Assembly (NCBI RefSeq): GCF_006442975.2
Contig: NZ_CP083954.1
Span: 5,401,501 to 5,465,500 of the forward strand
Length of the DNA stretch: 64,000 nt
Direction: 5' to 3'
From: Mesorhizobium sp. B2-1-1
GTDB taxonomy: Bacteria > Pseudomonadota > Alphaproteobacteria > Rhizobiales > Rhizobiaceae
The notes under the pieces were generated by a model. That model made no database searches. It was not told the DNA's origin and saw only the letters and a program-made list of their open reading frames with translations. Made by a program: the position numbers and the translations under genes. Positions 1-64,000 of this stretch are shown one piece after another; the first letter of the stretch is position 1, and each line of letters opens with the position of its first letter.

Positions 1-186
1 TCTTTTGGCTGCCTGCACGGCGGCGTCGACATCATCCGCCCCGGCGTCGGCAACCTCATACCAAGGCGCCGCGTTCGTCGGATCGTAGCTCGGCATGTAG
101 CGGCCGGACCGCGGCGCGACGCGCTCCCCGGCAATGAAAAGATCCTGGCGCGATCCTTCGATCACCTTCAGCGTCAGGTCCATCAT
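1..186 (-). CDS. Aldehyde dehydrogenase, N-terminal 62 residues (runs off the window)
   Basis: I translated the first 186 bases on the minus strand by eye. They give an open frame of 62 codons beginning MMDLTLKVIEG and continuing LFIAGERVAP..SYDPTNAAPWYEVADAGADDVDAAVQAAK. This is the usual N-terminus of an NAD(P)-dependent aldehyde dehydrogenase: the 'F-I-x-G' strand, then the 'DP-T' turn, then the 'D-V-D-A-A-V-x-A-A' helix. The start is two bases from the stop of the upstream flavin reductase gene (TGAGATGATG), so the two are translationally coupled in one operon. The catalytic Glu and Cys lie outside the window, so substrate cannot be judged. Confidence 0.8.
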   Translation of the reverse strand, partial: MMDLTLKVIEGSRQDLFIAGERVAPRSGRYMPSYDPTNAAPWYEVADAGADDVDAAVQAAKR

Positions 187-187
187 C

Positions 188-1201
188 TCATCCCTTCGCG
201 GTTTCTCGGTCGCCGGCCAAGCCGTTAAGCGACCGCCACGGACGCGGGGCGCCGTCTATCATCGCCACCCGGCCGCCATCGCTGGAATCGACGTAGATCC
301 CGAAGCGAGAGTCCGCGCGCTCATGCAGGTAACGGCGCAGCGTTGCGCGTATCTGCCTGATCGGAATGCTGTCCCAAGGCAGCTCTTCATGGGCAAAGAA
401 CCTCAGCGACGGCGACAAATCCGGAATTTCGCCGGGCGGGCCCGCGAGCGCGCCACGGTAAACGACATAACCGGGCTGCTGGTCGGCCACATCGAAGACC
501 GAATAGAGAAACGCATCGCTGGTGAGCGGCGCAACCACGCCGCCGCCTTCGAAGCTGAGCATGTCGCCCGGCTTACGGTGCGTTGCCGTCGGCAGTTCCC
601 AGCCTCCGGCGCCATCGTCGCGCAGCAGGATGCGGCCGTCATGCTCGACCAGGTAGCCGATGATCATGCGATGGGAAGGCGTCCAGCCAGGCGGCATCGG
701 GTCTTCCACGCAGACATAGCGCCCCCGGCAAAACCCTAGCGGAGCGGCAGGGCTGGTGCCGAAAGCACGCACCCGGCCGATCAGGATCACATGGTCTCCC
801 GCCTCGATACGGTCATGCACCGTGCAGTCGAACCAGGTAAGGCTGTCGGTGAGCACCGGCGAGCCCGTATGCACGGTAGTATGGGCTATCGTCTCGAACT
901 TGGAGAGTGACTTCGAGGCGAAGAGGCTCGCCACCTCCTTCTGGCGCTCGTGCAGTACGTTGACGGCGAAGCCTTCGGCCGTGTTGAATGCCGGAAAGCT
1001 GCTGGCGCTCTTTCCTATGCAGACGAGCAGCAGCGGCGGCTCAAGGGAGACTGAGGTGAAGGAATTCGCAGTCATGCCGCGCGGCGAACCATCTTCGTCC
1101 CGCGTCGTCACCACCGTGATGCCCGTGACGAAGGTGCCGAACGTTCGCCGCAGTTCCACTGGATCGATCGTGCTCAGCTCTTTTTCCCTCTTGTCCGCCA
1201 T
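188..1201 (-). CDS. Flavin reductase family protein with extra C-terminal domain
   Basis: Residues about 12-165 form a flavin reductase (HpaC/DIM6-NtaB) domain: LRRTFGTFVTGITVVTT, GMTANSFTSVSLEPPLLLVCI and the H-x-x-G-DHVILIGRV strand. Such proteins reduce FMN or FAD with NAD(P)H for a partner monooxygenase. The family is normally about 160-190 aa; this one is 337 aa. Residues about 175-300 form a second domain (MIIGYLVEHDGRILLRDD, GWELPTATH, then FVYR-like strands and RFFAHEELPWDSIP) that reads like a Nudix fold, but I see no intact Nudix box (GX5EX7REUXEEXGU). It is followed within two bases by an aldehyde dehydrogenase. No monooxygenase partner is visible in the window. The fusion may bind a nucleotide or flavin rather than hydrolyse one. 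Confidence 0.85.
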   Translation of the reverse strand: MADKREKELSTIDPVELRRTFGTFVTGITVVTTRDEDGSPRGMTANSFTSVSLEPPLLLVCIGKSASSFPAFNTAEGFAVNVLHERQKEVASLFASKSLSKFETIAHTTVHTGSPVLTDSLTWFDCTVHDRIEAGDHVILIGRVRAFGTSPAAPLGFCRGRYVCVEDPMPPGWTPSHRMIIGYLVEHDGRILLRDDGAGGWELPTATHRKPGDMLSFEGGGVVAPLTSDAFLYSVFDVADQQPGYVVYRGALAGPPGEIPDLSPSLRFFAHEELPWDSIPIRQIRATLRRYLHERADSRFGIYVDSSDGGRVAMIDGAPRPWRSLNGLAGDRETAKG

Positions 1202-1313
1202 GCGTCCTGCCTCTCCAGGAGGGTGGAAGGATAAAGGGACGTGAGAGAGGGTCTTCCTGCTCTACGCAGGAGAGGCGGTAGTCAGACTCCTAGGACACGA
1301 AGCAGAGACCGCA

Positions 1314-3188
1314 TCAGACAGGTTGCTCCCGGGCAATGGTCTCGTTGAGGCGTATTGCCAGTTCAAGCGCGAACCGACGTTCGGGTGAATCGATCTCGAT
1401 GCCAAACAGTTCCTGGATACGGTTCAGGCGATAACGAAGCGTAGTAACATGCAATTCCATCGCGTCCGCGCAGGCCTGGCTGCGGCAACCGTGCTCCAGA
1501 AAGACGGTCAGGGTCCTAATATAGTCCGTTGCATGCGCCTCGTCGTGACGCACGACCGCGCCAATGGCGATATCCACGAACGACCTCACTTCCTTGCTGT
1601 CGGCCGCCGAAAGCAGCAGCGGAAAAGGACCGAAGTCCTGGGGCGCAAGCAACCCGGTACGGTTGAAGCGGACGGCAAGACGGATCATGCGCTCGCATTC
1701 AAGCCATGCCTGGGGATAGTCGTGAATGCTCGAACAGGTCTTACCCGCCACGATGATCGGCTTGGTGCCGATCAGCCACTGCGTTTCCTCGATCAGCTTG
1801 CGCACAAACGTCTTGACCACCGTGTCCGCGTCGCGGGGCGCGTCGGGAATGCGGCACAGAATGATCTCGCCCAATGCGGCGGCGGTCGCCTGCGGCGCCA
1901 ATTGGCCGGCGAGCCGCATGATGGAGCGGTGCAGTTCGGGTATGGTCTTGCCCTTTTCCGGCACAGTTTCCGGGAGGCCGATCGCGACCAGCCTGGCGGT
2001 GGCGTTTACGTCAATGCCGAGCCGGCGCGCCCGCGCCGTCAAATCGTCCACGTTGCGCCAGTTGCCGGAAACTATTTCCATGAACAATTCGCTGGAAGTC
2101 TGCGATTCCGTCTGGAACCGTAAATGGCTGCGCATCAACTGGACGCTGAGCGCGAACCGAGCGCTCTGAAGAAGAAGATGATCGAGGTCGCCGAAATTGG
2201 CGTCGAGCGAAAACACGATCAGCGCCCCTACCGTCTTGCCATCCACGACCAACGGCTCCACCGCCGCCGGCAGGTTGAGGTGATGGCCGCCGCAGTTCAG
2301 GTACAGCTTGCGCATTTCAAGCCCGGCCTGGTCCGAGATATCGCGAGCAAGACGGAGAAACTGGCGGCTCATGCAATCGTCCATCTCCTCGCGCCAGCGG
2401 TCGGTGTCGATGAGGTCCGGCTTGGGCGAACGTCCGGCAACGACCAGGTTGGCAGTCAGATCCACCACGACGATTGCGTTCGGCAGGAAGGTTTCGACCA
2501 TGGAAGCCGCGGATGCGACGGAACCGTCCGACAGGACCTGGTGCATCAGGGAGGAATGCGCGGCAAGTGCGTTTTGGAGTTGCGCGGCGGCAGCATGTTC
2601 CGCCCTTAGCCTGTGGGCCTTGTCCACGGCTATGGCGCCCAGATGGACGATCGTCTGCAGGAATGCGAGATCGGCCGCTGACAGATCGACAACGTCGCGC
2701 GACTGCACCGACAAGACCATCGCGCGGTCTTCCATGTCCCGGCAGCCCAGAGGCAAAACCACGACAGTGCGATAACCGCGCTGGATTGCCTCTTCCCGAT
2801 AGCCCGGAAATTCGATGCTCTCCTGGGCATCGCGAATGATCACCGGATCATTGCGGGTCAACGCGATGAGGGATGGACTTGTCGCCAGCGTCCAGCGGTT
2901 GCGATAGGACTTCGTCAACTGGCTAGGATCATGCCGGGTCACGACCACAGCATTGCCATCCGCCTGATCGATGCTCATCACCGCCGCCATCGACCAGGCA
3001 TCGTGCTGGCATGCCGCATCGACAAGGTGCTGCAGCGTTGTCTCGAGGTCGACGCTGGAATTGATGAGGCTGGTCACGTCGCGCAGGACGCGTGACAGCG
3101 GGCGATCCAAAGCGCTCAACAGAACCTCGCTGCTTGCCGGTACTCGATCGTTACATAGCCTTCCTGGTCGATGGCGCGCCACAGTCAT
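1314..3188 (-). CDS. PucR/CdaR-type transcriptional regulator with GAF domain
   Basis: A 624-residue regulator. Residues about 25-200 look like a GAF sensor domain (LETTLQHLVDAACQHDAWSMAAVMSID.., then TVVVLPLGC). The middle third (SELFMEIVSGNWRNVDDLTARARRLGID and following) matches the GGDEF-like/CdaR region of PucR proteins. The C-terminus (VFLEHGCRSQACADAMELHVTTLRYRLNRIQELFGIEIDSP) is a clear PucR C-terminal helix-turn-helix. These proteins usually activate a neighbouring catabolic operon in response to a small ligand. It lies between the flavin reductase/aldehyde dehydrogenase pair and another aldehyde dehydrogenase, all on the same strand, so those are the natural targets. The start is uncertain because no good ribosome-binding site precedes ATG 3188. 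Confidence 0.87.
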   Translation of the reverse strand: MTVARHRPGRLCNDRVPASSEVLLSALDRPLSRVLRDVTSLINSSVDLETTLQHLVDAACQHDAWSMAAVMSIDQADGNAVVVTRHDPSQLTKSYRNRWTLATSPSLIALTRNDPVIIRDAQESIEFPGYREEAIQRGYRTVVVLPLGCRDMEDRAMVLSVQSRDVVDLSAADLAFLQTIVHLGAIAVDKAHRLRAEHAAAAQLQNALAAHSSLMHQVLSDGSVASAASMVETFLPNAIVVVDLTANLVVAGRSPKPDLIDTDRWREEMDDCMSRQFLRLARDISDQAGLEMRKLYLNCGGHHLNLPAAVEPLVVDGKTVGALIVFSLDANFGDLDHLLLQSARFALSVQLMRSHLRFQTESQTSSELFMEIVSGNWRNVDDLTARARRLGIDVNATARLVAIGLPETVPEKGKTIPELHRSIMRLAGQLAPQATAAALGEIILCRIPDAPRDADTVVKTFVRKLIEETQWLIGTKPIIVAGKTCSSIHDYPQAWLECERMIRLAVRFNRTGLLAPQDFGPFPLLLSAADSKEVRSFVDIAIGAVVRHDEAHATDYIRTLTVFLEHGCRSQACADAMELHVTTLRYRLNRIQELFGIEIDSPERRFALELAIRLNETIAREQPV

Positions 3189-3276
3189 ATTCGTTACCGG
3201 GGGTCATGCCGCCGCCATATGGCCGGCATGGATAGGATCGACCTTGCCGGCTGTTCGCGAAAGGTTTGGCAGGCCT

Positions 3277-4776
3277 TCAAAGCGACATGATGACCGACTT
3301 GGTCTCCGTATAAAGGTTCAGCCCTTCCTGTCCCCGTTCCCTGCCCCAGCCGGATTGCTTGAAGCCGCCGGTGGGTATCGCCGCGTCCACCGAGCCGTGT
3401 ACGTTGACCCCGATCCGGCCCGCGCGAATTCGCCGTACCATCTTGTGGGCGACGCTTAGGTCCCGCGTCCAGACGCTGCCAGCTAGTCCGAAGATGCTGT
3501 CATTCGCCTGCCGCGCGATCTGTTCCAGGTCGTCGTCATCGAAGCTCATGGCGCACAGGACAGGACCGAAAATCTCTTCCTGCACCACCGCCATGTCGGG
3601 TCGGGTATCGGTCAGCACCGTCGGCGCAATGAAGTTGCCTTCATTGCCTATCCGCGTGCCGCCAAACGCCACGGTTGCACCGGCGCTCCTGCCCTGCTCG
3701 ATATAGCTCATGACGCGGTCGCACTGGACCGGGGAAATGACCGGCCCCATCTGGACGCCTTCGCTGAGGCCATGACCGACGCGGATATTCCCTGCCCGTT
3801 GGCCGATCCCATCCACGATCTGGTCGAACACCTTCTTATGAGCGAACAGCCGCGATCCCGCTGTGCAGACCTGGCCGCTATTGGCAAAAATGCCCTGCGT
3901 GACACCGGGAATGGCAACCGACATGTCAGCATCGGGAAAGACGATGACGGGCGACTTCCCTCCCAATTCGAGCGACACTTTCTTCAAATTGCCCGCGGCA
4001 GCCTTGACGATGATGCGGCCGACCTCGCTGGAACCCGTAAAGGCAACCTTGTCGATCTGGGGGTGCGAGGCGATCGCTGCGCCCGCCGTAGGTCCAAAAC
4101 CGGTCACGATATTGATCACGCCGGCGGGAATGCCGGCCTCCTGGACCAGTTCACCGAAGCGCAGCGCCGTCAGCGGCGTCTGCTCCGCCGGCTTGAGCAC
4201 GATCGTGCAGCCGGTGGCCAGCGCCGGCGCTGCCTTCCAGGACAGCATGAGCAGTGGCGCATTCCACGGAATGATCTGCCCGACGACGCCGACCGGCTCG
4301 CGCACTGTGAAGGCATGGTACTTGTCCGGCGCGGAGATCGAAATGGTTTCCCCTGTGATCTTGGTCGCCCAGCCCGCCATGTAGCGGAACATATCCACGC
4401 TGAGCGCGACGTCGGAATTCCGGGCATTGGCAAGCGGCTTGCCATTGTTGAGAACCTCCAGTTCGGCCAGTTCATCGGCGTTCTGTTCCAGCAGATCCGC
4501 CAGTTTCCAGATGAGACGTCCACGTTCGCTGGGCGTGATGCGGCTCCATGGGCCTTCTTCAAAGGCCCGCCGCGCAGCTTTGACGGCATTGTCGATATCG
4601 GCGGCGTCGCCCTCCGGAACCTGTGCAATTATGCGTCCCGTGCCCGGATCATACGTGTCGAAAATCTTCCCGGACTGAGCCGGCACCCATTTTCCATCGA
4701 TAAGGAGTTTTTTCTCCTGGCGTAAAAAGGACGCCGCCTTCTCTCCAATTCGGAACTGATCAGCATGTGTGTTCAT
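3277..4776 (-). CDS. NAD-dependent aldehyde dehydrogenase (betaine/phenylacetaldehyde type)
   Basis: A full-length family member (499 aa from this start). It has the conserved PWNAPL loop at about 170, FTGSSEVG (247-253) for NAD, the general base in LELGGKSP (Glu270), and the nucleophile in NSGQVCTAGSR (Cys304), so it should be active. It oxidises an aldehyde to the acid; the substrate cannot be read from sequence. A start 57 bases further upstream is open, but ATG 4776 is preceded at the right distance by GGAG, so I use that. It lies 81 bp downstream of the ABC transporter ATPase and is probably the last gene of that operon. Confidence 0.92.
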   Translation of the reverse strand: MNTHADQFRIGEKAASFLRQEKKLLIDGKWVPAQSGKIFDTYDPGTGRIIAQVPEGDAADIDNAVKAARRAFEEGPWSRITPSERGRLIWKLADLLEQNADELAELEVLNNGKPLANARNSDVALSVDMFRYMAGWATKITGETISISAPDKYHAFTVREPVGVVGQIIPWNAPLLMLSWKAAPALATGCTIVLKPAEQTPLTALRFGELVQEAGIPAGVINIVTGFGPTAGAAIASHPQIDKVAFTGSSEVGRIIVKAAAGNLKKVSLELGGKSPVIVFPDADMSVAIPGVTQGIFANSGQVCTAGSRLFAHKKVFDQIVDGIGQRAGNIRVGHGLSEGVQMGPVISPVQCDRVMSYIEQGRSAGATVAFGGTRIGNEGNFIAPTVLTDTRPDMAVVQEEIFGPVLCAMSFDDDDLEQIARQANDSIFGLAGSVWTRDLSVAHKMVRRIRAGRIGVNVHGSVDAAIPTGGFKQSGWGRERGQEGLNLYTETKSVIMSL

Positions 4777-4857
4777 CGAATTCTCCATAGGTATCGGGAA
4801 GCGCCTTGCCCGGATTCGTTCAAGGGCGTCCATCTGAAGCGCCCTCGTTAAAGCTTT

Positions 4858-6606
4858 TCACTCGATCACGAAGTGGTCGGGTCCGACCGCGCGAGGCTGC
4901 CGCTTCGGCGGAATGAAATCGAGCGGCCGCACGGGAGACGGCAATTCCGTCACCGGCTTGCCGATCAAGCGGTGCCTGTCCGCGGCCGGCTCCGGGTTCG
5001 GCACCGCTGCCATCAGCTTCTGGGTATAGGGATGTTTCGGATTCCCTATCACCTCGCGGCTGGGCCCGATCTCCACAATCTCGCCAAGATACATGACCGC
5101 CACGCGGTGGCTGACACGTTCGACAATGGCCATGTCGTGACTGATGAAGAGGTAGGACAACCGCAGGTCCTCCTGCAACTCAAGCAGCAGGTCGATCACC
5201 TGCGCCTTTACCGAAACGTCGAGCGCCGAGACGGCCTCGTCGGCTATAATGACCTTCGGGTCGAGCATCAGGGTCCGCGCAATGCAGATTCGCTGACGCT
5301 GTCCGCCGGAAAACTCGTGCGGAAGACGGGTGATCATCGACGGTTCGAGGCCGACACGCTCCAGAAGATGTTTCGCCTTGTCCAGGGCCTTGGCCCTGGT
5401 CGCCAACCCATGGCATAGCAGGGGCTCCGCCAGGATCGCACCGACGTTTTGCTTCGGGTCCAGGGAACTGAAAGGATCCTGGAAGATCATCTGCACATTG
5501 CGCCGGAGATCCGAAAGATCGGACCTGTTGTCGCGCCGCACCGTGCGTCCGTCGAAGACCACCTCGCCGGAATCCGGAGGATTGAGAAACAGGATGCTGC
5601 GTCCGGTCGTCGACTTGCCGCAGCCGGATTCACCAACCAGCGACAGCGTTTCTCCAGGCATGATGTCGAAGCTCAGACCCTCGACGGCATGGAGACGCCC
5701 CAGCTTGCGACGCATCGCCCCGCCACGCACGTCGAACCGGGTCACCAGCTTGCGCACGCTCAAAACCGGCTTCGGCACAGCATCCTTGGCGGGCGCGCGG
5801 TAGGAGCGGGCGACGCCTTGCCCCAGGCGGGGGACCGCGTCGATCAGCATCCTCGTATAGTCCTCGCGCGGACGCTCGAAAACGTCCTTTACTGCTCCCG
5901 TCTCCACCACGCGTCCCTTGTGCATGACCATGACGCGGTCGGCGATGTTGGCCACTACGCCCATGTCATGCGTGATGAACAGGATCGCGGTGCCGGTATC
6001 GCGCTGGACCTCGTTCAGGAGATCGAGGATTTGCGCCTGTATCGTCACGTCGAGCGCTGTTGTCGGCTCGTCGGCGATAAGCAGCTTCGGCGAGCACGCC
6101 AATGCGATGGCGATCATGATCCGCTGCCGCATCCCCCCGGAGAACATGTGAGGATAGTCATTGAACCGCCGCCGCGCGTCAGGAATGCGAACGCGGTCGA
6201 AAAGCCGGATGCCCTCCTCCCGCGCCTCGGCATCGCTCAAGGGTCGATGCTGGCGCAGCATTTCCTTGATTTGGGTGCTGACCTGCAGAACCGGGTTCAG
6301 GCTCATCATCGGTTCTTGGAAGATCATGCTGGCAATGCCGCCACGCACCCGCCGCAATGTCGATGTCGACGCCCCCACCACTTGCTGGCCATCCACGATG
6401 ACCGAACCGGTCACTTGGGTATTGCCGGAAAGCAGTCCCATGATCGTCATGGAGGTGACGCTCTTGCCGGACCCCGACTCGCCGACAAGCGCCAGCGTCT
6501 CGCCAGCATGGATGGCCAGATCGACATCATGCACCACCTGATGCTTGCCGAAAGCGACGTTGAGGCCTTTTACCTCGACCACTGGATCGGATTTCCGTTC
6601 ACTCAT
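4858..6606 (-). CDS. Dipeptide/opine-type ABC transporter, double ATP-binding protein (DppD-DppF fusion)
   Basis: 582 residues with two complete nucleotide-binding domains. The first has Walker A GESGSGKS (about 41), signature FSGGMRQR and Walker B LLIADEPTTALD. The second has GESGCGKST, FSGGQRQR and VIIADEAVSALD. Each is followed by the peptide-transporter tail ('HPYTQKLMAAVPNP' in the second). Fused DppD/DppF proteins of this size are common in rhizobial opine/peptide systems and drive import through the two permeases encoded upstream. Its ATG overlaps the stop of the upstream gene by 4 bp (ATGA), so it is translationally coupled to the unrecognised 256-aa protein. Confidence 0.95.
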   Translation of the reverse strand: MSERKSDPVVEVKGLNVAFGKHQVVHDVDLAIHAGETLALVGESGSGKSVTSMTIMGLLSGNTQVTGSVIVDGQQVVGASTSTLRRVRGGIASMIFQEPMMSLNPVLQVSTQIKEMLRQHRPLSDAEAREEGIRLFDRVRIPDARRRFNDYPHMFSGGMRQRIMIAIALACSPKLLIADEPTTALDVTIQAQILDLLNEVQRDTGTAILFITHDMGVVANIADRVMVMHKGRVVETGAVKDVFERPREDYTRMLIDAVPRLGQGVARSYRAPAKDAVPKPVLSVRKLVTRFDVRGGAMRRKLGRLHAVEGLSFDIMPGETLSLVGESGCGKSTTGRSILFLNPPDSGEVVFDGRTVRRDNRSDLSDLRRNVQMIFQDPFSSLDPKQNVGAILAEPLLCHGLATRAKALDKAKHLLERVGLEPSMITRLPHEFSGGQRQRICIARTLMLDPKVIIADEAVSALDVSVKAQVIDLLLELQEDLRLSYLFISHDMAIVERVSHRVAVMYLGEIVEIGPSREVIGNPKHPYTQKLMAAVPNPEPAADRHRLIGKPVTELPSPVRPLDFIPPKRQPRAVGPDHFVIE

Positions 6607-7373
6607 GAGTTTGGCGCCGGTGCAACAGTGAAGCCCGCCTGCGAGCGAGAGCGCTCCGAAGTTGGAGCCCAGGTGAGCATTTCGAGCGCGTACAGCGCAT
6701 CCAGCGTCTCGCGCGACAGGGGAATGCCCTTCTGGTGCGCCATGGCGATCTTTTCCCGAGGCCGAACGGCAACGTGCCCGGACGCCTTCAGTTCAGGCCT
6801 GCGGGCGCTGACCATGAGAAGCGCGCAGCCCGGCGTCAGCCCGGCGGCGTCGATCGAACCCAGAACCGCCGTGTCCTCACCGAGGAGCGCCGCCAGGGCA
6901 TCCCGGCCCCGGCCCGAATAAAGCACACCCCGTGCGTCGGGGTCAGCCAACAGCCAGTCGAAGGTTCCATCCCTGGCGATGATGCCGATAGAGGAGAGAT
7001 TGTAGTCCATCGCACCGACCAGCGTGGCCGGAACAAGCGACAGCTCGGTCGCCGCCAATATCCGGCACATTTCCCATTTGGCGCCGCCTGCATGCGCGGC
7101 GAGAGCATCGATCGCGGCAGGTCCCGTTTCCAGAAATGAAACGCCGGCGGCGTCCAGCATCGTGAGCCCGTTCGATTTCCGGTAGCGGAAGCCATGGGAG
7201 GGCCGCGGTCCCGCCTGGCGAATTTCATCCAGAATAGCCGGATCGAGCGCCGCACCTGTTGCAACGAGATGAGCACCCCGGTCAGCGGTTCCGAACGCGT
7301 AGCCCAGCGCCCTGAGCGACCACGGCAGGACGCGAGTCAGTTCGGAATAGGCAACAAACATGCTCGTGCTCAC
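6603..7373 (-). CDS. Unrecognised 256-aa protein inside the ABC transporter operon
   Basis: I do not recognise the family with confidence. The N-terminus (YSELTRVLPWSLRALGYAFGTADRGAHLVATGAAL) and the alternating Gly/Ala-rich segments suggest a soluble alpha/beta protein; there is no signal peptide and no membrane helix. It faintly recalls DUF3726, which I would not rely on. It overlaps its neighbours by 4 bp at both ends, with the 593-aa protein upstream and the ABC ATPase downstream, so the three are made together and probably act on the transported compound. An enzyme role is more likely than a transport role, because the ABC set is already complete without it. Confidence 0.75.
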   Translation of the reverse strand: MSTSMFVAYSELTRVLPWSLRALGYAFGTADRGAHLVATGAALDPAILDEIRQAGPRPSHGFRYRKSNGLTMLDAAGVSFLETGPAAIDALAAHAGGAKWEMCRILAATELSLVPATLVGAMDYNLSSIGIIARDGTFDWLLADPDARGVLYSGRGRDALAALLGEDTAVLGSIDAAGLTPGCALLMVSARRPELKASGHVAVRPREKIAMAHQKGIPLSRETLDALYALEMLTWAPTSERSRSQAGFTVAPAPNS

Positions 7374-9151
7374 AGGGCGACCTCATTCTCATGCTTGCGA
7401 ACCCGGGAACCCGGCCTGCCAGGCTCGAGGAATTCCGAAGGCAGCGGCTGGTCTTGGAAGAAAGTCCCCCGCACATAGCGGATGCTGAGCGGCGTCGAGC
7501 CGCGAATGCCCAGCGACGCAAGGAAAAACCGTATGAGATCGGCGGGGACGAAATCGCGATGCGCGAGCGGATCGCGTATTTCCGCATAGAGCAGGCCATC
7601 CAGATATTGCACCCGCGAAATGGCGTAATGCAAGTCCGGATGGTCGAGGACGACGTCGCCGGCGCGCTCCTTGTCACCACGGCTGACCAGCACCGCCGCC
7701 AGCCTCTGGATCAATCCGATATGATCGATGAAGGATTCGAAACGCTCGTGCGGGTCGATGACCCGCTCGCCGCGCCTTTGTTCGCCATTGTCGATCGAAT
7801 GGTACCAGAAGTGCTGATGGGTTTCGGCAAGCGTGCGGTCGGCGGTGAGAGCCCAGACGTAGTTCCTGCGCAGGATCTCGCGCAATTCAGCGACCGTCAT
7901 TGCTGGCTGCAATTGCCGCTTGCGGGCTGCGCCGATCTGGAAATAGGGCGCGATGGCGTCACAAAAGTCCGGTACCACGTCGAGAAGTACGCTGTGGAAC
8001 TGCTCACTGGTCTCGCCATCCATGACTTCTGCGACGTGCGCAGCAACGTCGCCCCAGCACCGAAACTGTCCTTCGCGCAGGCTTGCCGATATGCGTGTCA
8101 GGTTCTCGATGATGGTTTCGTTGGCCACCACGTAGTCCTGCGTCTGTGGGTCGGTCTGCGCATAGATGCGGATGGTGCTCTCTATCGAGCCGCGGACAAC
8201 TGAAATGCTTCCCGCATCGACCGGCAGGCTTTTTGCGTAGCCAAGAGCCGCCTCGCGTACGGTCACCCATGTGGCGACCCAATGCGGCCAGCGCTGGAGG
8301 GCAACGCACATGCCCTGGCCTGAGGAGTTGCCTATTCCAAGCCCGCGCGCGATCGAAATGTCGAGCTGCGCTGCATCCGGATTGCGCCGCCGCGCCACGG
8401 CATTGACGAGATCGATGGAGACGAGCCGCACCAGGTAGATGGCGAAGATATCCGCAAAGAACGGGTGCGCCAGCGGATGCCCCTCGGGAATGCCCGGATA
8501 GGAAACCGTGCCATTGCGGCCGCTGCTTTGAAAGCCACCGTTCCGCATGAGATAGGCGATGCCGAGCTCGGGGGCGGGCTGTTCGCCGCGGGACAGTGCT
8601 TCGACTACGGCGTCGAAATGCCGGCTGCTGCGATTGGCCGGGGTCCAGCCGACCACATCCGAATCCGTACGCATCTGGCCTTCAGCCTTGATGTCGAATG
8701 TTTCAAATTCCCGCTCGATACGCTGTTGGCTGGCAAGATTGACGAAGAGCGCGCCGAACATGTCACGGTCCGCGCCATCGGAGCGGCGTCCGACTTTTTC
8801 GATTCCGTCCCATGGATATGCTCGGGCAATATAGGAGAAGGAATGGCCTTCCGCGTCGATCCGGTAGACGAATCTCGCCGCGCCGTCATCGCCGCATTCC
8901 GCCGAGATCATCCTTATCTGCCAGCGTTCGCGAACGATCCTGCGCAACAACATGTCGGCAAAACTGACGCGCGAAGCCTTGAAGCAGCGAAGGTTCTCCA
9001 CACGCATCAGAACATCCGCCGGCCGCATCCATCGCCGCGCTTTCAGGGCACCTTCCCGGCCGGCAAACTCCTGCAGGCGTTGTTCTATGAATGCCGGCAG
9101 CGGCGGCTCGATCTGGTTAGACGTCATTTCCCTGTTCCAATCAGCGATCAT
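7370..9151 (-). CDS. Unrecognised 593-aa protein inside the ABC transporter operon
   Basis: I do not recognise this family. It has no signal peptide or membrane helices and begins MIADWNREMTSNQIEPPLPAFIEQRLQEFAGREGALK. A glycine-rich segment near residue 270, RGLGIGNSSGQGMC, looks like a phosphate or nucleotide loop (GHMP kinases have a comparable Gly/Ser loop), but other kinase motifs were not found. Later segments are acidic/aromatic (TLAETHQHFWYHSIDNGEQRRGE). It overlaps the permease gene upstream by 11 bp and the 256-aa protein downstream by 4 bp, so it belongs to the transporter operon. The codon use matches its neighbours. Best guess: an enzyme acting on the imported substrate. Confidence 0.78.
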   Translation of the reverse strand: MIADWNREMTSNQIEPPLPAFIEQRLQEFAGREGALKARRWMRPADVLMRVENLRCFKASRVSFADMLLRRIVRERWQIRMISAECGDDGAARFVYRIDAEGHSFSYIARAYPWDGIEKVGRRSDGADRDMFGALFVNLASQQRIEREFETFDIKAEGQMRTDSDVVGWTPANRSSRHFDAVVEALSRGEQPAPELGIAYLMRNGGFQSSGRNGTVSYPGIPEGHPLAHPFFADIFAIYLVRLVSIDLVNAVARRRNPDAAQLDISIARGLGIGNSSGQGMCVALQRWPHWVATWVTVREAALGYAKSLPVDAGSISVVRGSIESTIRIYAQTDPQTQDYVVANETIIENLTRISASLREGQFRCWGDVAAHVAEVMDGETSEQFHSVLLDVVPDFCDAIAPYFQIGAARKRQLQPAMTVAELREILRRNYVWALTADRTLAETHQHFWYHSIDNGEQRRGERVIDPHERFESFIDHIGLIQRLAAVLVSRGDKERAGDVVLDHPDLHYAISRVQYLDGLLYAEIRDPLAHRDFVPADLIRFFLASLGIRGSTPLSIRYVRGTFFQDQPLPSEFLEPGRPGSRVRKHENEVAL

Positions 9152-9947
9152 TGCGGGACGCGGCCTCGTTCATGCTCGACCCGACAAGATAAAATGTGAA
9201 AACTGTAAGGGCGACGGCAGCGCCCGGCCCCAGGCTGAGCAGCGGCAGGATCGGCAGGAACATCGAACCGTCGCGTACCATGCCGCCCCAGTCCGGAGCC
9301 GGCGGAGGAACGCCCAGCCCCAGGAAGCTGAGGCTTGCGGAGGTGAAGATCGCGAAGGCCACATTGATTGCGAACTGCGCCCACACCACGCGCATCGTGT
9401 TTGGCATGATATGATGGCGGATGATCCAGAAAGAGCTTGCGCCCGTGGCGCGCGCAGCTTCCACGAAGACCATTTCCCGGACGACGAAGACCTGACCGCG
9501 AACCAGCCGGGCGACCGTCGGCGCGGTGACGACACCCAGCGTGACCGCCAGGTTGACCACCGATGGCCCGAGCATCGCGGTGATGATCAATGCGAGAACG
9601 AGCCCCGGCAAGGCGATGAAAATGTCGATGATCTGGACGAGGACAAAATCGATCCAGCCACGGAAAAATCCGGCGATCAGGCCAATGGGGGCGCCGATCA
9701 GCACAGCCACTGTGGCCGCCGAAGCGCCCACCTGCAGTGAAACCCTTGTTCCGTAGATGACGCGCGACAGCACGTCCCGGCCAAGTTGATCCGTGCCAAG
9801 GATGTTTTCAGCCGAAGGCGGGCCGAGGACGTTTACCGTCGTGGCGGTCGAGTGCAGGGGCGCGATCAAGGGCGCGAACACCGCGATCAAAGTGATGATC
9901 ACCAGAAGCGTCAGGCCAAGGACCAATCGGAATGGAAGTTTTCTCAT
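9141..9947 (-). CDS. ABC transporter permease, DppC/OppC type
   Basis: 268 residues with a short cytoplasmic start, a first membrane helix (FRLVLGLTLLVIITLIAVFAPLIAPL), the family segment LGTDQLGRDVLSRVIYGTRVSLQVG, and four further helices. The EAA loop reads EAARATGASSFWIIRHHIMPNT (about 160-182), which contacts the ATPase. It pairs with the DppB-type permease 6 bp upstream and the double ATPase downstream. The gene end overlaps the start of the 593-aa protein by 11 bp. Confidence 0.94.
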   Translation of the reverse strand: MRKLPFRLVLGLTLLVIITLIAVFAPLIAPLHSTATTVNVLGPPSAENILGTDQLGRDVLSRVIYGTRVSLQVGASAATVAVLIGAPIGLIAGFFRGWIDFVLVQIIDIFIALPGLVLALIITAMLGPSVVNLAVTLGVVTAPTVARLVRGQVFVVREMVFVEAARATGASSFWIIRHHIMPNTMRVVWAQFAINVAFAIFTSASLSFLGLGVPPPAPDWGGMVRDGSMFLPILPLLSLGPGAAVALTVFTFYLVGSSMNEAASRNDR

Positions 9948-9953
9948 TGGATG

Positions 9954-10895
9954 CTAAGCCGATGTTCGCACGAGCGGATTGACGAGGCTGTAGGTCACGT
10001 CCGCCACAAGGTTGAGGATCATCACGCCGACGATGATCACCATTCCAACCGACAGCATGACAGGAAAATCCCGGGACGAGATCGCTTCCACCAGAAGCCG
10101 GCCCATGCCCGGCATCGAAAAGACGGTTTCGGTGACGACCGCGCCGCCAACCAGTTGTCCAAGCGAAAGACCGGCATAGGTGATCAAGGGCAATATGCTG
10201 TTGGGCAGAATGTGCCGGTAGGAAATGCGCGCCTCGGACAGCCCCTTCGAACGCGCGGCCTGGATGTAGAGGCTGCCTTTCACCGACTGGTATTCGGCTT
10301 TGTAGACGAGCGTGAAGGAGCTAAAATAAAAGGTCGTAAGCGTGATGACGGGCAGGATCATGTGGATGAGATGCTGCCCGGCACCCCGTGACCACGGCGA
10401 CCATCCGGTCGTCGGCAGCCAGCGGAGCTGAACCGAAAAAAGGTAGATCAGCAGCAGTCCGAGAAAGAAATTGGGCACGGTGATGCCGACGATGCTGACG
10501 GCGGCGGTGAGCCGGTCCACCAGCTTTTTCATGAACGTCGCCGAATTGATCAGCGTGGCCCCCAGGAATGCGATGAGGATCGCCCAGGATGCCAGCTCAA
10601 GCGTTAGAGGAAGGGCATCCGCGATCATTTGCGCGACAGGCTGTTGGGTGGAATAAGACCGGCCCAAGTCGCCCGACAATGCGGCGCTGATCCAGTTCCA
10701 GTAACGCGACAGGATGGGCTGGTCGAAGCCTAGCTTCGCGTTGAGTTCGGCGATCGATTGAGGGGATGCGTTCTCCCCCAGCATGATCGCCGCCGGCGTC
10801 CCCAGAAAGGACGTCACCGACGTGAACAGCAGAAACGTCAGAACGATAACGTTCGGAACCATGATCGCTATGCGGGAAAGTACAAGCGCAAGCAT
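9954..10895 (-). CDS. ABC transporter permease, DppB/OppB type
   Basis: 313 residues. Typical DppB features: an N-terminal helix (LALVLSRIAIMVPNVIVLTFLLFTSVTSF), a periplasmic segment rich in polar residues (LNAKLGFDQPILSRYWNWISAALSGDLGRSY), and five more helices. The EAA loop is YIQAARSKGLSEARISYRHILPNS (about 210-232). It forms the channel with the DppC-type permease immediately downstream. It is separated from the binding-protein gene upstream by 190 bp that contain strong GC hairpins, which fits the usual lower expression of permeases than of the binding protein. Confidence 0.94.
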   Translation of the reverse strand: MLALVLSRIAIMVPNVIVLTFLLFTSVTSFLGTPAAIMLGENASPQSIAELNAKLGFDQPILSRYWNWISAALSGDLGRSYSTQQPVAQMIADALPLTLELASWAILIAFLGATLINSATFMKKLVDRLTAAVSIVGITVPNFFLGLLLIYLFSVQLRWLPTTGWSPWSRGAGQHLIHMILPVITLTTFYFSSFTLVYKAEYQSVKGSLYIQAARSKGLSEARISYRHILPNSILPLITYAGLSLGQLVGGAVVTETVFSMPGMGRLLVEAISSRDFPVMLSVGMVIIVGVMILNLVADVTYSLVNPLVRTSA

Positions 10896-11050
10896 GCCGG
10901 CCTCAGTTCATCGCGAAGGATTGAAGAAACGCCTCCGGGGCGCCCGTCTCGCAAAGCGGGCGGTTGGGCACATCCGATGGGCGGCGGTCATAATGGCGAT
11001 CAAGTTCCTCTACCGGTTGCAGGCGGGACCAGGTCCCACCCGCGCCAGAG

Positions 11051-11073
11051 GCCGCGGCGCGCCGCGCCGCGGC
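11051..11073. promoter_or_regulatory. Perfect GC hairpin between binding-protein and permease genes
   Basis: GCCGCGGCGC / GCGCCGCGGC form 10-bp perfect arms around a 3-nt loop, 12 bp past the end of the substrate-binding-protein gene. A second small hairpin (GGGAC-CAG-GTCCC) lies just beyond it at about 11024-11036. There is no U-tract on the minus strand, so this looks like an RNA-stabilising or attenuating stem of the kind that raises binding-protein mRNA over permease mRNA, not a full terminator. Confidence 0.55.
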
Positions 11074-11085
11074 AAAGCATGAAGA

Positions 11086-12615
11086 TCAGGCCTGCGTTTT
11101 CCAGACGTAACGGAACCGCGGGATCTCGTCCGGCATCGGAGCGAACCCTTTGACGGTGTTGCGCATGGCGTTGAATTCGACGCTGAACCCGACGGGCATG
11201 TAAGGCAGATCGGCAGAAATCTGACGCTGGATCTTTTCGTACAATTCCTTGCGGCGCGCCTGATCGGAAATTACCCGCGCTTCATCGATCCATTTGTCCA
11301 CTTGGTCATTCTTGTACCCCGTGGAGTTCGCGGTGCCTTTGCTGGAGAAGAGATAGTGGATCAGGCCGTCGGGATCCGCCCGTTGCGTCCAGCGCATCGG
11401 CGTGAAGCGTATCTCGCCTGAGACCGCCTTTGCGTAGTAGTCGCTTTGGGGGACCGGCTCGAGCTCAATGTTGAGGCCGATCGCGTCGAGGTCTTCCTTG
11501 GCAAGTTCGGCAAAGCGTCGCAGCGTATCGCCGCTTGGCGCCGCAAGCTTGATGGTGGTGCCCTTCAGGCCGGAATCAGCCACGATCTTGCTCGCCTTTT
11601 CCGGATCGTATTCGTAGTGCACCAGATCGGTTGGGGTCCACCACAGGCCGTCTGGCGTGAAGCTGTCGGAAATCTTGCCTTGCCCCGCCCATATGATCTG
11701 GTTGATGCGGTCGCGGTTGAGGCCATGCGCGATGGCCTGGCGCAGTTCCGGCTTGTTATATGGCTCGGCGTCCCACCGCCACTGGTAGGAATACCAGACG
11801 CCACCCTTCGACGGCACAAGCTCGATGTCCGGGCTGGCCTTGGAAAGGCGCGTATCCAACGGATCAAGCTGGCTTATGAAATCCAGTTCACCGATGGCCA
11901 TGCGCTGAATGCCGACGACGTTCGTCGGAATGTCATGGAAGGTAATGCCGTCGAGATATGGCATTCCCTTCTGCCAATAGCTGTCGTTCTTGGTGAGCGC
12001 GATGCGCGACCCGCGGACCCATTCGCCGAAAACGAACGGACCGGTCCCGACAGGATTGGAACCGACGTCGCTGCCGTATTTCTTGGCCGCAGCTGGCGAA
12101 GCCATCAGCCCTGCGCGGTCGGCAAACAGCGCCAGCAGCGGCGGATAAGGTTCCTTCATGTCGATGGCGACGGTGAATTCGTCCAGCACTTCGACATTCT
12201 TGACGCCTTCCAGCAACTTGAGCTGCGATGAGTTGCCTTTCGGATCGAGACGTGCATCAAGGTTCCATTTCACGGCCTCGGCGTTGAACGGTGTGCCGTC
12301 ATGGAACTTCACGCCTTCCTGCAGCTTCAGGACCACGCGCTTGCCGTCGTCCGAAAACTCCCAGCTTTTCGCCAGGGCAGGCTTCAGGGAGAAGTCCGCC
12401 TCGGTCTCGAGAAGCGTATCGAATATCAGGAAAAGGATCTGCCGCTCGGTCCATTGCGACGACTGAAGCGGGTCGAGCGTGCGGACGTCGCTGATGAAGC
12501 CGACGTTGAGCGTGCCGCCGGTGACCGGCTGGGTATCTTGAGCCAGCGCTACCGCCGGCAAAGAGGCCACGATTGCGAAGCCGCTGACGGCGGCCATAAA
12601 TTGCCTTCTATCCAT
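11086..12615 (-). CDS. ABC transporter substrate-binding protein, family 5 (peptide/opine/nickel type)
   Basis: 509 residues, SBP_bac_5 family. The N-terminus MDRRQFMAAVSGFAIVASLPAVALAQ is a signal peptide with a twin-arginine-like RR-x-F motif, so export may be by Tat. The mature protein has the family signature region (GGTLNVGFISDVRTLDPLQSSQWTERQILFLIFDTLLE) and the usual 'FHDGTPFNAEAVKWNLD' block. It captures the substrate in the periplasm for the DppB/DppC permeases encoded downstream. GGAGG lies at good distance before ATG 12615. Substrate is unknown; the neighbouring aromatic-type catabolic genes and the GntR regulator argue for a carbon or nitrogen source. Confidence 0.94.
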   Translation of the reverse strand: MDRRQFMAAVSGFAIVASLPAVALAQDTQPVTGGTLNVGFISDVRTLDPLQSSQWTERQILFLIFDTLLETEADFSLKPALAKSWEFSDDGKRVVLKLQEGVKFHDGTPFNAEAVKWNLDARLDPKGNSSQLKLLEGVKNVEVLDEFTVAIDMKEPYPPLLALFADRAGLMASPAAAKKYGSDVGSNPVGTGPFVFGEWVRGSRIALTKNDSYWQKGMPYLDGITFHDIPTNVVGIQRMAIGELDFISQLDPLDTRLSKASPDIELVPSKGGVWYSYQWRWDAEPYNKPELRQAIAHGLNRDRINQIIWAGQGKISDSFTPDGLWWTPTDLVHYEYDPEKASKIVADSGLKGTTIKLAAPSGDTLRRFAELAKEDLDAIGLNIELEPVPQSDYYAKAVSGEIRFTPMRWTQRADPDGLIHYLFSSKGTANSTGYKNDQVDKWIDEARVISDQARRKELYEKIQRQISADLPYMPVGFSVEFNAMRNTVKGFAPMPDEIPRFRYVWKTQA

Positions 12616-12667
12616 GACAAATCCTCCGTTGGTTCAGTTCCCGATATTATCGGCATTGCCGTTATTG

Positions 12668-12691
12668 GCCTCCGGGCAAGGACCCGGAGGC
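12668..12691. promoter_or_regulatory. Hairpin between the DUF1185 gene and the binding-protein gene
   Basis: GCCTCCGGG-(6 nt)-CCCGGAGGC, 9-bp perfect arms, lies just after the stop of the DUF1185 gene and about 50 bp before the ATG of the substrate-binding-protein gene. No U-run follows on the minus strand. It may separate expression of the catabolic genes from the transporter genes. Confidence 0.5.
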
Positions 12692-12698
12692 TTGCGCG

Positions 12699-13322
12699 TT
12701 ATTTGCTCTCGGCTGGCAGCGGCCGGCCGGCCTGATCGACTCCCATGATCCGCATGTCGTTGAACCGATCGCCGATGCGATGGTGCGGACGCCCGCCGCT
12801 CGCGGCGCCCAAGGCGATGACGATCTCGTCATGCGCAGGTGCGTCGGTAATGGTGAATTCCACGGTCAGAAAATGAGCGCGGCTTCCCTTCTTCTCGGCG
12901 TCCTTGTGGGTCAAGGGAACGGTGAGCGCGGTGCCGGCGCCGGCACGCTTGTTCGTAAACGGGAGAAAGGAATCGCCGCCGGCGGCGATGCGGAAGACAT
13001 TGCCGAAATGCAGCGTGTGGATCAGGCCGGCCGCGTGTTCGACTTCGCCATCCGTCCCGGCCACCGCGCACTTTCCAAACGCTTCTATCCGGTCCGGGCC
13101 GCCCATGATCGCCACCAGGCGAGGCACGAGGGCATCCGTGAGCGCCTTGGCGTGCTCCATGATGTGCGGCTGCAGGTCCTCGACGAATGCCGATCCTGCC
13201 CAAGGATTGCGGATTACCGCCGCGCAGGCGGCCATGCGAAGCGGAACAGGCGCGACGCGCCCCCCTTCGATAAGCGTGTCCTCGACGAAATCGACGACCT
13301 TGCGGATCAGGACCCCAGTCAT
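12699..13322 (-). CDS. Amino acid synthesis family protein (DUF1185)
   Basis: 207 residues from this start. The open frame extends upstream, but the ATG at 13322 overlaps the stop of the decarboxylase gene by 4 bp (ATGA), the arrangement used throughout this operon, and the upstream extension is Arg/Pro-rich shadow sequence. The conserved blocks IRKVVDFVEDTLIEGGR, AACAAVIRNPWAG, FGKCAVAGTDGEVEHAAGLIHT, and HFLTVEFTITDAPAHDEIVIALGAASGGRPHHRIGDR match the 'amino acid synthesis' DUF1185 family, whose biochemical function is, as far as I know, not established. Its place beside PcaC- and PcaD-like genes suggests a step in catabolism of a small acid. Confidence 0.85.
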   Translation of the reverse strand: MTGVLIRKVVDFVEDTLIEGGRVAPVPLRMAACAAVIRNPWAGSAFVEDLQPHIMEHAKALTDALVPRLVAIMGGPDRIEAFGKCAVAGTDGEVEHAAGLIHTLHFGNVFRIAAGGDSFLPFTNKRAGAGTALTVPLTHKDAEKKGSRAHFLTVEFTITDAPAHDEIVIALGAASGGRPHHRIGDRFNDMRIMGVDQAGRPLPAESK

Positions 13323-13726
13323 TTTTCCACTCCGCCGGCTGCGAGTTCGGCAAGCACGCGGTTGGCGATGCGATGGCATTCGACGCCGACAGGAACGCCG
13401 CAATAGATCGTGAGATGGGTTATCAACGCGTCCAGCTCGTCACGAGTGACTCCGTTGCGAAGGGCGCCGCGAAAATGCAGTTCCCACTCATGCATGCGGT
13501 TGAGCGCGGCAATCATGACGATGTTCAGCATGCTGCGGGTCCTGGCATCCAGCCTGTCGTCGCCCCAGGCCGTTCCCCAGCAATATTCTGTGATAAATGA
13601 CTGAAAGCCCTTGGAAAACTCGGTTGCCTTGCTCAGCGAATTTTCAACATATTCGTTGCCGAGCGTCGCCTTGCGCCGCTCCAGCCCACGCTCAAATAGC
13701 GTCTCGTTCATTCGTCTTCCCTTCAT
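13319..13726 (-). CDS. Carboxymuconolactone decarboxylase family protein (PcaC-like)
   Basis: 135 residues, the normal length for PcaC-type proteins. The central block ITEYCWGTAWGDDRLDARTRSMLNIVMIAALNRMHEWELHFRGALRNGVTRDEL and the following LTIYCGVPVGVECHR match 4-carboxymuconolactone decarboxylase, including the Glu/Cys/His-bearing helices of the CMD fold. In the protocatechuate pathway PcaC acts just before the enol-lactonase PcaD, and a PcaD-like hydrolase is encoded 2 bp upstream. No other pca genes are present, so the substrate here may be an analogue of carboxymuconolactone. Confidence 0.88.
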   Translation of the reverse strand: MKGRRMNETLFERGLERRKATLGNEYVENSLSKATEFSKGFQSFITEYCWGTAWGDDRLDARTRSMLNIVMIAALNRMHEWELHFRGALRNGVTRDELDALITHLTIYCGVPVGVECHRIANRVLAELAAGGVEK

Positions 13727-13728
13727 TT

Positions 13729-14517
13729 TCAGCGTGGACGCAAAAGGAACTCGCGGACATGGTCGGACACCAGCTTGGATGCCTCGACCAGGACGCTGTG
13801 CTTCAGGCCGGCCAGAATGCGTAATTCCGAATCGGGGATCAGCCGGTGCATCGTCTCGGCCATCCGGACATTCGACCCCTGATCGAATTCGCCCGTCATC
13901 ACCAGCGTTGGCTGCCTGATCTCGGAAAGCCGATCCACCAGTTCGGTAAGGCCGAACACCCGATACGCCTCCAGGTAAGACGGCACGTGGACAGCCTTGA
14001 GCTCGGCAATTCGCCGTTCGATCACATCGGGATGGCGCTCGGCGAATTCCTTGGTGAACCAGCGGTCGTGCGCAGCACCAACGACTGCGTCCATACCGCC
14101 GTCGCGGATCATCTGCAGGCGCGCCACAACCTTCTCACGTTCGGCGGGGGTGCGCCCCGCAACTGCGGAAAGAAGCACGACGCGCTCAAACCGGTCCGGA
14201 TAGGAGCAGGCCAGTTCTTGCGCGATCAAGCCCCCCAATGAAAAGCCGACCAGATGGGCTTTGCGCACGCCGGCATCGTCCATCACCCGAACGATATCGG
14301 CGGCAAACTTCTCGACGGAATATTCCGAATCGATGTGCGCGGACTGACCATGACCGCGCAGGTCGGAACGAATAATGTCGAAGCTGCCCTCCAGTTCGCT
14401 GCTGACGTCGTCCCAGCTTTGCAGATTGGCGCCGACACCGTGCACCAGCACGAGAGGATGGCCCTTACCGCTTCTCTCATAGGCGATGAGATCGTCTTTG
14501 GTGCGCATCGGCGCCAT
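13729..14517 (-). CDS. Alpha/beta hydrolase (3-oxoadipate enol-lactonase-like)
   Basis: 262 residues from this start. The oxyanion segment LVLVHGVGAN, the nucleophile elbow GFSLGG (Ser near residue 98), the acid in MTGEFDQ and the C-terminal His in AGLKHSVLVE form a complete hydrolase triad. Order and length resemble PcaD, and the PcaC-like gene follows directly. ATG 14517 is preceded by GAGGGA at a slightly long distance; ATG 14508 is an alternative. This is the first gene of a long minus-strand operon and its promoter region is shared with the divergent GntR regulator gene. Confidence 0.88.
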   Translation of the reverse strand: MAPMRTKDDLIAYERSGKGHPLVLVHGVGANLQSWDDVSSELEGSFDIIRSDLRGHGQSAHIDSEYSVEKFAADIVRVMDDAGVRKAHLVGFSLGGLIAQELACSYPDRFERVVLLSAVAGRTPAEREKVVARLQMIRDGGMDAVVGAAHDRWFTKEFAERHPDVIERRIAELKAVHVPSYLEAYRVFGLTELVDRLSEIRQPTLVMTGEFDQGSNVRMAETMHRLIPDSELRILAGLKHSVLVEASKLVSDHVREFLLRPR

Positions 14518-14547
14518 CCCAGGTCCCTCGTTCGAACTCGATTTTTT

Positions 14548-14580
14548 TGGTATACCGACAGACAGGCATATGGTCAACCG
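14548..14580. promoter_or_regulatory. Candidate GntR operator pair in the divergent promoter region
   Basis: Two copies of TGGTnnACCG, at 14548-14557 (TGGTATACCG) and 14571-14580 (TGGTCAACCG), start 23 bp apart, about two helical turns. Both resemble the FadR/FCD-type operator core (T-x-GT-N-AC-x-A). They lie between the hydrolase ATG (14517, minus strand) and the GntR start (14658, plus strand), so one dimer pair could control both directions. Confidence 0.5.
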
Positions 14581-14657
14581 TATTTGAATCGGCTACTTGT
14601 GATGAAAGAGTCGAACGCGTAGCTGTCATGAAAGGAATGACGGGAGAGGACGCCGCG

Positions 14658-15380
14658 ATGCATGAATGGACGGACTGGTCGATTGCGGATTCGCCGACAT
14701 TGCGCGAGCAGACCGTTGTCACGCTGCGCGAGGCGTTGTTCAACGAAGTGTTCAAGCCGGGTGACAAGCTGGTGGAACGGAAGCTCGCCGAGCAGACCGG
14801 CGTAAGCCGCACAAGCATTCGGGAAGCGCTGAGCCAGCTTGAGTCCGAAGGGCTTGTGACTCGGGTAGCCGGCAAGGGCATGTTCGTGACCCGCTTGTCG
14901 GAACGGGAAGTCCGGCAGATCTACGAGGCCCGCGCAATCCTGGAATCGGCCATGGCGCGCCTGTTTGTCGAACGGGCCAACCAGGAACAAATGGACGAAT
15001 TGGCGCGGCGTATTTCGGAAGCAGGCGAAACCGACACCTCCGAGCTTGCCAGGCAGCATGCTGAGAAGCTCGACGCGGTGTGGGACATCATCATGCAAGG
15101 CGCAGGCAACGACATCACGAGGCAAATGACCTTTCTCCTGCATGGCCGCGTCACCTATCTGCGCACCGTCACCACCCGCGTCGCCTCGGCTGAACGGCGC
15201 AGGAATACGATGGCCTTGCTCCACGGCATTTTCGACGCGCTGCGCGCGCGCGATGCCGACCTCGCCGAAAAGCTCACGCGCGGGTATGTCGAAAGATCCG
15301 CGGCTTTCGCGCTGTCGCTGCTGCGGGACTCCGGGCAGAACGCCAAATCCTCATCACGCAAGCAACGGATCGACACATGA
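14658..15380 (+). CDS. GntR family transcriptional regulator, FadR/FCD subfamily
   Basis: 240 residues from ATG 14658, chosen because GGGAGAGGA precedes it at 7 bases; the frame is open further upstream. Residues about 12-80 are the winged helix (LREQTVVTLREALFNEVFKPGDKLVERKLAEQTGVSRTSIREALSQLESEGLV), followed by an all-helical FCD ligand-binding domain with RAILESAMARLF. These proteins usually repress a catabolic operon until its substrate binds. It is divergent from the hydrolase-decarboxylase-transporter operon and shares an ATGA overlap with the downstream aldo/keto reductase gene. Confidence 0.92.
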   Translation: MHEWTDWSIADSPTLREQTVVTLREALFNEVFKPGDKLVERKLAEQTGVSRTSIREALSQLESEGLVTRVAGKGMFVTRLSEREVRQIYEARAILESAMARLFVERANQEQMDELARRISEAGETDTSELARQHAEKLDAVWDIIMQGAGNDITRQMTFLLHGRVTYLRTVTTRVASAERRRNTMALLHGIFDALRARDADLAEKLTRGYVERSAAFALSLLRDSGQNAKSSSRKQRIDT

Positions 15381-16357
15381 ACTATGTCAGGCTCGGCAAG
15401 AGCAATCTGAAGGTATCCCGGCTATGCCTCGGCGCGATGGGATTCGGATCCGCGGGATGGCGGGCCTGGGTGCTCGATGAGAAGGCGTCGGCGCCGATCG
15501 TTGCGCGCGCCCTCGACCACGGCATCAACTTCTTCGACACCTGCGACTTCTATTCGGCTGGCGAGAGTGAACGCATTCTCGGCCAGATACTCGTTCTCAA
15601 GCAGCCGCGCGACAGCTTCGTCATCGCCACCAAGGCGGGAAACCCGATGGCCGCGCATTGCAACGGCCGCGGCTACTCCAGAAAGCACCTGTTCAAGGCA
15701 ATCGACGATTCGTTGGTCCGCCTTGGAACCGATCACGTGGACCTCTTCCAGACGCATATCTGGGACAAGGACACCGACCTCGACGAACTGGTCGATGCCA
15801 TGGCGGATATCGTGCGCGCCGGAAAGGCGCTCTATGTAGGCGTCACGACGATGCCCGGCTGGACACTCGCAAAATGCCGTGCGGCTGCCAGCGCACGCGA
15901 CCTTCCGGCATTCATCTCGATGCAATGCGAATACAATCCCGCTCACCGGGAGTGCGAGCGGGAACTGCTTGCCTACTGCCGCCACGATGATGTTGCCCTG
16001 ATACCGTTCAGCCCGATCGCGCGCGGCTTCCTTGCCGCGGACCGCCGCAATCCCGGCCAGCAGACGGCGCGCACGAAAAGCGACGACTATACGCAGAGAT
16101 ATTACCACCGCGACGGCGACCACGCCGTACGCGAAGCCGTCGCTGCCGTTGCCGCCGACATCGGAAAGACACCGGCGCAGGTGGCTCTCGCCTGGACATT
16201 GGCGCGCCCCGGCATTACCGCGCCCATCTTCGGAGCGACCTCGACAGACCATGTCGACGAGGCAGTCGCGGCATTGGACATAGTGCTTACGCCCGAACAT
16301 ATCGACCGCATCGACGGGGCCTACGAGCCACGGCCGCTGAACGCCTCAGGCCACTGA
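15377..16357 (+). CDS. Aldo/keto reductase
   Basis: 326 residues, full length. The catalytic tetrad is visible: Asp in FFDTCDFYS, Tyr four to five residues later, Lys in VIATKAG, and His in FQTHIWD. The NAD(P)-binding C-terminal part (PIFGATSTDHVDEAVAAL) is present. It reduces an aldehyde or ketone with NADPH. The start overlaps the regulator stop by 4 bp, so it is co-transcribed with the GntR gene and probably handles an intermediate of the divergent pathway. Confidence 0.92.
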   Translation: MNYVRLGKSNLKVSRLCLGAMGFGSAGWRAWVLDEKASAPIVARALDHGINFFDTCDFYSAGESERILGQILVLKQPRDSFVIATKAGNPMAAHCNGRGYSRKHLFKAIDDSLVRLGTDHVDLFQTHIWDKDTDLDELVDAMADIVRAGKALYVGVTTMPGWTLAKCRAAASARDLPAFISMQCEYNPAHRECERELLAYCRHDDVALIPFSPIARGFLAADRRNPGQQTARTKSDDYTQRYYHRDGDHAVREAVAAVAADIGKTPAQVALAWTLARPGITAPIFGATSTDHVDEAVAALDIVLTPEHIDRIDGAYEPRPLNASGH

Positions 16358-16438
16358 ATGAAGCACAATGCTTGCGGTAAGCTGATATGCTTGTGACATT
16401 GCACTCGTCCGCGCAGGTTTCAAAGGAGCAAATCCGCC

Positions 16439-17119
16439 GTGTATGATCTGCGAGTCCATGCTCCGCCGCGCCTGTACACGCAGGTGGCCGATACCATCCG
16501 CAACGCCATCGTCGTCGGAGAACTGGCGCCGGGAGAGCGGCTGGTGGAGCGCACGCTTTGCGAGCGCATGGGCGTTTCACGGACGTCGCTCAGGGAAGCG
16601 ATGCGCGAGCTCGAGAACGAGGGCCTGGTCACGAACCTGCCCAACCGGGGGCTTATCGTCTCTGTCGTCGATCCCAAGATCGCGAAGGACATTTTTGACC
16701 TTCGCGAGGCGCTGGAGGCGCTTGTATGCAGGTTGTTTTGCGAGAATGCGACTGACGATCATATCACGCGTTGTCGGGGCGTGTATGACGAGCTGATGGA
16801 AACCTATCGCGTCGGTGTGGCGCGCGAAATGATAGCTGCAAAGACTAGATTCTACGACGTCTTGATAGCGGGCGCGAACAATTCCGAGGCGGAACGGATG
16901 CTTCGCAGCATCCATATGCGGGCCTCACAGTTGCGCATGATTTCTCTTTCCGATGCAGAGCGGCGAAAGGCATCTCAGGAAGAGCTGGCAGCCCTGCTCG
17001 ACGCCCTGGTGAACCGCAGGGCATCGGATGCCGAGCGGCTTGCAAAAAAGCATGTACGCAAAGCCGCCCAGTTCGCGCTCGGGATGATCGAACAGCTTGA
17101 AAACCAATCCGTCAGCTGA
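16439..17119 (+). CDS. Second GntR family regulator, FadR/FCD subfamily
   Basis: 226 residues. The start is GTG 16439, with AAAGGAG 10-15 bases before it; no ATG is available before the helix-turn-helix. The DNA-binding region is TQVADTIRNAIVVGELAPGERLVERTLCERMGVSRTSLREAMRELENEGLV (about 11-62), then an FCD domain with FDLREALEALVCRLF. It is similar in layout to the first GntR protein, 1 kb upstream, so the pair may respond to related ligands. It is followed closely by an alpha/beta hydrolase gene, its likely target. Confidence 0.9.
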   Translation: MYDLRVHAPPRLYTQVADTIRNAIVVGELAPGERLVERTLCERMGVSRTSLREAMRELENEGLVTNLPNRGLIVSVVDPKIAKDIFDLREALEALVCRLFCENATDDHITRCRGVYDELMETYRVGVAREMIAAKTRFYDVLIAGANNSEAERMLRSIHMRASQLRMISLSDAERRKASQEELAALLDALVNRRASDAERLAKKHVRKAAQFALGMIEQLENQSVS

Positions 17120-17174
17120 TCGGCGGCGCTTGAAAGCGCGAGACGCCGCCCGTCCGCCGCTACCTGCGGCGACG

Positions 17175-18023
17175 GTGAAGGAGAATTATGTCGTGGCGGG
17201 CGGCATCCGTACGCGCTATTTCGAAGCTGGCAGCGGACCGGCCGTGATCCTTCTGCACGGCTCGTCACTGGCGATCGATGCCTGGTCCACCTGGCACAAC
17301 ACCATCCCGGCACTCGCGCATGACTTCCGGGTGCTGGCGCCCGATCTGGTCGGCTTCGGTCTCTCGGATGCGCCGGTGGACGGGAAACACGTTCCCCGCC
17401 TCGAAAGGCGGCATCACGTTTCAGCCTTCATCGAAGCGCTCGGCGTCACCCGATGCGCGCTCGTCGGCCATTCCGAAGGCGGTTTCATCGCGGCAATGCT
17501 CGCCGTTGAAAAGCCGGGTCTGGTCGATAAGGTGGTCGTCGTGAGCAGCGGTGCGACCTCCCCGCGCCTCGGCGGAAATGAGGACCACGCTTGGCAGGCA
17601 GCAGCGGCAGCAGCGTATAATGTGCTCGAGGGATGCGACACCGAGGAAGACTTTCTGCGAACCAATGCGAGGCTAAGCACGAAGAATCCGCCGGAGTTCG
17701 TGGAGCTGCTAAAAAAGAACTATCGCCTGGCCTGCGAGTCCGGTCAGTTGGAGCGCTTCAAGCAGGCTGCCCGGAAAAAGGACGACACCGAATATACCCA
17801 GATCCAGGAGGACCATCTCCTTCCGCATTTGCCCACCATGCACGCCAAGCTGTTCATAGCCTGGTCAGGTTGCGACGAAACCGTGCCGGTGGCGCGCGGC
17901 ATCAAGCTGCTGGAACGCGCGCCGCAAGCCGACATGCACATTTTCGCCAATGCCGCTCACATGGTCATGATCGATCGCCCACGCGAATTCAACGGAGTTG
18001 TCCGGGACTGGCTTGGCAGCTAG
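17175..18023 (+). CDS. Alpha/beta hydrolase
   Basis: 282 residues from GTG 17175; a TTG start at 17097 and a GTG at 17193 (preceded by AAGGAG) are also open, so the N-terminus is uncertain. The fold is clear: VILLHGSSLAIDAWSTWHNTI, the nucleophile elbow GHSEGG, an acid in AWSGCDETVP, and the His in NAAHMVMIDRP. It hydrolyses an ester, lactone or C-C bond. It lies just after the second GntR gene and before a patch of decayed sequence, so the pathway it served may have been partly lost. Confidence 0.85.
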   Translation: MKENYVVAGGIRTRYFEAGSGPAVILLHGSSLAIDAWSTWHNTIPALAHDFRVLAPDLVGFGLSDAPVDGKHVPRLERRHHVSAFIEALGVTRCALVGHSEGGFIAAMLAVEKPGLVDKVVVVSSGATSPRLGGNEDHAWQAAAAAAYNVLEGCDTEEDFLRTNARLSTKNPPEFVELLKKNYRLACESGQLERFKQAARKKDDTEYTQIQEDHLLPHLPTMHAKLFIAWSGCDETVPVARGIKLLERAPQADMHIFANAAHMVMIDRPREFNGVVRDWLGS

Positions 18024-18040
18024 CGCCGGTCAAACCATCC

Positions 18041-18076
18041 AGCTTATGACCCACAGCAAGCTTATGACCCACAGCA
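18041..18076. repeat. Perfect 18-bp tandem duplication
   Basis: AGCTTATGACCCACAGCA occurs twice head to tail at 18041-18058 and 18059-18076, between the hydrolase stop and the glpD remnant. It is probably a slippage duplication in decaying sequence. Confidence 0.9.
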
Positions 18077-18079
18077 AGT

Positions 18080-18420
18080 CGTCCCAAGAGGGCCGCCATG
18101 CCGCGGGAGGATGTCCTCGGGCGTGCGCCCTCACTCCCTCGCCACCAGGTAACGCGCTTCCGAGTCGTAGAGCAGCCCGCCATAGTGCTGCCCGAGGTCG
18201 GACATGCCAGCCGTGGCGCCCACCACCTCCTGGCCGCGTGCCGTAGAGCCACCGTAAGGATGAACGAGGGCGCGCGGCATCCACGGCCATGTTTTGCACA
18301 ATCCGTTGACGAAAGGCTCAAAGTCCGCGTTCGGCATGTTGCCGCCCGGCAGCGGCACACTCGCGGTCCAGTCGCCCCCATCTGCGGAAAGATATGTTCG
18401 AGGCGATGGAGGCCGCGCTA
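18080..18420 (-). pseudogene. glpD: Glycerol-3-phosphate dehydrogenase (glpD) remnant, C-terminal part
   Basis: Reading the minus strand gives pieces that line up with the C-terminal domain of aerobic glycerol-3-phosphate dehydrogenase: LHRLEHIFPQMG, then in the next frame GDWTASVPLPGGNM, followed by PWMPRALVHPYG, DLGQHYGGLLYDSEARYLVARE, a stop codon, and RTPEDIL. The frame changes within ATGGGGGCGAC, consistent with loss of one G from a run. A TGA falls where the family has a Trp after 'ARE'. The remnant is interrupted at about 18420 by the IS630-type element. The gene cannot make an active enzyme. Confidence 0.8.
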
Positions 18421-18427
18421 GAGCGTT

Positions 18428-19029
18428 TCATATCTTGACGGAAGCGTAGCCTGCGTTTTCGAAGTAGTTCCTGCATTCGGCTGCCTCGATTGTTTCGACG
18501 AGGTGGCCGATGTGGCGCCAAGTGTCCTCGATTGTACGTTTCTGAGCTTGGCGCATCCAGTGTTTGATCTTGGCGAAGGCCTGCTCGATCGGATTGAGGT
18601 CCGGGGAATAGGGCGGCAGGTACCAAAGCCTGGCGCCGGCAGCTTTGATCATCTGCCTGATGGCCGCCGACTTATGACTTCCCAGATTATCCATGACGAC
18701 AATATCGCCGGGCTTCAGCACCGTGATGAGCTGCTCGACATAGGCCCGGAAGCATTGGCCGTTGATCGGGCCGTCGAAGACGCAAGGCGCTGTGAGCCGA
18801 TCCCAGCGCAGCGCGCCGAGGAAGGTCAGCGTGCGCCAGTGGCCGTGCGGAGCCAGGCCGCGCAGCCGCTTGCCCTTCGGCCCCCAACCGCGCAGCGGAG
18901 CCATGTTGGTCTTGATCCAGGTCTCATCGATGAAGACCAGGCACTGCGGATCGAGGCCGGTCTGCCAGGATCGCCATCGCTGACGCCTGCGGGCAATATC
19001 GGCGCGTGCCTGCTCAAGGGCGAACAGCG
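18428..19029 (-). CDS. IS630-family transposase, C-terminal (DDE) part
   Basis: This frame carries the catalytic domain: EQARADIARRRQRW then CLVFIDETWIKTNM (first Asp), GDIVVMDNLGSHKS (second Asp), and YLPPYSPDLNPIEQAFAKIKH (Glu). It runs to the stop at 18428. It has no start of its own with a good ribosome-binding site until ATG 18904, which would lack the first Asp, so a functional product needs a frameshift from the first part at the A-run at 19030-19037. Confidence 0.85.
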
Positions 19030-19373
19030 TTTTTTTTGAAGCTCAGGCCCTCGCGCCTCAAGAACAGCCACACCGTATTGTGCGAGACCTTGATCCCGCG
19101 CGCATCCAACTCGTCCTTCAGCCGATGCAGCGTCAGTTCAGAGGTCTGATTGATCCGCTCCACAATGAAAGCCCGATGGGGCTCCAGAACGCGCTTACGG
19201 TGTCCGCCCATCTTGCCCGGCGCCACCGAGCCGGTGGCACGGTAACGCTGCGACCACTTCACCACAGAGGAAACCGCAACGCCAAAGCGCGAGGCAACCG
19301 CACGGCAGGTCTCCCCGTCGACAACTGCCGCTACTGCACGCTCACGAAGATCATTTGAAAGCGCTCGCGTCAT
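19014..19373 (-). CDS. IS630-family transposase, N-terminal (HTH) part
   Basis: 119 residues from ATG 19373, preceded by GGAGG. It has the paired helix-turn-helix of IS630 transposases: LSNDLRERAVAAVVDGETCRAVASRFGVAVSSVVKWSQRYRATG and LTLHRLKDELDARGIKVSHNTVWLFLRREGLSFKK. The frame ends shortly after a run of eight A at 19030-19037 (minus-strand sense). With seven A the frame would continue directly into the DDE part (TLFALEQ). Transcript slippage on the A-run could join them, or the element may be dead by a one-base insertion. Confidence 0.85.
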   Translation of the reverse strand: MTRALSNDLRERAVAAVVDGETCRAVASRFGVAVSSVVKWSQRYRATGSVAPGKMGGHRKRVLEPHRAFIVERINQTSELTLHRLKDELDARGIKVSHNTVWLFLRREGLSFKKNAVRP

Positions 19374-19430
19374 CAGATGCTGGCCTCCAATCCAGCCAGC
19401 ATCTTGAATCACAAACATCCGGTTTTGGGA

Positions 19431-19715
19431 ATCCTACGATTCTCCCAGGCCAATTTCCGGAAGGTCGTGATCTTGCCGCCGAAGACATTGAACAGTGGCG
19501 TGCCCCCGGTCTCGTCAAGGTCGAAGACGTAGTCGCGCGTAACCGCCGAAGGGTTCCCATTGCCGTCGTCGAACAACAGCCGCACGCCCCAGAACGCATA
19601 CAGCAAGTCCTGGGGGCGCAGCTTCTCTTTTGAAGTAGCGGTTCACGGCCGCGCTCAAATACTCGATCTCGGTCTGGTCGATCTGCACCGCTTCGGCAGC
19701 ACCCTCTAGGCGCCG
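19431..19715 (-). pseudogene. glpD: Glycerol-3-phosphate dehydrogenase (glpD) remnant, central part
   Basis: The minus strand reads EAVQIDQTEIEYLSAAVNRYF, then after a one-base frame change KLRPQDLLYAFWGVRLLFDDG, SAVTRDYVFDLDE, and LFNVFGGKITTFRKLA. This is the end of the FAD-domain region of GlpD ('AVNRYF', 'YAFSGVRPL', 'FGGKITTYRKLAE'). The frameshift lies in the AAAAGAG stretch near 19630. The N-terminal 250 or so residues are absent from the window, so the gene was already truncated. It continues in the fragment at 18080-18420 on the far side of the IS element. Confidence 0.82.
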
Positions 19716-20051
19716 CAGTTCGAGGTGCGGCTACGGTCGCGATTTTTGTCTTGATATTTTTATCAAGCTGTGAAATTTTTTTCATTCGAAAGCTGGAGGA
19801 AGTTTTCCGCACCTCAGAATGCCCTGACAATGGGCATCGGACGGAGAACACGATGGGAGGTTCAATATGCCGGTCCAAGCCGTTTCAACCGAGTGAGCCT
19901 TTCCTGCGGGAGACGCCGCGTCCTGGACCTAAAAATCCGACGTCGTCGTCACACCTTCACATGCAAGGGAAAGAGTGCATCCGGCTTCAGGCGCTTTTTT
20001 CAAAACGACGAGATCAACGCCGCGAGACCGGCAAAGGTTCCAGAACGTCCG
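19716..20051. other. Leader region without a convincing gene
   Basis: About 330 bases between the glpD remnant and the first metallophosphoesterase. The frame of the phosphoesterase is open upstream, but the translated segment (EVQYAGPSRFNRVSLSCGRRRVL...) is Arg/Cys-rich and lacks family similarity. The region is AT-rich around 19741-19790 and probably carries the promoter of the phosphoesterase-transporter operon. Confidence 0.4.
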
Positions 20052-20870
20052 ATGACGCGAATAGTGCAGATTTCCGATACCCATCTCAGCCCTGGCAAGC
20101 GACATTTCCATGCCAACAGCCAGCCGCTCCTCGACTGGCTGAAGGAAAGCGATGCCGACCTCGTTATCCATACAGGCGACGTCACCGTGGATGGCGCCGA
20201 TGTCGAGGAGGACATGAGCTATTGCGCCGAGATGATGGACTCCATCGGACTGCCCTATCTCGCCGTGCCGGGCAATCACGACGTGGGCGAGCCCAAGCAT
20301 CTCTATCAGCCAGTCAACGCAGAACGCCTGGCCCGCTGGCGACGTCATTTCGGGCCGGACTGGTGGCATCGCGACATCGAGGGCTGGCGCCTGATCGGAC
20401 TCGATTCGATGCTGTTCGGCAGCGACGAGCCGGCCGAAACGGAGCAGATCGCGTGGCTGGAAAACGCCATGCGCGAAGCGTCCGGGCGCCGGATCGGCTG
20501 GTTCACCCATCGCCCGCTCTTCATCGGCGAGCCGACCGAAGGCGACGTTGGATACTGGGCGCCCACTCCCGAGCCTCGCGCGCAACTGCTCGACATGGTG
20601 CGCCGCTACGACGTGGCCTTCGTGGCCAGCGGCCACCTGCACAAACTCTACGATCGTCAACTCGGCGGCGTGCGGTACCTGTGGGGGCCGTCGTCCGGCT
20701 TCCTCGTCGAGGCGCACTTGCAGCCGGAAGGGATGGCCGGAGAAGCCACCTTGGGCGTGCTCGTCTACGACTTTTCCGGGTCCGATTTCACCGTGCGGCC
20801 TCATGAAATTCCGGGCCTCACACCCTTTTTCATCGGTGATGTCGTGCATGAGGTCTATCCACCGAGATAG
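20052..20870 (+). CDS. Metallophosphoesterase (GpdQ/3',5'-cyclic-nucleotide phosphodiesterase class)
   Basis: 272 residues from ATG 20052 (MTRIVQISDTHLSPG), the normal family start. All metal-binding motifs are present: DTH, then HTGDVTVDG, then PGNHD, TH in GWFTHRP, and GHLHK. Such enzymes hydrolyse glycerophosphodiesters or cyclic nucleotides with a di-metal centre. It lies 38 bp before an Ugp-like ABC operon, and a second enzyme of the same class follows that operon, so glycerophosphodiester breakdown is the best-supported role. No signal peptide is seen, so it acts in the cytoplasm after import. Confidence 0.88.
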   Translation: MTRIVQISDTHLSPGKRHFHANSQPLLDWLKESDADLVIHTGDVTVDGADVEEDMSYCAEMMDSIGLPYLAVPGNHDVGEPKHLYQPVNAERLARWRRHFGPDWWHRDIEGWRLIGLDSMLFGSDEPAETEQIAWLENAMREASGRRIGWFTHRPLFIGEPTEGDVGYWAPTPEPRAQLLDMVRRYDVAFVASGHLHKLYDRQLGGVRYLWGPSSGFLVEAHLQPEGMAGEATLGVLVYDFSGSDFTVRPHEIPGLTPFFIGDVVHEVYPPR

Positions 20871-20908
20871 CGCCTCTACCCAATTGTTCGCGAAACGGAG
20901 CAACCCCA

Positions 20909-22110
<1,202 letters not shown>

Positions 22111-22114
<4 letters not shown>

Positions 22115-23031
22115 GCCTGACCGCGGTACCCGCTCCGCCCGCCCGGCCCGGTGCCCGGCAGGCCTTCATCGAGAGGCTGGTCGCCGGCGGCTTCGCGCTG
22201 CCTGCCCTGCTTTTGCTGGTGCTGACGATTCTCGTGCCGCTCGGCGTGCTCGGTTATCTCAGTTTCACCGACTACGAGCTCGGCGAGGTCGATGTCCATT
22301 ATGTCGGCCTGCAAAACATCACCGACGCGCTGACCGATCCGGAATTCCGCCGCGCACTCAAGAACACGCTCGTCTACGTCGCGATCGTCCTGCCCGGCTC
22401 GGTGATCCTGTCGCTGCTCGTCGCCGTCCTCGTTCACCGCCGCAAGCGCACCCGCTCACTCTACGAAATCATCTACTTCCTGCCTGTGACCTCGACCTTC
22501 ATCGCCATGGCGACCGTGTGGCAGTTCCTGCTGCACCCCAGCCTCGGCCCGGTGAGCGCGGTGCTGCGCTGGCTCGGCATCGGCGAGGTCGCCTTCCTGA
22601 GCAATCCCTCGCTGGCGCTGCCGACGCTTGCCGTGATCGGCATCTGGCAACTGGTCGGCTTCAATATGATCCTGTTCCTGGCCGGCCTCTCGACCATTCC
22701 AAAGGACCTCTACGAAGCCGCCGAGATCGACGGCTGCGGCGGCGAAATCGACCGCTTCCTGACGATCACGTGGCCGCTGCTGGGACCGACGACCATGTTC
22801 GTCATCGTCACCAGTTCGATCACCGCCTTCAAGGTATTCGACACGGTGGCGGTGCTGACCCATGGCGGTCCGGTGGGATCGACCGAGGTCCTGCTCTACA
22901 AAGTCTACCTCGAAGGCTTCCAGTACTTCCGCATGGCGTATGCGTCGGTCCTCACCTTCATCTTCCTCATTTTCATTCTGGTCTTCTCGATCCTCCAGAC
23001 CGTCGTCATGGACCGCAGGGTGCATTACTGA
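22111..23031 (+). CDS. ABC transporter permease, UgpA/MalF type
   Basis: 306 residues with six predicted membrane helices, beginning GFALPALLLLVLTILVPLGVLGYLSF. The EAA loop is YEAAEIDGCGGEIDRFLTITWPLLGP (about 205-230). This is a CUT1-type permease. It is coupled to both neighbours: its start overlaps the ATPase stop by 4 bp and its stop overlaps the next start by 1 bp (TGATG). Confidence 0.93.
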
Positions 23032-23921
23032 TGACCGACACAACCATCACTGCTCCCGCGATGACGGGCACAACAACCACACCAGCTGGCTCCGCCGGCC
23101 GGCGCTTCGCCTCTCTGTTCATCACTCACGGCATCCTGATCACCGGCGCGGCCTTCATTCTCCTGCCTTTCCTGTGGATGCTGGTGACCTCGATCAAGCC
23201 GCCGGAAGAGGTGTTCAACGCCCAGCTCAGGATCTGGCCGAAGCATTTCTACGGCTTCGAGAATTATGCGATGGCGCTGACCAGCGCGCCGCTGCTGCGC
23301 TTCGCTCTCAACGGCGTCATAGTGTGCGGCGGCATCCTCATCATCCAGCTTCTGGTCGCCATCCCATGCGCCTACGCGTTGGCCAAGCTGAAGTTCCCGG
23401 GCCGCAACCTGCTTTTCGTCCTCGTCCTGCTCGGCCTATGCGTGCCCGAACAGGTGCCGGCGCTGCCGATCTACATCGCGCTGGCGAAGATGGACCTGCT
23501 GAATACCTATTTCGCCATGATGGTGCCCTTCTTCCTCTCAGTCTTCGCGATCTTCCTGTTCAGGCAGTTTTTCCGTTCCTTCCCCGACGACATCATTCAT
23601 GCCGCGCGGCTCGACGGGATGAGCGAGTTCGAGATCGTGTGGCGCATCGTCACGCCCAGCGCCATGCCGGCGATCGCCGCCTTCGCGGTGTTCTCCTTCG
23701 TCGCGCACTGGAACGACCTCTACTGGCCGCTAATCGTCATATCCGACGTCAACCTGGCGCCGCCGCCGCTCGGCATGATGTTCTTCTCGGACGCCGAAGC
23801 CGGCACCAATTACGGCGCACTGACGGCCGCCGCGACCATCCTGACCGCGCCTCTGCTGCTCGCGTTCCTGTTCGCACGCCGCCGCTTCATCGAGGGCGTC
23901 ACGATGACCGGCGTGAAATAA
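23031..23921 (+). CDS. ABC transporter permease, UgpE/MalG type
   Basis: 296 residues from ATG 23031. After a Thr-rich N-terminal tail (MTDTTITAPAMTGTTTT) come six helices starting at LFITHGILITGAAFILLPFLWMLVTSI. The EAA loop is IHAARLDGMSEFEIVWRIVTPSAMPA (about 186-211). It pairs with the UgpA-type permease. The frame is open far upstream, but that is out-of-frame shadow of the preceding gene. Confidence 0.93.
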   Translation: MTDTTITAPAMTGTTTTPAGSAGRRFASLFITHGILITGAAFILLPFLWMLVTSIKPPEEVFNAQLRIWPKHFYGFENYAMALTSAPLLRFALNGVIVCGGILIIQLLVAIPCAYALAKLKFPGRNLLFVLVLLGLCVPEQVPALPIYIALAKMDLLNTYFAMMVPFFLSVFAIFLFRQFFRSFPDDIIHAARLDGMSEFEIVWRIVTPSAMPAIAAFAVFSFVAHWNDLYWPLIVISDVNLAPPPLGMMFFSDAEAGTNYGALTAAATILTAPLLLAFLFARRRFIEGVTMTGVK

Positions 23922-24041
23922 AACTGACAACTGGCGCGGCTAGAAGCCCGGTCGCGCCGTTCCCCCACACCTTTCGCGGGGCAAGGCGGCATCATCGCCT
24001 CAAGAGCATCGGGCAAATCGCATAACCGGAGGAAAGCCTTA

Positions 24042-25316
24042 ATGAAATTCCTGTCAAAGATCATCGCGGCCTCGGCCGTATTGCTGGGAGCGGCGTCGAC
24101 AGCGCTGGCCCAGTCTCCCGTGACGCTCGACGTCTACTACGCATTCCCGGCCTTCGCGAAGTTCCATGAGCCGCTGGCCGCGGAATTCATGAAGGAACAT
24201 CCCGACATCAAGATCCAGTTCCGCGCGCCGGCGGCCAGCTACGACGAAGGCCACCAGGCCATGCTGCGGGCCTCCATCACCAACAACCTGCCCGACGTCT
24301 ATTATTCGGGCTATCACGTCCTGCATGAACTGGTCGGCAAGCTGAAGGCGCGCAACCAGATCTTGGACCTCGGCACGATGATGGACGCCGAGTCGAAGGA
24401 ATGGCGCGACGCCAACTACGCCGGCAACATTCTCGACCTCGGCCGGGTGGACGGCAAGCTCTACGGACTGGCCTTCAACGCTTCCATGCCGATCATGTTC
24501 TACAATGCCGATCTGGTTAAAAAGGCCGGCGGCGATCCCGACAACATGCCCACCGACTGGCCGGGCATCATGGAACTCGCCAAGAAGATCAAGGCCACCG
24601 GTTCCGGCATCGCCGGCCTCGCCTACAATATTCATGACTGGCCCGACGAATGGCTCTGGGACGCCATGTTGATGCAGGGTGGGGGCGAGCTGACCAAGGA
24701 CGGCAAAGTGGCCTTCGGCGACGAGCACGGCCTGAAGGCGCTGGAATATTTCCGCAGCTTCGTCACCGATGCCGGCATGCCGTTGATCGACTGGGATCAG
24801 TCGCGCCAGGCCTTTATCGCCGGCCAGATTGGCATCTTCTTCGATACGCCTGCCCGTCTCAGCCAGGATACCGAACTGATCGGCGACCGATTCAAGCTGC
24901 GTACCGCGGTCTTCCCGGTCGACGACAAGGAAAAGGGTGGCCTGCCCACAGGCGGCAACGCGGCGGTGATCACTGCCTCCGACCCGGCAAAGCAGAAGGC
25001 GGCCTGGGAATTCCTTAAATTCGTCACCGGCCCCAAGGCGCAGGAGCAGGTCGTGAAGATGAGCGGCTACCTCCCGACCAACAAGGCCGCCACCGGGACC
25101 GACTATCTCGGCCCGTTCTACGAAGCGAACCCGAATTACGCCACCGTTGCCAAGCAGATGGCACTGTCGCGCCCGTGGCCCGGCTATTCGGCGGGCAACA
25201 CGGTCCGCATCTGGCGCACCCAGCGCGAGATCATCAGCAAGGTCATGAGCGGCGACGTATCCATCAAGGACGGGCTCGACAGCCTCGTCTCCGAAACACA
25301 GGCACTCATGAAATAA
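24042..25316 (+). CDS. Extracellular solute-binding protein, Ugp/CUT1 type
   Basis: 424 residues with a Sec signal peptide (MKFLSKIIAASAVLLGAASTALAQ) and GGAGGA at good distance before ATG 24042. The mature protein is a family 1 binding protein (VTLDVYYAFPAFAKFHEPLAAEFMKEHPDIKIQFRAP..). It is the periplasmic receptor of the transporter encoded just upstream, here placed last in the operon. The flanking phosphodiesterases and the dead glpD suggest a glycerophosphodiester or glycerol 3-phosphate ligand; a sugar is the alternative. Confidence 0.92.
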   Translation: MKFLSKIIAASAVLLGAASTALAQSPVTLDVYYAFPAFAKFHEPLAAEFMKEHPDIKIQFRAPAASYDEGHQAMLRASITNNLPDVYYSGYHVLHELVGKLKARNQILDLGTMMDAESKEWRDANYAGNILDLGRVDGKLYGLAFNASMPIMFYNADLVKKAGGDPDNMPTDWPGIMELAKKIKATGSGIAGLAYNIHDWPDEWLWDAMLMQGGGELTKDGKVAFGDEHGLKALEYFRSFVTDAGMPLIDWDQSRQAFIAGQIGIFFDTPARLSQDTELIGDRFKLRTAVFPVDDKEKGGLPTGGNAAVITASDPAKQKAAWEFLKFVTGPKAQEQVVKMSGYLPTNKAATGTDYLGPFYEANPNYATVAKQMALSRPWPGYSAGNTVRIWRTQREIISKVMSGDVSIKDGLDSLVSETQALMK

Positions 25317-25327
25317 GTCGCCATGCC

Positions 25328-25365
25328 ACGCGCGCCGGCCGGCTTCGGCTGGCGCGCCCTTTTTA
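25328..25365 (+). terminator. Intrinsic terminator after the binding-protein gene
   Basis: A GC-rich stem around a TTCG tetraloop (CCGGC-TTCG-GCTGG core, extended by CGCG/CGCG with a bulge), followed by CCCTTTTT. It sits 12 bp after the stop of the binding protein and before the second phosphoesterase gene, so it may let only part of transcription continue. Confidence 0.6.
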
Positions 25366-25427
25366 AGGTGGCGCCGATGTGGCGCCCTTCTTGTGTCAGC
25401 CCTCCCTTCACACTGCCGGACCTCCCG

Positions 25428-26261
25428 ATGCTCATTGCACAGATCAGCGATTTTCATATCCGACCCGACGGCCAGATGGCCTATGAGGGTCTCCAGACCA
25501 ACACCATGACTCGTCGCGCCATCGCGACCGTCGCCGCGCTCGATCCGGCGCCCGATTGCGTCCTCGTCACCGGCGATCTCGCCGATTGCGGTCGCCCGGA
25601 AGAGTATGCGCTGGTCGCCGACATGCTGTCGGCCCTGCCCATGCCCGTCTTCGTCATTCCTGGCAACCACGACCGGCGTGAGACAATGCGCGAGGTGATG
25701 GCGCCGAAATTCCCCTATCTGAGCCAGTCGCCGGATTTCCTGCATTATACGATCGAGGACCTTCCGGTCCGCCTTATCGGGCTGGACACGGCGCAGCCGG
25801 GCGAGGACGGTGGTGCGATCTGCGAGCGGCGCGAAGCCTGGCTCGGTGAGCGTCTCGCCGAGGGCGACGGCCGCCCGACCTTCGTCTTCATGCACCATCC
25901 GCCCTTTCCCGTCGGCGTGCACGGCATGGACATCATGATGTGCGTCGTCGGCGACGGCTTCCGCGACATGATCAGGTCCCACGCCGAAATCGAGCGGGTG
26001 GCCTGCGGGCACTATCACCGGCCCATCACCACGCGCTTTGCCGGCACGGTCGGCTTCGTCGCGCCGGGCGTCGCGCACCAGGTCGCGCTCGATCTTCGTC
26101 CGGGCGAGCCCAATCGCTTCATCTTCGAACCGCCGGCTTTCGCCCTGCACGCCTGGTCGCCGCAGACCGGTGTCGTTTCGCACGTCGTCCCGATCGGCGA
26201 TTTCGGCCCCGCCCACGATTTCATCACCGATGTCGACTACCCCGGGAAAAACGAAACATGA
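25428..26261 (+). CDS. Second metallophosphoesterase (GpdQ-like glycerophosphodiesterase)
   Basis: 277 residues from ATG 25428 (MLIAQISDFHIRPDG). The motif set is complete: SDFH, TGDLAD, PGNHD, MHHPPF, and CGHYHR. The phrase ISDFHIRPDG and the length match GpdQ-type class III phosphodiesterases. It overlaps the next gene by 4 bp. Two distinct enzymes of this class around one ABC transporter suggest either two substrate head groups or successive steps. Confidence 0.9.
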   Translation: MLIAQISDFHIRPDGQMAYEGLQTNTMTRRAIATVAALDPAPDCVLVTGDLADCGRPEEYALVADMLSALPMPVFVIPGNHDRRETMREVMAPKFPYLSQSPDFLHYTIEDLPVRLIGLDTAQPGEDGGAICERREAWLGERLAEGDGRPTFVFMHHPPFPVGVHGMDIMMCVVGDGFRDMIRSHAEIERVACGHYHRPITTRFAGTVGFVAPGVAHQVALDLRPGEPNRFIFEPPAFALHAWSPQTGVVSHVVPIGDFGPAHDFITDVDYPGKNET

Positions 26262-27043
26262 GCGACTACCGTCAAATCCTGAAAGACGCCGATGCCATCG
26301 CACGCAAGGCAGCCGCGACGTTGATGTCGATGCGCGAGGAGCGCCTCGACGTCACGCGCAAGGAAGGGCTGGATATTGTCACCGCCGCCGATCTCGCTTC
26401 GGAGCGCATTGTCATCGACGGGCTGCGCGCGCTTACGCCGCAAGCTTCCATCCTGTCGGAAGAAGCCGGCACGACGGGAATCTTGGGCGAAAGCCGCTGG
26501 ATCGTCGACCCGCTCGACGGCACGATAAACTACGCGTCCGGCCTGCCGTGGTTCTCCGTCACCATGGCCTATCAGGAGCAGGGTGCGACGAAGATCGGCC
26601 TGACCGTCGCACCCGCCGCCGGCTTCGAGGCGCACTACACCAGCGACGGAATCGCGACCGTCAACGGCAAGACGGCCAATGTGTCGACAACTGCAAGACT
26701 GGCCGATGCGGTCATTGCCGTCGTGCTGACGTCGCACTTTTCGGCCGAGGAGGTGGCGCGCACCGCAGAGATCGTGCGGCGGCTCGGCGTCGGCGCGCGC
26801 GGCGTGCGCGTTATCGTCTCAGGGGCCTTTGAACATTCGATGGTCGCCGCCGGCCAGCTCGATGCGGCGGTTTCGATCAAGGCCGACGTCGTGTCCTACG
26901 CGGCTGCCATGCCGCTGCTACGCGCAGCAGGAGGCAAGGTCACCACGCTTTCAGGTGTCGACTCCACAGACGAGGACACGCAGAAGGTCGGCTCGAACGG
27001 GCTCATTCACGACGAACTTCTTGAAGCGCTACGCGGCCTGTGA
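26258..27043 (+). CDS. Inositol monophosphatase family protein
   Basis: 261 residues from ATG 26258, which overlaps the phosphoesterase stop by 4 bp. Metal-binding motifs are EEAGTTG (Glu) and WIVDPLDGTINYASGLPWFSVTMAY (DPLDGTxN). The C-terminal motif usual in the family (W-D-x-A-A) is altered to SYAAAMPLLRAAGG. It should release phosphate from a small sugar or polyol phosphate. In this cluster it could dephosphorylate an inositol or glycerol phosphate freed from imported glycerophosphodiesters (for example glycerophosphoinositol). Confidence 0.88.
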   Translation: MSDYRQILKDADAIARKAAATLMSMREERLDVTRKEGLDIVTAADLASERIVIDGLRALTPQASILSEEAGTTGILGESRWIVDPLDGTINYASGLPWFSVTMAYQEQGATKIGLTVAPAAGFEAHYTSDGIATVNGKTANVSTTARLADAVIAVVLTSHFSAEEVARTAEIVRRLGVGARGVRVIVSGAFEHSMVAAGQLDAAVSIKADVVSYAAAMPLLRAAGGKVTTLSGVDSTDEDTQKVGSNGLIHDELLEALRGL

Positions 27044-27069
27044 CACCTGGCGCGCAAACCTGAGCGAGC

Positions 27070-27750
27070 ATGCAAGACACATTGATCATATTCGACTGCG
27101 ACGGCGTGCTGGTCGACAGCGAACCGCTGGCGGCGCTTGCCTACGGGCGGGTCTATTCGAAACACGGCATGGAACTCGACCCGCAGGCGGTCCTGCAATG
27201 CGTCGGCATGAAGCAGACCGATATCCTGGAGCGCATCAGGCTCACGACCGGCCATCGCCTTGAGGAGCACCAGACCGCGGATTTGTGGGACGAGGTGAAA
27301 GCGCTCTTCACCGAAAGTCTGCAGCCGATGGCGGGCCTGAAGCCCTTCCTTGAACGGCTGTCCAATCCCCGCTGCGTCGCCTCATCCTCCTCGCTGGAGC
27401 GGATACATCACAGCCTTTCGGTCACAGGGCTCGCGAGATTCTTCGGCGAGAACATATTCTCATCGTCAATGGTCGCGCGCGGGAAGCCCGCCCCCGACAT
27501 CTTCCTGTTCGCCGCGGATCAGATGAGCATCGAACCGAAGCACTGCGCGGTTGTCGAGGACTCGCCTTTCGGCGTGCAGGGCGCAGTCGCCGCCGGTATG
27601 ACGGCGATCGGCTTCATCGGCGGCGGCCACACCTATCCGGGGCATGCCGAGAAACTACGCGTGGCCGGCGCCCGAACCATCTGCGCCGACTGGGACGAAG
27701 TCGCGCGCGGACTCGTTTCTCTGGAGTTGATCGCACCCGTCTCCGTGTAG
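27070..27750 (+). CDS. HAD-IA family phosphatase
   Basis: 226 residues. HAD motif I is IFDCDGVLVDSEPLA, motif II the Ser-rich VASSSSLERI, motif III GKPAPDIFLFAA, motif IV VVEDSPFGVQGAVAAGM. Length and cap match the beta-phosphoglucomutase/phosphoglycolate phosphatase group. As the last gene of the glycerophosphodiester cluster it could act on glycerol 3-phosphate or a sugar phosphate, which would offer a route that does not need GlpD; that is inference from context. Confidence 0.88.
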   Translation: MQDTLIIFDCDGVLVDSEPLAALAYGRVYSKHGMELDPQAVLQCVGMKQTDILERIRLTTGHRLEEHQTADLWDEVKALFTESLQPMAGLKPFLERLSNPRCVASSSSLERIHHSLSVTGLARFFGENIFSSSMVARGKPAPDIFLFAADQMSIEPKHCAVVEDSPFGVQGAVAAGMTAIGFIGGGHTYPGHAEKLRVAGARTICADWDEVARGLVSLELIAPVSV

Positions 27751-28051
27751 ATTTCAGGCCCAGCGAAAGCCGGGCAGCAGATAATCCGGCACCGCCCTTT
27801 CCTGCTCAAACACCGTCGAAAGCGCCGCGTCGCCGAATGTAACAGATAGGTAGGATTCCGTAATTGGGGCCGGAACAAGAGCTGTTTCAGAATCTGCTTA
27901 AGGTCGAACGGAGAGCGAACACCCGGATGTTCGCTGTGGATGCGCGATTGCCAGCGAACTTTCGAAACTACCTGCCGGTGCCAGAGGTACCGCTCACATG
28001 ATCATTATCAGGTAGCCGAAGTTGGTCCAAAAGGGGCCGTGCCGTTGACGA
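27751..28051. other. Intergenic region between convergent genes, with an inverted repeat
   Basis: No gene seen. AGCGAACA-(6 nt)-TGTTCGCT at 27914-27935 is a perfect 8-bp inverted repeat without a U-run; it could be a bidirectional transcription stop or a protein site. The rest shows no clear structure. Confidence 0.5.
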
Positions 28052-30019
28052 TCACCGCACCGGCTGAGCCAACGAATCGTCCAATTGCACCGTCGCCGCC
28101 ACGCCCTGACGAGCGCGAGGCCGCCTTAGATTTCTTTGCTTTCTCTTTTTCACTTGACGCGGTTCTTCGTTTGAAAGCGCACCCGTCACGCAGTCGACCA
28201 CGTTGAACGCAACAAAGTCCGCTTCCAATTGCTCGGCGAGGCCCGCCGCATCCTCCCTGGGCTTGTCATGGGTGTCGTGCCAGAGCGCGATTCCGATGCG
28301 TGCACGCGGTGCGAGTCGCCTCAAGCGCCTCACGACGAACACCGCGTGTTTGAACGAATCGCGGTTGAGGAAGCCCACGACGACTGCGTCGCGAGCTTCA
28401 AGCGGAAGTTTCCGGATCCGCGCGGGGAGGAGGTCACGGTGGCTCGCGGCCACGCAATCCGCACCCTCGATCGAAATGACCTGCGCGAGCATCGCAGCGG
28501 CCACATCGTCGAGGTCTCCGCGCCCGCCGATACACAGCACTGACTTCCCAGCACCATCCGGGAGATCAGGCGCAAACTCGGCTTGATCCTCATCCTCTTC
28601 GCCCGGATCCGCGCTCGCGCCTTCTTTTTCCGCGTGCTCGTCTTCTTCCTCTTCTTCTTCCTCCGCGGCGATCTCGTTGAGATTGGCCACCAGGGTGCGG
28701 GCGTTTTCGGCAAGGTTCGCCAACTGACTTGCCGTTAGCGCGCCCCGAGCCCGGTCCTGTTCACCAAGCAGCAACGCCGGAATGGCAACCGTGCTGTGGA
28801 ACTCGATCAGGTATTTCTCCTCGAGCATTTCTTCCGCGTTGTCGGTGGCTTCGTCGATATCGTCGGCAAGAAGCCGCTGGTACAGACGCTCCTTCGGGTC
28901 AAGCACCGGCTCATCGCCAAACAGGATCTGCAGGAATTCGAATTGGGGCACGTGCCGTCCAAGCACGACAAGGCAGACGGTCAACGGCGTCGACAGCACC
29001 AAGCCGACCGGGCCCCATAGCCAGGCCCAGAAAACGGCGGCTACGATGATCGCCAGCGGCGAGAGGCCCGTGTGCGAGCCGTAAAGCCAGGGCTCGACGA
29101 TGTTGCTGATTACGAGCTCTGCCAAGATGAAGAGAGCGCCAGTCCATACCAGTAAGCTCCAGCCGGGAGCCACTGCGAAGGCAAGAAACAAAGGTATCAC
29201 CGCCGCGATAACCGGACCGATAAAGGGTACGAAACGCAAGACAACGGCCAACATGCCCCATAGCAGGGCATTGGGAATGCCAAGAAACCAAAGACCTATC
29301 GCAAGGGGCACGCCGTAGACGATGTTCACGACCAATTGCATGAGCAGATATTGTCCGACGCGACTGCCTGCATCCTGCAATGCCTGGGTCGTGCGATGGA
29401 GATCGCTGTAGCCCACAAGGCGGATGAATCGATCCCGCAATTCTTCACGCTCGAGCAGCATGAAAATCACCACGATGATGACAAGGCCGGTCGTGGCGAG
29501 TGGTCCGATCAGCGGCTCGATGATGTTCCTCAGCGTCTCTATCGGACGCTGGGGCGAGAATATCTGAACCAGAAGCGGATCCTGCTGCTTCGTGGTTTGC
29601 TCCACATCTGCCTGCCCGCTGGATTGGGATTTGTTTATCTCAGTGTTGACGCGCTCGAACACCTTGCCGAGCCGGCTGATAAGGCCGTCTTCGGATCCTG
29701 TTTCTTTCAAAGTCCGAATCTTCTCGAGGATGTTGGATTGGTATGTCGGAATGTCCTGCGCGACCTGGCTCACCTGCGTGGCAACGATCAGGCTGAACAG
29801 CGACACGAGGACGAAGGCCGATGCAACCGCGCCAAGCACAGCGATCATTCGCGGCAGCTTCAACTTTCGGAGCAAAGAAACAATCGGCGCCAACGCAAAT
29901 GTGAGAAGGACCGCTATTGCCAATGGCAGCAGGACCTCCTTGGCGACGTAAAGAATGGCGACGGTAGCAATCATCGCCACGACGGTTGCCAACTTCGATG
30001 TCATAAAAGCAGGGGGCAT
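28052..30019 (-). CDS. AI-2E transporter family (PF01594) membrane protein with long C-terminal extension
   Basis: About 655 residues from ATG 30019 (weak ribosome-binding site; a TTG 18 bases upstream is also open). Residues about 1-350 are a typical AI-2E/YdiK-type permease: two N-terminal helices (VVAMIATVAILYVAKEVLLPLAIAVLLTFALAPIVSLLRKL), a periplasmic region, and helices including GVPLAIGLWFLGIPNALLWGMLAVVLRFVPFIGPVIAAVIP. The family is normally about 350 aa. Here about 300 more residues follow: a helical segment, an acidic run (about ten Glu/Asp in EEEEEEDEHAEKEG), and a Rossmann-like domain starting KSVLCIGGRGDLDDVAAAMLAQVI. Function is unknown; export or efflux is the general expectation. 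Confidence 0.87.
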   Translation of the reverse strand: MPPAFMTSKLATVVAMIATVAILYVAKEVLLPLAIAVLLTFALAPIVSLLRKLKLPRMIAVLGAVASAFVLVSLFSLIVATQVSQVAQDIPTYQSNILEKIRTLKETGSEDGLISRLGKVFERVNTEINKSQSSGQADVEQTTKQQDPLLVQIFSPQRPIETLRNIIEPLIGPLATTGLVIIVVIFMLLEREELRDRFIRLVGYSDLHRTTQALQDAGSRVGQYLLMQLVVNIVYGVPLAIGLWFLGIPNALLWGMLAVVLRFVPFIGPVIAAVIPLFLAFAVAPGWSLLVWTGALFILAELVISNIVEPWLYGSHTGLSPLAIIVAAVFWAWLWGPVGLVLSTPLTVCLVVLGRHVPQFEFLQILFGDEPVLDPKERLYQRLLADDIDEATDNAEEMLEEKYLIEFHSTVAIPALLLGEQDRARGALTASQLANLAENARTLVANLNEIAAEEEEEEEDEHAEKEGASADPGEEDEDQAEFAPDLPDGAGKSVLCIGGRGDLDDVAAAMLAQVISIEGADCVAASHRDLLPARIRKLPLEARDAVVVGFLNRDSFKHAVFVVRRLRRLAPRARIGIALWHDTHDKPREDAAGLAEQLEADFVAFNVVDCVTGALSNEEPRQVKKRKQRNLRRPRARQGVAATVQLDDSLAQPVR

Positions 30020-30745
30020 GATGGGACCTATCTGCAATCTCGCGATTTAGAGGACGGCCATGGCCTAACCGCGCAAAGCGTGCGCTGGTCCATATACTGG
30101 CACCTCCTCAGCTTCTGGCCAATGACCTGGTTCGTTACACCGCATGTGTGATGATCTCGAACTTTTGCAGGGCATGTAGCCCAAAGGTGTGGATCATCGG
30201 AACATCCGCAGCGTCCCTCGCAGGCCCAAAAGATTTCTTTGGCGGCGTGCTTCCTAGCCGGCTGGCAATGACCAAGGTCATCACGCATGGCGTGACCGGC
30301 GCGTCCGTATTTCGGCCAGGTGACTGGCCAGCGGAATTCGCTGAACGGATCAGCGCTGCGGTTTTGCCGGGCTACAACACGTTCTCCCGAGCCGACACTT
30401 TGAAAGCGGCGGATTCTCGGCCGCAGCCGACGCTACCGTGCATTTTCAGGATCCCGACGAGGGTGCCATCACGCGCTACACGGCGGTTACGCGGAAATCC
30501 GTTTAGCGATGATCAAGGGAGTGATTGACGAACTCAAAAGCAGGCACCGAAAACCGGTCGAAGCTCGAGTTTGGAAAAGGGCGGCAAGCCGATCGTCGAT
30601 GGCGAACTCGACTTGGATGCGCTCTCGATGGGGTCGCCGGTTCGACGGCAGACGGCCGTCATATCGGCTTGCCTGGAATAAAGGAACATGGGGGGGAGTC
30701 TTTTGTTCGGGAGTTACAGAACCGGATCGATGGGAGCGACTGAAA
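30020..30745. other. Region without an intact gene; probable degraded coding sequence
   Basis: Coding-like pieces occur in changing frames on the plus strand: THGVTGASVFRPGDWPAEFAERIS near 30280-30360, then FESGGFSAAADATVHFQDP near 30400-30460 ending at a stop, then LEKGGKPIVDGELDLDAL near 30570-30625 ending at TAA 30679-30681. No family is recognised, and no single frame is long with a good start. I read it as one or more decayed genes. Confidence 0.4.
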
Positions 30746-31390
30746 ATGAGACAAGACATTGTGGCTGGCGCGAAGTTCCCCGACTACGTTCTTCCCGACC
30801 ACACCAAGACACCACGGCGGCTGTCGGACCTGCAGGGCGACCAGCTGATGATCGTGATGCTGACGCGTGGGTTCTTCTGTCCGAAAGACCGGCAGCAAAT
30901 GCTCGAACTGGTGCGGTTTCACTCGCAATTGGTCGTCGGCTACACACAGCTCGTCACGATCACCACGGATGATTGGCATACGACCAACAATTACCGCCAG
31001 CAGACCTCCGCGCCCTGGCCCTTTCTTTATGACGAGGAACGGCTCGTGCAGAAGGACCTGGACATCAAGGAATACACCGACACCACGCACGACGTGATGA
31101 TCCCGCACACGATCGTGCTCGGGCGGGACCTCGAAGTCTTCAAGGTCTACAACGGTTACTATTACTGGGGCCGCCCCTCCACCGCCGAATTGCACGCAGA
31201 ACTGCGCGAACTGGCGCAAAGGACCTATCGCGACTGGGACATCACCGAACCCGAGCTGCGGGAGAAATGGAAGAAAGGCGATAAATCCGACTTCTACCCC
31301 TATGGCGGGAATTCCATCTCCATGGACACACTCATGCTCCAGATGGCCGGCGCGGTCGACCAATATGCCGGTCGGGCAAAGAGAAGCTGA
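30746..31390 (+). CDS. Redoxin/peroxiredoxin-like protein
   Basis: 214 residues from ATG 30746, preceded by GGGAG. The thioredoxin-fold start is AKFPDYVLPDHTKTPRRLSDLQGDQLMIVMLTRGFFCPKDRQQM. The expected redox position reads R-G-F-F-C-P-K-D, so one Cys is present, where AhpC/TSA proteins have T-x-x-C and Prx5-like proteins P-x-x-C-x-x-E. The rest (LITTDDWHTTNNYRQQTSAPWPFLYDEERLVQKDLDI, PHTIVLGRDLEVFKVYNGYYYWGRPS) matches 'redoxin domain' proteins. No resolving Cys is visible, so a one-Cys peroxidase or a thiol-independent role is possible. Confidence 0.82.
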   Translation: MRQDIVAGAKFPDYVLPDHTKTPRRLSDLQGDQLMIVMLTRGFFCPKDRQQMLELVRFHSQLVVGYTQLVTITTDDWHTTNNYRQQTSAPWPFLYDEERLVQKDLDIKEYTDTTHDVMIPHTIVLGRDLEVFKVYNGYYYWGRPSTAELHAELRELAQRTYRDWDITEPELREKWKKGDKSDFYPYGGNSISMDTLMLQMAGAVDQYAGRAKRS

Positions 31391-31405
31391 ACGGAGGAAG
31401 CCAGC

Positions 31406-31650
31406 ATCGCTCGCGGCGGTCTTCTCCCAGTCACGCTTTTTGTCCAGCCGCGCTTGGTAAACGAACCTTTTTCCGATCCGGGCCTGCTACTGGATTTCCG
31501 CTTCCGCAACAGGGCCATCCTTTTCTATCTCGGAGAGCTTTCGACGCTTTCGCTGCGCGAAATCCTGCGAATCTCGCACGTCTTCGTGACGCATATGCAC
31601 ATGGATCACTTCGGCGGTTTCGACAGCCTGAGCAGGCTGTCGCTTTACAG
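31406..31650 (+). pseudogene. Truncated MBL-fold (RNase Z-like) metallohydrolase
   Basis: From 31406 the frame reads [34 protein letters not shown], then [13 protein letters not shown] and [21 protein letters not shown]. This is the start of an RNase Z-like beta-lactamase-fold enzyme, with the zinc motif HMHMDH intact. It stops resembling the family after about residue 80, just before tRNA-His. GGAGGAA stands at the right distance before codon ATC at 31406, where ATG would be expected, so the start codon may also be mutated. Confidence 0.7.
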
Positions 31651-31714
31651 AGCAAGCCCGGAAGTCCACGGTCAAAATTTTATTGAGCAAACCAGTTGTT
31701 TAGAGGAAAGCCGA

Positions 31715-31791
31715 TGGTACCGTTGGCTGGGATCGAACCAGCGACCTCCGGATCCACAATCCGGCGCTCTAACCAGCTGAGCTACAACGGC
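31715..31791 (-). tRNA. tRNA-His (GTG anticodon)
   Basis: The minus strand folds as a complete 77-nt tRNA with encoded CCA: acceptor GCCGTTG pairing with CAACGGT (one G-U), D-stem and loop TAGCTCAGCTGGTTAGAGC, anticodon stem CCGGA/TCCGG with loop TTGTGGA (anticodon GTG, plus-strand 31755-31757), and T-arm CTGGTTCGATCCCAG. The discriminator is A73 and the base before the acceptor is T, so there is no encoded G-1. That matches the alphaproteobacterial group whose tRNA-His and HisRS have lost the G-1:C73 pair. Confidence 0.96.
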
Positions 31792-32129
31792 ACGTTTGCC
31801 TGAGCGGGATCGGCGGAACGTAGTCCCCTCGAGTGCTCTGTCGTTCGGCGATGCGTCCTTACGGGCTTATGGATTTTAATTCAAGGCTTTTGCAAAGCAA
31901 AGGTCACTTGCCCACATGGAAGCGGATCTGCCGACAAGAAAAAGGCCGGCGGGAGGAGGTGCCGGCCTTTTCCTGTTACGAGCCAGCGGGAGGAGGTGCT
32001 GGCTGGTCACCCCGGAGGCGGAGGGAGGAGGTTCCGCCGACCGGGTATTCGTTGATGGCTGCCATCATACACACGATCATTTCGAAGAAAATGCGACCTT
32101 TTGTTACATCTTCTGATCATGCGCAAATA
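31792..32129. other. Intergenic region between tRNA-His and the phasin gene
   Basis: No gene seen. It contains a terminator at 31939-31972 and three imperfect copies of GGGAGGAGGT (at about 31951, 31989 and 32024), two of them within CCGGC-type contexts. The triplet repeats may be duplicated debris of the terminator stem. Confidence 0.5.
31939..31972 (-). terminator. Intrinsic terminator of the phasin transcript
   Basis: AAAAAGGCCGGC-(10 nt)-GCCGGCCTTTT is a strong inverted repeat. On the minus strand the stem is followed by TTTTTCTTG, as expected for a Rho-independent terminator downstream of the phasin gene. The A-tract on the other side means it could work in both directions. Confidence 0.75.
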
Positions 32130-32588
32130 TTAGGCGGCCTTGATGTCCTTCATCGCCTTCTCGAAAACGGTCTTGATCGGCTTGGAGACATCCTCGGCCG
32201 CCTTGGAGGCGACGGTCTGGAACTCCTTGGCTTGCTCGACGGTCATTTCGACGCTCTTGCGCAGGAACGCGGTCTGCAGCTCCACGACTTCCGACAGCGA
32301 TTTGGCGCCGATCAGCGCCTCGAGATGCGAAAAGCCCGCTTCGGCATTGGCGCGCAGTGCGGCAACGGTCTTGAGCGACAGGTCGCTGGAAACGGTCTTG
32401 GCGGACTCGTATGTGGATTCCAGGGCCTTCTGGGTCTCCTCGGCGCCAGTCTTGAGCTTGGCGTAAGCCTCCTTCGACTGCTCAACGCCCTTCTCGGCGA
32501 AAGCGCGGATCTGGTCGGTGGCTTTGGAAGCGTCAAAGCTCGGGAATTCAACGTTTTCGATGGTCTCGGCAGTCTTGGTCCTGGACAT
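32130..32588 (-). CDS. phaP: Phasin family protein
   Basis: 152 residues, acidic and almost wholly helical, with the phasin core FAEKGVEQSKEAYAKLKTGAEETQKALESTYESAKTVSSDLSLKTVAALRANAEAGFSHLEALIGAKSLSEVVELQTAFLRKSVEMTVEQAKEFQ. Phasins coat polyhydroxybutyrate granules and control their number and size. The gene stands alone with its own terminator and an upstream region carrying two TGC-N3-GCA sites. The C-terminal DVSKPIKTVFEKAMKDIKAA is the usual ending. Confidence 0.93.
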   Translation of the reverse strand: MSRTKTAETIENVEFPSFDASKATDQIRAFAEKGVEQSKEAYAKLKTGAEETQKALESTYESAKTVSSDLSLKTVAALRANAEAGFSHLEALIGAKSLSEVVELQTAFLRKSVEMTVEQAKEFQTVASKAAEDVSKPIKTVFEKAMKDIKAA

Positions 32589-32668
32589 TTTCCATCCTTT
32601 TCAGCGGTAGCGGCTTTGACGGAAAGCCGTCTCGTTCATGTATGATGGCAATATAAAGGCAATTTTTG

Positions 32669-32696
32669 TGCATTGCAATATCTTTGTTGCACTGCA
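32669..32696 (-). promoter_or_regulatory. Two TGCAYTGCA sites upstream of the phasin gene (PhaR-type operator)
   Basis: TGCATTGCA (32669-32677) and TGCACTGCA (32688-32696) lie 19 bp apart, 81-108 bases upstream of the phasin ATG. They fit the TGC-N3-GCA pattern bound by PhaR, the PHB-sensing repressor known to control phasin genes in Paracoccus and relatives. Confidence 0.6.
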
Positions 32697-32839
32697 CCAT
32701 AGATTCCCGTCTCGGCCGTTAACCAAGAGCCGAAATTCAGGCCTATGCACGTTCTGGCTTGTGGACCTTCGCGCCGCCGGCTTTTATTAACAAAGCGTTA
32801 ACTGCAAAAATGCCCGCTGCATGAGGATTTCGCCAGCGC

Positions 32840-35800
32840 ATGCCGTCCGAATATTCCTTTCTTGACGTCGCCGTGCTCGACGCGGTCCGCCAGCGCTTCG
32901 CCGCCGGCGACGCGATCGCGATCCTGTCGGCGAATCTGGAGCAAGTGATCTGGGCCAATGGACCGGGTGCCGCAGTGTTCGGCTATCCCGACATCGAAAG
33001 CATCATCGGCGCCGAGGCACGGCTGCCGCTGATCGCCCGCCGCCAGATCATGGCAACTAGTGGATTTCCCGACATCGGCAGCGACCGAAGCATCACGGTC
33101 AGGCTGGCGACCGGCATGACCAGCCGCGCCATCGGCTTCCTTGCAAGCGCTGTGACGCTGCCCGACGGCGAGAACGCCATCATGCTGGCGGTGCGGGCGG
33201 CCCAGACCGGCTCGCGCAGTGCGGCCGAAATCGCCGGCAGGGCCATCAGCGGCTTCACGGAAGATGGTCATTTCATCGCCTTCATCGACGCCAGCGGCAA
33301 TGTCGAAGCGGCATCGGAGAGCTTTTCGCAGCTCGGCATCGAGCCCGCGACGCTGGCCGCGCTGGTGGCCGACGTCGCGAATGAGGGCGACCGCATCGTC
33401 AAGCGGCTGGTTCCGGGCGGCGGCACATCCTATCCGGCGGGTCTCGCCCGGCTGACGCCTGAGCGGCATTTGCTGGTGGTGATCGACGAGAACAGGCTGG
33501 ACGACGGTGCGCCTGGGCAGGGAACTCCAGCGGCCGAGCGTTCCGAAGAACGTGACCGCTCACAGGCCGTCGCCAAGGATATTTCGGAACCGGCAGCGCG
33601 AATCGCTGCCGAAGCGGCCGTGCAGGAGCCGGAGGCGGCAGAACCCGGACAACCGGCGGCAAGCGGCACGCCGGCACAGCACGACCATTGGTATTTCAAT
33701 GCCGGCGAGGACGGGAGGCATGCGCGCGGCCCAGCCGCGCCGGACGCCGAAGCTGCACCTTCGCCGGCTGCCGCCGAAGGTCCAGCCGAGGACGCGAAGC
33801 ACGATGCCCAGGCTCCAGTTGTTCCGGCAGCCCCGGCCGCCAGGACCGTGGACCGCACGGCGGCGCCGCTGCGTTTCGTCTGGCGAACCGACGCCGAGGG
33901 CAGGTTCAGCGCGCTGTCGCCGGAATTCGCCGACGTCGTCGGCAAACCGGCCGCGGACGTCATCGGCAGGCGCTTCAGGGACGTCGCGGCGGCCTTCGGG
34001 CTGGATGCGTCCGGCGAGATCGCCGGTCTCCTGGAGCGGCGCGACACCTGGTCCGGCCGTTCCGTGTTGTGGCCGGTCGTCGGCACGGACCTGAAGATCC
34101 CGGTCGACCTGGCGGCCCTGCCGGTCTATGGCCGCAGCCGTGCCTTCGAGGGCTTCCGCGGTTTCGGCGTCGCCCGCGCCGGCGACGCCGTCATCGATCC
34201 GGAAGCGATCGGCATGGCGCTGGTGTCCAACAGCGAGGCCCCCCAGGCGCCGGAACCGGTCGAACCCGCACCCGAGGAGCCGAAGGCCGAGGAGTTGAAG
34301 CCATCGGACCCGTTCCGGGGCGAGGTGCCGGCGCTGACCATCGTGCCGAAGCCTGAACGCCGCTTTGCCGACAAGGTGATCCGTCTGGCCGAACATCGCC
34401 AGCCGGCTAACGACAAGGGTCTGTCGACCCTGGAACGCAGCGCCTTCCGCGAAATCGGCGAGCGGCTGAAGAAGGAAAGCAGCCCGGACGAGCCGGAGGC
34501 TGAAAGACCGGGTCCGGACGATGCCGGGCAACCGGAGGCGGCAACGCCGGCGGGGCCGTCCGAGAAACCAGCGGACGCCCGCAAAAACCTTGCGCCAAAG
34601 GGCGAAGCCGCACCGGCTGAGCCGTCCGAAACCGATGTCGATGCCGAGGATGCAGAGGATCTCGCCCGGCTTGATGGCGAACGGCCGGACAAAACGGCTG
34701 ATGAGGAGCCCGCCGACACGGTGGCCGGAGTGACGGGTTCGCTGCTCGACTATGCCGAGCGGAGCGAGGAACCAGCGCCGATCGCCGACAACAATGACGA
34801 GACCCCGGCTTCCGAACCGGCGGCGGCGCAGACGGAACGGGAGAGCGAAGAGCCCGTCGCGGCGGCAGGCGAACCGACCGTCGCCGGCGCCAACGATGAC
34901 ATTGCCGACGACGAGAGCATGACATCGGCCGATTTTCGCGATGCCGAGGACAGTGAGGACTGGGTCGAGGACGAGGAAGCGTCCGCATCCGATGAGCAGG
35001 CCGCAACCGCCGAGGGGGCCGCCGGCACCAGCGACGCGGTGGAGGCTCCGGTCGAGCGGCCACGCCTCAAAGTGCCTCCGCTCAAGCTCGAAGGGTACGT
35101 GCCGTCGGCCTTTGCGGTCGGGGACGAGAGCAAGGCTCCCGACACCTCGCTCCTGAGCAAGCTGCCCGTGCCGCTGCTCATCCATTCCGGGGATGAACTT
35201 CATTACGCCAACGAGGAATTTCTCGTCCTGACAGGCTATGAAACGCTCGATGAACTGGCGGACGCCGGCGGGCTGGGCACGCTGTTTGCCGATCCCTATG
35301 GCCATGACGGCGTCACCGAGGGCGCCGACCGGGCGTTGCGGCTGAAGACGCATGGCGGGCAGGAATTTCCAATCGAGGCTATCCTGCGCTCGGTTCCGTG
35401 GCGCGACGGCAAGGCGCTGATGCTGGTGGTGCGCCGTTCGGGCGAGGATGAGGCACCGGCGGCACTGTATGCGGCTGGCGACGAGCAGACGCAGCCCGAT
35501 ATTTCCGAGCTCAAGGCGCGCATCGCCGAGATGCGCACCATCATCGATACCGCCACCGACGGCGTCGTGCTGATCGGCCGTGACGGCGCGATTCGTTCCA
35601 TAAGCCGTCCAGCCGAGGCGCTGTTCGGCTTCGACAGCGACGACGTGACCGGCAAGCCGTTCGCCTCGCTGTTTGCTATCGAAAGCCAGCGCGCGGCGCG
35701 CGATTATCTCGACGGCCTGTCCGAGCCCGGCGTGGCGAGCGTCCTGAACGACGGCCGCGAAGTCATCGGCCGCGAGGCGCAGGGCCGCTTCATTCCCCTG

Positions 35801-36628
35801 TTCATGACCATCGGCCGGCTGCCCAACGACAGCGGCTTTTGTGCGGTGGTGCGCGACATCACGCAGTGGAAGAGGGCCGAAGAGGACCTGACCCAGGCGC
35901 GTGCGGTGGCCGAGCGCGCCTCCTCGCAGAAGACGGATTTCCTCGCCCGCATCAGCCACGAGATCCGTACGCCGCTCAATGCCATCATCGGCTTTTCCGA
36001 ACTGATGGTGGACGAGAAATTCGGGCCAGTGGCCAATGACCGCTACCGCGATTACCTGCGCGATATCAACCGATCGGGCAATCATGTGCTCGATCTCGTC
36101 AACGACCTTCTCGACATCTCAAAGATCGAGGCGGGCCAGCAGGAAATGGCTTATGAAGCGGTGTCGCTCAACGACACGCTGGCCGAGACTGTGGCAATGA
36201 TGCAGCCGCAGGCCAACCGCGAGCGCGTCATCATCCGCTCCAGCTTCGCGTCGCGACTGCCGGAAGTGGTGGCGGACCTGCGCAGCGTGCGCCAGATTGC
36301 CCTCAACATCCTGTCGAACGCCATCCGTTATACCCAGGCCGGCGGCCAGGTGATCGTCTCGACCGCCTATGAGACCTCGGGCGATGTCGTCATGCGCGTG
36401 CGCGACACCGGCATCGGTATGAGCCAAGCCGAGATCGAGCAGGCGTTGAAGCCGTTCAAACAGATCAATGCATTGAAACGGGGGCGCGGCGACGGCACCG
36501 GTCTCGGCCTGCCGTTGACCAAGGCGATGGTTGAAGCGAACCGCGCCCGTTTTATCATCACCTCGACGCCCGGCGAAGGAACCCTGGTCGAGATCGCGTT
36601 CCCGTCGACGCGCGTGCTTGCGGAATAG
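32840..36628 (+). CDS. Multi-PAS sensor histidine kinase, PdhS/PleC-DivJ group
   Basis: 1262 residues, apparently soluble: I see no membrane helices. Order: an N-terminal PAS-like region (FLDVAVLDAVRQRFAAGDAIAILSANLEQVIWANGPGAAVFGY), an Ala/Glu/Pro-rich linker, a PAS-like domain near 350-440, a long acidic linker (about 450-750), a PAS domain near 770-870 (LLSKLPVPLLIHSGDELHYANEEFLVLTGY), another near 900-1010, then HisKA with the phospho-acceptor His1040 in SHEIRTPLNAIIGF and a HATPase domain with N-box NILSNAIRYT and DTGIGM, GTGLGLPLTKAM. The kinase core closely resembles PdhS/PleC cell-cycle kinases, which act on DivK. In Brucella PdhS is polar and essential. Confidence 0.88.
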   Translation: MPSEYSFLDVAVLDAVRQRFAAGDAIAILSANLEQVIWANGPGAAVFGYPDIESIIGAEARLPLIARRQIMATSGFPDIGSDRSITVRLATGMTSRAIGFLASAVTLPDGENAIMLAVRAAQTGSRSAAEIAGRAISGFTEDGHFIAFIDASGNVEAASESFSQLGIEPATLAALVADVANEGDRIVKRLVPGGGTSYPAGLARLTPERHLLVVIDENRLDDGAPGQGTPAAERSEERDRSQAVAKDISEPAARIAAEAAVQEPEAAEPGQPAASGTPAQHDHWYFNAGEDGRHARGPAAPDAEAAPSPAAAEGPAEDAKHDAQAPVVPAAPAARTVDRTAAPLRFVWRTDAEGRFSALSPEFADVVGKPAADVIGRRFRDVAAAFGLDASGEIAGLLERRDTWSGRSVLWPVVGTDLKIPVDLAALPVYGRSRAFEGFRGFGVARAGDAVIDPEAIGMALVSNSEAPQAPEPVEPAPEEPKAEELKPSDPFRGEVPALTIVPKPERRFADKVIRLAEHRQPANDKGLSTLERSAFREIGERLKKESSPDEPEAERPGPDDAGQPEAATPAGPSEKPADARKNLAPKGEAAPAEPSETDVDAEDAEDLARLDGERPDKTADEEPADTVAGVTGSLLDYAERSEEPAPIADNNDETPASEPAAAQTERESEEPVAAAGEPTVAGANDDIADDESMTSADFRDAEDSEDWVEDEEASASDEQAATAEGAAGTSDAVEAPVERPRLKVPPLKLEGYVPSAFAVGDESKAPDTSLLSKLPVPLLIHSGDELHYANEEFLVLTGYETLDELADAGGLGTLFADPYGHDGVTEGADRALRLKTHGGQEFPIEAILRSVPWRDGKALMLVVRRSGEDEAPAALYAAGDEQTQPDISELKARIAEMRTIIDTATDGVVLIGRDGAIRSISRPAEALFGFDSDDVTGKPFASLFAIESQRAARDYLDGLSEPGVASVLNDGREVIGREAQGRFIPLFMTIGRLPNDSGFCAVVRDITQWKRAEEDLTQARAVAERASSQKTDFLARISHEIRTPLNAIIGFSELMVDEKFGPVANDRYRDYLRDINRSGNHVLDLVNDLLDISKIEAGQQEMAYEAVSLNDTLAETVAMMQPQANRERVIIRSSFASRLPEVVADLRSVRQIALNILSNAIRYTQAGGQVIVSTAYETSGDVVMRVRDTGIGMSQAEIEQALKPFKQINALKRGRGDGTGLGLPLTKAMVEANRARFIITSTPGEGTLVEIAFPSTRVLAE

Positions 36629-36900
36629 GCAAGCTCCCGTCCATCCAGCCGCCTGGAAAAGAAAAGGCGCCCAACAGGACGCCTTGAAAGATGGGATTTG
36701 CTGTCACAACGGGGGCTTGAGCGAATTCAGATCCTCCGGGGGCTGAGGAACGGGATTTCTCCCTCAAGTTACGTGCGACTATCGACGCCGGGCCTTAACA
36801 AGTCCTTACCAGGTCCCGAAAAAATTTACGAATGTGTACCACTCGTGAAATCTAGGTAAATTCGCGCGGCAGATTTGATTAACCATGCCGGGCGGGGCGG

Positions 36901-38871
<1,971 letters not shown>

Positions 38872-39003
38872 GATGGGTCCTCCCAGGATCGCCACCGCTT
38901 ATGCATATTGCGCCGCAGCAGAGCAAGATTTTGTTCGGCCGAGGCGTCCAGATGTGCGCAAATGCCATCGCCGGGCCATAAAGACTTGAAATGCCTCGAC
39001 CCT

Positions 39004-39060
39004 AAGTCGTAGTGACGACTAGAAGTCGTAGTGACGACTGGAAGTCGTGGTGACGACCGG
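39004..39060. repeat. Three 19-bp tandem repeats, each containing an inverted repeat
   Basis: Units 39004-39022, 39023-39041 and 39042-39060 read AAGTCGTAGTGACGACTAG with one to three changes. Each contains AGTCGT-(4 nt)-ACGACT (third copy slightly changed to AGTCGT..ACGACC). The array ends 50 bp before the AsmA gene start and may be operators for it, or hairpin-forming RNA in its leader. Confidence 0.85.
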
Positions 39061-39110
39061 GTTTACACCCGCCGGACGATTTTTGTCGGAACGAAAGCAT
39101 ACGGGGCGAT

Positions 39111-40964
39111 ATGCCATCATCTTTGATCCGACGCGGAACATGGGCGATCGGCGCTGCCGTGATCGTCATCGCGCTGGTGGTCGCCGCCCTGCCGCTGATC
39201 GCTTCGACGCGTATCGTGCGCGATCGCATCGCCTGGGAATTGAGTGCCTGGAGCGGTTTCCGGGTTGCCATCGAAGGCTCGCCGCGCATCGAGGTCTGGC
39301 CGAACTTCCGGGCGATCCTGACGGATGTGACGCTTTCGAAGTGGACCGACGTCGACGCACCGCCGGTCGTCGAGGCCGAACGGGTCGAGGTCGACCTCTC
39401 GGCCATGGCGGCGCTGCGCGGCGACGTGGTGTTTTCCACGGCGCGGCTGGTGCGGCCGACGATCAGGGTCCAGCGCACGGCGAGCGGCCTGTTCCTGCCC
39501 ACCGCTCCGACCGGCGGCCGCATCGCACGCGCCATCGACGTGGCGCGCGGCGTGGTCGGTGCGGACCCCGCCAAACCCGATCTTGACAAGCTACCGGCCG
39601 ACACTTTCGGCACGGTGGAGTTCAGGGACGGCCGCATGGTGGCGTCCGTTAACGGCAAGGACGAAGAGGTGCTGAGTAGCCTGAGCGGCCAGGCGACATG
39701 GGCGGCGATGAACAGCAATGCGACGCTCTCGGCGACCGGCATCTGGCGCGGCGAAAGCGTCGCCGTTGATGCCGCATCGCCGAAGCCGCTGGTGTTATTT
39801 GCCGGCGGCATGGCGCCGCTCACCCTGTCCTTCAAGGCCGCCCCCGCCACCTTCTCTTTCGACGGCACGGCCAGCATGTCCGAAAACGCCTATTTCGACG
39901 GCCAGGCCAAGTTTTCAGCGCCCTCGTTGCGGCGTGTGCTCGAATGGTCGCAGGCCGATATCGCGCCGGGCGCCGCGATCGGCTCCGTCAGCATCTCGAG
40001 CAAGGTGACCGCGACGGCGGGGCGCGTCAAATTCGAGAACACCGCACTCTCCCTCGACAATAACCCAGGCATGGGTGCGCTGGACCTGTCGCTTGGCGAC
40101 GCACAGCCGGTGATCTCCGGCACGCTCGCCTTCGACACGCTCGATCTGAGGTCGTTCCTGTCCGCCTTCACGCCGCTCGGGCCGGCAAGCGGGGCAGGTC
40201 CGAGCGAAGTCGACACGAATTTCGCCGACCGGGTCAATCTCGACCTCAGGCTGTCGGCGGCGCACGCCACGGCCGGCTCCATCCAGCTTGCCGACGTCGC
40301 CGCCACGGCGCAGGTCAAGGATGGCCTGTCCGTTTTCGACATTTCCGATGCCTCGGCCTTTGGCGGCAACATCCAGAGCAGCCTTCGCTTCGACCGCAAG
40401 CCCGAGGGCAGCCAGGTCGAGATCCGGCTGCTGGCTTCCGATATCGATGGCGGCGCTTTCGGCACGGCGGCCGGGATGACGCGGTTGGTGCCGGTCGGCA
40501 CCGGGACCGTGTCCGTCATCCTCAAAGGGCCCGGCAGGACCTGGGACTCGATCTTCGAAACCGCCGACGGCTCGGTTTCGGCGACCTTCGGGCCAGGCGC
40601 GCTCAGCAAGTTCAACCTGCCGGCCTTTCTCAAGCATACCGAACAGGGCGGCTTCTTCGCACTTGACGACGTCTCGGACGGGACACTGCCGATCGATGGC
40701 GCCGAACTGAAGGCCACCATCTCGAAAGGCGTGGCGAGACTGGACAAGGCCGAGGCCAATTCGGCGAAGTACAAGATCTGGCTTTCCGGCATCGCCTCCT
40801 ATGCCGGACGGGGGCTGGCGCTGTCAGGCGGTGTCATCCAGCCGGACCAGGTCGTCACGCAGGCAAACGGCCAGCAAGGCCCCAAGCAATCGTCCTTCTT
40901 CGTTGGGGGGACATGGAGCACGCCGTTCATTTCGCCGATCAACCGCGGCGTGTCGGGCGAATAA
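39111..40964 (+). CDS. AsmA family protein
   Basis: 617 residues. One N-terminal membrane helix (WAIGAAVIVIALVVAALPLIAST) anchors a large periplasmic part. The AsmA N-terminal domain is clear: RDRIAWELSAWSGFRVAIEGSPRIEVWPNFRAILTDVTLSKW and VEAERVEVDLSAMAALRGDVVFSTARLVRPTIRV; the C-terminal part has FNLPAFLKHTEQGGFFALDDVSDGTLPIDGAELKATISKGVARLDKAEANS, also family-typical. AsmA-like proteins are bridge-like lipid-transfer proteins linked to outer-membrane lipid balance. It stands alone between a repeat array upstream and extragenic repeats downstream. Confidence 0.9.
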   Translation: MPSSLIRRGTWAIGAAVIVIALVVAALPLIASTRIVRDRIAWELSAWSGFRVAIEGSPRIEVWPNFRAILTDVTLSKWTDVDAPPVVEAERVEVDLSAMAALRGDVVFSTARLVRPTIRVQRTASGLFLPTAPTGGRIARAIDVARGVVGADPAKPDLDKLPADTFGTVEFRDGRMVASVNGKDEEVLSSLSGQATWAAMNSNATLSATGIWRGESVAVDAASPKPLVLFAGGMAPLTLSFKAAPATFSFDGTASMSENAYFDGQAKFSAPSLRRVLEWSQADIAPGAAIGSVSISSKVTATAGRVKFENTALSLDNNPGMGALDLSLGDAQPVISGTLAFDTLDLRSFLSAFTPLGPASGAGPSEVDTNFADRVNLDLRLSAAHATAGSIQLADVAATAQVKDGLSVFDISDASAFGGNIQSSLRFDRKPEGSQVEIRLLASDIDGGAFGTAAGMTRLVPVGTGTVSVILKGPGRTWDSIFETADGSVSATFGPGALSKFNLPAFLKHTEQGGFFALDDVSDGTLPIDGAELKATISKGVARLDKAEANSAKYKIWLSGIASYAGRGLALSGGVIQPDQVVTQANGQQGPKQSSFFVGGTWSTPFISPINRGVSGE

Positions 40965-40989
40965 GCAGCCTTTCGGCCTCGTTGTTCAA

Positions 40990-41061
40990 GCATGATCTCT
41001 GGACAAACGGAACCGTTTGTCCGCGAAAACCGGTTCCCACTTTTCGGGATCATGCTCAGCC
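40990..41061. repeat. 72-bp extragenic repeat, copy 1
   Basis: Starts GCATGATCTCTGGACAAACG and ends GGGATCATGCTCAGCC. It contains the inverted repeat GGACAAACGG-AA-CCGTTTGTCC and the outer GCATGATC/GATCATGC arms, so the whole unit is close to palindromic. Identical to copy 2 except for one base (GGTTCCC against GGTGCCC). Confidence 0.95.
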
Positions 41062-41068
41062 TATTCGG

Positions 41069-41140
41069 GCATGATCTCTGGACAAACGGAACCGTTTGTC
41101 CGCGAAAACCGGTGCCCACTTTTCGGGATCATGCTCAGCC
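41069..41140. repeat. 72-bp extragenic repeat, copy 2
   Basis: Second copy, 7 bp after the first and in the same orientation. Its right end overlaps the end of the potI-like gene and supplies that gene's TGA stop codon (41135-41137, minus strand). Confidence 0.95.
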
Positions 41141-41953
41141 GCGTTGCGCGGCCTGCTCGTCGCGCTGGCGCTGGACCTCGCGACGCTTATTGGCAAGCGA
41201 AGCGACGATGACGCCGACCGCGACGACCGCGATCAGAATGGTGCAGGCGGCGTTGATCTCCGGCGTCACGCCCAGACGAACCTGGCTGTAGATCTTCATC
41301 GGCAGCGTGGTCGCACCCGGCCCCGAGGTGAAGCTGGCGATGACCAGGTCGTCGAGCGAGAGCGTGAAGGCAAGCATCCACCCCGACACGATCGCGGGCA
41401 GGATGACGGGCAGCGTGATCTGGAAGAATGTCTTGACCGGCGGCGCGCCGAGATCCATCGCCGCCTCCTCCAGCGAGCGGTCGAAGGACACAAGGCGCGA
41501 CTGCACGACGACGGCGACGAAGCACATCGTCAAGGTGGTATGGGCGAGTGTGACGGTGAGGAAGCCCCGGTCGAGGCCGACAGCGACGAAGAGCAGCAAC
41601 AGCGACAGGCCGGTGATGACTTCGGGCATGACCAAAGGCGCGAACACCATGCCGGAGAACAGCACCCTGCCCCGGAAACGCGTGTAGCGTGTCAGCGTCA
41701 GCGCCGCCAACGTGCCGAGCACGGTCGCCGCCGTGGCCGAAATGACGCCGACGCGCGCCGTCACCCAGGTGGCGTCCATGAGGCCCTGATTGTGGAACAG
41801 CGACACGTACCATTTGGTCGAAAAGCCGCCCCAGACGGTGACCAGCTTGGATTCGTTGAAGGAGAACACGATGAGCAGCACGATCGGCAGATAGAGGAAG
41901 GCGAAACCGAGCACGATCGAGGTGATGTTGAAGCGGCTCCAGCTGCTGTTCAT
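41135..41953 (-). CDS. potI: Spermidine/putrescine-type ABC transporter permease (PotI-like)
   Basis: 272 residues from ATG 41953 (MNSSWSRFNITSIVLGFAFLYLPIVLLIVFSFNES). Six helices and an EAA loop EEAAMDLGAPPVKTFFQITLPVILPA. It overlaps the PotH-like gene by 4 bp. The last codons and stop are within extragenic repeat copy 2, so the C-terminus (QRDEQAAQRG) may have been reset by the repeat. It works with the PotF, PotG and PotH-like proteins upstream to import putrescine or a similar polyamine. Confidence 0.92.
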   Translation of the reverse strand: MNSSWSRFNITSIVLGFAFLYLPIVLLIVFSFNESKLVTVWGGFSTKWYVSLFHNQGLMDATWVTARVGVISATAATVLGTLAALTLTRYTRFRGRVLFSGMVFAPLVMPEVITGLSLLLLFVAVGLDRGFLTVTLAHTTLTMCFVAVVVQSRLVSFDRSLEEAAMDLGAPPVKTFFQITLPVILPAIVSGWMLAFTLSLDDLVIASFTSGPGATTLPMKIYSQVRLGVTPEINAACTILIAVVAVGVIVASLANKRREVQRQRDEQAAQRG

Positions 41954-42915
41954 TTGTCCTGCTCCTGCGCCTTCGCCTGGGCCTGCTGGAAGATCATGAT
42001 CGGGACCGTCAGCAACAGCAGCAGGATGACCGCAACGGCTGAAGAGACCGGCCAGTCGCGATTGGCGAAGAACTCGTTCCACAACGTCTTGCCGATCATC
42101 AGCGTCTGCGAACCGCCAAGCAGATCGGGAATAACGAATTCGCCGACCGCCGGAATGAACACCAGCAGGCAGCCGGCGATGACGCCGGGCAATGACAGCG
42201 GGAACGTGATCTTCCAGAATGCACTGGTCGGCGGACAACCAAGGTCCTTGGCCGCCTCGATCAGCGAATAATCCATTTTTTCCAGCGACGAATAGAGCGG
42301 CAGCACCATGAACGGCAGGTAGGAGTAGACGATGCCGATGAAAATCGCCGTATAGGTGTTGAGGATGACCAGCGGCTGGTTGATCAGATGCAGCGACAGA
42401 AGCAACTGATTGAGCAGCCCCTCGGGCTTCAGGATGCCGATCCAGGCATAGACCCGGATCAGGAACGAGGTCCAGAACGGCAGGATGACCAGCATCAGCA
42501 AGGTCGGGCGGATCGTCGCCGGCGCGCGGGCCATGCCGTAGGCTATGGGATAGCCGACGATCAGCGTCAGCACGGTCGAGATCGCCGCGATGATCAGGCT
42601 GGTGACATAGGCGTTGAAGTAGAGCGCGTCCTGCGTCAGCCAGGCATAGTTGTCGAAGTTGAGATCGCGAAAGCCCGCGAAGAAGCCGGAGACGCCATCG
42701 CTGAAATCAAGCACCGGCGTATAGGGCGGCATGGCGATCGCCGTCTGCGACAACGAGATCTTGAAGACGATGATGAAGGGGACGAGGAAGAAGAACAGCA
42801 GCCAGAGATAGGGAATGAAGATGACGAGACGGTTGACGAAGCCGGCGCCCAGCCGCGCCAGCAACGGTTTTGCCGCGGCCGGTAGGGCGGCGTCGGTGGC
42901 GGCGATGTCGGACAT
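41950..42915 (-). CDS. potH: Spermidine/putrescine-type ABC transporter permease (PotH-like)
   Basis: 321 residues. A cytoplasmic N-terminus precedes LVIFIPYLWLLFFFLVPFIIVFKISL and five more helices. The EAA loop is IEAAKDLGCPPTSAFWKITFPLSLPG (about 226-251). Gene order potF-potG-potH-potI and the lengths match E. coli and rhizobial putrescine importers. It starts 9 bp after the potG stop and overlaps potI by 4 bp. Confidence 0.93.
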   Translation of the reverse strand: MSDIAATDAALPAAAKPLLARLGAGFVNRLVIFIPYLWLLFFFLVPFIIVFKISLSQTAIAMPPYTPVLDFSDGVSGFFAGFRDLNFDNYAWLTQDALYFNAYVTSLIIAAISTVLTLIVGYPIAYGMARAPATIRPTLLMLVILPFWTSFLIRVYAWIGILKPEGLLNQLLLSLHLINQPLVILNTYTAIFIGIVYSYLPFMVLPLYSSLEKMDYSLIEAAKDLGCPPTSAFWKITFPLSLPGVIAGCLLVFIPAVGEFVIPDLLGGSQTLMIGKTLWNEFFANRDWPVSSAVAVILLLLLTVPIMIFQQAQAKAQEQDK

Positions 42916-42924
42916 GTCAGCCCC

Positions 42925-44067
42925 CTACCGCGTCAGTACGACGCCGGCATCCGGCCGAAAAGAGACCCAGGCGCGGTCGTTCCAGGTCAGCGGGTCCTCG
43001 GTGATGCGCGCCGCGTTCAAGGCGCTTGCCCGCACGAGCTGCCCGTCGTCCAGCCGGACGTGATAGACGGTCATGTCGCCGAGATAGGCGATGTCGTAAA
43101 CTTCGCCCTCCAGCGCATTGACGCCATCGGCCGGCTTCTTGGACGACACCTTGATCTTCTCCGGCCTGATCGCGAAGACGATATCGGCGCCCGCGGCGGC
43201 GGCATTGCCGGCATTCTCGACGAGGATCTGGGCGCCGGTCGCTCCGGTGATGCGCGCCGTCTTGTCCGTCCGTTCGGCAACCTTGCCCTCGAACATGTTC
43301 ACGTTGCCGACGAAATGCGCGACGAAGCGCGACGCCGGGGCCTCGTAGACTTCCGCCGGCGTCGCGACCTGCATGACCTCGCCCTTGTCCATGATGGCGA
43401 TACGGTCGGCCATGGTCATGGCCTCTTCCTGGTCGTGGGTGACAACGACGAAGGTGAGGCCGAGTTCCTGCTGAAGGTCCATCAGTTCGAACTGCGTCTC
43501 CTCGCGCAGCTTCTTGTCGAGCGCGCCGAGCGGCTCGTCGAGCAGCAGCACCTTCGGCCGCTTGGCGACCGAACGGGCGAGCGCGACACGTTGGCGCTGG
43601 CCGCCGGAGAGCTGGTGCGGCTTGCGCTTGGCGAACTGCTCGAGCTTGACCAGCTTGAGCATCTCGGCGACGCGCTTTTCGACGTCTGGCTTGGCCATCC
43701 CTTCCTGCTTGAGGCCGAAGGCGACGTTGTTCTCCACAGTCATATGCGGAAACAGGGCATAGGACTGGAACATCATGTTGACCGGCCGGCGATAAGGCGG
43801 GATGCCGCGCAGATCCTGGCCGTCGAGCAGGATGCGGCCGGCCGTCGGCTCCTCGAAGCCGGCGAGCATCCTGAGCAGCGTCGATTTTCCGCAACCGGAG
43901 GCGCCGAGCAGGGCGAAGAACTCACGCTCGAATATGGTCAGCGAGAGGTTGTTGACGGCGGTGAAGTCGCCGAACTTCTTGGAGACATTGTCGAACTGGA
44001 TGTATGGCTTGGCGTTCGGATCGTTCCAAGGCGCGAAATCCCTGCGGATGCTGCCAAGCGATTTCAT
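42925..44067 (-). CDS. potG: Spermidine/putrescine-type ABC transporter ATP-binding protein (PotG-like)
   Basis: 380 residues. Walker A LLGASGCGKST (about 54-64), Q-loop FQSYALFPHMTVENNVAFGLKQ, signature LSGGQRQRVALARSVAKRPK, Walker B VLLLDEPLGALD, His switch VVTHDQEEAM, then a TOBE domain (VYDIAYLGDMTVYHVRLDDGQLVRA). It is separated from potF by an 80-bp gap containing a strong terminator-like hairpin, so it is probably expressed at a lower level than the binding protein. Confidence 0.94.
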   Translation of the reverse strand: MKSLGSIRRDFAPWNDPNAKPYIQFDNVSKKFGDFTAVNNLSLTIFEREFFALLGASGCGKSTLLRMLAGFEEPTAGRILLDGQDLRGIPPYRRPVNMMFQSYALFPHMTVENNVAFGLKQEGMAKPDVEKRVAEMLKLVKLEQFAKRKPHQLSGGQRQRVALARSVAKRPKVLLLDEPLGALDKKLREETQFELMDLQQELGLTFVVVTHDQEEAMTMADRIAIMDKGEVMQVATPAEVYEAPASRFVAHFVGNVNMFEGKVAERTDKTARITGATGAQILVENAGNAAAAGADIVFAIRPEKIKVSSKKPADGVNALEGEVYDIAYLGDMTVYHVRLDDGQLVRASALNAARITEDPLTWNDRAWVSFRPDAGVVLTR

Positions 44068-44098
44068 GTGCCCACTCCGTCCTGCTGCTTTGCCCCAT

Positions 44099-44138
44099 CG
44101 AAAAGAAGGAGACCCGGCAGGGTGACTGCCGGGCCTCC
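44099..44138 (-). terminator. Terminator/attenuator between potF and potG
   Basis: On the minus strand a 13-bp stem (one G-U pair) with a 5-nt loop, plus-strand arms 44108-44120 and 44126-44138, is followed by TTCTTTT. This is a strong Rho-independent terminator lying inside the operon, which would let most transcripts stop after the binding-protein gene. Confidence 0.8.
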
Positions 44139-44147
44139 TCGGACTGA

Positions 44148-45245
44148 CTACTGACCGGTGACGATTTTGGTCCAGGTGCGCGTGATGACGCGCTGGGTCT
44201 TGGGATCGTAGGGCGAGATCGTAAAGAGCTTCTGCAAGGTCGCGGCGTCCGGGTAGACAGCGGGATCCTCCAGAAGCGCCTTGTCGACGAATTGCTGGGA
44301 AGCCTTGTTGCCGTTGGCATAGAGCACGGCGTTCGACGATTTGGCGATCACCTCCGGCTTCATCATATAGTTCAGGAACTCATGCGCCTCGGCGACATGC
44401 GGCGCATCGGCAGGGATTGCCATCTGGTCGAACCACATTTCGGCGCCTTCCTTCGGCACGGCGTAGCCGATCTCGACGCCCTGCTTGGCCTCCTCGGCGC
44501 GGTTGCGCGCCTGGAACACGTCGCCCGACCAGCCAACCGCCAGGCAGATATCGCCATTGGCCAGAGCGTTGATGTATTCGGAGGAATGGAACTTCCTGAT
44601 GTAGGGCCTGATCTTCATCATCAATTCCTCGGCCTTGGCAAAATCGTCCGGCGACGTGGTCTCAGGATTGATGCCGAGATATTTGAAGGCGGTCGGGAAG
44701 ATGTCGGTCGGCGAATCCAGGACATAGACGCCGCAATCCTTCAGCTTGGCCAGCTTTTCCGGATTGAAGAACACGTCCCAGCTGTCGATCTTGTCGGTGC
44801 CGAGCGCTGCCTGCACCTTCTTGATGTTGTAGCCGAGGCCGACCGTGCCCCACATGTAATTGATTGAATATTCGTTGCCCGGATCGTATTTCGCGGTCCG
44901 TTCCGAAACCGTGTCCCACATGTTGGAGAGGTTCGGCAGTTTCGACTTGTCGAGCTTCTGGAACACGCCGGCCTGGATCTGGCGGGCAAGGAAATTGCCG
45001 CTCGGGACGACGACGTCATAGCCGCTGCCGCCGGCAAGCAATTTGGTTTCCAGGATCTCATTGGAATCGAACGTGTCGTAGACCACCTTGATGCCGGTCT
45101 GCTTGGTGAAATCGTCGATGACCGTGGGGTCTATATAGTCCGACCAATTGAAGACATTGACGACGCGGTCCTCGGCGTGGCCGCCGAGCGTAAAGAGCGC
45201 CAGAAATGCCGAAGTCGCCGAAAGCCAGAGCGCTTTGCGGATCAT
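44148..45245 (-). CDS. potF: Spermidine/putrescine-binding periplasmic protein (PotF-like)
   Basis: 365 residues from ATG 45245, which has AAGGAG 7 bases upstream; the frame is open 9 codons further. Signal peptide MIRKALWLSATSAFLALFTLGGHA. The mature start EDRVVNVFNWSDYIDPTVIDDFTKQTGIKVVYDTFDSNE is the PotF/PotD signature, with the WSDYI residues that pack on the polyamine. Putrescine is the likely ligand, and genes for gamma-glutamyl-putrescine catabolism lie 6 kb away. Confidence 0.94.
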   Translation of the reverse strand: MIRKALWLSATSAFLALFTLGGHAEDRVVNVFNWSDYIDPTVIDDFTKQTGIKVVYDTFDSNEILETKLLAGGSGYDVVVPSGNFLARQIQAGVFQKLDKSKLPNLSNMWDTVSERTAKYDPGNEYSINYMWGTVGLGYNIKKVQAALGTDKIDSWDVFFNPEKLAKLKDCGVYVLDSPTDIFPTAFKYLGINPETTSPDDFAKAEELMMKIRPYIRKFHSSEYINALANGDICLAVGWSGDVFQARNRAEEAKQGVEIGYAVPKEGAEMWFDQMAIPADAPHVAEAHEFLNYMMKPEVIAKSSNAVLYANGNKASQQFVDKALLEDPAVYPDAATLQKLFTISPYDPKTQRVITRTWTKIVTGQ

Positions 45246-45584
45246 GCTATTCTCCTTTGGTGAGTGTTCCATCGCCGGCGCGTCGCGGTATCCGCGCGGC
45301 CGGGCATTTGCTTCAGACTATTGAGCTTTCCAGGAGGCGACAAGCGCCAATTGCCGCGCCGCCGGCTGTCGCAAGCGATGCTCGCGCGCCACTGTCCTGG
45401 GCTGGAAGGAGTCGCCGCATCGTCAGAAGCTTTCGCCGCCGCGCAGGCAGAAATACTGGGATGTGATCCGGTCTCGATCGGGTCGCCGGGGAGACTTGGC
45501 AAGATAAGCCTGTCTTGTTGTTGCCGTGGTCCCAGCCTGCCCGCGCGGCAGCGAACTTGTCAATGGCAAAGCTAGGGCGTCGCA
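45246..45584. other. Intergenic region upstream of potF
   Basis: About 340 bases, presumably the potF promoter region and the 3' end of the exporter transcript. I see no gene, no RNA and no clear repeat in it. Confidence 0.5.
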
Positions 45585-46538
45585 TCAATTCGGCGACGGC
45601 ACGCCGGTGACCCCTGCCCTGACTGGCCGCGTCTGCCGCTTGAACTCCAGTCCGATATGGACGAGCAGCGCCGTGACCACCACCGCGCCGCCGACGATGG
45701 TGCGGCCCGACGGCACCTCGGAGTGGATCAGCCACACCCATATCGGCCCGAGGATCGGCTCGAACGTACCCAACAGCGCGGCGACGGCGGCCGGGATCAG
45801 CCTCGCGCCGGTGGCGAAGAAAGCGAGGCCAAGGCCCAGATTAACCACCCCGAACACGAAGAGAAAACCCATGTCGATGCCCGATACGGCGAAGGTCGAA
45901 GCCTGCGAGGCGGCAAAACCCGCCGCCAGGATCGTGCCGAGGCAGGTCGCCGGCGTCATGCGCACGCTGGAAAAGCGCCGGGTGATGACCGTGGCGATCG
46001 AGAACATGACGGCGATCAGCAGCGCCAGCCCGTCGCCCATGGGCGAAACGGCGCCATCCAGCGATTCCGACACCATGATGGCGACACCGGCGATGACGGC
46101 GGCAATCGCCAGCCAGGTCGCGACCGCCACTCTTTCGCGAAAGAGCGCCCAGGCAAACAGCGCCGCAAGCAGCGGCACGCCGGCCTGCATCAACAGGATG
46201 TTGGCGACGGTGGTGTAGGCAAGCGCCACGACGAAAGAAGTCGACGCGGTGGCGAAGCAGAAGCCCACGGCAAGGCCGGGCAGGCCCATGCCGCGAAACG
46301 ACCTCAGCATGCCGCGCCAGCCGTCACGCCAGACCATGAAGCAGAGCAGGAAGGCCGCCGCCCACACGGAACGCCAGAACACCACCGTCCAGCTGTCGCC
46401 GGCGGTGATGAAGCGGGCGATCGTGCCACCGAAACTCCACATCAATGCCGACAGGAACACGAGCAGGAAGCCGATGCGCTCCTCCCGCTGCGGGACGGTC
46501 GATGAACGAGCGATCGGCGATGATGCTGTGTCGGTCAT
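45585..46538 (-). CDS. EamA/DMT family transporter
   Basis: 317 residues from ATG 46538, with ten predicted membrane helices in two EamA repeats. The first begins ERIGFLLVFLSALMWSFGGTIARFI, the second GDGLALLIAVMFSIATVITRRFSSVRM. The family segment LGTFEPILGPIWVWLIHSEVPSGRTIVGGAVVV near the C-terminus is typical. Such proteins export amino acids or metabolites in exchange for protons. No context ties it to a substrate, although it lies upstream of the pot operon on the same strand. Confidence 0.88.
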   Translation of the reverse strand: MTDTASSPIARSSTVPQREERIGFLLVFLSALMWSFGGTIARFITAGDSWTVVFWRSVWAAAFLLCFMVWRDGWRGMLRSFRGMGLPGLAVGFCFATASTSFVVALAYTTVANILLMQAGVPLLAALFAWALFRERVAVATWLAIAAVIAGVAIMVSESLDGAVSPMGDGLALLIAVMFSIATVITRRFSSVRMTPATCLGTILAAGFAASQASTFAVSGIDMGFLFVFGVVNLGLGLAFFATGARLIPAAVAALLGTFEPILGPIWVWLIHSEVPSGRTIVGGAVVVTALLVHIGLEFKRQTRPVRAGVTGVPSPN

Positions 46539-46677
46539 GGGTACGACTGTCGATGTTTGAGAACGGCACAATGCGCAAGGGACGACAAAAACGTACCTTA
46601 TTCGCGTAACGCAAAGGCGCGGGTCCGGCGTGATCCAGAGACCGGCGGCGATTGTGGCAAGTCCGCCTTGCGAAGCG

Positions 46678-48123
46678 TCACTGGAAATCGAAGGCGCTCA
46701 GGCCTGTCACCATCTCGTCGAGGCCAAGCGGGCGCGTCACCGGCGGCTCGGCGCGCGTCAGGCAGCCGACGCGCTCGCAAAGCCGGCAGGCGGGCCCGAC
46801 CGGCGTCGCCGCTACCGCGCCAGCTCCGCCTTTTCCGGCCGTCGGGCCGGGAAGTGCCGCACCGTAGACAATGTCGTCGCGAAAGCCGATGTCGCACCCC
46901 AGCAGCAGCGCAGTACGGCGCGGCCGCTCGGAGAACGCGCCTTGCGGCCCCTCCAGCGTGCGGGCGATGCAGAGGAACTCGGCGCCGTCGGGCATTTCCA
47001 CCGCTTCCACGAAAATCTGGCCGGGCTGGCTGAAGGCGACGTGCACGGGAAGCTTGGGACAAGCGCCACCGAAGCGGCTTTGCGGAAAGCCCAGGCTGCC
47101 GGCTTTGCGGAAGCGATTGCCGGCATTGTCGATCTCCAGCATGAAGAACGGCACGGCCGAGGCGCCTTGCCGCTGCAGCGTGGTCAGCCGGTTGGCCGCC
47201 TGCTCGAAGGAAACGCCGAAGCGCGAGCGCAGCACGTCGATATCGTAGCGGGCACGAACGGCCGCCGCGTGGAAAGCCTGGTAAGGCATCATCAGCGCAT
47301 GCGCCGCGTAGCGCCCGAGTTCGAACCGCGCGAGGCGGCGGGCCTCATCTGTGGACAGTTTCAACGCCTGGATCTCGCCGGCTATCGCGACGGTCATGCG
47401 GATCAGGCATGCCTCCATCGCCATTTCGCGTAACTGGTCGAACGGCGACAGGCGCTCGGACAGGAACAGGCGCTGCGAATGGCGATCGTAGCGGCGGCGC
47501 CAGTTCGGCATGGTGGCGACCGGCAGCACCTTGACGACGATGCCGTATTCGCGCTTCAGCCAGCCCTTCAGCGCAGCAGACAAATCATCGCCGGGATCGA
47601 GCACCGAAGTGAATGCTTCCGCCTCTTCCTCGATATGCGCAAAATGGTTCGGCTGACGCTCGAAAATCTCATGCACCTCGTCGATCGGCAGGCGGGCGCT
47701 GGAAAGCGCCGTCACCCGCCCCTCGCGCGCAAGAAGCTCGTTGAGATCGGACAGGCGCTCGGCCTGTTCGCGATAGGCACGGAACAGTTTTATCACGGCC
47801 GCGGAGGCATTGGGCGCGGCTTCGGCAAGCTCGATCAGTTCCTGGTCTCCCGGCAATTCGCCAGCCAGCAGCGGATCGGCAAACACTTCCCTCAAGGCCG
47901 CGACAGAGCCGCCCGCTTCGCCCTGCAGCTCATGCGGATCGACCTTGTAGACGGACGCCAGCTTCAGGATCAACTGCACCGTCAGCGGCCGCTGGTTGCG
48001 CTCGATCAGGTTGAGATAGGATGGCGAGATGCCGAGGCCTTCGGCCATTGCCGTCTGGGTCAGGCCCTTGGCGTTGCGGATGCGGCGGATACGCGGCCCG
48101 GCAAATATCTTCTGGTCGGCCAT
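46678..48123 (-). CDS. Short-chain fatty-acyl regulator family (ScfR/RamB-like) XRE regulator
   Basis: 481 residues. An XRE helix-turn-helix (RIRRIRNAKGLTQTAMAEGLGISPSYLNLIERNQRPLTVQLILKLASVYKVD, about 11-63), a central IrrE/ImmA-like domain (FAHIEEEAEAFTSVLDPGDDLSAALKGWLKREYGI, later LREMAMEACL where the peptidase HExxH would be, so not a protease), and a C-terminal ScfR domain with a cysteine cluster CRLCERVGC. Such proteins (RamB in Corynebacterium, ScfR in alphaproteobacteria) control acetate and glyoxylate genes. It is divergent from isocitrate lyase, its probable target. Confidence 0.9.
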   Translation of the reverse strand: MADQKIFAGPRIRRIRNAKGLTQTAMAEGLGISPSYLNLIERNQRPLTVQLILKLASVYKVDPHELQGEAGGSVAALREVFADPLLAGELPGDQELIELAEAAPNASAAVIKLFRAYREQAERLSDLNELLAREGRVTALSSARLPIDEVHEIFERQPNHFAHIEEEAEAFTSVLDPGDDLSAALKGWLKREYGIVVKVLPVATMPNWRRRYDRHSQRLFLSERLSPFDQLREMAMEACLIRMTVAIAGEIQALKLSTDEARRLARFELGRYAAHALMMPYQAFHAAAVRARYDIDVLRSRFGVSFEQAANRLTTLQRQGASAVPFFMLEIDNAGNRFRKAGSLGFPQSRFGGACPKLPVHVAFSQPGQIFVEAVEMPDGAEFLCIARTLEGPQGAFSERPRRTALLLGCDIGFRDDIVYGAALPGPTAGKGGAGAVAATPVGPACRLCERVGCLTRAEPPVTRPLGLDEMVTGLSAFDFQ

Positions 48124-48357
48124 AGGGCTCCTTGACAGGAATTTACATTGCCGTCGCTGCTACGCTTCCATGCGATTTTTACAATAATTACAAATTTACC
48201 TCACCCATCTGTCAAACACAATACAGATTTTCCCTTATTGATGGCCTGATTCTTCGATTTCCATGGTTCTTTTCGCCTCGCACTGTAAATTCGGTCACAT
48301 TCGAACGCGGCGAGGAATGCCGCCGAGCCGCAAAGAAACAATCCTCCGGAGTAGAGC
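48124..48357. promoter_or_regulatory. Divergent scfR-aceA promoter region
   Basis: An AT-rich 234-bp stretch in an otherwise GC-rich window. ATTTTTACAATAATTACAAATTTAC at about 48174-48198 contains repeated TTACAA/TACAAA half-sites, and a related AATTTACA lies at 48140-48147. These are candidate sites for the ScfR-type regulator. The aceA start is preceded by CCGGAG at 9 bases. Confidence 0.45.
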
Positions 48358-49647
<1,290 letters not shown>

Positions 49648-49699
49648 CAAACCAGGGATCTCGGCAAACGCCCAAGGGCATACAGCAAGGAGAAGACCA

Positions 49700-49942
49700 A
49701 TGGCATCGATAAGCCGCGTCAAGGAACGGGCCGAAGAGCAGTCGACCACGATGAGCATCGACCAGCAAGCGACGATCCGCATGCTGGCCAACGATCTGCA
49801 CCGGCTCAACCAGTCGGTGATGAAGGCGGTGGAAGCCGGCGTCTCGGTCGAGCTGGTGCGCTCGGCACGACACCATGGCGGCGACGGCAATTGGGGGGAC
49901 CTGTTGATCCCGGTCATCGTCACGCAGCAAAGCCATGGCTGA
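49700..49942 (+). CDS. Small conserved-type protein downstream of aceA
   Basis: 80 residues from ATG 49700, with AAGGAG 8 bases upstream. The sequence is helical: RVKERAEEQSTTMSIDQQATIRMLANDLHRLNQSVMKAVEAGVSVELVRSARHHGGDGNWGDLLIPVIV. I recognise no family. It lies 52 bp after aceA on the same strand and is probably co-transcribed. The good ribosome-binding site and the normal codon use support a real gene. Confidence 0.7.
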   Translation: MASISRVKERAEEQSTTMSIDQQATIRMLANDLHRLNQSVMKAVEAGVSVELVRSARHHGGDGNWGDLLIPVIVTQQSHG

Positions 49943-50182
49943 TCGAAGATCGCGCAGGCCCGCCTCTCACCTGCGCCGTGTATGCGCAGGTGAATTTTAT
50001 TTTCATGCAACCCAGGAATGGACAGAGCAGTACAGTACTGTTGCTTGAATTGACTGCTGCGGGAATGCTTTCCCCCAGCTTTTTATTTCGGCTTGACAGG
50101 GACCGCGATCTCACGCCAATTGTCGCCTGATTTCAACTCTGCATTGAAATGGGACGAGTTTCTTGGCTGACTTGGGTGCCCA

Positions 50183-50626
50183 GTGAAGCGTGACGACGAA
50201 AGCGCGAGACATCCGAATCTGGTGAGCCGGGATTCAGCCACGGAGACGATCCGTCAGACCTCGCAGGTGCTCGTTGTCGGCAAGTCGCCGATCAATCGGG
50301 TGGTGATTTCCAAGATCGTCGAGCGGTCCGGGCTCAAGCCGATCTCGGAATCACCCGACATGGCGGCGAAGACCTTGCGCTTGCTGGCCCTGGCCGTGAT
50401 TGTCCTGGACGGCGGCGCCGATAACAGGGACTGCGACACTCTGATGCCCGGCATCGAGATGTTGCGGCGGGCTTCGGGTAAATCGCTCCCTCCGGTGGTA
50501 CTGCTTTCAACCAAGAACGGCACGCCGGAGAGCCTTGGCCTTTCAAACGTCGTCGACGCGGTGGTGGCCAAACCGATTACGCCCGAGCGATTGCAGCCGG
50601 TGATTGATCGGCTGGTCAACCGCTGA
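50183..50626 (+). CDS. Pseudo-receiver (REC-like) protein
   Basis: 147 residues from GTG 50183. The fold of a response-regulator receiver is clear: VLVVGKSPINRVVISKIVERSGL, VIVLDGGAD (position of the phospho-Asp is kept), PPVVLLST (Thr/Ser switch) and VVAKPITPERL (Lys). The acidic pair that binds Mg2+ in true receivers (V-D-D-S) is replaced by V-G-K-S, so normal phosphorylation is unlikely. No output domain follows. It may be a phosphorylation-independent partner of another signalling protein. Confidence 0.75.
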   Translation: MKRDDESARHPNLVSRDSATETIRQTSQVLVVGKSPINRVVISKIVERSGLKPISESPDMAAKTLRLLALAVIVLDGGADNRDCDTLMPGIEMLRRASGKSLPPVVLLSTKNGTPESLGLSNVVDAVVAKPITPERLQPVIDRLVNR

Positions 50627-50642
50627 GAGCGGCAAGCAAGCC

Positions 50643-51353
50643 CTATCCGGCGAGGCTTTCGATCAGTTCGGGTAGTTGTCCGAGATCGGAGATCTGCCGG
50701 AAGCGCGGTTCGGCAATCGGCGCTTCGACATGTTCAAGCACCCAGGTCAATTCGTGCGGCACATGAACGCCCCAGCCGCCGGCTTCGATGGCCGGCACCA
50801 CATCGGACTTCAGCGAATTGCCGACCATCATGCTCCTGGCCGGGCCGTCGCCATGGCGACTGAAAACGCGCGCATAGGTAGCCGCGTTCTTGTCGCTGAC
50901 GATCTCGATAGCGTCGAACAGATCGCCAAGGCCGGACCCGGCCAGCTTGCGTTCTTGGTCGAACAGATCACCCTTGGTGATCAGCACGAGGCGATAGGCG
51001 CCGGCGAGCCGTTCCACGGTCTCGCGCGCATGCGGCAAGACCTCGATCGGGTGGCTCAGCATCTCGCGGCCGGCGCCGAGGATCTCCGATATGACCGAAG
51101 CCGGCACGCGGGCTTGCGTGACCTCGATCGCCGTCTCGATCATCGACAGCGTGAACCCCTTGATGCCGAAACCGTAGACGGCAAGATTGCGTCTCTCCGC
51201 CTCCAGCAGCCGTGCCGAGATATGTTCCTCTTCGCCGTGATCGGCAAGCATGGCGGCAAAGCGCTTCTCGGTCATGCGGAAGAACTGTTCGTTCTGCCAC
51301 AGCGTATCGTCGGCATCGAAGCCTATGGTGGTCAGTTCGCCGGTCTTCTGCAT
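50643..51353 (-). CDS. HAD family hydrolase
   Basis: 236 residues from ATG 51353 (MQKTGELTTIGFDADDTLWQNEQFF). Motif I is FDADDTLW, motif II LVLITKGD, with the motif III Lys in FDAIEIVSDKN and motif IV in MVGNSLKSDVVPAIEAGGWGV. It is close to the YfnB/GS1-type phosphatases. It is convergent with the pseudo-receiver gene and divergent from the puuA-like gene. Substrate unknown. Confidence 0.87.
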   Translation of the reverse strand: MQKTGELTTIGFDADDTLWQNEQFFRMTEKRFAAMLADHGEEEHISARLLEAERRNLAVYGFGIKGFTLSMIETAIEVTQARVPASVISEILGAGREMLSHPIEVLPHARETVERLAGAYRLVLITKGDLFDQERKLAGSGLGDLFDAIEIVSDKNAATYARVFSRHGDGPARSMMVGNSLKSDVVPAIEAGGWGVHVPHELTWVLEHVEAPIAEPRFRQISDLGQLPELIESLAG

Positions 51354-51494
51354 CGACGCCTTCTCGTATGTGAACGAGGCTGAACCTAATCTCGCAGCCG
51401 CGATTTTCAACCGCAACGGCCAATGCCGGCTGCTCCCCTTCCCTTCGGTCGCCGGGCACAGCTATACTCCTAAATCCGCAACCCAATCTGGTGA

Positions 51495-52931
51495 ATGATG
51501 CCGCCTGCAAAAAAGGAAGTCCGTCCGTCGAGCCGCGGAGGGCGCGCCCGCACGCCTGCCTTCGTGAAAAACCTGCGTGGTGTGAAGAACTGGAAGGAAG
51601 TCAGCGAATGGCTGGAATGGCGCGGCATCGAAGACATCGAATGCATTACACCTGACCAGGCCGGCGTTGCCCGCGGCAAGATGATGCCGTCAAAGAAATT
51701 CACCTCCAACACCTCGCTGGCGCTGCCTTCAGCCGTATTCATGACCACCATCTCAGGCGGCTATCCCGAAGACGGCAACGGCTTCCATTATCCGGAGGAC
51801 GACGGCGACCTCAAGCTCATGCCGGACCTGTCGACGCTGACGGTGGTGCCTTGGGAGGAAGACCCGACGGCGGCCGTCATCTGCGACCTCGTCCACCAGG
51901 ACGGCCGTTCGGTGGAATTCACGCCGCGCAACGTGTTGAAGCGTGTTCTGGCCGCCTATGACAGGCGCGGGCTGAAACCGGTGGTGGCGCCCGAGATCGA
52001 ATTCTATCTGGTGCGCAAAAACCCGGATCCGGATTACCCGCTGACGCCGCCCGTCGGCCGTTCGGGGCGGGCGATCGGCGGCGGCGCCGGTTATTCGATC
52101 GCCGGCGTCAACGAGTTCGACGAGCTGATCGACGACATCTATCATTTTTCCGAAAGCCAGGGCCTGGAGATCGACACGCTCATCCATGAAGAGGGCGCCG
52201 GCCAGCTCGAGATCAATTTGCGCCACGGCGATCCCGTCGAACTCGCCGACCAGGTGTTCATGTTCAAGCGCACTATTCGCGAGGCGGCGCTGAAACACGA
52301 AATCTACGCCACCTTCATGGCCAAGCCGATCCAGGGTCAGCCGGGCTCCGCCATGCACATCCATCAGTCGATCATCGACAAGAAGACGGGCAAGAACATC
52401 TTCTCGGCCGAGGACGGCTCGGAAACCGAGGACTTCTTCCATTTCATCGGGGGCATGCAGAAGCATGTGCCGAACGCGCTGGTCATGTTTGCGCCCTACG
52501 TCAATTCCTACCGCCGGCTGACGCAGTCCGCCTCGGCTCCGGTCAACAACAAATGGGGCTACGATAATCGCACAACGGCATTCCGCGTGCCGCGCTCGGA
52601 TCCGGCGGCGCGCCGCGTCGAAAACCGCATCCCCTCCTCCGACGCCAATCCCTATCTGGCAATGGCCGCTTCGCTCGCCTGCGGGCTGATCGGCATCACC
52701 AACAAGATCAAGGCCGAACCTCCGGTGCTGACCACCGCCAATGCCGACGAGATCGACCTGCCGCGCAGCCTGCTCGAAGCCGTCGACCTGTTCGAGGGCG
52801 ACGAGGAACTCTGCGCGCTTTTGGGCAAGTCCTTCGCCGCGACCTATGCGGCGATCAAGCGGGCGGAATTCGAGACGTTCATGGAAGTGATCAGTCCTTG
52901 GGAGAGGGAGTATTTGTTGCTCAATGTGTAG
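51495..52931 (+). CDS. puuA: Glutamine synthetase family protein, probable gamma-glutamylputrescine synthetase
   Basis: 478 residues. The glutamine synthetase catalytic domain is complete: APEIEFYLV (metal Glu), EEGAGQLEINLRHGDPVELADQ, GSAMHIHQSI (His), YVNSYRRL and NRTTAFRVP.. ENRIPSSDANPYLAMAA. The short N-terminal domain and these details match the PuuA-like group, which joins glutamate to putrescine and similar amines. A PuuB-like oxidase follows, separated only by the S23 repeat cassette, and a putrescine importer lies upstream, which supports that role. The TAG stop coincides with the start of the GGGGAGTA repeat array. Confidence 0.9.
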   Translation: MMPPAKKEVRPSSRGGRARTPAFVKNLRGVKNWKEVSEWLEWRGIEDIECITPDQAGVARGKMMPSKKFTSNTSLALPSAVFMTTISGGYPEDGNGFHYPEDDGDLKLMPDLSTLTVVPWEEDPTAAVICDLVHQDGRSVEFTPRNVLKRVLAAYDRRGLKPVVAPEIEFYLVRKNPDPDYPLTPPVGRSGRAIGGGAGYSIAGVNEFDELIDDIYHFSESQGLEIDTLIHEEGAGQLEINLRHGDPVELADQVFMFKRTIREAALKHEIYATFMAKPIQGQPGSAMHIHQSIIDKKTGKNIFSAEDGSETEDFFHFIGGMQKHVPNALVMFAPYVNSYRRLTQSASAPVNNKWGYDNRTTAFRVPRSDPAARRVENRIPSSDANPYLAMAASLACGLIGITNKIKAEPPVLTTANADEIDLPRSLLEAVDLFEGDEELCALLGKSFAATYAAIKRAEFETFMEVISPWEREYLLLNV

Positions 52932-52986
52932 GGGAGTAGGGGAGTAGGGGAGTAGGGGAGTAGGGGAGTAGGGGAGTAGGGGAGTA
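52931..52986 (+). repeat. GGGGAGTA tandem array, 7 full copies (left flank of S23 gene)
   Basis: Seven exact head-to-tail copies of GGGGAGTA, with a partial GTA before and GGGA after. The first unit overlaps the last base of the puuA TAG stop. The last unit lies 8 bp before the S23 gene start and supplies its ribosome-binding sequence. It is the exact reverse complement of the array at 53370-53481. Confidence 0.98.
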
Positions 52987-52993
52987 GGGATGA

Positions 52994-53362
52994 ATGGCCG
53001 AAAAGACAGGCTCTTACAAGGACTTGCTTGTTTGGCAGCAGGCAATGGATCTTGCTGTGGCAGTTTACAGCTCCACAAAATCATGGCCCAAGGAGGAACT
53101 TTATGGATTGACCAGCCAAGTCCGCCGTTCCGCAAGCTCGGTGCCGGCAAATATAGCTGAGGGGTATGGTAGAGAAATTCGAGGATCCTACCAACAGTTT
53201 CTTCGCATCGCCCAGGGATCATTGAAGGAGCTGGAAACTCAACTTCTGATCGCTGAGCGGACTGGCATCGCCTCGCAGGCGGCGACAGCGTCGTTGTTGG
53301 CCAGCACCGAAAGTGTGGGGAAGCTCTTGCGGCTTTTGATCCGCAAATTGTCCCCGGAATAG
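52994..53362 (+). CDS. Four-helix-bundle protein of the S23/IVP (23S rRNA intervening sequence) family
   Basis: 122 residues, the normal family length. The signature is complete: YKDLLVWQQAMDLAVAVYSSTKSWPKEELYGLTSQVRRSASSVPANIAEGYGREIRGSYQQFLRIAQGSLKELETQLLIAERTGI. Related proteins are encoded in intervening sequences of bacterial 23S rRNA and include the Avd accessory protein of diversity-generating retroelements, which forms a basic pentamer binding nucleic acid. Base use differs from its neighbours: more A/T, with codons such as ATA, GGT, TAT and TTT, so it is probably acquired. It sits exactly between puuA- and puuB-like genes, flanked by 8-bp repeat arrays in inverted orientation. Confidence 0.93.
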   Translation: MAEKTGSYKDLLVWQQAMDLAVAVYSSTKSWPKEELYGLTSQVRRSASSVPANIAEGYGREIRGSYQQFLRIAQGSLKELETQLLIAERTGIASQAATASLLASTESVGKLLRLLIRKLSPE

Positions 53363-53369
53363 CCTACCC

Positions 53370-53481
53370 TACTCCCCTACTCCCCTACTCCCCTACTCCC
53401 CTACTCCCCTACTCCCCTACTCCCCTACTCCCCTACTCCCCTACTCCCCTACTCCCCTACTCCCCTACTCCCCTACTCCCC
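53370..53481 (+). repeat. TACTCCCC tandem array, 14 full copies (right flank of S23 gene)
   Basis: Fourteen exact copies of TACTCCCC, preceded by a variant CTACCC at 53364-53369 and followed by a partial TACTCC that ends at the puuB GTG start. It is the reverse complement of the left array and twice its length. The two arrays can pair in RNA or in single-stranded DNA over at least 56 bp. Confidence 0.98.
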
Positions 53482-53487
53482 TACTCC

Positions 53488-54783
53488 GTGAGCATCATGC
53501 CCTACCAATCCCCGATCTCCCCCGGCCGTTCCTGGTACGAGGACACGGCCGGCCCGCGACCCGAGTATCCGGCGCTGGACGGTGACCGGAGCTGCGACGT
53601 CGTTATCGTTGGGGGCGGTTTCACCGGCTTGTCGGCGGCGGTGCATCTGGCCAAGGCGGGCACCAATGTGGTTTTGATCGAGGCGTATCGCTTCGGAGAC
53701 GGCGCTTCCGGGCGCAATGGCGGCCAGCTCGGCACCGGGCAGCGCGCCTGGGCCGAGGAATTGGAGGCCGAGTACGGGTTTTCCCGCGCCAAGGCACTGT
53801 TCGACCTCGCCGAGGAGGCGAAGGCGCATCTGCTCGAATTCGCCGCCGCCAACCAGATCGATATCGACTACATGCCGGGCCAGCTCTCGGTTGCGCACAA
53901 GCCGCGCTATGTCGACGACTACAAGGCGCATGCCGAGATCATGGCCAGCCGCTTCTCCTATCCGCACATTTCGTTCATGGACGCGACGGAAACTGCGCAG
54001 CGGCTGGGCTCGACAGCCTATTTCGGCGGGACGCGCGACACCGGCACCGGCCATATCCATCCGATGAAACTGGTGATCGGCACGGCGCGGGCGGCGGCAC
54101 AGGCCGGCGCACGATTGTTCGAAGCGACGCCGTCGACCGGCATTGTTTCGAGCGGCGGCACGGTGAAGGTTTCGACAGCCAGGGGGACGATCACAGCGCA
54201 GAAATGCCTGATCGCGGTCAATGCCCATGGCGGCACGCTCGAACCGGTGAGTGCCGCGCACATCATGCCGATCGGCTCGTTCATCGGCGCGACCGTGCCG
54301 CTTGGAGCGGATTCGAACGTGCTGCCGGGCGGCGAGGCCGTCGATGATTCCCGCTTCGTCGTGCGCTACTTCCGCAAGTCGAGGGATGGCCGGCTGCTGT
54401 TCGGCGGACGCGAGGTCTACGGCGTCAACGACCCCAAGGACATCCATATCCATATCCGCCGCCAGATCGCGGAACTCTATCCCGCACTGAGGGACGTCGA
54501 AATCACGCATGGCTGGGGCGGCTATGTCGGCATCACGGTGCCGAGAAAGCCGTTCGTGCGAGAAGTGATGCCGAATGTGATCTCGGCCGGCGGCTATTCC
54601 GGCCACGGCGTCATGCTGTCGAACTTCTTCGGCAAGCTCTATGCCGAAACGGTAGCCGGCAACCGCGACCGGCTAAAGCTGATCGAGGATTTGAAGATTC
54701 CGCCGTTCCCCGGTGGCCGGCGCTTGCGCGCGCCGCTGCTTTTCCTGGCGCTCAACTGGTTCGCGTTGCGCGACAGGATTTAA
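53488..54783 (+). CDS. puuB: FAD-dependent oxidoreductase, probable gamma-glutamylputrescine oxidase
   Basis: 431 residues from GTG 53488; ATG 53497 is the alternative. A DAO-type FAD domain begins CDVVIVGGGFTGLSAAVHLAKAGTNVVLIEA (about 31-61), then GASGRNGGQLGTGQR, and ends with GWGGYVGITVPRKPFV and SAGGYSGHGVMLSNFFGKLYAE. This layout matches PuuB/OrdL-type oxidases, which oxidise gamma-glutamylputrescine to the aldehyde. The start codon abuts the TACTCCCC array, so its own ribosome-binding site seems to have been displaced by the repeats; translation may depend on unusual signals or on coupling. Confidence 0.9.
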   Translation: MSIMPYQSPISPGRSWYEDTAGPRPEYPALDGDRSCDVVIVGGGFTGLSAAVHLAKAGTNVVLIEAYRFGDGASGRNGGQLGTGQRAWAEELEAEYGFSRAKALFDLAEEAKAHLLEFAAANQIDIDYMPGQLSVAHKPRYVDDYKAHAEIMASRFSYPHISFMDATETAQRLGSTAYFGGTRDTGTGHIHPMKLVIGTARAAAQAGARLFEATPSTGIVSSGGTVKVSTARGTITAQKCLIAVNAHGGTLEPVSAAHIMPIGSFIGATVPLGADSNVLPGGEAVDDSRFVVRYFRKSRDGRLLFGGREVYGVNDPKDIHIHIRRQIAELYPALRDVEITHGWGGYVGITVPRKPFVREVMPNVISAGGYSGHGVMLSNFFGKLYAETVAGNRDRLKLIEDLKIPPFPGGRRLRAPLLFLALNWFALRDRI

Positions 54784-55007
54784 CAATTGTTGAGTAATAT
54801 CATGGGGGCCGCGACATCCAAGCGTTGCAGAATCTTCAGCAATGGCGCACTGATGCCACAATCGCGGGCAAAAAGTGCAATCTCTAGGCGAATATAGACG
54901 GGGATTTTCTGCGGGCCCGCCCGCTGTTTGATTTGGGACCGGTGCGACCGACGCACGCATTGCGGTGTTTGATCGAAGAACATCGGCCCCTTATGGAGGT
55001 GGCAAGA

Positions 55008-55856
55008 GTGAGAGAGCCCTTCAGTTTCGGTGCTCCGGAACGTCGGCGCTTTGCCATGCAGTTCGGCTACGACATGCGCCCGTCATTCTGGCAGGAAGTC
55101 CGTTCGAACTCGCATCTGGTGATTGCCGCGGTCGGCACGGCCGCGCTGCTCGGCGTGGCCGCGGTGGCACTGTGGCTGGCGTTGCCGGCGAACGAGCGGC
55201 AAGCGGTTGCCAATCCAGGGCAAGCCATTCCGGCCGTTCCGGTGAAGACGACGAAGATCGCGCCAGCGGGGATCACGGCGGCCGCGGCGGCGGTGCCGCA
55301 AGCGGCGCGAAAGTCCGACCAGGTCTCGCCGACCGTGGCTGTCTCGGAAGCCGCCATTCCGGCGCTCGCGGCGAACGACCCGCGCTGGACCGCCTCCCAA
55401 TCGAAGACCGCACCGGCTGCTTCCGGCCAGTCGGCGAGCAAGGCCGGGCAGAGGCCTGACAAGCCGGCGGCGGCGGCATTCGCGCAACCCGCTGCCGACA
55501 CCGACGCCGCCACCGAGCTCGCCAAGGTCGCGGCACCGGCCCCGGCGGCGGGCAGCAGTCCCGATGGCGCGCAGACCGCCGCCATTCCGGCCGCGCAACC
55601 ACAAGTAGCGTCGCAGCAATCTGCCGCGCAGGATGACGACAGCAAGGCCGAACCGCGCAAAGCGGCCGCGGCTGGCACCGGGCGCATCCTCAGGGCCGTG
55701 ACTATGCGTAGCGGCCCGAAGAAGAATGCGGCCGCCATCGTCACGGTGCCCGCCAAGACCTCGGTGCAAGTGATGAGCTGCAAGCGTTGGTGCCAGATCG
55801 TCTACAACGGCAAGACAGGCTGGGTCTACAAAACCTACATCAAGACCGGCGCCTGA
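55008..55856 (+). CDS. Membrane-anchored protein with C-terminal bacterial SH3 domain
   Basis: 282 residues from GTG 55008, with GGAGG 8 bases before; earlier starts at 54993 (ATG) and 54933 (TTG) lack good sites. One membrane helix (SHLVIAAVGTAALLGVAAVALWLAL) near residue 38 is followed by a long Ala/Pro-rich low-complexity linker and a C-terminal SH3b domain (RAVTMRSGPKKNAAAIVTVPAKTSVQVMSCKRWCQIVYNGKTGWVYKTYIK). The SH3 domain probably binds peptidoglycan in the periplasm. It stands alone between puuB and an SDR gene. Confidence 0.83.
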   Translation: MREPFSFGAPERRRFAMQFGYDMRPSFWQEVRSNSHLVIAAVGTAALLGVAAVALWLALPANERQAVANPGQAIPAVPVKTTKIAPAGITAAAAAVPQAARKSDQVSPTVAVSEAAIPALAANDPRWTASQSKTAPAASGQSASKAGQRPDKPAAAAFAQPAADTDAATELAKVAAPAPAAGSSPDGAQTAAIPAAQPQVASQQSAAQDDDSKAEPRKAAAAGTGRILRAVTMRSGPKKNAAAIVTVPAKTSVQVMSCKRWCQIVYNGKTGWVYKTYIKTGA

Positions 55857-55923
55857 CGCACCAGCGCCACGATCAAGGCAGGCACGGCCGAGCCGATCTT
55901 TGGCGCAGCGATGACGGTGTGCG

Positions 55924-56670
55924 TCAGATGCAGCGCCCGCCGTCGACCTCCAGCGCAACGCCAGTAATGAAGACGGCCTCGTCGGATGCCAGCCACAGTG
56001 CCGCATTGGCGATGTCGAGCGGGGTCGAAAGCCGACCGAGGGGGATCGAGGCGCGGAATTTCTCGCGGATTTCAGGTGTATCGGCGCCCATGAATTTTTC
56101 CAGCATGCCGGTTTCGCCGGCCACCGGACACAGGCAGTTGACGCGGATGTTCTTCGGCGCGAGTTCCACCGCCATCGACTTGGTGGCGGTGATCGCCCAG
56201 CCCTTGGAGGCGTTGTACCAGGTGAGGCCGGGCCGAGGGCGCAGGCCAGCGGTGGAGGCCGTGGTCAGGATGACGCCCCCGCCTTGCCGCTCCATGATCG
56301 GCACGACGGCAAGGGCAGCATGATAGATGGCCTTCATGTTGACCGATGTGATCAGGTCGAACGTCGCCTCGTCGACTTCGAGCATGTCGCCATTGCGATG
56401 GGTGAACCCGGCATTGTTGACCATGATGTCGATACGTCCGAAGGCGCTTTTGGCGGCATGGACCATCTCGTCGAATTCGGAGCGCTGCGAAACGTCGGTC
56501 TGGGTCCAGATCGCCGCCTCGCCGATCTCGCCGGCTACGCGTTCGGCGCCCTTGGCATTGAGGTCGGCCACGACGATCCTGGCGCCCTCCTCGGCGAAGC
56601 GACGGGCAATGCCCTCGCCGAAACCCGAAGCGGCCCCGGTGACGATGGCGACCTTGTCCTTCAGACGCAT
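55924..56670 (-). CDS. SDR family oxidoreductase
   Basis: 248 residues, classical short-chain dehydrogenase. Cofactor motif TGAASGFGEGIA (about 11-22), Asp in VVADLNAKG, which suggests NAD(H), NNAGFTH, the catalytic Ser/Tyr/Lys in TTASTAGLRPRPGLTWYNASKGW, and the usual C-terminal FITGVALEVDGGRCI. It is close to 3-oxoacyl-ACP reductase/glucose 1-dehydrogenase-type members. Substrate unknown. Divergent from zwf. Confidence 0.9.
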   Translation of the reverse strand: MRLKDKVAIVTGAASGFGEGIARRFAEEGARIVVADLNAKGAERVAGEIGEAAIWTQTDVSQRSEFDEMVHAAKSAFGRIDIMVNNAGFTHRNGDMLEVDEATFDLITSVNMKAIYHAALAVVPIMERQGGGVILTTASTAGLRPRPGLTWYNASKGWAITATKSMAVELAPKNIRVNCLCPVAGETGMLEKFMGADTPEIREKFRASIPLGRLSTPLDIANAALWLASDEAVFITGVALEVDGGRCI

Positions 56671-56798
56671 GTTTTTCCGCTCCCTGGGTTCATCGCGTGG
56701 CTTTTACCGCGGGCTGCCGGCGTCATGGCCTGTGCCACGACAGGCAAAGCGCTGATTCTCCCTTAGCTTTCGTCACATTCACGTCCTATGCTGCAACT

Positions 56799-56840
56799 GC
56801 GAAGGCTTGGCGGAGTTGTCGTTTGCCGACAAGCCTTCGC
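56799..56840. promoter_or_regulatory. Large inverted repeat upstream of zwf
   Basis: GCGAAGGCTTG (56799-56809) and CAAGCCTTCGC (56830-56840) are 11-bp perfect arms, with an inner pair TTGTCG/CGACAA (56816-56821 and 56827-56832) that overlaps the outer right arm, so two alternative stems are possible. It lies 144 bp before the zwf start within a 313-bp gap (56671-56983) that holds no gene. Operator, attenuator or terminator of an upstream transcript are all possible. Confidence 0.6.
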
Positions 56841-56983
56841 TTGGTGCCAGTGTCAAGCGCACATCTGGACCGACGCAAATATGTAGCGATCGGTCGTCGA
56901 TGTGACACCGTGGCACTGGAAAATTTAAATCGATTAGAATATATCAGCCGCGTACTCGCGACCGGCGTCAAAGCGGATAGACC

Positions 56984-58456
56984 ATGACCAGCCAGATCAT
57001 CCCCGTCGACCCTTTCGACTTCATCATTTTCGGTGGCACCGGCGACCTGTCGGAACGCAAACTTCTGCCGTCGCTCTACTATCGCCAGCGCGACCATCAA
57101 TTTTCCGAGCCAACCCGCATCATCGGCACGTCGCGTTCGAAGATGAGTGATGACGAATTTCGGGCTTTCGCCAAGCAGGCTATTTCCGACCACGTCAAGG
57201 CGGCCGATATCGATCCCAAGGAGCTCAAAACCTTCCTGGCGCGGCTTTCCTATGTCCCGGCCGATGCCACGAGCGGCGCGGGGTTCGACAGGCTAAAGAA
57301 GGCGATCGGCGACAGCGACTGCATCCGCGCCTTCTATCTGGCGGTGGCGCCGGCGCTGTTCGGCGACATCTCGCACAAGCTGAAAGAACACGATCTGATC
57401 ACGCCGAATTCGCGCATCGTGCTGGAGAAACCGATCGGCCGCGACCTCGCTTCGGCGCAAACGCTCAACGATCTGGTCGGCGACGATTTCCACGAAAGCC
57501 AGATCTTCCGCATCGACCATTATCTCGGCAAGGAAACGGTGCAGAACCTGATGGCGCTGCGTTTTGCCAATGCGCTCTACGAGCCGCTGTGGAATTCCGC
57601 CCATATCGACCACGTGCAGATCACCGTCGCCGAGACGGTCGGCCTGGAAGACCGTGTCACCTATTACGACAAGGCCGGCGCGCTGCGCGACATGGTGCAG
57701 AACCATATGCTGCAACTGCTCTGCCTGGTGGCCATGGAAGCGCCATCGTCGATGGACGCCGACGCCGTGCGTGACGAGAAGCTGAAGGTGCTGCGCGCGC
57801 TCAAGCGCATCAACGGCAACGAGGCGCCGAAGCACACGGTGCGTGGACAATACCGCGCCGGCGCTTCCGCAGGCGGGCCGGTGAAAGGCTATGTCGAGGA
57901 GCTCGGCAAGGACAGCAACACCGAAACCTTCGTCGCGATCAAGGCCGAGATCGGCAACTGGCGCTGGGCAGGCGTTCCGTTCTACCTCAGGACCGGCAAG
58001 CGGCTGGCAACCCGGGTCTCGGAGATCGTCATCGAGTTCAAGCCGATCCCGCATTCGATCTTCGGCGGCGACAGCGCCGGGCCGATCTTCGCCAACCAGC
58101 TGGTCATCCGGCTGCAGCCCGACGAAGGCGTCAAACAATTCATCATGATCAAGGACCCGGGTCCGGGCGGCATGCGGCTGCGGCAGATTTCGCTCGACAT
58201 GAGCTTCGCGCAGTCCTTCGACGGCCGCGCGCCCGACGCTTATGAACGGCTGATCATGGATGTCGTGCGCGGCAACCAGACGCTGTTCATGCGCCGCGAC
58301 GAGGTCGAGGCCGCGTGGAGGTGGATCGACCCGATCCAGAACGCCTGGGAAAGCGCCAGGCAGGAGGCACAGGGCTATACGGCGGGCACCTGGGGACCTT
58401 CGGCCTCGATAGCGCTGATCGAACGTGACGGGCGGACATGGCACGAGAGCAATTGA
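56984..58456 (+). CDS. zwf: Glucose-6-phosphate 1-dehydrogenase
   Basis: 490 residues, full length. The coenzyme fold starts FIIFGGTGDLSERKLLPSLYYR (about 13-34), and the active-site motif is RIDHYLGKE (176-184). Further blocks are FRIDHYLGKETVQNLMALRFAN and GVPFYLRTGKRL. It oxidises glucose 6-phosphate to 6-phosphogluconolactone. First gene of a zwf-pgl-edd operon, the order known from Sinorhizobium meliloti, feeding the Entner-Doudoroff pathway that rhizobia use as the main route for sugars. It overlaps pgl by 19 bp. Confidence 0.97.
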   Translation: MTSQIIPVDPFDFIIFGGTGDLSERKLLPSLYYRQRDHQFSEPTRIIGTSRSKMSDDEFRAFAKQAISDHVKAADIDPKELKTFLARLSYVPADATSGAGFDRLKKAIGDSDCIRAFYLAVAPALFGDISHKLKEHDLITPNSRIVLEKPIGRDLASAQTLNDLVGDDFHESQIFRIDHYLGKETVQNLMALRFANALYEPLWNSAHIDHVQITVAETVGLEDRVTYYDKAGALRDMVQNHMLQLLCLVAMEAPSSMDADAVRDEKLKVLRALKRINGNEAPKHTVRGQYRAGASAGGPVKGYVEELGKDSNTETFVAIKAEIGNWRWAGVPFYLRTGKRLATRVSEIVIEFKPIPHSIFGGDSAGPIFANQLVIRLQPDEGVKQFIMIKDPGPGGMRLRQISLDMSFAQSFDGRAPDAYERLIMDVVRGNQTLFMRRDEVEAAWRWIDPIQNAWESARQEAQGYTAGTWGPSASIALIERDGRTWHESN

Positions 58457-59154
58457 ACAGCGCCAGCTACAACTGGAATGGCTTTTCCGACCGCGCGGAA
58501 TTGGCGGCGGCGCTGGCCGAGCGCGTCGCCGATCGCCTGGCAAAGGCAATCGCGGCGCGCGGCACGGCGTTACTGGCCGTTTCCGGCGGCACGACGCCGG
58601 CAAAGTTCTTTGCTGCCCTGTCGGGAATGCCGATCACCTGGGACAAGGTAACGGTGACGCTGATCGACGAGCGCTTCGTGCCGGCCTCCTCGCCGCGTTC
58701 CAATGCCGGACTGGTGGCCGCCAATCTGTTGCAGAACGCGGCTGCGGCGGCACGGTTCGTGCCGCTCTATCACGAAGCCGTCAGCATCGAGGATGCCGCG
58801 AGATCGGACAATGCGGCGCTCCAGTCCCTGCCCTGGCCGCTCGACGTCGCCGTGCTCGGCATGGGACCTGACGGCCATACCGCCTCATTCTTTCCCGACG
58901 CGGACGATCTGGCGAAATTGCTCGACCCGTCCTCGGACAGGATCGTGCTGCCGGTTCATGCGGCAAGCGCCGGCGAGCCGCGGCTGACCCTGTCGCTGGC
59001 GCGCATCATCGATGCCGGCCTCCTGGCGCTGCACATAGAGGGCGAGGACAAACGCACCGCCTTCGACGGCGCGACCGGTGCCGGGCCTCGAAAGCCTATT
59101 CGCGCCGTGCTCGACGCATCGCCCTGGCCCGTAGAGGTTTTCTGGGCACCCTGA
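58438..59154 (+). CDS. pgl: 6-phosphogluconolactonase
   Basis: 238 residues. Family motifs: [37 protein letters not shown], and [18 protein letters not shown]. It hydrolyses 6-phosphogluconolactone to 6-phosphogluconate. The start lies inside the last codons of zwf, so the two are translationally coupled. DevB-type form. Confidence 0.95.
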
Positions 59155-59167
59155 TTCTAGACTTACT

Positions 59168-59204
59168 AGGTCCCGGCAACGACGGGAGGACGCTTCCGGG
59201 ACCT
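59168..59204 (+). promoter_or_regulatory. Hairpin between pgl and edd
   Basis: AGGTCCCGG (59168-59176) and CCGGGACCT (59196-59204) are 9-bp perfect arms around a 19-nt loop. The stem ends 6 bp before the edd ribosome-binding sequence (GAAAGGA). There is no U-tract. It may modulate edd translation or mRNA processing within the operon. Confidence 0.5.
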
Positions 59205-59225
59205 CTCTTGAAAGGACCGAACGCC

Positions 59226-61070
59226 ATGACCGCAAGACGCGATATCGAAGCCATCACGGAGCGCATCCGCCAACGCTCCAAGCCGGGCCGCGAGCGCTAT
59301 CTCGGCCGCATCGCCAGCGCATCGAACCAGACCGCCAACCGGGCGGTGCTGTCCTGCGGCAATCTTGCCCATGGCTTTGCCGTGTGCAGCCCCTCGGAGA
59401 AAGTGGCGCTGGGTGCCGACAAGGTGCCGAACCTCGGTATCATCACCTCCTACAACGACATGCTGTCGGCGCATCAGCCCTTCGAGACATTCCCGGCGCT
59501 GATCAAGGAAGCGGCGCGGGAGGCCGGCGGCATCGCCCAGGTTGCCGGCGGCGTGCCGGCGATGTGCGACGGTGTCACCCAGGGGCAGCCGGGCATGGAG
59601 CTTTCGCTGTTCTCGCGCGATGTCATCGCCATGGCGGCCGCGATCGGCCTGTCGCACAATATGTTCGACGCCGCCGTTTATCTGGGCGTCTGCGACAAGA
59701 TCGTGCCCGGGCTGGTGATCGCGGCACTGACCTTCGGCCATCTGCCGGCGGTGTTCATTCCGGCCGGGCCGATGACGACAGGCCTGCCCAACGATGAAAA
59801 GGCCAGGGTTCGCCAGCTCTATGCCGAGGGCAAGGCAGGCCGCGCCGAACTGCTGGAGGCCGAGTCCAAATCCTACCATGGACCGGGGACATGCACCTTC
59901 TATGGCACGGCCAACTCCAACCAGATGTTGATGGAGATCATGGGCCTGCACACGCCAGGCGCTTCCTTCGTCAATCCGGGCACGCCGCTGCGAGACGCCT
60001 TGACCCGCGAGGCGACCAAGCGGGCGCTGGCGATCACCGCGCTTGGCAACGCCTATACGCCGGTCGGGCGGATGATCGACGAGCGTTCCATCGTCAACGG
60101 CGTGGTTGGCCTGCACGCGACCGGCGGCTCGACCAACCATACCATTCATCTGATCGCCATGGCCGCAGCCGCTGGGATCGCGCTGACCTGGCAGGATATT
60201 TCCGACCTCTCGGAAGCGGTGCCGCTCCTGGCGCGCGTCTATCCCAACGGGCTTGCGGATGTGAACCATTTCCATGCCGCCGGCGGGCTCGGCTTCCTCA
60301 TTCGCGAGCTGCTCGACGAAGGCGTGCTGCATGAAGATGTGCAGACGGTATGGGGCGAAGGCCTGCGGCCCTACGCAGTCGAGGCAAAGCTCGGTGCCGA
60401 CGGCAGCGTCGTGCGCGAAGCCGCCCCGCGCGCGAGTGGCGACGCGAAGGTCCTGGCGCCGTTCAAGAAAGCCTTTCAGCCGACGGGCGGCCTCAAAGTG
60501 CTGGCCGGCAATCTCGGCCATGCCGTCATCAAGACGTCCGCGGTGAAGCCGGAACGGCGCCTCATCGAAGCGCCGGCCAAAGTGTTCGACAGCCAGCAAG
60601 GGCTGAACGAAGCCTTCAAGGCCGGCACGCTCACCGGCGACTTCATCGCCGTCATCCGCTTCCAGGGGCCGAAGGCCAACGGCATGCCGGAACTGCACAA
60701 GCTGACCACCGTGCTCGGCATCCTGCAGGATCGCGGCCAGCGCGTCGCACTGGTCACGGACGGGCGCATGTCCGGCGCCTCCGGCAAGGTGCCGGCGGCG
60801 ATCCATGTCACGCCGGAAGCGGTCGAGGACGGCCCGATCGCCAGGATCCACGACGGCGACATCATCCGGCTGGATGCGGATGCCGGCACGCTTGAAGTGC
60901 TGGTACCGGCAGCGGAATTCGCGCTGCGTCGGACGGCGGAAGCCGATCTCATCGGCAATGAGTTCGGCTTCGGCCGTGAGCTCTTCGCCGGGTTCCGTCA
61001 GCTGGTGGGTCGAGCCGACCATGGGGCCAGCGCGTTTGGAACCGACGCAGCGGAATTCGCACTGCAATGA
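59226..61070 (+). CDS. edd: Phosphogluconate dehydratase
   Basis: 614 residues from ATG 59226 ([14 protein letters not shown]). IlvD/Edd family: [88 protein letters not shown] carries two of the Fe-S cluster cysteines, [14 protein letters not shown] the third, and [13 protein letters not shown] and [18 protein letters not shown] follow. It dehydrates 6-phosphogluconate to KDPG, the first Entner-Doudoroff step. KDPG aldolase is not in the window. Confidence 0.97.
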
Positions 61071-61398
61071 AAAGGGACGGCTCCTGGCCGCCGTAGCTGA
61101 AATGTGGATTACTTGCTTGTCGCAGGGATCGTCGTCAAAGTCGGTTATTTTGTTGCGAAGATTAGGATTTCTGACAATCGGACGTGGCCGAAAGGGCAAA
61201 GCGCAAGGCTTTCCGTAGATAACTCGTCCCACTGTGCTTCTGGAATGCAACTGCTCTCCGCTGGCGGCGTACGCTCGCTGTTCATGATTCCTCCGAATCA
61301 CCACAAAATCGCGATTTTTTGCCAGCTCGCCATATGGGCAAATTCGCGAAGCTGCCGAAACCTACGACATGCAAGCCGAAGCTCCTCGGCAACGCCAG
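61071..61398. other. Intergenic region between edd and the toxin-antitoxin pair
   Basis: About 330 bases between convergent genes. No gene or RNA is recognised. Some AT-rich sequence lies around 61140-61180 and 61290-61320. No good intrinsic terminator was seen after edd. Confidence 0.4.
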
Positions 61399-61677
61399 CT
61401 ATGCGACGACCTTCGCCACCATGTCCGGATGCTGACCGATCACGCGCACATAGGCGATAGCGAAATCCGGCGCGGTTGCCCGCGCCTGCTCCCAATCGCG
61501 TAGCGTGCCGACCGGAACCCGGAAGCGGCTGGCGAACTCGGACTGCGACAGGCCAAGCCCGGTCCTCGTCTTGCGGATCAGGCGGGCGCGCTGGCCCCGG
61601 TCCATCGCCTCGGCCGTCACGTCGAAGTCTTCGGCGTCAGCCAGGTCAGCAGGTAGCGAGATATGCTCGTTCTTCAC
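61399..61677 (-). CDS. HTH-type antitoxin of a BrnT/HTH toxin-antitoxin pair
   Basis: 92 residues. N-terminal arm rich in acidic residues (LPADLADAEDFDVTAEAMDRGQRARLIRK), then an XRE-like helix-turn-helix, LGLSQSEFASRFRVPVGTLRDWEQARATAPDFAIAYVRVIGQHPDMV. Such proteins pair with BrnT or other RelE-like toxins and repress their own promoter. The start overlaps the end of the toxin frame by 32 bp. The antitoxin frame is intact although the toxin frame is broken. Confidence 0.85.
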   Translation of the reverse strand: MKNEHISLPADLADAEDFDVTAEAMDRGQRARLIRKTRTGLGLSQSEFASRFRVPVGTLRDWEQARATAPDFAIAYVRVIGQHPDMVAKVVA

Positions 61678-61920
61678 CCTTGTTGCTCCTTCTCACTGAG
61701 ATGAAGCGGGGCTGTTCACCCCGCCAGACGAAGACCCCGGTGAACAGCTTCTCCCCGACGATGCCGACCACCTTGAACCGTTCCTCGCCGTCGATCTCTC
61801 GGATGGAGGGGATAATCAGATGGTTGTCGTCCTCAAAAGCCGATCGCCAAAGGCTAGCGGTAACTTGTGCTTTTCGCGGTTCGCCGCATCCTTGGCAGAG
61901 TCGAACCTGTCCTGCGTCAT
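61646..61920 (-). pseudogene. brnT: BrnT-type toxin, single-base frameshift
   Basis: From ATG 61920 the frame reads MTQDRFDSAKDAANREKHKLPLAFGDRL, the normal BrnT N-terminus. The following part, FEDDNHLIIPSIREIDGEERFKVVGIVGEKLFTGVFVWRGEQPRFISVRRSNKGEERAYL, is the normal BrnT middle and end, but in another frame. The switch occurs at the TTTT run (plus-strand AAAA 61835-61838); one more T would join the two. The toxin is therefore probably inactive, unless the base is a sequencing error. Confidence 0.8.
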
Positions 61921-61931
61921 GGGCTACAATC

Positions 61932-61948
61932 ATACGGGATTTCCGTAT
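61932..61948 (-). promoter_or_regulatory. Inverted repeat at the toxin-antitoxin promoter
   Basis: ATACGG-(5 nt)-CCGTAT, 12-28 bases upstream of the brnT ATG. Its place suits an operator for the HTH antitoxin. Confidence 0.5.
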
Positions 61949-62247
61949 AGATCGCAAATCCCTTTTCACTCGTGAAATGTCGAGGGTTTTAGGAGCGCGA
62001 CAAACCCACAGAGGAAAGGCGCTTAAACCGCTCGGTATGGTAACTGGAGCCGCTGGGTAAACCTTCGCTCGGCCGGCTAAAGCGCCGGCGATTTCGGGCA
62101 GCACATTCATCGCATCTCGTCCATGGTCGAGCTTTCAGCACGGCCGGAATGTCGTAGGTGTCGTTGATTGACTTGACGGTTCGCCAATCGAGACCGGCCT
62201 GGTAGGCCGGCTCGTGGGCCGCCCCTTCTGTTGCTGACAACCAAACC
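61949..62247. other. Intergenic region upstream of the toxin-antitoxin pair
   Basis: No convincing gene. A short minus-strand frame near 62100-62240 (MSATEGAAHEPAYQAGLDWRTVKSIND..) reads like a protein fragment, but I recognise no family and it lacks a proper end; it may be a gene remnant. Confidence 0.35.
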
Positions 62248-63927
62248 CTACTGAACCGTGATCTCGGCCCGTTCGCCAGCCTTGACTGTCACCGGCATCT
62301 CCTTGTCATGACCCTCATCCGACATATGCCGGACGACGACATAATCGCCGGCGGGGATCGTCTGCTGCCAGTTGTCGCCGTAGTTGAAGCCGAGCGATTT
62401 GCGCTTGCCATCGATGTCCTTTTTCGACGAAAACACCTCAATCGAATAAGCGCCGGGCGCCGATATTGCGAGCACGCCCGCATCGAGCACGACCTTCACG
62501 TCCTGGCTGTCGCCGGGCTTGATGCTGAAAGGCTGCTCGACGACGGCGAGATCGAGCGTTGTCACCGCCACATAGTCGTCGGGCGGCAGCCAGAACTTGC
62601 TGTCGGCCCCATAGGAGTGCTCGACGCTGTCGCGGCTGCCGTCGATCTTCTTCTTCGCCTTGACGATCTCAAAGCCGATGGCCGAATTGTCGGCCTTCTC
62701 GCCGCCAGACGTATAGTAGGCATTGAGCATGGCCTGGCCGACGCCGACCACGACGTCCTTTTCTACGGTCTGCCCGGCGGCGAGCTGGATTGTTTCCGTC
62801 ACCGTGCCGGCACCGATCTGCACCGTCACCTTCTGTTCGCCCGCCGGCACGATGGCCTGGGTGTCGCCGTAATGGGTGGTGCTGCCACCGGGATAGGCGA
62901 AATCGACGCGGGCTTCGCTGCTGATCTCGGCACCCTGGCTGGCATGCGGGTGAATGATCAATGTGCCGGCGTTCAGGATAAAGAGCGGTTTTTGGACCTG
63001 GCCGGCCTCGATCTTGACCTTCTGCTCGACCTTGGCTTCGTCGTCGCGCGCGACGACGATATAGTCGCCGGGATCGAGTTTGCCGCTATAGCTGCCATAT
63101 TCGGTGGTGACGGACTCGCCGCGCGAGCCGTCGGGGTTGGCTTTGTAAATCTCCCAGGCATTGCCGTCGGTGATCGGCTCGCCGCCTTCGGCCATCACCA
63201 CGGTCGGCTGGAAATTGAAAGCAGGCCTTGCAGGCTCCGGCGCAGGCGCTGGCGCTGGCGCCGGTTCGGTTGCCGGCGCCGGCGCGGGGGGCGGTGACGG
63301 CGCCGGTGCGGCGACGGTTTCGACCAAAGCTTGCCGCAGCGCCTTCTCGTCGGACGCCTGGATGTACTTGCCGCCGGTGTTGTCGGCGAGGCAAGCGATC
63401 TGCTTGCCTTCGTCGGCCGTAAGGCCAAAGCCGACAACGTCGGCTGTGAAATCGACGCCGGACGATTCGAGTTCCTTGCCAAGCGCGCAAGGATCGCCGC
63501 CACAGGTCTCGAGCCCGTCGGTGATGAGAATGACGGTCGCCTTGTCCTCGGTGTATTTCAGCGCTTCGGCCGCCTGCTTGACGGCTGATGTCAGCGGCGT
63601 CTTGCCGAGGAATTTCATGCTGTCGGCCGCGGCCGAAATCGCGCTCGCCGAGCCGGCCTGCGGCGGTACGATCAGCTGGATATCCTCGCAACTGCCTTTC
63701 TTGCGATGGCCATAGGCCATGAAACCGAGTTCATCGTCGGCGGGAACCGATTGCAGCACGCTTCTCAGCGACTCACGGGCGATTTCCAGCTTGGGCCTGC
63801 CGTCGATCTGCGCCCACATCGACCCTGAAGCGTCGAGGATGATGATGAGCTTGTTCGCGGCAAAGCCGAATGTCGTCATCGACAAAAGGAGAAACGCCGC
63901 AGCGACGCTCCGTGCAAGTCCCGCCAT
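62248..63927 (-). CDS. Secreted VWA-domain protein
   Basis: 559 residues from ATG 63927, with AGGAG 6 bases before. Signal peptide MAGLARSVAAAFLLLSMTTFGFAA. Residues about 25-205 are a von Willebrand A domain with an intact MIDAS: IILDASGSMW (DxSxS), the Thr in KTPLTSAVKQAAEAL, and Asp in ILITDGLETCGGDPC. A Pro/Ala-rich linker (APAPSPPPAPAPATEP...) follows, then three or more repeated beta-rich modules of about 90 residues, each with a 'LDPGDYIVVARDD'-type block (also LPPDDYVAVTTLD and IPAGDYVVVRHM). It probably acts in the periplasm or outside the cell, binding a protein in a metal-dependent way. Stands alone. Confidence 0.9.
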   Translation of the reverse strand: MAGLARSVAAAFLLLSMTTFGFAANKLIIILDASGSMWAQIDGRPKLEIARESLRSVLQSVPADDELGFMAYGHRKKGSCEDIQLIVPPQAGSASAISAAADSMKFLGKTPLTSAVKQAAEALKYTEDKATVILITDGLETCGGDPCALGKELESSGVDFTADVVGFGLTADEGKQIACLADNTGGKYIQASDEKALRQALVETVAAPAPSPPPAPAPATEPAPAPAPAPEPARPAFNFQPTVVMAEGGEPITDGNAWEIYKANPDGSRGESVTTEYGSYSGKLDPGDYIVVARDDEAKVEQKVKIEAGQVQKPLFILNAGTLIIHPHASQGAEISSEARVDFAYPGGSTTHYGDTQAIVPAGEQKVTVQIGAGTVTETIQLAAGQTVEKDVVVGVGQAMLNAYYTSGGEKADNSAIGFEIVKAKKKIDGSRDSVEHSYGADSKFWLPPDDYVAVTTLDLAVVEQPFSIKPGDSQDVKVVLDAGVLAISAPGAYSIEVFSSKKDIDGKRKSLGFNYGDNWQQTIPAGDYVVVRHMSDEGHDKEMPVTVKAGERAEITVQ

Positions 63928-64000
63928 CAAAATCTCCTGAGTAGCCGCCCCGTCCGCCGGCTGAAGCTATTTGAGCCCACCCTGGGACACAAGCCCGGAC

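Follow-up and report, generated by a model that had tools for sequence, protein, structure and literature searches.

An S23-family gene between inverted octamer arrays in Mesorhizobium, a candidate copy of a two-part repetitive element resembling REPIN-RAYT

The gene for the S23 protein, whose function is given as not known, is found in intervening sequences of 23S rRNA genes, where it lies within terminal inverted repeats that are able to pair in the transcript (PMC4990558). These intervening sequences are sporadic and are taken as horizontally acquired; in Coxiella, RNase III cleaves a 28-bp stem in vitro, and the open reading frame (ORF) is reported to be under reductive evolution (PMC4990558). 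Avd, an accessory protein of diversity-generating retroelements, is related to the S23 protein (PMC10053308). The REPIN-RAYT system, as described, joins a low-copy, largely vertically inherited gene to dispersed hairpin elements without a gene, and these REPINs are commoner in genomes that carry a RAYT (PMC8049555).

Tandem arrays of 7-nt units were described in gene junctions of Xanthomonas (GGGAATC) and Nostoc (GGGGA(C/T)T); those of Xanthomonas form 70 to 75 inverted pairs, and according to the authors the functional role of both remains to be found (PMC4692102). Arrays of TAACTGA occur in Beggiatoaceae, Cyanobacteria, and Bacteroidetes, and translational regulation was merely suggested for the Beggiatoaceae repeats (PMC4679880). 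The octamers of Brucella serve as typing markers (PMC7589603). The terms "s23" and "four helix" are absent from the texts of PMC4692102 and PMC4679880, and we found no link of S23 to such arrays in the open-licence literature; one may be in print elsewhere.

Here we describe an S23 gene between two such arrays at the junction of a puuA-like and a puuB-like gene in the window, the 64,000-nt stretch of the Mesorhizobium sp. B2-1-1 genome that was analysed. The features of the locus are as follows.

51495..52931, forward strand: puuA-like gene (glutamine synthetase fold), PF00120 at 1e-103, with its TAG stop inside the left array
52928..52989, forward strand: left arm, tandem octamer GGGGAGTA in 7 exact copies, the G-rich strand being the S23 coding strand
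52994..53362, forward strand: S23 / 23S-IVP / four-helix-bundle gene, 122 aa, intact, PF05635 at 1.7e-36
53367..53487, forward strand: right arm, inverted array of TACTCCCC in 14 exact copies, pairing over 62 bp with the left arm in predicted RNA
53488..54783, forward strand: puuB-like FAD-dependent oxidoreductase gene, PF01266 at 9e-64, start GTG 53488 or ATG 53497

The initial annotation had described 7 and 14 inverted octamer copies around an A/T-richer S23-family gene, with array edges at the puuA-like stop and the puuB-like start and a transcript stem of at least 56 bp, and each of these points was borne out. The copies are exact, and TRF reported 7.8 units at 52928-52989 and 15.1 units at 53367-53487, both with 100% matches. 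The left array begins in the puuA-like stop codon TAG (52929-52931), and the right array ends at 53487, directly 5' of GTG 53488, with an in-frame ATG at 53497. In the predicted RNA, the arms form one unbroken outer helix of 62 bp, and the predicted fold of the locus has a z of -10.0 against shuffles. The GC content of the S23 ORF is 53.7%, compared with 62.2% for the window, which places it among the lowest 1.2% of equal slices. The puuA-like protein matched the gamma-glutamylputrescine synthetase model NF045547 at 4.6e-66, which is under that model's cut-off. The sequence GGGGAGTAGGGGAGTA occurs 19 times on both strands of the whole window, compared with a shuffle mean of 0.00 (100 shuffles), and in our own scan the two arms were the sole inverted pair of 7/8-nt arrays in the window, with five shuffles yielding none. 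A chance origin of the arrays is excluded by these shuffles together with the control comparisons inside and outside the genus given below. Rfam matched the window only twice, at a tRNA and at ar14, both away from the S23 cassette.

The S23 protein scored over the cut-offs of both NF008911 and TIGR02436 ("four helix bundle protein"), and a relative in the PDB is XCC0516 (2gsc_A, 1.2e-20). Pfam at E 0.001 gave PF05635 alone on the S23 gene, with no match to a REP-associated tyrosine transposase, and no transposase gene inside the cassette. Purifying selection on S23 is strong, with a median dN/dS of 0.05 in the window gene's own clade and of 0.05-0.08 across six clades of the genus. A second S23 copy in this genome is broken and lies at the tolB-pal junction (by our own reading), flanked by inverted arrays of another octamer (by eye). 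Three more GGGGAGTAGGGGAGTA sites in the genome each have an inverted partner (by eye) across a loop too short for S23. A PADLOC defence-system search with two S23 proteins gave no match. No match to the reverse transcriptase family PF00078 was found in this genome, the same search, as a control, giving matches in 3 of 14 genomes, and this speaks against current retro-copying.

Among 146 genomes of the genus, S23 is present in 118, with 1 to 6 matches per genome, and 142 have a match to the puuB-like gene with an E of 1e-100 or below. We collected 111 genus loci, namely the window's own, 30 from the survey, and 80 more from among the matches that the survey listed; in choosing these, certain loci near contig ends or with internal stops were skipped, so that the 80 lean to strong matches. 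Two pieces without S23 were dropped, and by both flanks the remaining 109 loci fall into exactly five sites: puuA/puuB (34), acyl-CoA dehydrogenase-like/mmsB-like (29), nuoC/nuoD (24), ATP-grasp-like/alpha-E-like (16), and tolB/pal (6), where all names except puu come from our own reading of ORFs. By the same kind of reading, both neighbours are on the S23 strand. The longest exact match between the two arms had a median of 18 nt, compared with 8 nt in 600 control pairs, and exceeded the control 99% point at 75 of the 109 loci. The best repeat lag was 7, 8 or 14 at all 106 usable loci, compared with 15/212 controls. By local alignment, the arms of 105/106 of these loci exceeded 95% of other-gene controls. 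Only 20/106 beat the 95% point of swapped arms, since elements of the genus share units and swapped arms therefore also match.

The family reaches far beyond Mesorhizobium. S23 was found in 20/199 genomes of an order sample and in 52/299 of a phylum sample, both of which include genus members. Using a 24-sequence alignment to scan named genomes, we took the best 80 of at least 582 relatives; by their titles, these 80 come from Alpha-, Beta-, and Gammaproteobacteria, Acidobacteria, Cyanobacteria, Planctomycetes, Bacteroidetes, Fibrobacteres, Chloroflexi, Clostridia, and an archaeal bin. Four of them are Mesorhizobium (L197, L206, L212, and L223) and carry the same junctions as the surveyed genus genomes. 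These four were left out of an arm test on 129 loci, which includes the non-genus L190 and takes the flanks from the S23 domain ends; the counts on all 80 named loci (other-gene controls, G skew, and wobble) include the four and omit L190. Arms beat 95% of swapped arms at 63/76 named, 22/33 order/phylum, and 11/20 further phylum loci, or 96/129 in total, with 56/129 also beating 99% and 33/129 having no arm match at the 95% point. Together with the 105/106 of the genus, these counts bear out what the initial annotation had proposed to test, in that inverted short tandem arrays flank S23 genes far more often than controls. A repeat lag of 7, 8 or 14 was found at 71/76 named loci versus 23/160 controls. 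Against other-gene controls, 62/80 named loci passed the 95% point and 38/80 the 99% point, although one such control reached 93, a higher score than nearly all S23 arms have. The units are diverse, with 47 distinct left units in a mostly non-genus set. Stop codons TAG and TGA in genus units had suggested selection for a stop within the unit, an idea that we dropped, as 24/47 left units contain one, compared with 43% when letters are shuffled.

The neighbours outside the genus were judged from Pfam. Fourteen loci were tried, 11 had an S23-strand ORF on both sides, and 10 were scanned; the ORF had a Pfam match upstream in 8/10 and downstream in 9/10. These are real same-strand genes, in a test that covers the S23 strand only, and they include the LeuA/isopropylmalate dehydrogenase family, KARI/LeuA, guanylate kinase/cytidylyltransferase, and PglZ/BrxL. 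Thus S23 elements adjoin housekeeping genes in several phyla. Neighbour orientation by ORF length or codon-position score was abandoned as unreliable in GC-rich genomes, the score calling only 54/109 genus loci same-strand. We likewise rejected the idea that the nuoC-nuoD copies descend vertically across families: S23 and NuoD identities are uncorrelated (Spearman -0.05; 716/999 permutations reached as high a value; the comparison used 31 of the 49 elements). The nuoC-nuoD junction looks like a recurrent target across families, judging from this comparison, in which NuoD is a weak clock.

Within the genus, the arms and the gene behave as one module. Loci of one site come close to forming a clade in the S23 tree, with five label changes where four is the least possible and 61 are seen if labels are shuffled. 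Both arms could be typed in 99 of the 109 elements, and in 89 of these the left and right units are the same (near-variants merged manually), whereas 2000 within-site swaps of right arms gave a mean agreement of 68 and a maximum of 80. Two clades share the nuoC-nuoD site with different arms: in clade A, 13/15 were typed in both arms and all are AGTAGTG-type, and in clade B the arms are GTGAATG-type in 7/7. The S23 of another nuoC-nuoD element (L094) nests in the ATP-grasp clade (support 98/94, flagged as a long branch), and its arms are of GCGAATA, the unit of that clade. The unit sequence tracks the S23 lineage and not the site. S23 in the genus is largely vertical, low in copy and conserved, as the near-site clades, the dN/dS values and the 1 to 6 matches per genome indicate; it appears from the tree to move rarely, L094, with its long branch, being the clearest candidate mover.

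Sorting 30 puuA-puuB junctions by length and by eye gave 13 S23-sized cassettes, one internally deleted S23 remnant (L132), 13 short inverted arrays, one empty junction, and two that run off contigs. In the empty junction (L138) the genes are 9 nt apart, counting the stop, and inspection by eye showed no target-site duplication at this empty site, though arrays hide the ends. The window genome's own nuoC and nuoD likewise have no element and overlap, stop in start. At other nuoC-nuoD junctions (18 fetched, 16 parsed), the gap is 11 nt or less in six of 15, several others having been misparsed. The initial annotation had proposed to look for empty puuA-puuB sites in related strains; clean empty sites exist there (L138) and at the nuoC-nuoD junction of this genome. 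It had also held that arrays kept by relatives without S23 would tell against a cassette. Taken to the letter, this is the state of 13/30 puuA-puuB junctions, where inverted arrays leave no room for S23; but their units are other ones, and the L132 remnant shows a possible route, so that they point to a two-part system and not against the cassette.

Such arrays are common elsewhere. The pattern (TAGCGAA)3 was found in 66/146 and (TAGGCAG)3 in 93/146 genus genomes, compared with 0 for control patterns. Of 24 of these array loci inspected by script, inverted units lay downstream in 11/12 and 11/12 (one only at 548 nt), and none of the 24 had an intact S23; one S23 remnant was seen, at an mmsB-like site (L334). 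Some S23-less arrays apparently lie between convergent genes.

Dispersed arrays were compared with the arms of the resident S23. GCGAATA arrays away from S23 were present in 23/30 genomes with a GCGAATA-armed S23 and in 40/116 others (p 5e-5). Own arms were subtracted at 16 loci and one by hand, leaving 13/30 uncorrected; the corrected loci had 0 to 2 own-arm matches, and in the worst case two genomes, with counts of 1 and 2, drop out (21/30, p 7e-4). The same arrays showed no link with GGCAGTA-armed S23 (13/29 versus 50/117) nor with AGTAGTG-armed S23. Reciprocally, GGCAGTA arrays were found in 23/29 genomes with a GGCAGTA-armed S23 versus 65/117 (p 0.02), the other S23 clades giving no significant result. 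There were eight raw association tests in all, and GGCAGTA- and AGTAGTG-armed S23 were typed only in sampled loci, such that some of the "others" may carry them. On a puuB tree of 117 genomes, independent pairs favoured the own unit by 8.3 to 1.0 (median p 0.039) and 5.8 to 0.5 (0.070), and cross-unit pairs stood at 5.8 to 3.0 (p 0.51) and 2.9 to 1.3 (p 0.69). Genomes without S23 (20 of 28 covered) also carry arrays, GCGAATA in 4/20 and GGCAGTA in 10/20. Once relatedness is removed with this single-gene tree, the own-unit link is modest, suggestive but not conclusive.

We have no doubt about the sequence facts and the association of S23 with the arrays. As to what they mean, we slightly hesitate to put at an even chance the explanation that we prefer, in which the locus belongs to a widespread two-part element resembling REPIN-RAYT, of which it is one copy, and S23 acts on the arrays. 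The element would be the S23 gene between inverted 7-/8-nt arrays, a module fitted between a stop codon and the start of the gene that follows. Its protein, a four-helix bundle and Avd relative, may recognise the arms when they fold into a hairpin of single-stranded DNA or of RNA, and in this way would assist the copying, homogenisation or upkeep of the arrays by means of host replication or repair enzymes. Host enzymes are invoked because S23 has, to our knowledge, no catalytic site and this genome has no reverse transcriptase match. The S23-less arrays would be non-autonomous partners, as REPINs are to a RAYT. Whether S23 itself acts on the repeats we judge about evenly balanced, and fixed-sequence recognition is hard to picture where units change so freely. 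Other points also weigh against the two-part reading: S23 rarely changes site within the genus, arrays persist in S23-less genomes, the own-unit link is modest, arm matches are missing at 33/129 non-genus loci, only 38/80 named loci exceed the 99% point of other-gene controls (one of which scored 93), swapped arms match in the genus as well, and a target-site duplication was looked for by eye and not seen. A broader proposal, which we consider doubtful though worth stating, is that S23 could be the missing partner of the scattered 7/8-nt tandem repeats of bacteria: without transposase or reverse transcriptase, each S23 lineage would preserve inverted arrays of its own unit at gene junctions and propagate them, with intervening sequences of 23S rRNA as a special case and the Xanthomonas, Nostoc, and Brucella repeats as gene-less products.

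An RNA cassette resembling an intervening sequence, whose arms pair in mRNA so that RNase III cuts the stem, separates the flanking messages and leaves S23 to be translated from the loop, seems to us unlikely. The 62-bp stem with its z of -10.0 suits it, as do the Pfam-matched same-strand neighbours and the excess of G over C in the left arm on the S23 coding strand (107/107, 30/33, and 74/80 loci), and the layout is that of the S23 ORFs in 23S rRNA intervening sequences, where the Coxiella stem is reported to be cut (PMC4990558). However, selection on a sense-strand RNA stem should leave an excess of wobble-type mismatches, and none was seen under a loose alignment (past the arrays) or a strict one: wobble-type to non-wobble transition mismatches were 49 to 83 (105 elements), 12 to 21 (22), and 46 to 55 (60). 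Such selection was rejected on this basis, although mutation bias could hide a weak effect. The absent G-U excess leans toward DNA-level copying of one arm into the other, for instance by template switching in a hairpin. S23-less arrays, some apparently between convergent genes, also sit badly with an RNA cassette, and Rfam gave no RNA-family match in the 16 named S23 loci examined (of 80). The initial annotation had seen an intervening-sequence-like mobile cassette that moved from rRNA to an mRNA context. The module and the empty sites support a cassette; the move from rRNA finds no such support, as nothing seen, including the Rfam result at those 16 loci, points to it.

DNA-level copying would also suit a passenger S23 that takes no part in the spread of the arrays but was captured by some of them. 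The arrays would then be DNA hairpins that grow by themselves, stay uniform through slippage and template switching and possibly serve as transcript-end hairpins. The frequency of inverted arrays without S23 (13/30 puuA-puuB junctions and the array loci above) speaks for this. It leaves unexplained why S23 lies between such arrays in so many lineages, why its dN/dS is 0.05-0.08, and why the units of dispersed arrays go with that of the S23 in the same genome, and we consider it rather improbable. A DNA transposon moved by a true transposase in trans, with S23 as accessory, we regard as very improbable: clean insertion at gene junctions with empty alleles and the movement of L094 together with its arms would fit, but the cassette holds no transposase gene, and no target-site duplication was seen. 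Returning to the two-part element, the association allows two puzzles to be tested jointly, that is, the function of S23, whose fold is solved, and the role of the 7/8-nt repeats. If the proposal is true, this would be a class of repetitive elements that uses a small structural protein in place of a transposase.

Compared with the described systems, the tandem units of 7 or 8 nt at a gene junction give the locus the defining trait of the simple-repeat class (STRR, HOOF-print). The arrays resemble the heptamers in their place at gene junctions and in the G-rich strand after stop codons, and differ from those of Nostoc, where few pairs are reported as inverted (PMC4692102). In one S23 locus (L288), GGGAATC-type units lie upstream of the gene, with an arm match score of 47 compared with a swapped 99% point of 37. 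Rotating the Brucella HOOF-print octamer AGGGCAGT (PMC7589603) gives GGGCAGTA, which 13 S23 elements at puuA-puuB carry as the typed unit of both arms; the link is by sequence only. Avd is a related protein (PMC10053308); a diversity-generating retroelement would require a reverse transcriptase, to which this genome shows no match. The 23S rRNA intervening sequences, as reported (PMC4990558), share the S23 gene within pairing terminal inverted repeats and a sporadic distribution taken to be horizontal in origin; in contrast, the present cassette lies between protein genes and not in an rRNA gene, its arms are tandem 7/8-nt arrays of changing units, its RNA stem is a predicted one, and its S23 is under strong purifying selection, unlike the Coxiella ORF. 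REPIN-RAYT, as described (PMC8049555), shares the low-copy, largely vertical gene and the dispersed gene-less hairpins; here, too, dispersed elements carry the flanking repeat of the gene and are commoner with a same-unit S23, an effect that is modest after relatedness. S23, however, is not a REP-associated tyrosine transposase, and its arrays are tandem and variable in unit where REPINs are fixed palindromes. These two systems are the nearest in design, and from each the locus departs in a defining feature that was tested.

The nuoC-nuoD junction holds 49 S23 elements, to which the Mesorhizobium set contributes 24, the others including the loci L156-L163, L200, L203, and L208-L210. The cassettes at this junction carry differing units and belong to several host families, and no correspondence between NuoD identity and S23 identity was found in the 31 of these 49 elements that were compared. 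Judging from these sequences, nuoC-nuoD is possibly a recurrent target of S23 cassettes.

A second S23 copy, which is broken, is present in the genome of Mesorhizobium sp. B2-1-1 itself:

L004 3250-3720 (C1:1198404-1198651), broken S23 copy with inverted arrays on both sides

These inverted arrays consist of an octamer of the GAAATGAA/GAATTGAG type, and the junction that hosts the copy reads as tolB-pal. The cassette of Brucella pseudintermedia (L199), with AAGGGAGT units, lies by eye at the same puuA-puuB-like site as the cassette of the window. The octamer AGGGCAGT, which is in use for Brucella typing (PMC7589603), is a rotation of one Mesorhizobium S23 arm unit.

The window also contains two features apart from its S23 cassette:

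31938-32049, alphaproteobacterial ar14 small RNA (Rfam match), adjoining a tRNA
40990-41140, 79-bp unit in 1.9 copies with 98% matches

Two further S23 genes (L285 and L288) have matching arms (scores 43 and 47) of GGGATTC or GGGAATC units, and their site reads, from the frames, as lying between the ends of accB and accC. The GGGAATC unit has already been reported from Xanthomonas (PMC4692102). At L194, the ATG of a downstream RuvC-like ORF overlaps the S23 stop codon; the N-terminus of this ORF and the right array apparently share a reading frame, so the repeat may be translated as part of the ORF.

Four more divergent S23 genes (L277, L279, L283, and L286) have downstream neighbors that read as hsdM-like, and a long AGCGAGT array lies left of S23 at L279. 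Three of these four fell below the 95% point of the arm test (95% of swapped arms beaten). Among the controls, the flanks of one gene in the set of the 80 best of 582 relatives matched with a score of 93, exceeding almost every S23 arm score; these flanks may form a strong inverted array that lacks S23.

One cassette was found in Thiohalocapsa halophila:

L241 4001-4339, S23 cassette flanked by ORFs with PglZ and BrxL domains (Pfam)

The PglZ and BrxL neighbors of this cassette resemble the layout of a BREX operon.
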